Origin: Paramacrobiotus metropolitanus
Lineage: Eukaryota > Tardigrada > Eutardigrada > Parachela > Macrobiotidae
DNA length: 21,346 nt
Direction: 5' to 3'
Assembly (NCBI RefSeq): GCF_019649055.1
Contig: NW_026570669.1
Location: forward strand, 1 to 21,346
Shown piece after piece: positions 1 through 21,346 of the stretch. The notes beneath the pieces are model-generated. The model did not search any database and was not told the origin of the DNA. It saw only the letters and a list, made by a program, of their open reading frames with translations. Each line of letters starts with the position of its first letter. Positions within the stretch are counted from its first letter, which is position 1. Both the position numbers and the translations under genes were made by a program.

Positions 1-171
1 GCGACCGAAGAAAACGCATACATCCGCATTAAAGTGGGCACAAATGAAGACCACCTGGCATATATATACACAGTGGAAGGGAAGTTGCTGACGAAGGAGA
101 GAGTTCGGCCGAAACCGACAGCAGACTCAGACCCGAATAAACGAACGCTAGACGATTGCGAGTCAACCTGA
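1..171 (+). CDS. C-terminal end of an unrecognised protein (5' end outside window)
   Basis: Frame 1 is open from the first base to a TGA at 169-171, giving 56 residues. The composition is protein-like: a beta-type stretch (AYIRIKVGTNEDHLAYIYTV, residues 6-25) followed by a charged tail rich in K, R, P and D that ends in CEST. There is no start codon inside the window, so the gene continues to the left. It lies on the same strand as ORF1-ORF3 and shares their purine-rich codon use, so it probably belongs to the same gene block. I do not recognise the family; the short, charged end would fit the tail of a larger enzyme or structural protein, but nothing catalytic is visible. It could also be a chance open frame, since 56 codons is short. 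Confidence 0.45.
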   Translation, partial: ATEENAYIRIKVGTNEDHLAYIYTVEGKLLTKERVRPKPTADSDPNKRTLDDCEST

Positions 172-223
172 AATATACCGAGGGGACGTGCAGAAAAGTG
201 ACGCTGACACTCCACTTCTGGCG

Positions 224-823
224 ATGGAACAACAGAATGTGTAACCGCAGTAATCGTCGACCCGATCACAGGAGATCGATTCCATACGCTCCATGGGATG
301 TGTCGGAAGAGAGCGCCGAGCACGCTAATCGGGCAGCACTAGAACAGCTGTGGAACTTGATACCAGTAAGTGAACGTCAAGATCCCTAGTCCAAGCGAAC
401 ACATTGATCAGTATGATGCGACATCGAGCGGAAATAGATGAAGCCCGTTTCCGACTAACAAGAAGAATGGAAAATGGAGCGTATAAAACGGTGTTTTATG
501 ACGCGAAGAAAAACCTTTGTGGGGAGATCGTCACACAGGGACAGACGGTTGAAACACCGCACTTGGAAAGTCAAGCCCAACATCCGGCACGAAGAAAGTG
601 GAGTCGGAGAGATGGCAGAGGCCTCCGTAGCCGAAATGGCAGGAACGGAGAGTACCCAGCGACCATCGAAACAAGATGAGCCAGAAGAGGAAACAGATGA
701 CGGTGAGTCGGAAGAGGAATCGACCAACGAAAAGAAGATGACGAAGCAGTTGAGGACGACGATGCCTCACCAAAGTTGTCGTTAAACCCTCCAAACTCGT
801 CGCCCGAGTTGCCCCTAAACTAG
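224..823 (+). pseudogene. Frame-broken coding stretch upstream of ORF1, first part
   Basis: Protein-like sequence continues on the + strand but changes frame several times. An ATG at 224 meets a stop at 242-244. Frame 1 from 244 reads TAVIVDPITGDR; frame 0 then reads a plausible segment ending ALEQLWNLIP near 367 and stops at 387-389. Frame 2 from the ATG at 413 gives a segment containing KTVFYDAKKNLCGEI. Frame 0 then carries a very acidic tract (EEETDDGESEEES, about 680-720), and frame 2 again carries an acidic, Ser/Pro-rich end stopping at TAG 821-823. No pyrimidine-tract acceptors are visible that would turn the shifts into introns, although CCA|GTAAGT at 365-373 and a GTGAGT near 698 look like donors. 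The stretch is therefore either a decayed gene with several small indels or a stretch with sequencing indels. The product was probably a charged, partly disordered protein; the family is unknown. Confidence 0.4.
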
Positions 824-829
824 AATGAA

Positions 830-1386
830 CCGTGAAAAGGTCAAGAAAGGTGACTTTTAAAAAAACGGAAGGAAGAAGAAGATAAGAAGAATAGAGTGGT
901 GATGAAAGTGAGAGCACAAACACCCGGAAGAAAAGGGAGAGAAAGAAAAGACGAACCGTCGTCTCATGATGTCGAAATCTTGGACGAATCAGTCGGTGAA
1001 GTGGAAGAGGTCATCCACACCTATTATTCCAGAAATTCGTTATCGAATCGGCAACATCAAAGTTAAAGGTCACCAAGCCTGAGCCGTCAACATCCAAAGG
1101 AAAGGTCATAGCGGTAAAACAGATCGTACCGGTCGTCATCTCGGCATCTACTACGAAAGAGCGTAGGGAGAAAGGAATGCGCGAGAAAGCGAAACGGGAA
1201 ACGTCCCGCGAATCGGAAGTATCGGAGGTGAGCCTCCCAAGTACGTCGACGGTTAGTACGAGGTCACACACGGACCCGAAAACAACCAGATCAAGAACCG
1301 TGGAGCCAGGAAGCCTAGCGGAGGCTCTTGAAAAAGGGAAAAAAGCAAAGAGCGAACCCACAAAGCCGAAAAAGAAAGGAAAGTAA
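830..1386 (+). pseudogene. Frame-broken coding stretch upstream of ORF1, Lys/Arg/Ser-rich end
   Basis: Three overlapping + strand frames each look coding for part of the way. One ends at TAA 1064-1066 after the acidic segment ILDESVGEVEEVIHTYY. One ends at TGA 1080-1082 after IIPEIRYRIGNIKVKGHQA. The third is open from 1000 to the stop at 1384-1386 (ATG at 1177), and its product is rich in K, R, E, S and T, ending EPTKPKKKGK. The last frame by itself could encode a 69-residue basic peptide. Its position 24 nt before the ORF1 start, its shared strand and similar codon use suggest a cistron in the same block that has suffered frame-changing indels. Exact AAAGGTCA octamers occur at 836, 1065 and 1101. 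No family is recognised. Sequencing error rather than true decay cannot be excluded. Confidence 0.35.
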
Positions 1387-1403
1387 GCCAGGAAAATTGA
1401 TGC

Positions 1404-1419
1404 ATTGGCGATGGCCAAT
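1404..1419 (+). promoter_or_regulatory. Small perfect hairpin carrying the ORF1 start codon in its loop
   Basis: ATTGGC (1404-1409) and GCCAAT (1414-1419) are perfect complements around the loop GATG (1410-1413), so the ATG at 1411-1413 sits in the loop. This is visible in sequence; an effect on translation is only inference, because a 6-bp stem with a 4-nt loop can arise by chance. Confidence 0.3.
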
Positions 1420-3126
1420 TACATCGAACCGGATGGAGAAAGTGAACTCGATTACTCAGGAGATGAAGCAGAATTCGAAGATCCTGACAGCGACAATTTG
1501 ACCACAATTGACGAAATCATCGACGCATTCGACGAAGCGGAGAAGAACTTTACACGGATAAGAACGACATCAGTAACGTCGAAATTCAGAACGGGTCTAA
1601 AGAAATACCTGAGAAAAGAAATGCACCGAAGTTTCACCAAACAGAAGTTCGATGTGGTATTAGAATATGCTCGGAATGCGGGAAAACTTCTCCAGAAACA
1701 CCCGAATTTCGCGTATAAGGCCAAGTTATTCAGACCGTCCAGTTCGGATAAGTCGTTGACGACTCCAAACGAAGATACCTCTATGCGAGTAGAAAGGGCG
1801 ATCGCGGGAATGACAAGCCCATTGGGGTCAACGAGTCACCGGATCAGCCAATACATCAATGCCGTTTGGAATGACGGGAAAGGGATGATTAAGGAAATCG
1901 ATACAGCCACTGAACGTGTATTGCCAAGGCTGATAAAACAGAATATCCTTTCAACGACGAACGCACATAAAGGATATCCGATCCGATACACGAGAGTAGG
2001 ACTGATACCGCCGGAAAAACAAGTCCATTGTAATATGTCCGACAGTCAGGAGATGGATAAGGCACCATCGGGTGGAGATCCAGCAACTCCCATATTGAAT
2101 CGGATTGCGCAGCTAACAGCTGAAGAAGAAACCGCCCAGGCTTCCTCTAAGAAAGTGACGAAAAAGAGAGGACCTATGGATGTGGAATCGGAAGAAAGTG
2201 ACGATGATGCCCCCATCCAAACGCCTTTGGAACCGGTGACGGAAAAGTCTAAAGGTCACGAGACTTCAGAAAAACGGGAGAAAGAAAAGGTCATGCTCCC
2301 GATGGACAAGGCAGCGGCAGACGCAGAAGCAGCCTCCGCGCGACAAGTGTATCAGAAATCATTGTTCGCACCATTGAAGGATGCCTTCGAGAAAGAACGG
2401 CCAAAGTCGGCGGGTGAACTGGGAGGTCATGAGACTTTACCACAGGAAGAGAAAACGGTTGAACCGAAATCTGCCCAGTCATCATCAGGCTCGTTGGCAA
2501 AATTAAAGATAGATGAACAGGCGACCGATGCAACGGACTCGGCAATATCCCCCCAGAAAACAGAGACTAGCGGTACAAAAACAAAAGAGCCGACAGATTA
2601 CACGCTAGGCGCGCCCTTGGATGTGACTAATCGGACATGGGGCGAAGTCCAGGCTGCACTCCAGAATATTAGGGAAGCCGAAATGCTTGGCGCAGACTTG
2701 AAGAGACAAGTCGCTGAAAATTCGAATGGAAGGTCATCACTCAGCATGACCGAACGGGTCTTGAAAAGAGCATATAAGGAAGGAAAGTTGGGATGCAAAT
2801 ATAACAAGGACAACAAAGTTATTTACTACCTTCCGAAACAGGGCACGGACCGCACGCCCAGACTGAAAATGGAATTGGAAGTCTGGAAAATAGCCATCAC
2901 AGATGTGGCCCTGGACGCCATCGGTGGTACCAATGGAGTGTCATGGAATGACCTTTCGAATTTCATGGCCGTCCATTATGAGTTGGGAGAATTGAATATT
3001 GAGAACGATAAAGAATGGATAAAGAACGCCGTTGAAGCATTGGTAGCAGATAACGTGCTTCACATTAACCAGGATGGCCGAATTGACTTCAAGCCGTATA
3101 AACCGCCGGCGAAGGAGTCTGAATGA
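1411..3126 (+). CDS. ORF1: 571-aa acidic protein with possible C-terminal winged helix, unrecognised
   Basis: The uninterrupted frame has its first ATG at 1411 in a good eukaryotic context (GGCGATGG) and its stop at 3124-3126. The N-terminus is very acidic (residues 1-40). Residues about 40-190 look helical and folded. Residues about 200-380 are low-complexity, charged and rich in E, K, S, T and P, and are probably disordered. Residues about 390-571 look folded; within them about 455-560 resemble a helix-turn-helix/winged-helix layout (SWNDLSNF...EWIKNAVEALVADNVLHI, then the strand DGRIDFKPYKP). There are no transmembrane segments or signal peptide. The architecture (acidic start, long linker, compact end domain) is typical of phosphoprotein-like or chromatin/nucleic-acid-binding accessory proteins, but that is analogy, not homology. 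Exact AAAGGTCA octamers at 2251 and 2286 are read in different codon phases. The frame being intact over 1.7 kb argues that the gene is functional or recently inserted. Confidence 0.75.
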   Translation: MANYIEPDGESELDYSGDEAEFEDPDSDNLTTIDEIIDAFDEAEKNFTRIRTTSVTSKFRTGLKKYLRKEMHRSFTKQKFDVVLEYARNAGKLLQKHPNFAYKAKLFRPSSSDKSLTTPNEDTSMRVERAIAGMTSPLGSTSHRISQYINAVWNDGKGMIKEIDTATERVLPRLIKQNILSTTNAHKGYPIRYTRVGLIPPEKQVHCNMSDSQEMDKAPSGGDPATPILNRIAQLTAEEETAQASSKKVTKKRGPMDVESEESDDDAPIQTPLEPVTEKSKGHETSEKREKEKVMLPMDKAAADAEAASARQVYQKSLFAPLKDAFEKERPKSAGELGGHETLPQEEKTVEPKSAQSSSGSLAKLKIDEQATDATDSAISPQKTETSGTKTKEPTDYTLGAPLDVTNRTWGEVQAALQNIREAEMLGADLKRQVAENSNGRSSLSMTERVLKRAYKEGKLGCKYNKDNKVIYYLPKQGTDRTPRLKMELEVWKIAITDVALDAIGGTNGVSWNDLSNFMAVHYELGELNIENDKEWIKNAVEALVADNVLHINQDGRIDFKPYKPPAKESE

Positions 3127-3136
3127 ATGGGACGAG

Positions 3137-3173
3137 TGTAATATGCAGCGAGTAATGAACCCTGCATATTACA
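3137..3173 (+). terminator. 12-bp perfect hairpin just after the ORF1 stop
   Basis: TGTAATATGCAG (3137-3148) and CTGCATATTACA (3162-3173) pair perfectly around a 13-nt loop, 10 nt after the ORF1 stop codon. No AATAAA is seen nearby and no T-run follows, so this is not a bacterial-type terminator. A role in 3' end formation, mRNA stability or separation of cistrons is inference, supported by the similar hairpin after ORF3. Confidence 0.65.
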
Positions 3174-3449
3174 GAAAAAGCATAAAATAGTTAAAAACGA
3201 ATGAGAAACTTTACGGAAAATTGAAAGTGAAAAGGTCAACTTGAGGAATAGCGGCGATAAGACTAATAGAAAAGGTCACAGGAGTCAGAAAGTGCTGATA
3301 ACGTGAGAAAGGTCACCACGTTACAGTGATAGAAAGGGCAGCAGGAGCTAGGAAAGTCTCAGCTCAGTAACGGAATAGGCGTAAAAATGCTAGAGAAGCC
3401 TTGATAATGGATAAGATGGAAAAGATTAACGTGGAAGAGTTACTATGAT

Positions 3450-3470
3450 GGATTGTTTTCTGATTGCAGA
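3450..3470 (+). other. 3' splice acceptor (or trans-splice site) before ORF2
   Basis: The tract GATTGTTTTCTGATTGCAG ends with AG at 3468-3469, with branch-like CTATGAT just upstream, in an otherwise purine-rich region. The predicted exon starts at 3470, and the first ATG (3486, context AAAATGG) opens ORF2. A donor is not assigned; candidates lie far upstream (365-373 or outside the window). A spliced-leader acceptor is an alternative. Confidence 0.5.
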
Positions 3471-3485
3471 TTCAAAACGGAGAAA

Positions 3486-4016
3486 ATGGCACAGAAAGGT
3501 CACGCCACCCCTAAAAGCTCAGGACCCGCATCAGAGATAAACAGATCTACGGGCTATAACCCAAAGTGTCCGGACTGTTTACGGAATAATAAAAAGGTCG
3601 ATAAGAAATTCCCCTGCTATGCATGCATTCACAAGTTGGGCGACCCACATATGGTTTCACTCGTGGGGATTACGGAAGCTAAACGGGGGAACATGGACGT
3701 TTTTCGAAACCTCATCAGCGCGAGGAACTATGGCAGCATCCCAGTTGAGGAGCGGATGCTACTCGAGGATCGCTACCGGGAAGCGATCCAGAATAACGAA
3801 AGCGGCTGGGATGAGACTCTGGAGCCATTGAAATGCCCACAGACGGACGCATACCGGAAGAAGTTTGAGGAAGAACAAGAGAAGATGCGGCGGCAACAGC
3901 TGGAGGACGAACTCGGGCGAAGATCAATGCGGCGAATCAAAGGCGAGCGAACAGGCCGCACGAGAGAAGCAGCCCAATCCGTCGAGTTCGACTGTACCGA
4001 CAGCCAGCCTCAATGA
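3486..4016 (+). CDS. ORF2: 176-aa protein with CxxC-x12-CxxC zinc finger, unrecognised
   Basis: The start is the ATG at 3486 in a good context; upstream in-frame codons have no other ATG after the splice acceptor. Residues 28-47 hold C28-x2-C31-x12-C44-x2-C47 followed by His49, a likely zinc-binding knuckle. Residues about 60-110 look folded and helical. Residues about 115-165 are a highly charged E/K/R/Q helix or coiled coil (KKFEEEQEKMRRQQLEDE). The last 152 nt overlap ORF3 in another frame. Protein-likeness fades after about residue 145, where ORF3-frame reading becomes more natural, so ORF2 may be the N-terminal part of an ORF2-ORF3 fusion made by frameshifting or splicing. AAAGGTCA at 3495 encodes Lys-Gly-His near the N-terminus. 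It is probably an RNA- or protein-binding accessory protein; no family is recognised. Confidence 0.6.
   Translation: MAQKGHATPKSSGPASEINRSTGYNPKCPDCLRNNKKVDKKFPCYACIHKLGDPHMVSLVGITEAKRGNMDVFRNLISARNYGSIPVEERMLLEDRYREAIQNNESGWDETLEPLKCPQTDAYRKKFEEEQEKMRRQQLEDELGRRSMRRIKGERTGRTREAAQSVEFDCTDSQPQ
3865..4016 (+). other. ORF2/ORF3 overlap, candidate +1 frameshift zone
   Basis: Both frames are open here for 152 nt. The ORF2 frame looks coding to about 3920 (coiled-coil residues ending EDELGRR), while the ORF3 frame looks coding from about 3918 (SGEDQCGESKASEQAAREK). The changeover falls around the codons CTC GGG CGA AGA. A shift by +1 (or -2) would join the zinc finger to the RS protein. No slippery heptamer of the -1 type and no clear intron are visible. 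A single-base deletion in an originally continuous gene is an equally good explanation. Confidence 0.45.
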
Positions 4017-6255
4017 CGACGAAGCACAGCTGATACGCCAGTCGCTCATTATTCAAATCGATACGCTGACGAGCGATCCGGCGGCCATGCAACAAGACCT
4101 ATTTGATGCGCTGTTACGGGAAAAGTTAAGACTGCAAAAGGGTTTTGCTCCGGCACCATACATAAAGAAAGCAGTCGAAGAACGTATGGAGGAGCTGCGT
4201 AAATCCCGCCAGACCGAGAGCAATGTTTTACAGGCGCTCAGAGGCTTTCGACGAGATGATGTGTTTACACGACCCCGTTCGCCTCCGCAGAGAGAAAGGT
4301 CACGCGGACATTCACGAGAACATGAGCGGACTTCTGAAAGACGAAGTGAAAGGTCACGTGAACATTCCCGGGAAAGGACACGGGACTACCGAAGCGAAAG
4401 GTCACGCGAGCGTTCTCGCGACAGAGACTACCGTGGCGGAAGAGGATGGGTGCGCCATGGAAATGAGATAACGGAGACAAGCATCCAACGAAAAATCGAC
4501 ACGGCAAAGATTCTAGCAGCGACTAGAGGACGTGAAGAACAACGGCGTGCGGAGTCATTCCGCACAGAACCTGAAAAGGAAGGTCATCAGGTGCCGTTAG
4601 GAGTCGGATTCCGTAATCGCAATGTTAGAATGTCAACACCCGAAAGGTCATGGGACAAAAGACGCGAACACACGCGGAATCGAACGCCAGACCCACAGGA
4701 CAAACGATGGCAGGAAAGAGCCAGATATTATGCGGGGTTTGAATCTGGCGCCAGTAAAAGGTCATCGAGTGCAGAAAGGGAAGACTCACCCCCGAAATAT
4801 CAGCGAATGGAGTCAATAGTCCATGTAGTGAATCCCATCGTGAGTGCGGTACAGGAAGATGACACGATGGAAGGGCCCGGCTCAGTCGCAGAAGCGCCTG
4901 CGGCGCAAGAAGATGACATGATGGAAGAGCTCGGTTCAGTCGCAGAAGCGTCCCAAGATAACGTGATACACCGAAGAAATGTGGTCCTTGACAGTGACCC
5001 CCAACCATCCACATCGAAAGGTACTGAACCGCTGCAGAGCGGACGACGCGAACAAGAAAGTCGGCGCGAGCCGGATGAACGCGGTCGGCGAACGAATTCC
5101 CGATTCAATAACCGACACCCCGACACAATCGACATGGTATACGATATGCGCGACACCGATGAACAAAAGACGGAAATCTGCCGATACATGGGGATTGAAG
5201 ACGATTCGGCGGATGCGAATAAGATTCACACAATTCTGAATCAGCTGCGTCAATTTTTATTCGATTCGGGCTATGCGAAAGAAATTAAAGAGGGAGTGGA
5301 ACAAGGAATTTTCCGTCAGTTATACATTCCCCGCGACTCAGCAAGGGATTGTTACCTCCCTATCCGACGAAACGGATTACATAGCCTTTTGGATCTGAAT
5401 TTGTTGGACGTGCCACTGGATACGACCGATCCAATCGGGATGACACAGTTTTATTATAGAGACTATCCCGAACGACAGGAATATGTGGCTCAGTTCGTGT
5501 TACGACATGTGAATCCAGCCTTTAAGTTGCTCGCAGCAAGAGCATCGATAGGATTACAAGTAGATCCTAAAGACCATGCCGCAAGAAGGATGGGGCAGAA
5601 GGTCTTCGCTGCGAGATTGGCACATTATAAGACACAGAACCAGTTGGTGTCTAACACTATGAAGGACGATATCCCATTGCTCTTTCGACCTCATGTGGCG
5701 AAACTGGGTGAACCCATGGAACATGTCGGAATAGCCCATACAGCAAGAAAGGCGCTTAAAAAGTGTAAGATACGAATGGAAAAGGGCAATCTTACACAAC
5801 GCCATGCCTCCCAGGTTGAAGAGAGGATTAATAAGATCAAAGACACCATGGGAAGTGACTACGTCGAACCCTTTGACGGAATTGAAATGTACATCGACGA
5901 GTTCCTGGTGAAGAAAAGTGATCGACGCCCAGAACGCGCCCCTAACCAGATAGGACGACGCGGCTTAAGAAACCAGCAACTCCGCGATAACCTCGCTGAC
6001 GTGCAACGAAGATTGGCGGATGACCCTAACAACCGGAGACTCCGGTTGGAAGAGAATGACGCACGCCATCGGGTAGAGGCGGTTAAACGCAGTCGCCAAG
6101 GGAAAGGTCGCGGTCAGCGAGAAGTTGACCCGGAAAAGGTCATGGCAGTTGATTCCACGGAACCAGTTGACCGAACGTCTGACCGTAACCAACCAGAAAG
6201 TTCTAAGAAGCGCCCGCCAAGAGATGGCGAGGACGATTCAAATGAAATGGAATAG
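3865..6255 (+). CDS. ORF3: long RS-rich protein overlapping ORF2, unrecognised
   Basis: The open frame runs 3865-6255 (796 codons plus stop). It has no ATG until 4087, whose context is weak, so translation either starts at 4087 (722 aa) or continues from ORF2 by a +1 frameshift or a splice in 3865-4016. Layout by codon from 3865: about 45-130 is helical and probably folded; about 138-195 is an arginine-serine domain (RERSRGHSREHE and similar), as in splicing factors and some nucleic-acid-packaging proteins; 330-365 contains an 18-codon tandem duplication (QEDD..E..GSVAEA); about 415-690 is a globular helical domain (QFYYRDYPERQEYVAQFVLR lies in it); the tail is basic and ends in an acidic EDDSNEME. 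No catalytic motif, signal peptide or membrane segment is seen. A nuclear, RNA/DNA-binding structural role is inference from composition. Six exact AAAGGTCA octamers fall in it, five encoding Arg-Ser and the one at 6135 reading Lys-Val. Confidence 0.7.
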   Translation: MRKNKRRCGGNSWRTNSGEDQCGESKASEQAAREKQPNPSSSTVPTASLNDDEAQLIRQSLIIQIDTLTSDPAAMQQDLFDALLREKLRLQKGFAPAPYIKKAVEERMEELRKSRQTESNVLQALRGFRRDDVFTRPRSPPQRERSRGHSREHERTSERRSERSREHSRERTRDYRSERSRERSRDRDYRGGRGWVRHGNEITETSIQRKIDTAKILAATRGREEQRRAESFRTEPEKEGHQVPLGVGFRNRNVRMSTPERSWDKRREHTRNRTPDPQDKRWQERARYYAGFESGASKRSSSAEREDSPPKYQRMESIVHVVNPIVSAVQEDDTMEGPGSVAEAPAAQEDDMMEELGSVAEASQDNVIHRRNVVLDSDPQPSTSKGTEPLQSGRREQESRREPDERGRRTNSRFNNRHPDTIDMVYDMRDTDEQKTEICRYMGIEDDSADANKIHTILNQLRQFLFDSGYAKEIKEGVEQGIFRQLYIPRDSARDCYLPIRRNGLHSLLDLNLLDVPLDTTDPIGMTQFYYRDYPERQEYVAQFVLRHVNPAFKLLAARASIGLQVDPKDHAARRMGQKVFAARLAHYKTQNQLVSNTMKDDIPLLFRPHVAKLGEPMEHVGIAHTARKALKKCKIRMEKGNLTQRHASQVEERINKIKDTMGSDYVEPFDGIEMYIDEFLVKKSDRRPERAPNQIGRRGLRNQQLRDNLADVQRRLADDPNNRRLRLEENDARHRVEAVKRSRQGKGRGQREVDPEKVMAVDSTEPVDRTSDRNQPESSKKRPPRDGEDDSNEME
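4852..4959 (+). repeat. 54-bp tandem duplication inside ORF3
   Basis: Units start at 4852 and 4906 and keep the reading frame, giving two similar 18-residue segments (QEDD-M-E-GSVAEA). The units differ at several positions, so the duplication is not brand new. It is typical slippage in a disordered, acidic linker. Confidence 0.7.
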
Positions 6256-6280
6256 TGTTGATCGTTAGGATCACACTATT
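6251..6280 (+). terminator. Hairpin containing the ORF3 stop codon
   Basis: AATAGTGT (6251-6258) pairs with ACACTATT (6273-6280); after one bulged T, GATC (6260-6263) pairs with GATC (6269-6272) around a 5-nt loop. The ORF3 TAG (6253-6255) lies inside the stem. ATTAAA, a variant polyadenylation hexamer, begins at 6278. It mirrors the hairpin after ORF1, so hairpin-at-stop seems to be a rule in this block. Confidence 0.65.
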
Positions 6281-6284
6281 AAAA

Positions 6285-6905
6285 GGGCGTCTACGGCAAT
6301 TGTCGGTACGTCACAAGAATGAGAAATGGTGTTGTATAAAGGCGACGTGACATATTAACATTAACTGCATTTGTGTATTTGTTGTTTTCAGCGTTTATAG
6401 CACAGAACCGCAAAAGGATAAAGAAATCATGTGGAGCAGCGATTGGGGTTGAAATTGATTCGGTCTATAAAGCCGGCCCCAAGGGAGTTGCTACGGCAAT
6501 CAGCCGGCTCTCCTCCTGAAGCGATTCAGTGTTATAAATTTGCAAGAGAAACTACGGTAATCAAGCCGGATCTCTTGAATACGAAAGTGGGCCACAAGCG
6601 GCGAAAAAGAGAAAGACAACAGGTGGAAATTTTATTGGGGTAAACTTGATGCGGCCGTCAGCCGGCCTCATTAGAGTTGCTACGGTAAACTATGCCGGCA
6701 ATCTCTCCAAGCGAATCAGTGTTATAAGTCAACGAGAGAAATAGCGGTAACCAAGCCGGATCTCTCGTACGGAAGCTGGGCCACAAGCGGCGAACAAGAG
6801 TAAAAGATTTAATGTGGAAGCGTCATGGGGTAAATTTAATGCGGTAGTTAGCCGGCCCCATCAGAGATGTTACGGTAAACTCTGCCGGCACTCTGGCCGC
6901 TCGAG
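6285..6905 (+). ncRNA. Structured RNA: about 190-nt tandem modules of TACGGTAA/GCCGG hairpins
   Basis: Units start at 6431, 6623 and 6814 (periods 192 and 191; the third is partial), and a lone related hairpin lies at 6286-6312. Each full unit has a GGGG/CCCC-type stem, then hairpin type I (GAG..TACGGYAA..GCCGG..CTC at 6482-6514, 6673-6706, 6862-6895), then type II (6543-6577, 6732-6768), then the 16-nt constant GGGCCACAAGCGGCGA. Stems change together: CAAGAGA/TCTCTTG in one unit is ACGAGAGA/TCTCTCGT in the next, and TTGGGG/CCCCAA (6443-6448 with 6477-6482) is ATGGGG/CCCCAT (6825-6830 with 6856-6861). The loops keep ACGGTAA and GCCGG, whose CGG and CCG can pair. Paired changes in stems with fixed loops indicate selection for RNA structure. 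Known ribozymes or riboswitches are not matched by eye. It lies in the predicted exon after the acceptor at 6391. Confidence 0.7.
6355..6391 (+). other. Strong 3' splice acceptor downstream of ORF3
   Basis: A branch-point-like CATTAACT at about 6359 is followed by a T-rich tract and TTTCAG, with AG at 6390-6391. The predicted exon begins at 6392 and carries the structured repeat RNA. The next ATG (6429) opens only seven codons, so the exon is not obviously protein-coding. Confidence 0.55.
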
Positions 6906-6947
6906 ACATATTGAAGTTGGATGTGCGACGGAGAGGTCAACTTAAAA

Positions 6948-7230
6948 GTTTTACCAGGGAGGCAAGCGAAGAAATGCTTGAAAGTCGGCAAAAATCGGCT
7001 AAGTTCCTCCATGACCTTTAATGGAAGTTGAAGAGAAGTTGGATGACCTTTGGGATCATTACCGCCCAAGAGAGTCACCGTATTAGAATTCAAAACGCAT
7101 GACCTTTTGGGACCATTAACCCAAATGAGTCGCACATCTCAACGGATCATCTCGACAAAGGATGACCTTTATCAGGGAGGAAGCGAACTACGCTTGTCAA
7201 CATGACGTCCCTCCATGACCTTTATTGGAT
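6948..7230 (+). ncRNA. Second hairpin array with TGACCTTT in or beside loops
   Basis: Two modules begin with GGGAGG (near 6956 and 7175), enclose a small AAGC..GCTT stem, close with CCTCC, and are followed by ATGACCTTTA and TGGA (7011 and 7215). At 7008-7025 TCCAT pairs with ATGGA so that GACCTTTA forms an 8-nt loop; at 7212-7229 TCCA pairs with TGGA around the same sequence. Two further modules (7044-7070, 7100-7125) have TGACCTTT running into a TTGGG/CCCAA or TTTGGG/CCCAAA hairpin. The inner stem differs between copies (CAAGC/GCTTG against AAGCG/CGCTT), a compensated change. The octamers are exact complements of the AAAGGTCA copies upstream. Confidence 0.6.
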
Positions 7231-7420
7231 CTCATTTTCAAGTCGTACGATGATACGCACCTTATTCCAAAGATGAAGCAGTATTCCTAAAGTCGTACAT
7301 TGATACGCACCAGATTCTCAAGCGGATTGTGATGAAAGTCGCACTATGGATGCGCGGAATTGCTCAAGCGAGCGGAATGGGCCAAAGTGCGGAAAACGGT
7401 GGACAGGACCTGTGACCTTT
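7012..7420 (-). repeat. Inverted cluster of the AAAGGTCA octamer (six exact TGACCTTT)
   Basis: Exact TGACCTTT starts at 7012, 7044, 7100, 7163, 7216 and 7413 on the + strand, which is AAAGGTCA on the minus strand. I found no exact forward copy within this cluster. Six copies in 409 bp is far denser than chance. The last copy lies about 20 bp before the composition change near 7440, so the cluster may mark the right end of the element. Confidence 0.85.
7241..7357 (+). ncRNA. Three short hairpins of the form CGTA..TACG, about 50-nt spacing
   Basis: AGTCGTA-loop-TACGCAC occurs at 7241 and 7291 (exactly 50 nt apart), and AGTCGCA-loop-TGCGCG at about 7337. The stem CGTA/TACG of the first two becomes CGCA/TGCG in the third, a compensated pair change. 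Each loop is 6-7 nt. This adds a third class of repeated hairpin to the same 3' region. Confidence 0.5.
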
Positions 7421-7439
7421 ACGAGTCAGAAATGGAGGA

Positions 7440-8230
7440 TCCTAGTCTACATTTGATTAATAATTTTGTTGATCTTATAACTGTTGATCTGTTTTTGTAT
7501 TAGAATTGATATGGAATAGTATTTTGATACAGATCTCTTTATTTTCACATAGTGCATCTGGAATTGATGTGATAAATGGAATAAGAGAATTTGATGTTTT
7601 TGAGCACGCACAGACACCGGCAACCGTCTTTTCGTGGATTCGGGAGTGTGTCCAGCCTCAACGGAGCTCGGCATCCCCCCAGAGGCATGTGAGACGAGGC
7701 TCACTAGCGTTCACGTCCGTGGCGCTAGGCGCTACGCCTTTGGATTACGGTCTGTGACGTGTCTCGCTTTGATTGGCTTGAGTTGTGTTAGTGGGCGCGG
7801 CATAGCACGTGCTGCACAGTTTTGCACAGTGTGGAATTGGCTCCACGTTTTACGATCGAGCTGCGCCGATCACTTGTTGGTTTCTGGTCTCCAGACTTTC
7901 AATATTATTAAAAGTCAGCTATTAGCGGTGCGACGTTTCGCGATTCCGCGTAGTTCGCTATACTTATCGCATAGCTCACTCCACGGGATAGATTCCGTTT
8001 CTGTCTCCGTATCTGGATCACAGTTGGATCTAGCATTAGACTGTGTTCGACTGTGTATGTCTTGTATATTGTAGACAGTACATTATTATGTATATTGTAG
8101 TCCACCGCACGGTTACAGTACGTAATAAAGGTCCACCGCACGGATCTCGTTATGTGAACGAGTGATCGAGCTACCAATGCTGTCCAGTGCGGTTGATTCG
8201 TAGTTTTACCATGTTCTCATTTTTCGCACA
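7440..8230. other. Non-coding, GC-richer segment with short direct repeats
   Basis: The purine bias of the left block ends near 7440. From about 7600 to 8160 the DNA is GC- and pyrimidine-richer than the flanks. An open frame at 7634-8074 lacks an ATG except near its end, so it is not a credible gene. GTCCACCGCACGG occurs at 8100-8112 and 8131-8143, and GTATATTGTAG at 8064-8074 and 8090-8100. AATAAA lies between the GC-rich repeats (about 8123). Acceptor-like tracts end near 7551 and 7892. The segment could be a solo LTR or untranslated exon, but no TG..CA ends with a target duplication were found. Confidence 0.35.
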
Positions 8231-9600
8231 AAATGTTTAAGCGGATTAAATGCAAACAAATTTCCGGATGGACTCAAGCTAGGCAATTTCCTACTGCCAG
8301 TGTGCCATTATTAATTTCTGAACACTCTTGCTCCTAGGCACATAGAAGAATGCGAGCCGAAATGCTGAATCATGATCTTATGAATTGTTTTTCGAAATTA
8401 TTGGAATTATTTACAGCTTGTGCAGTTGTGTTTACCTTAATAGCGTCAGACGTTTAACTAATACCTACTTTCCTATACCTGTAAATGGGTAAATACATAT
8501 TGTACTTACTGCTTGATGCCACGATTCGTATTTTATTATTTTTAACAGCAGGGATTTTTCAGGTTACTACATGCGGCATATTACGCGCCAAAAACGATCA
8601 GAAAAGCCGGCAACGATTTCAGCCACTAAAAACAGCGCTGTACAGATAATCATTGGGTCCTTGGTTACACGCAGCCGCACCAATTCCCATTTACTACCAG
8701 CGGCAGGCGTATTTATTGTGCGCATTGGCCGTTCAGTAGTAGTATACCATTTCGCCGGCATCCGCTGTTGCTGGCAGCTCCTCAGGAATCAACAGCCGCG
8801 TGCGTTTGCTTGTAATTATACGCTTCGAAAATTTACACTTTAACCGTTCATTGTGCGTCGAGCAGCTATTATAGTAATTAATTCATGCAATAAATTATGG
8901 TGTGATCATGTTTTTTTGCTCACCATCCTGCTACCGTAACCTGATGCATATTAGAAACACTTTTGTAGTACACCATAAGTGTTATAACAGTGTTATTTTA
9001 TCAAAGTTATTTACTCTCACTCATGATTTGTTGTGTTGTTTATCCCGTGACTTTAAGTACGAGGAAACTGTGTTGTAGTTTGCTTGGGGAATCTGGGATT
9101 GACTGGGATAGAACATTCACACTTCGAATGCCGACGTCCACCGGCCGACTCAAGTGGCCTGATGTCATAATGTCGTGTGGACGGAGAGTGTTGTGCGAAC
9201 GATGGACGACCGGCGCTACTAGCTTAAAAGAGTGTAAGACCTATCCTTGCGCGTAAGTGCATGATAAAAACACTGAACAAAATTGTTACGTTGCTGCGAG
9301 GATGTATAAAACGACTGAAATTATCAATCTATCAGCAAAATATCATGGAATCTGTCCTTAAGGCGCTGAAAGCGGGTTAATGGCATACTTGCTTTAGACT
9401 ACAAAATTAAAATTACTAAAACTGTTTCTAAATATGTGACAGAAATTAGAAACTTCGTGCAAATCTCCTGTTATTGCACCATCTTTGCATATGTTAACAC
9501 CAATAACACGTACCCGGTACCGAGGAATTATTGAATACGTGTATTGTACTTAGTACTTACCTGCACAGCACACTCGGTAGCGCTCTAGTGGACATAAATC
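8231..9600. other. AT-rich stretch; two weak coding fragments
   Basis: Mostly featureless AT-rich DNA. On the minus strand 8761-8567 reads 64 codons with a hydrophobic stretch (IICTALFLVAEIVAG) ending at a stop; an overlapping frame just upstream is also open, so it may be a decayed coding fragment. On the + strand the ATG at 9023 opens 77 codons with eight Cys (counting the TYPCA end), followed by GCG|GTAAGTGC-like sequence at 9247-9256 that could be a splice donor. Neither is recognised and neither has enough support to be called a gene. Confidence 0.25.
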
Positions 9601-9631
9601 GTGTAATTATATGAATTATATGAATACTAAC

Positions 9632-10632
9632 AAGCCGAGCACGGATGAATATTGGCTGATGACTAAAAGAATTAAGTAATTCCAAGGATGTGTTGAATTC
9701 TAGTTGCTTACAAACTGCCAAAAAATTGCGAAACCTGTACGTGTATTTAGCAATAGTTATTTTGACACGCTGTAGTGATTTTACATAAGTTAATCGAAAC
9801 ATATACTCTACATAAGTTGCAGTTTGCGCTGTCGGCTGATACTGCCATTTTATCATGAATTTTTTACTTTGCAGTGTGCTTTAGCCTTTAAGTATTGTTG
9901 AGTAGGAGCACAGATATGTCTACTGTTCTGGGTCAAGTTTTGTGTTAGAACAGTATGCATTTCTTATCGCGTCCATGGTAACAAGCTTATGGCTGACCAC
10001 TGGTACCCAGCCAAATGATTTTGGCAAAAGGTTAACCATCTTAGATCCACCGCTGCGCTGCAAGAATTCTTATGCACTTTAAAGTAGCAAAATTGGTGAA
10101 GTAGAAGCCGAGATCCTTTGCCTCAAAAGAGAGGGGCCGAAGTTCTGGCACAGATGATTATAATTATCTGTGCAAAATAATAATAAATATATGTGCATAT
10201 AATTATCTGTGCCAGGACTATTATATGTGCATATAATTATCTGTGCCAGGACTGGCCCTCTCCTTTGAGGCAAAGGATCATGCTTTAAAAGTACATCAAA
10301 ATTCTCTAGGTGTAGTGGTGAATCCAAGATTGTCGACTTTTTGCCAAAATCATTTGCTTAGGTCCAGTGGTCAATCATAAGCTTGTTACCATGGACGCGA
10401 TAAGAAATGCACACTGTTCTAACACAACTTGACCCAGAACAGTAGAAATATCATTCTGTGCTCCTACTTAACAATAAGTGCGAGTACAATACAAAGTGAA
10501 GTGTGAAAAATTCATGTACTTAGTGTACTGTAACTTAACACGTTAGTCATCAGCGTAAACTGCAAGTTATGTACAGGTATACAGTCCGTGTTTCAATTAA
10601 CTTACGTAAAGTGTATCATAATATCTATATTA
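9632..10632. repeat. Foldback palindrome 1 (centre near 10184)
   Basis: Left and right arms of about 500 bp are inverted copies. A 31-bp stretch around CCATGGTAACAAGCTTATG at 9961-9991 is repeated exactly in reverse at 10376-10406. The inner arms carry GTAGAAGCCGAGATCCTTTG (about 10102) and its complement (about 10265-10285), separated by AT-rich ATTATCTGTGC repeats. No transposase frame is present. This is the organisation of foldback-type elements; the family is not one I can name. Confidence 0.75.
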
Positions 10633-11399
10633 AAGCCCAGCACGGATGAATATTGGCCGATGACTATTAAAAAATAAGTAATTCCGGAGTATATTCCGGA
10701 GTATATTCCCTTTCTAATAACCCCGGTAATTCTAAGGATGTGTTGCTTTGCGGTCGCTTACAGACTGTCATAATATTAATGAACCCGTACGTATGTTTAG
10801 TAATATTAATTATATGAATACTAATCATCTGTGCCAGGACTTCGGCCCCTCTCCTTTGAGGCAAAGGATCTCGGCTTCTACTTTACCAATTTTGCTGCTT
10901 TAAAGTACATCAGAATTCTCTCAATGTGGCGGTGGATCATAGATTGTTGATTTTTTGCTAAAATCATTTGGCTACGTCCAGTGGTCAGTCATAAGCTTGT
11001 TACCATGGACACGATAAGAAATGCATACACATCTAACCCGACCTGACCCAGCGGAACACTACTCTAGCAGTCTAGCAGTATCTTTGCTCGTATTTTAGTA
11101 CAGTACAAAGTATCAGCGTAAACTATGTGTAAATAACTTCTGTACACTATTTAGCCAGTCCGTGTTGCGATAAACATACGTTCATTACGAGTATGTAAGA
11201 AAACGAAAAGCAAAGCATCTTTGTGTGTAATACTGATAGTACGTAAAGTATGTAGGCACTAGGCAGGTCACTGAAAACTATAATATCGCTCATTCTGATT
11301 GTTTCTTTCGTTTTACCGGCATAATACATAAAACTAGAAATTAAAGCATTGCAGTTAATAATAGTCGTACAAGCCAATATTCATCCGTGCTCAGCTTGT
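10633..11399. repeat. Diverged partial foldback unit between the two palindromes
   Basis: It begins with a second copy of the CAGCACGGATGAATATTGGC end module (10638) and contains the internal module with GTGTTGC-TTGCGGTCGCTTACAGAC, the TGTGCCAGGACTTCGG module (10831) and the 31-bp core at 10990-11020 with one change. It closes with the end module in reverse (about 11371-11396). The segment 11040-11360 is more diverged and includes unrelated AT-rich sequence. Confidence 0.6.
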
Positions 11400-13825
11400 A
11401 TTATGATACACTTTACATAAGTTAATCGAAACACGGACTGCCTACTTGTACATACAGTACTTACATAACTTCCAATGATGACTAACGCGATGATGATTGA
11501 CGTGTTAAGTTACTTACATAATTTTTTTACTTTGTATTGTACTCGTATACTTATTGTTAAGTAGCAGCTCAGATATTGCTACTGTTCTGGGTCAAGTTGT
11601 GTTAGAACAGTGTGCATTAGTGCCCTGCAACGGACTAGAAAACTTCGTTTAGTCCGGTCCAAACTTAAAAAAATTTATCCGAACCCAGTCCGACTCCGAA
11701 TTGTGAAAATCTTACTCCGACCAATCCGATCCGTAAATTTTTTGGCCACTCCGAACCCACTCCGATCCGCTCCAAAATTTTTCCCAAAAATATTTGATAC
11801 AGTACACATCTTAACTTTACAGTATGCAGCAGTCATGCAGTCATCAAAAAATTTGTTAGCCATTTTGACGATAGTAAAAAGACAGACTTCACAGTTTGGT
11901 CTTTTCTTGGGCGTAAAATATGTTACTTTAGAGGATATATAAAAAAACTTTTTTAAAATTAACTTTAAAGTTTTTCTTTACACTACAGTGTAGTAGGATT
12001 TTGGAAGGTAGCTACCTACTCTTAGTAGAATTTTGGGGAGTTAGCTACCTATTCTCACTGTCAGAAATCTGTATCAGATCTTTTTATTGTGTACGGTTCT
12101 ACCCACGGATCACCTACGTAGAGGCCAAGGTAAAAACGAGGAAGGGATACTTCTAATCGTCCGCAACTGTAAAAAACGGTAGGTTCATGTATTCAAACCT
12201 GCTCTTTAGGCTTAGTTTAACATATAAATATAATATTATTATTACCGTTGTCCGTTATCACCGGTACTAATCGAATTACTAGTGCTACCACTATAAGAAA
12301 TGGAAAGCCGGTGGGTGCCCAGTTAAATTGTCTGAGCAGTGAAACGAATGTTGGAGAGCGTACTTTTGAAGTAAATATACAAAAAGTATTTAGTAAAACC
12401 ATAACGACTAATACCACCACAGCAATCATAAAACACTCTAATTTTAAAAAGTGTCAAGGGAATTAGGAATAGAAAGCGAAAGAGAATTAAAAACAGTTAA
12501 CTAAATAAAAACAGATACTTTGGCATTGTTGTACACTGTATGTTAACGCAAATGAAGGCTCGCGCGAAGCGCGAAGCTGACGAAGTTTTTTGCTTGCAAG
12601 ATGCGCGAAATTCAATAAAAATTAATTAATGATAATTATTTATTACGGATAATTCCGAGTCTTGATTGCATCCGAATCCGATCCGGTCAGATGCACATAA
12701 ACTCCGAAACCACTCCGAGTCCAAATTTTTGAGAGTGGAATCCGTCCAATCCGATCCGAAAATCAGAGTGGATTCGGAGCGGTTCGGATTTACCAGTCCG
12801 GTGCAGGGCTCTAGTGTGCATTTCTTATCGCGTCCATGGTAACAAGCTTATGATTGACCACTGGACCTAGACAAATGATTTGGGCAAAACGTCAACAATC
12901 TTGGATCCACCGCTACACCTAGAGAATTTCGATGTACTTTAAAGCAACAAAATTGGTGAAGTAGAAGCCGAGATCCTTTGCCTCAAAGGACAGGGCCGAA
13001 GTCCTGGCACAGATAATCAGTATTCATATAACTGAACATACGTACGGGTTTATTAATATTATGACAGTCTGTAAGCGATCGCAAAGCAACAAATTCTTGG
13101 AATTAATGTACTTATTTGTAATAGTCATCAGCCAATATTCATCCGTGCTGGGCTTGTTATATGAATACTGATTATCTGTGCCAGGACTTCGGCCCCTGTC
13201 CTTTGAGGCAAAGGATCTCGGCTTCTACTTCACCAATTTTGTTGCTTTAAAGTACATCAAAATTCTCTATGTAGCGGTGGATCAAGATGTTGACTTTGCC
13301 AAAATCATTGTCAGTGTGGTCAATCATAAGCTTGTTACCATGGACGCGATAAGAAATGCACACTGTTCTAGCACAACTTAATAGTTTAATAGTTTCATCT
13401 CGGTAGCAGGTAACCCATTAACCTGCTGTGTTTTGCATACACAGCATGGGAATTTATACCTGGCCGAACACAACACACGAACAGTAGACTGTGACCAAGA
13501 ACAGTAGAAATATCTGAGCGCTACAGTACTTAACAATAAGTAAGAGTACAGTACAAAGTAAAAAATTCATGTATAACTTAACACGTTAGTCATCATCACG
13601 TTAGTCGCATTGCAAGTTATGTACTGTATGTACAAGTAGACAGTCCGTGTTTCGATTAGGTAACTTATGTTAAGTGTATCATAATATAGATATTACTAAA
13701 CATACGTACGGGTTCATTAATATTATCAATTATGACAGTCTGTAAGCGACCACAAAGCTACACATCCTTGGAATTACATATTTTTTAATAGTCATCGGCC
13801 AATATTCATCCGTGCTGGGCTTGTT
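11400..13825. repeat. Foldback palindrome 2 (centre near 13089), split by a hAT element
   Basis: The left arm (11400-11617 plus 12822-13030) and the right arm (about 13150-13690) are inverted copies. The 31-bp core lies at 12822-12852 and in reverse at 13325-13355. The left arm is interrupted by the hAT insertion. A stretch at about 13380-13500 in the right arm, including GGTAACCCATTAACCTGCTG, is absent from sister units and is a local insertion. Confidence 0.7.
11610..12821. mobile_element. Non-autonomous hAT element with 8-bp target duplication
   Basis: The element spans 11618-12813 (1196 bp). The ends are TAGTGCCCTGCAACGGACTA and, reversed, TAGAGCCCTGCACCGGACTG. It is flanked on both sides by GTGTGCAT (11610-11617 and 12814-12821), the 8-bp duplication typical of hAT elements. 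The subterminal zones on both sides carry many ACTCCGA and ATCCGATCCG copies in inverted arrangement, probable transposase sites. Other foldback copies show the unoccupied site (9948-9965 reads GAACAGTATGCATTTCTTA), which confirms the insertion. The interior is AT-rich, with only a 72-codon frame and no transposase, so it depends on a partner in trans. Confidence 0.9.
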
Positions 13826-14843
13826 ATATGAATACTAATCATCTGTGCCAGGACTTCGGCCCCTCTCCTTTGAGGCAAAGGATCTCGGCTTCTACTTCAC
13901 CAATTTTGCTCCTTTAAAGTGCATAAGAATTCTCTCACCGTGGCGGTGGATCTAAGATTGTTAACTTTTTGCCAAAATCATTTCGCTAGGTCCAGTGGTC
14001 AGTCATAAGCTTGTTACCATGGACGCGATAAGAAATGCATACTGTTCTAATACAATTTGACCCAGAACAGTAAAAATATCTGTGCTCCCCTGAAACGTAT
14101 GTACAGTATATCTAAAAAGGCAGTCCATGTTTCGATTAACTTATGTACAGTGTGTCAAAATAATTATTGCTAAAAATACGTGCGGGTTTAGTAATATTAT
14201 GACAGTTTGTAAGCAATCGGAAATCTAGACATCCGTGGAATTACTTAACTCTTATAGTCATCAGCCAATATTCATCCGTGCTCGGCTTGTTATATGAATA
14301 CTGATTAATTATATGAATATCTGTGCCAGGACTTCGGCCCTGTCCTTTGAGGCAAAGGATCTCGGCTTCTACTTCACCAATTTTGTTGCTTTAAAGTACA
14401 TCAAAATTCTCTAGGTGTAGCGGTGGATCCAAGATTGTTGACGTTTTGCCCAAATCATTTGTCTAGGTCCAGTGGTCAATCATAAGCTTGTTACCATGGA
14501 CGCGATAAGAAATGCACACTGTTCTAACACAACTTGACCCAGAACAGTAGCAATATCTGAGCTGCTACTTAACAATAAGTACGAGTACAATACAAAGTAA
14601 AAAATTTATGTAACTTAACACGTCAGTCATCACTGCGTTAGTCATCATTGGAAGTTATGTACTGTATGTACAAGAAGGCAGTCCGTGTTTCGATTAACTT
14701 ATGTAAAGTGTATCATAATATTACTAAACATACGTACGGGTTCATTAATATTATGACAGTCTGTAAGCGACCGCAAAGCAACACATCCTTAGAATTACTT
14801 ATTTTTTAATAGTCATCGGCCAATATTCATCCGTGCTGGGCTA
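13792..14843 (+). repeat. Two direct tandem units of the foldback family
   Basis: Units run about 13826-14290 and 14300-14843. Each starts at TTATATGAATACT and TGTGCCAGGACTTCGG, passes the 31-bp core (14004-14034 and 14481-14511), the reversed internal module with ATTATGACAGT and TGTAAGC, and ends with CCAATATTCATCCGTGCT. They continue the right arm of palindrome 2 in the same orientation, so the array grew by tandem duplication as well as inversion. No coding frame is visible. Confidence 0.75.
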
Positions 14844-14942
14844 GTTAAAAATCTTAGCTATGCATATGTTCGTTTACTGTATCAGCCAAGTTAAAGTGTT
14901 ATCCAATGTAATTGTAACACGATCTCACCTTGAAACTTGACG

Positions 14943-15888
14943 TACAGAGGGTGAGCCACCCACATTGGCACACTGCACAAACTGGTTTTTTAAAACTTCC
15001 TTTCGTCTACAACAACTTTTTCAAAAACATTACCCGATAGCCTGGGGTATTTTGTACTTGATAAATTTATCTGAGCTTAGTAAAGGATGCCTTTCAAAAT
15101 CCAGGAAGAAAAACCTGGAGCGGGGTAGTAAAACAGTGCGTTTCAAAACTGGAATGCCTTTCGCAAAACAAATTCCTAAAAATCCCCCTTTACCGATCAG
15201 TACATACTACATACGAAATGCATTAAAATGTTAAATAATCAATTCTCTTTAAGACAAGTGTAATTCGGTTTTGATCAAAGCCATGGTTGAGTTTTTCTGG
15301 ACGTCGGCTCCCAAAACTGACCGGAAGTCCAGAAACATCTGCCATTCTCTAACAAATTGTCCGTTCGTCCGGAATTTCATAGAATATCTTCTACAAGCCT
15401 GTCTAAATAATTATTTGTTTACATCAAAGCGAAATCGGCATCGCCGGTTTTTTTGCCACGAGTTTCCCACTGCAAAAGCCAGCCGCTTCATTGAAAGTGT
15501 AAATCCTCAATTTTTTAATACTTTTGTTTTTTTCCCTCGGGATCCTGAAAAAGGTTTTCACACAACATTATACTTTTTCATATAGCCCTTAAAATCTTCT
15601 AAAATTAAAAACTGAATGTGACAAAAAAAATGCTTGCTTCATTTAATAATCATTTAAAAACAAAAATATAAATTGAAACGTTTTGTCTGCGTTTTTTTCG
15701 CCAGTCGCGGACACTTGTGGTCACTTTATGCCACGTGTGCGCAAAATCTTCATGGAAAATTAGTTGTTTTCCGTTCACAGAGAGCTAAGGGAAAAAACTG
15801 CATCAGCGGATTTAACAGGACTCGAGTCCAAAAGTCACAAATAATTTCCTACCAAAAGTGTGCCAATGTGGGTGGCTCACCCTCTGTA
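14943..15888. mobile_element. 942-bp non-autonomous Tc1/mariner-like element
   Basis: Perfect 30-bp inverted ends lie at 14945-14974 and 15857-15886, starting CAGAGGGTGAGCCACCCACA. TA flanks both sides (14943-14944 and 15887-15888), fitting the TA duplication of the IS630-Tc1-mariner group; the flanks also read GTAC on both sides, so a 4-bp duplication remains possible. Three short + strand frames (14965-15234, 15271-15585, 15673-15900) fall in one frame but are separated by stops and lack transposase motifs (no DDE/DDD pattern seen), so the element is classed as non-autonomous. Confidence 0.8.
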
Positions 15889-16918
15889 CCCGAATCGTGA
15901 AGGAAAACTCTTTTTTTTTGCTGTGGTTGCTGTTTAATTTCCTAAACCTTTATAAAACTACCACATTGCTTTCTTCGATTCTAAAAATTCTCAACCGAGG
16001 CCGGAGGCCGAGGTTGAGCTTGTAAATACAACTGTTCGCACATGCCGCTTTACCACCTACTCTGTAATCACATAGCATTTACAGTATTCGTATTATCGGA
16101 AGCTTAACCAGACTTCGAATACGCACATTAGAGATTCCAAGTTTGAGGACTGTATACCGAGTTGCAGACCATTACAGTAATTCGTAAATACATACTATTC
16201 GGTGTCCACAACAGTCTGCATACTGTGCCGTAATGCGTGCAATAAGAAAGAATTGGAAAAACGCAGTAAAGCATCCACGTAAATTAACCGGAACATCACT
16301 ATATGTATACGGTTATACAGTTATTCCAATCTACATATTACATAAGATATCCAACGGAAGTTTTTCTACCATCCTTCTTCGGCAATTATGCGTAGCCCGA
16401 GTACGGAGTTATAACGATGGCATTTGATTTCCGGTGTTTTACGGGCGTCTAGTTCGAATTTATCCACCAATTAGGGATGCACACAAAGGTTCATAATTAC
16501 TCGTAGCCTTTAGGAATATGATTTATGAGTTTTTCTCTGCTGCGGCGGCATTCGTTCACATATTGAATGTATGATCTATCAATATCTACGCATCTATGAA
16601 AAACGTCAATTACCTACCCTCTTTGTTTACGTCCAAGCGTTTCGCGCAGAGTTTGAAATCAAAGTCACGAAAATTAAATGCGCTTCAATTATGACACCGG
16701 ACGTCGCGACTGGCTATGCAAATCCTGTGGGAACACTGGCAAGGTTTCCATCCAGGCGGCATACAACTGTACATATTTGAGTTTTGCAAGTCGTGACAGA
16801 TATGTTTCTTTGGTGAGCATGCGAAATCTGGTGGTCACCAGCGGAACTTATGAAAACTCCGCTAATTAACTGGCAGTCTGGCATTAAATGCGTTAATTAG
16901 ACTACCGGCGGCCGCTCT
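15889..16918. other. Intergenic DNA, no gene seen
   Basis: There is no convincing coding frame; the short + strand frames near 16233, 16571 and 16678 lack support. One notable structure is the palindrome at 15990-16018 (CTCAACC ... GGTTGAG with a GGCC-rich centre). Confidence 0.5.
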
Positions 16919-16950
16919 GGTATAAATACCGCGGACGAATTTCAGTGCCA
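16919..16950 (+). promoter_or_regulatory. Candidate core promoter: TATAAATA plus TCAGT initiator
   Basis: TATAAATA at 16921-16928 is followed by TTCAGTGCC with the arthropod initiator TCAGT at 16942-16946; the presumed start A is 16944. The 23-bp spacing is slightly short. The upstream 20 bp are GC-rich (CCGGCGGCCGC). No convincing protein frame follows within several hundred bases, so it could drive a 5' untranslated exon or a non-coding transcript. Confidence 0.4.
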
Positions 16951-17700
16951 ACTGGCATGTAGTTACATGGCGCTGTAGTGTTGAAGCGTTAAAATTAAAG
17001 CTTGAGTTTGTTTTGTGATGATATGTATTTAACGGATTGACTCCCAGCAGGTTGGCTGATGGCCACTAGAGTTTTACCCTGAATCAGGGTTCCACAATTC
17101 TTTTCCAATTTTAAAAATGACTTTTACAATTTATTTTCCTTGGAAATCTTATGTATTTACAATTTATTAGAGCGCGCGAAAACGAAAGTTTAAGTGCTTG
17201 TAAACACATCAGTGTGGTATCATGTACCGGCACACCTTTCTTTTATGGAGGCTTCTGGACGATAAAATTTTTCGAATTTTGATCATTTCGGTATTACAGA
17301 TAATTAATGAAATGGAGTGTATACAGTTAATATTTGCAATTTTTTTGGTTTTTTTTTAATATTTGCAATTTTTTTGATTTTTTGATTTTCGTTGCCATCA
17401 AATTTCGGTGCTAGTCCAATGAATTTCTTCAGTTCACATTTATCGTAACTTTTTTTTGAAGGTAATTAAAAAACAATCAGTTCGATTACTTGTTACACTA
17501 TTTGAATACAAGAAACCGCTTCGGCTTCGCCTTCGCGTTTCTTGTGATCCACGGCCGCTTTGAACAAATCATTGCATTTACAGTAATTCGGTAAACTGAC
17601 TAAATTCACTAAGTAGTTAATTACTAAATTCACTGACTGACTAGTTATTCAATAATTAGTTAATTTCTTAGCAGTTATTGTAAAACTTTTTAGGTAAAGA
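16951..17700. other. AT-rich non-coding stretch with small repeats
   Basis: TTAATATTTGCAATTTTTTT occurs twice close together (about 17328 and 17357). ACAAGAAAC...GTTTCTTGT encloses a GCTTCGGCTTCGCCTTCGC centre at about 17507-17544, a GAAGC-type palindrome. Positions 17580-17690 are low-complexity TAATTACTAAATTCACT-like sequence. No gene is seen. Confidence 0.5.
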
Positions 17701-17707
17701 GTCTAGA

Positions 17708-17950
17708 CGCTCGGTCACTCACTCATCTAGGGATTTTATTCCCTGCACAGCGGTGGTAGCTCGGTCACTCACCTACCTAGCGATTTTGTTTACTGGACAG
17801 TGGTGGTAGCTCGGTCACTCACTTACCTAGCAATTTTGTTCACCTAGCGATTTATTGCTCGGTTATCACTCACCAAGCGATTTCATTTTGTTCACTGAAC
17901 AGTGGTAGTAGCTGGGTCACTCACTACTAGAGCAGGTTTGTTCACTGAGT
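17708..17950. repeat. 50-bp tandem repeat array
   Basis: TCGGTCACTCAC starts at 17711, 17761 and 17811, exactly 50 bp apart, and degenerate copies start at about 17859 and 17911. Each unit continues with CCTAGCGATTTTGTT and CAGTGGTGGTAG-like sequence. No coding frame runs through it, so it is a minisatellite-type array. Confidence 0.8.
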
Positions 17951-19249
17951 TTTGTTTCCTTCGAAACCTGGGCTAATTCAAACATGGTTCGGCAATCGGA
18001 TTTTTTTAGGCATTTGAACATTTGAACCTTTGAACATTTCAATAGCAATCAGGCGGTTAAAATTTAGCATGCCTGCAAAATAACTACAAATTTATTATAG
18101 TACATATTTGGTTCTTTAATAAACGTTCTAAGCACTGTAGTAATCTCAAGGTCACCTAGAAAGCTTTACCGAAGCCAGTTTCGCCGGAACCGGCATCGTT
18201 GGGACGGTTTTAAATAATTTATTTAAGAAATAAAATGCATGTGACACAGTTTCTGAACATGCTGAATCTAATGGCGTTTACAGTTTTTTCCGATATGCTA
18301 TAGTTTTCCCGATCTCGTTGCCTCAGATTTTTATGTAGTTGTATTATAGATCTAGTTCCTTGATAATCAGAATATTCTTTAGTCCGCAGCGCCGTGCTTA
18401 CATAACTATACATATATTATCAGTTTTTTTCGGTTGCGTGTCTCGGCTAAACAGTCGCAGAAAATAAATCGATATACCTAAAACAGCATTATTTGCGAAA
18501 GGAGCTTGGCATGTCTGGGAACAACTTATTGATCCCGACGATCACCAGTACTCCGGCTGTCTACCGTTTGCTAACTAGAAGGGTTACTCTGAAAGTCATC
18601 GCAGAGAACACTATAAAATTACGTAGAGGTTGCCAATCCGGGGCAGCCGTGTAATTAAATTGTAATATTATCACTTTCTTATGTAAATAAAATATGAGAA
18701 AAGGGACATCTCATGCAACAAATGGAGATGCATTCGTCGTGTCGAAGGTATGTGAGTCGAAAGCGGAGCATCAGTTGCACACCCAAACCCACCCAAACAT
18801 TCGGCACTACCTTTATCTGCGTGCACTACCTTTTATTTTTAAATACAAAAGGTTGTGCACGGAATGAGTGGTACAAGTATGTAGTGCAAAAGGTTGTGTA
18901 CGGAGTGGTCACCTTTTGTTTTTATTTCAAGTTTTCCAGTTTGAATAGGGATATTTGTCTTTGTACAGAGAATGTGTGCAGAAGGATTAGAACACAATCT
19001 GTATTTGAGAGAAAATGTCGTAAGTACTTACAAAACCTAATCTAAAGTTAGGTAATTTACAAGGAGACAATTCCAGTCGATCCCATTGTACGTATACGTA
19101 TGGTAATATAGAATTATTATTATAGATATGGGTAAAATTGAGTATGTATCCGTCGATCAATACTGACTATAGTTTATGAAGGCGAGTCTTCCAAAGCCGC
19201 CAAAACCTCTTGTAAAATCGCAATGAAACGTAAAGATCGGTGAAAAAAC
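17951..19249. other. Non-coding stretch with one doubtful small ORF
   Basis: Includes a short ATTTGAAC-type tandem at 18010-18042. The ATG at 18713 opens 110 codons, but the product is compositionally unlike a typical protein. It contains direct repeats of AAAAGGTTGTGCACGGA (about 18848 and 18887), so I do not call a gene. 18490-18640 is somewhat GC-richer, without a usable frame. Confidence 0.35.
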
Positions 19250-19278
19250 TATATAAAGGCGCTGATGCCAGTCTCAGT
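19250..19278 (+). promoter_or_regulatory. Candidate core promoter: TATATAAA plus TCAGT initiator
   Basis: TATATAAA at 19250-19257 lies 24-26 bp before the start A (19276) of TCTCAGT, normal arthropod TATA-initiator spacing. The following 100 nt are moderately GC-rich. The first ATGs downstream (19389, 19417) open only 14-15 codons; the first longer frame starts at 19523. Confidence 0.45.
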
Positions 19279-19765
19279 ACGCAAGGTTCACGGACATCGC
19301 ACTGAAACAGTTTGCCGGCATTTGCCACCATTTGAACATTCATTAATCAAAACTCTGCGCATACCACAACCCCACGCCGCTCCAGTTCATGGTTAATGTT
19401 CTGATCGGTGTCCGAAATGTCAAAGATAACTAGGAGCCGCGCTCCTTTGGATCAGCTGGGGTGAAAATCGTTACCAGGGGAGGTGAACCGTTGCGATTCC
19501 CGCAAACAGCAGCATTGAGCAGATGCTCCAAGTAACCAGTCAGCAGTCGTTGCTTCTCCACGATTCAGTCCATACCAGCTTCGTCGAATATCTGGATTTT
19601 AATAGAATTATCGTCAGTTGCAGGCATCTGCTTATGCAGTTCCAATATTCGATGTACGTTTTCAGACTGTATTCAACAAAGGCTGATTTTTCAGCCGTTT
19701 TAGCCGCTATTTTATGGTATGCCACAATCAAGGTAATTTTTAAAATTTTAGGTTTTCCGGGTTAG
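19276..19765 (+). other. Possible transcript 5' region with an 80-aa ORF
   Basis: Downstream of the promoter candidate, the ATG at 19523 opens 80 codons ending at 19765. Its product is hydrophobic toward the C-terminus (AVLAAILWYATIKVIF), and ATCAAG|GTAATT at 19728-19738 could be a splice donor. Two earlier short upstream frames (19389, 19417) would reduce its translation. No family is recognised and there is no independent support, so it may be chance. Confidence 0.25.
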
Positions 19766-19982
19766 GCTTCTTTCGACCCTGCCACCAGTGTCAAAAACAA
19801 TTATGGAATTATAAGTTAGAAAGTAAAATCCAAAAATATTCAATAACTGTTCAAATGTAAATGTAGAAACCGTGTATACAAGCCAAAATCTGTGACGATT
19901 TCCCGTACACGCAGCCAGCTCCCGTGCGGACTCAAAAAGGTCACCTGTGCACGCAGCCAACGCTTCACCTTCACCTTCACCG

Positions 19983-20018
19983 ATCCCCATTGCACGCACG
20001 AAGCGATGCAATGGGGAT
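19983..20018. repeat. 12-bp perfect inverted repeat
   Basis: ATCCCCATTGCA (19983-19994) pairs with TGCAATGGGGAT (20007-20018) around a 12-nt loop. It sits in a segment with two similar copies of GGCTGCGTG on the minus strand (19900-19960). No gene is assigned. Confidence 0.5.
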
Positions 20019-20323
20019 AAATACTGCTTCAAAATTTCATCATTATGCCCTTTCTTATGCAGGAACAATCCACCTCCCGCACCGGAATAAAGAAAAGTAC
20101 TTGAATGTTTTTACAGCACAATGCGTAACATACAATCACTTCATAATGAGCTACAATAGTTGACCTGCAAACTGTATGTAGTGCACAATATAAGTTATGG
20201 TTCCGTACTAACGTTTAAGCACCAAATAACACCATTGTTACTGTGTGCGCGTATGTTATTGTATTGTATGTAACGTCTATACGGATACTGTATACATAGA
20301 TAACATATCTTACCATCAGCTGA

Positions 20324-20653
20324 CAAGGGCTGGAAGTGAAACTTGTAACTGTCACGGGAGTATTAGATTGTGGAAAATTAACGTCTGGAAGAAGTTGCAG
20401 TCACACGCAGCTGCAGTGTTACGGAACCGGCCCTTGCAACTTACAAGTTAATTGTGTTGACTCTCCCAGTTCTAAACAAGTAATTTGCTTGCGCGATGAG
20501 CCGGCAATTTTAGGGTCGCATTTTAGGGTCGCACAAAAGGGCACCCAATACATCCAGGCCTGGTCTGCGGGGTTTCCCGAGATGACCAGACCCTTGATCG
20601 TTGGTTGCGTTACTCGGGGAACATTTTCGCGCGTTAATTTGTACGCACTTTGA
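20324..20653 (+). CDS. Possible Cys-rich exon of an unrecognised protein
   Basis: The frame is open from 20324 to the stop at 20651-20653 and has seven cysteines (VLDCGKLTSGRSC, LQCYGTGPC, VNCV, VICL, VGCV), G/S/T-rich spacing and few charged clusters, like a secreted disulfide-rich domain. No ATG occurs at the start (GTG at 20336), so it would be an internal or terminal exon; an acceptor could be CATCAG at 20315-20319 or ACAAG at about 20327, but the pyrimidine tract is weak. The base composition is closer to coding than the surroundings. I cannot name the family, and a chance frame is possible. Confidence 0.3.
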   Translation, partial: QGLEVKLVTVTGVLDCGKLTSGRSCSHTQLQCYGTGPCNLQVNCVDSPSSKQVICLRDEPAILGSHFRVAQKGTQYIQAWSAGFPEMTRPLIVGCVTRGTFSRVNLYAL

Positions 20654-21243
20654 GCCCACGATGGGTCAGTATTGGCGCGGAAAAACGGTTGTGTTGGGGC
20701 AAGAAAATGGTCATTCGTAGGTTTTAATAGAACATCAGAATACCGTTCGCCGTCCGGTTTCGACACAGTCTACAGATACGCTGCATTGTGCACCCAAAAA
20801 ATGAATAACAAATAAAATCTGTCAAAAATCATGCCATGAAATTACATGAGAAAGTACACCATTCAACGAACGATTTCGACGTCGCACATACAACATAAAC
20901 GTACAAAAAATTTTACAAATTCAATTAAAATTACTATGATCAAAACTAAAAGCAGCATGCCTTCACGCTGTGTTTTCGAACGCCATTTTCTAACAATAGG
21001 GAACAGAATTTCGAAGATTAAACGAAGTCCAAGTGCTTCCTCTCGATTTCGACTGAGACGCGACGATTTGCTCCAACAACTCCTGTACTAAGTACAGCTG
21101 CCAATTTCCAATAGACGGTACAGTAATTGCACAAAAGTAACAGAGAGGCTGACGGATTACTCACCAACTGAAAAGACAGCAATTAGGGGATAACTGAGTT
21201 ATTTATTTTTCTCATGTAGCCAAGATATACGTAATAGGCTTAC
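20654..21243. other. Probable intron of a minus-strand gene
   Basis: The minus-strand donor at 21238-21243 places the DNA to its left in an intron. On the minus strand GCTGTCTTTTCAG followed by TTGGTGAGT (about 21151-21174) resembles an acceptor directly followed by a donor. No exon long enough to call was found. The + strand ORF at 20846 is not convincing. Confidence 0.35.
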
Positions 21244-21346
21244 CTGTTTAATTTCGTGGTATGACGGACCTTGAATTCGGCGTTTCAGATCACCAAAAGC
21301 TGGAGACTGTCCACATCCAGAAGAGCGACAAAGAGACTGGGAAAGT
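21244..21346 (-). CDS. Coding exon end with splice donor, gene runs off the right edge
   Basis: On the minus strand one frame is open through all 34 complete codons (reading ...RRIQGPSYHEIKQ at the end); the other two frames have stops. It ends exactly at AAACAG|GTAAGC, an almost perfect donor, in phase 0. Residues include SSGCGQSPAFGDLKRR. The exon starts beyond the window. No family can be named from 34 residues. Confidence 0.5.

Follow-up and report, generated by a model that had tools for sequence, protein, structure and literature searches.

A strictly conserved octamer along a giant Ty3/gypsy retrotransposon of a tardigrade, a candidate docking site for a host nuclear receptor

Introduction

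Why should one eight-base word recur through the genes and the 3' untranslated region of a single tardigrade locus, and what might read it? The locus lies in a window of 21,346 nucleotides, the whole stretch of Paramacrobiotus metropolitanus DNA analysed here (contig NW_026570669.1), and the word is AAAGGTCA. A sequence-only reading of the window had reported 15 forward copies from position 836 to 6142, followed by six in reverse at 7012-7420, and it had offered to be judged by codon-preserving shuffles and by the frequency of the word genome-wide. Both sets of copies are present, although the first interval, described as forward only, is off by one copy, a reversed octamer at 2949-2956. One further forward copy stands alone at 19936, beyond the element described below. 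The whole window thus holds 23 octamers, whereas 100 dinucleotide shuffles averaged 1.07 (sd 1.03) and never exceeded 5. Its coding DNA contains 11 forward and 1 reversed copies. Shuffling 400 times with the codons preserved gave an expectation of 0.78 and 0.03, with maxima of 6 and 1, so that the counts are not reproduced and the excess stands. Nor is the octamer equally common elsewhere: the genome assembly scanned (169.8 Mb) contains 42,584 copies, around 0.25 per kb in a count that includes the giant element family, versus around 3.8 per kb in a complete element. The same word read backwards occurs 15,540 times; outside the family, 6 octamers were counted in 55,319 bp of sequence (0.11 per kb). 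An Rfam scan of the window gave no match at gathering scores. COX1 was not found in the assembly, and a pattern for the nematode spliced leader SL1 had 0 exact matches, so that a nematode host was rejected.

The element and its parts

Judged by similarity to a complete copy, positions 1-8040 of the window (plus strand) belong to a giant Ty3/gypsy LTR retrotransposon, of which they form the 3' third, cut off by the start of the contig. Stretches of the window are 95.9%, 94.5%, 94.3% and 92.2% identical to this copy (G000:C1:3926538-3951144, hereafter the C1 copy), which spans 24.6 kb and contains 93 exact octamers, 65 forward and 28 reversed. Its domains follow the Ty3/gypsy order, with RVT_1 and RT_RNaseH preceding Integrase_H2C2 and rve; its direct LTRs of around 357 bp are 98.9% identical, TGGTAGCAGAGC lies 3' of the 5' LTR as a tRNA primer site, and CAAC flanks the element on both sides as a target-site duplication.

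The reading frames, the 3' UTR and the LTR seen in the window lie on the plus strand. The first (1-1386) is the end of a post-pol frame, ORF-A, that is broken in this copy: positions 1-1330 align with L005:8549-9900, overlapping the end of a 1000-aa ORF there, and forward octamers start at 836, 1065 and 1101 (836-1108). ORF-B (1405-3126, 573 aa) contains forward octamers at 2251 and 2286 (2251-2293) together with the minus-strand copy at 2949-2956, which is not lost in any of five compared copies. The gap that follows, before ORF-C, holds three more forward copies at 3231, 3271 and 3308 (3231-3315), and octamers occupy all three codon phases in the coding DNA of the window, both as had been claimed. 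ORF-C comprises an amino-terminal frame of 187 aa with a CPDC-x12-CYAC motif (3453-4016) and a remainder of 796 aa with an Arg/Ser/Glu-rich stretch (3865-6255); forward octamers lie within it at 3495, 4295, 4349, 4397, 4643 and 4757 (3495-4764), and the last at 6135-6142. The 3' UTR, from the last ORF to the LTR (6256-7687), carries the minus-strand cluster at 7012, 7044, 7100, 7163, 7216 and 7413 (7012-7420), and a reversed 3'-UTR cluster is also present in a diverged relative. The 3' LTR (7688-8040, TGTGAGACGA...TAGCATTAGA), recognised by its match to the C1 5' LTR, is without octamers.

Selection on the nucleotide sequence

The claim that selection acts on nucleotides is supported by the codon-preserving shuffles, by the comparison of copies and by a synonymous-site test. 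Alignment of the window octamers with five related copies, 81-89% identical, gives 108 comparisons, of which 93 show the exact word; random 8-mers survive in 25-46% of cases. At codons that still encode the same amino acid, third positions inside octamers agree in 135 of 136 instances, compared with 63-80% outside them. Even between two octamer-bearing families that are 62% identical, the exact word is shared at 32 of 68 aligned sites, versus 6% of random 8-mers.

The word is also sharp. In one element of each of these families the exact octamer occurs 93 and 84 times, that is 118- and 58-fold over expectation, while the 24 one-mismatch words pooled occur 43 and 50 times, around 2-fold over expectation. 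The three position-1 variants pooled (10 and 13 copies) are raised 3- to 10-fold, so that the preference for A at position 1 is strong without being absolute. The base that follows AAAGGTCA is C or T, sometimes A and rarely G; G is found in 2 of 177 sites in the two elements and is low on both strands. Octamer spacing is irregular, with a mean of 247 bp and an sd/mean of 1.14, and no regular period was found.

Orientation and strand polarity

The coding stretches of the C1 copy hold 62 of its 93 octamers, 54 forward and 8 reversed, and codon-preserving shuffles of these stretches give 5.94 forward and 0.60 reversed. The strand polarity within genes, which had been regarded as special, is thus already predicted at about 10:1, and the forward bias of the body is mostly explained by its A-rich composition (AT skew mostly 0.2-0.4). 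Forward and reversed copies are enriched 9.1- and 13.4-fold in the coding DNA of C1 and 6.7- and 22-fold in that of the diverged relative. Polarity of the body was rejected as a signal, since it follows base composition and both strands are enriched. The same finding removes, for the body, the earlier objection to a receptor site, namely that no strand bias would be expected of one. A genuine orientation preference is confined to the clusters of the UTRs, which both families examined carry in reverse; one of them, in the 5' leader, comprises 11 reversed octamers. Tandem duplication and common descent may account for this orientation. The earlier reading was therefore sound on nucleotide selection and, as discussed below, on the identity of the word, and it was mistaken on polarity in genes.

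Relatives without the octamer and unrelated elements with it

A giant sister element (C97; L039-L041) has the post-pol ORFs too and an RT that is 93% identical, yet this complete element contains 0 octamers in 24 kb. Since its LTRs are 100% identical to each other, any factor that reads the octamer is not required for transposition generally. Only 3 bases (CTG) agree at its flanks. There is no support for C97 actively avoiding the octamer, as 1.35 copies would be expected in its coding DNA and zero is reached in 14 of 60 shuffles. A search of C97 for a replacement word gave no octamer of similar sharpness, AGCTGA showing a modest excess in coding DNA (42 versus about 15). Octamer enrichment is likewise absent from ordinary Ty3/gypsy loci in this genome (L019-L028), which have an RT and RNaseH of gypsy type: the ten together carry 3 octamers in 33 kb around pol. 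RT protein trees leave the branching order of the three giant families unsettled, while a nucleotide tree groups the two octamer families (98/99), one of them as a long branch. Most simply, the octamer was gained on one branch of the giant gypsy family.

Octamer arrays are also found in unrelated transposons: in the apparent intron of a DNA_pol_B_2 gene, in the leader of another LTR element and in a foldback-like repeat, with orientations that differ among them. The two DNA_pol_B_2 loci contain 7 reversed and 0 forward copies (L042) and 6 reversed and 2 forward copies (L043) in the 4.5 kb read of each, and the LTR element (L045) contains 7 forward and 0 reversed copies in 4.0 kb read. Two copies of the latter element were found, 99% identical and too alike for a conservation test. 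G at base 9 occurs in 3 of 6 sites in L044, 1 of 7 in L045 and 1 of 6 in L011, all three being non-gypsy arrays. Genome-wide, overlapping octamer triplets number 1,405, versus 1 in the control.

A host DNA-binding protein as candidate reader

What calls for explanation is a word of high density and strict nucleotide conservation, enriched on both strands, restricted to some families and present as arrays in unrelated transposons. The enrichment of both orientations in coding DNA and the low frequency of G at base 9 on both strands favour a double-stranded site that is read irrespective of strand, and the arrays in unrelated element types favour a binder encoded by the host. The leading explanation, which we hold tentatively and at somewhat less than even probability, is that AAAGGTCA serves as a docking site on double-stranded DNA for a sequence-specific protein, most probably a host receptor of the NR4A/HR38 type, that keeps the element expressed.

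The identification of the word with an NR4A-type response element, made in the earlier reading, is borne out by the introduction of PMC4777543, where the NBRE is given as AAAGGTCA, the monomer site of the NR4A receptors (NGFI-B/Nur77/Nurr1); the discussion of that paper once prints a different string, AAACCGTA. In the two elements, it is the exact word with a strong preference for A at position 1 that is enriched. The host appears to encode such a receptor, judging from the one DBD exon read (L064, G000:C45:297502-297642), whose best PDB matches are NGFI-B (1cit) and NR4A1 (6lc1), ahead of RXR. HR38 is the NR4A receptor of flies. The choice of NR4A is weakened by the fact that many nuclear receptors have AGGTCA as their half-site, and among the 63 zf-C4 exon matches in the genome one is NR5A-like. 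Moreover, receptor sites usually lie in promoters and enhancers, where NBREs are isolated, which speaks against 24 kb of coding DNA as a receptor target; here dozens of sites run through transposon genes, and binding to them is a prediction. Nor does this explanation account for the orientation of the UTR clusters, and the raised position-1 variants, the G at base 9 of some non-gypsy arrays, the octamer-free sister and the ten ordinary gypsy loci likewise count against it.

We infer protein binding, an NR4A-like identity and a benefit in the form of expression or escape from silencing, which could fit together as follows. One giant Ty3/gypsy clade would have gained the word and would retain around 90 copies along 24 kb of coding and non-coding DNA. 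An NR4A-type receptor would bind the word as a monomer, and the host NR4A-like DBD would bind AAAGGTCAC more strongly than its one-mismatch versions. Protein bound along the whole element would keep chromatin open or transcribed in those cells in which the element moves, and copies that lose sites would leave fewer descendants.

A broader form of this explanation, possible and yet doubtful, treats the octamer as a shared passport: the giant gypsy, DNA_pol_B_2 (Maverick-like), LTR and foldback-like elements would have gained their arrays convergently, one DNA-binding protein would license their expression against silencing, and the gypsy element would have continued the marking across its genes in spite of synonymous drift.

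Comparison with known systems and alternative explanations

Among known systems, the anti-silencing protein VANC21 of the Arabidopsis transposon VANDAL21 provides a close formal parallel. According to PMC5735166, it recognises a 9-base motif, YAGTATTAY, in which single-base changes drastically cut binding; the motif is dense in one family and rare in relatives, forms one-orientation arrays in non-coding parts, and its density is thought to set the localisation of the protein. Our octamer is likewise short, poor in mismatched versions and dense in one family (93 copies in C1 versus none in the sister with 93% RT identity). It differs in residing in an animal LTR retrotransposon and not in a plant DNA transposon, in lying for two-thirds of its C1 copies in coding stretches under synonymous constraint where the VANC21 motif is mainly non-coding, and in forming arrays in unrelated elements, with a host protein as the candidate binder.

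The parallel raises an alternative that we regard as unlikely, in which a post-pol protein of the element recognises AAAGGTCA in its own DNA and lifts silencing, other array-bearing transposons being bystanders or parasites. Besides the signature shared with VANC21 as outlined in PMC5735166, this is favoured by the extra ORFs that the octamer families carry, by the existence of a sister without the octamer, and by the Cys module at the N-terminus of ORF-C, the only post-pol ORF matched in all three families compared and hence matched in both octamer families. In tblastn searches its N-terminal frame is 56% identical in C97 and 43% in the diverged family, where the aligned frame holds a stop, and the remainder is 48% identical in C97 and 33% in the diverged family over residues 53-133 only. 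The presence of the module in the octamer-free sister argues against such a role, as do the arrays in unrelated elements and the fact that neither ORF-A nor ORF-B was detected in the single copy of the diverged octamer family; ORF-B has a homologue in C97 (42% identical). Pfam searches with ORF-B and ORF-C returned nothing beyond a weak linker-histone (winged-helix) match at the C-terminus of ORF-B, sub-threshold for PF00538 (E 3e-4, 21.4 bits against a curated cut-off of 22.4), and AlphaFold models made without an alignment (mean pLDDT 41.8 for ORF-B, 49.0 for the ORF-C N-terminus) were too poor for a fold search.

Less probable still is a function in RNA, whereby forward AAAGGUCA would pair with reversed UGACCUUU in the UTRs, or be read by an RNA-binding protein or as a small-RNA seed, helping to package, export or stabilise the 24-kb RNA. 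The exact sharpness of eight nucleotides resembles a seed or pairing rule, and in two families the UTRs at either end carry reversed clusters while the intervening copies are mostly forward. Against this, coding enrichment persists on both strands after correction for composition and codons, and both strands avoid G at base 9. Packaging and RNA-RNA pairing, both proposed in the earlier reading, are also made less likely by the mainly one-orientation arrays of unrelated elements; in the stretches read of L042 and L045, where arrays are of single orientation, no partner set is present.

We give slightly less weight again to the sites as handles on the cDNA, where a host factor with a nuclear-import signal or a compacting protein would coat the long double-stranded molecule for import, or as an insulator or barrier. 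Coverage of the whole 24 kb would suit a coat; the irregular spacing speaks against this explanation. For the insulator there is a precedent in the Su(Hw) insulator of Drosophila gypsy, a gypsy-type element, for which PMC2493044 describes twelve repeats bound by one protein, comparable in number to the 11 reversed octamers of the 5' leader; octamers, unlike those repeats, extend along all 24 kb and into the 3' UTR, with an orientation that differs between body and UTRs. The leader octamer is presumably not the word that Su(Hw) recognises, and insulator sites are not known to occur throughout coding DNA.

Returning to the host receptor, the titles and opening lines of abstracts in the literature on AAAGGTCA or the NBRE in retrotransposons offered no comparable case. 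Regulatory sites of transposons are usually placed in LTRs or UTRs, whereas here near-absolute selection on one word operates within the coding DNA of a 24-kb element. A general question thereby becomes testable, namely whether selfish elements carry docking sites of a single protein from end to end and so escape silencing, as with VANC in plants; a further one is whether in animals a nuclear receptor can be such a protein.

It is highly improbable that the pattern is an artefact, whether of A-rich composition, of codon use, of tandem duplication or of protein repeats: some sites do lie within tandem or protein repeats and the A-rich body explains most of the forward bias, so that this account survives for body polarity alone, but for presence and conservation it is refuted by the codon-preserving shuffles (5.94 and 0.60 versus 54 and 8 observed), by the near-invariant synonymous third positions (135 of 136) and by the similarly A-rich sister with its 0 octamers in 24 kb. 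A splicing signal, with TGACCTTT as branch point and pyrimidine tract, is equally improbable, for although the array-bearing apparent intron of L042 ends in TGACCTTTACAG, the better branch point CTGAC would need the avoided G at base 9, and 62 of the 93 C1 octamers lie in coding stretches, 54 of these as AAAGGTCA.

Layout of the octamer in a giant gypsy element

The window is the beginning of contig C449 in a genome of 169.8 Mb and 533 contigs, and its positions 1-8040 align to the 3' part of a complete giant Ty3/gypsy element, G000:C1:3926538-3951144 (the C1 copy). This copy is 24,607 bp long, with LTRs of about 357 bp that are 98.9% identical to each other, a primer site (TGGTAGCAGAGC) and CAAC at both outer flanks; its pol carries RT, RNaseH and integrase in the order known from gypsy, and three more ORFs (ORF-A, ORF-B and ORF-C) lie 3' of pol. 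A DNA search with window 2600-3120 gave 84-100% identity in all matches (40 scored of 88 candidates). At its C-terminus, ORF-B (window 1405-3126) resembles a linker histone (winged-helix) weakly and at a score below threshold; such a match is unusual in an LTR element, and this region is alignable in the sister element.

The 15 forward and six reversed copies of AAAGGTCA described in the sequence-only reading are all present by a count of exact copies, but the statement that 836-6142 holds only forward ones fails by one, as a reversed copy lies at 2949. With an isolated octamer at 19936, the window contains 23 against 1.07 expected. In enrichment the octamer ranks first among the 8-mers of the C1 copy, on either strand, with 65 forward and 28 reversed exact copies. 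Reversed clusters occupy the 5' leader, with 11 copies of which the first eight lie 20-45 bp apart, and the 3' UTR, with six copies; the body has mostly forward copies with some reversed, and the LTRs have none, being too short for this absence to mean much. A diverged relative (C1:202-220 kb; 74-79% nucleotide identity in parts of pol) has the same layout, with 60 forward and 24 reversed copies in the tested stretch and reversed clusters in both UTRs.

Codon usage does not explain these numbers. The coding DNA of the C1 copy (19,230 bp) has 54 forward and 8 reversed octamers versus 5.94 and 0.60 in 400 codon-preserving shuffles (9.1- and 13.4-fold), and that of the diverged relative has 48 and 14 versus 7.12 and 0.64 (6.7- and 22-fold), so that both strands are enriched. 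The proposed strand polarity thus holds in part: in the body, A-rich composition predicts roughly the forward excess seen, whereas the UTR clusters oppose composition, as 26 of 27 octamers over four stretches are reversed (C1 5' 11/11 and 3' 6/7; diverged 5' 5/5 and 3' 4/4) versus a predicted reversed share of 26-51%. These UTR copies are non-independent events, since their flanks are common to the sites and partly tandem, and inheritance, the sole explanation to hand, may account for their orientation. Adjoining the octamer cluster in the window, two 33-nt direct repeats (7240-7322) are 82% alike, with AAGTCGTAC and TGATACGCACC common to both; tandem repeats are also present in the 3' UTR (6471-6894, 190-bp unit, 2.2 copies) and outside the element (17709-17843, 50-bp unit, 2.7 copies).

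Conservation and sharpness of the word

Five copies that are 81-89% identical to the window (L014-L018, in that order) keep 20/22, 18/22, 17/22, 19/21 and 19/21 of its aligned octamers exact, versus 42, 46, 25, 25 and 28% of random 8-mers. At codons whose amino acid is unchanged, 135 of 136 third positions that fall within octamers are identical (28/28, 26/27, 28/28, 27/27 and 26/26) versus 63-80% of those outside, which bears out the earlier suggestion of selection at the nucleotide level; the compared copies are related, so these counts are not independent events. Each copy also has 2 to 9 octamers at places where the aligned row of the window has none, in a few cases through gap placement only. 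Of 68 sites that align between the C1 copy and the diverged relative, 32 carry the exact word in both elements, versus 6.1% for random 8-mers; the two are 62% identical over their aligned stretches, and the relative is one damaged copy in the same single host genome.

The exact octamer exceeds its Markov expectation 118-fold in the C1 copy and 58-fold in the relative; all 24 words with one mismatch together give 43 and 50 copies, roughly double their expectation, the most raised being position-1 variants (3- to 10-fold). Selection acts on the word itself, and the word is sharp. The base that follows is C in 96, T in 52, A in 27 and G in 2 cases (n=177), G being rare on both strands, and T in 54, C in 42, A in 17 and G in 1 in L014-L018 (n=114).

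Families with and without the octamer

The 33 kb of ten ordinary gypsy loci, with RT identities of 36-43%, contain 3 octamers. In a further set of ten RT loci of 1.8 kb each, there are 4-5 octamers in each of those with 97-98% RT identity (L031, L032, L036), none at 93% (L033, L034) or 61% (L029, L030), and 0, 0 and 1 in three distant loci. The sister C97:70681-94692, the only sister element read whole, is complete and probably a very recent insertion; its 367-bp LTRs are 100% identical and its open frames long. Not a single octamer occurs in it, and none of the 90 C1 sites that align to it reads as the octamer. Active avoidance by this element is not supported, the absence not being significant. 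AGCTGA is in modest excess in it (45 forward, 13 reversed) and might be its own word. Runs of seven A on either strand are strongly depleted in coding DNA despite A-rich coding strands (C1 3 vs 19.9, C97 2 vs 30.1 in codon-preserving shuffles). A single gain of the octamer would be the simplest history because the two octamer families are joined in the nucleotide RT tree (98/99) and C97/C44 stand apart, with caution due to the long diverged row and to protein RT trees that do not resolve family order.

The same word in other transposons

Genome-wide there are 42,584 octamers, whereas the same letters in backward order occur 15,540 times. Close triplets number 1,405 for the octamer and 1 for the control; triplets overlap, so that separate arrays are fewer. 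Among the matches listed, most of about the first 100 triplets were judged by eye to be giant-gypsy-like. Five places without this giant-gypsy look were read, plus L011 and L012. Two DNA_pol_B_2 (Maverick-like) genes carry reversed arrays in an apparent intron (L042:2170-2360, 6 exact copies; L043:2310-2484, 4), the word being constant and the spacers different. An LTR-type element with Retrotrans_gag (L045; two copies found in the search) has a forward array 5' of the gag frame. A foldback-like repeat has inverted arrays of AAAGGTCATCCACCTTTCTG units (L012:1200-3790 and L046:700-2440, same group; 171 first-look candidates for the L012 repeat, 40 scored). L011 and L044 are octamer-bearing, unclassified DNA; four forward octamers in L011:2428-2580, three with AT-rich sequence before and CC after, are possibly a promoter or an unclassified repeat. 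Orientation thus varies by element type, which argues for duplex DNA as what would be recognised.

Candidate binding proteins

AAAGGTCA, recognised in the sequence-only reading as an NR4A-type receptor site, is the published NBRE, the NR4A monomer site (PMC4777543). The genome has 63 zf-C4 exon matches, and 34 stretches (14 + 20) were read. For exon L064, the NR4A structures NGFI-B 1cit, NR4A1 6lc1 and Nurr1 6l6l rank above RXR; exon L047 matches NR5A, and other exons we take to be ERR-like and of further names. NR5A and ERR sites are expected to have C at position 1, which is found in 3 and 4 copies in the two elements (5.3- and 4.2-fold), far below A. Since the word equals the NBRE, L064 is NR4A-like and C at position 1 is far below A, an NR4A-like receptor would be the best single candidate binder. 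A DNA-binding protein, probably this host receptor, may occupy sites along the entire element; the occupied element would stay expressed or unsilenced, and each site would then be held by selection.

The main rival would be a binder encoded by the element itself, because of a formal match to VANC21, the Arabidopsis VANDAL21 anti-silencing protein. According to the published account (PMC5735166), VANC21 has a 9-base motif in which single changes drastically cut binding; like the octamer, this motif is rare in related families and its arrays have one orientation. In favour of this rival, every host-side binder is still a candidate, NR4A by sequence agreement only. Against it, neither ORF-A nor ORF-B can be detected in the diverged octamer-bearing copy, the ORF-C module common to the octamer families also occurs in the sister that has no octamer, and octamer arrays are also found in unrelated elements.
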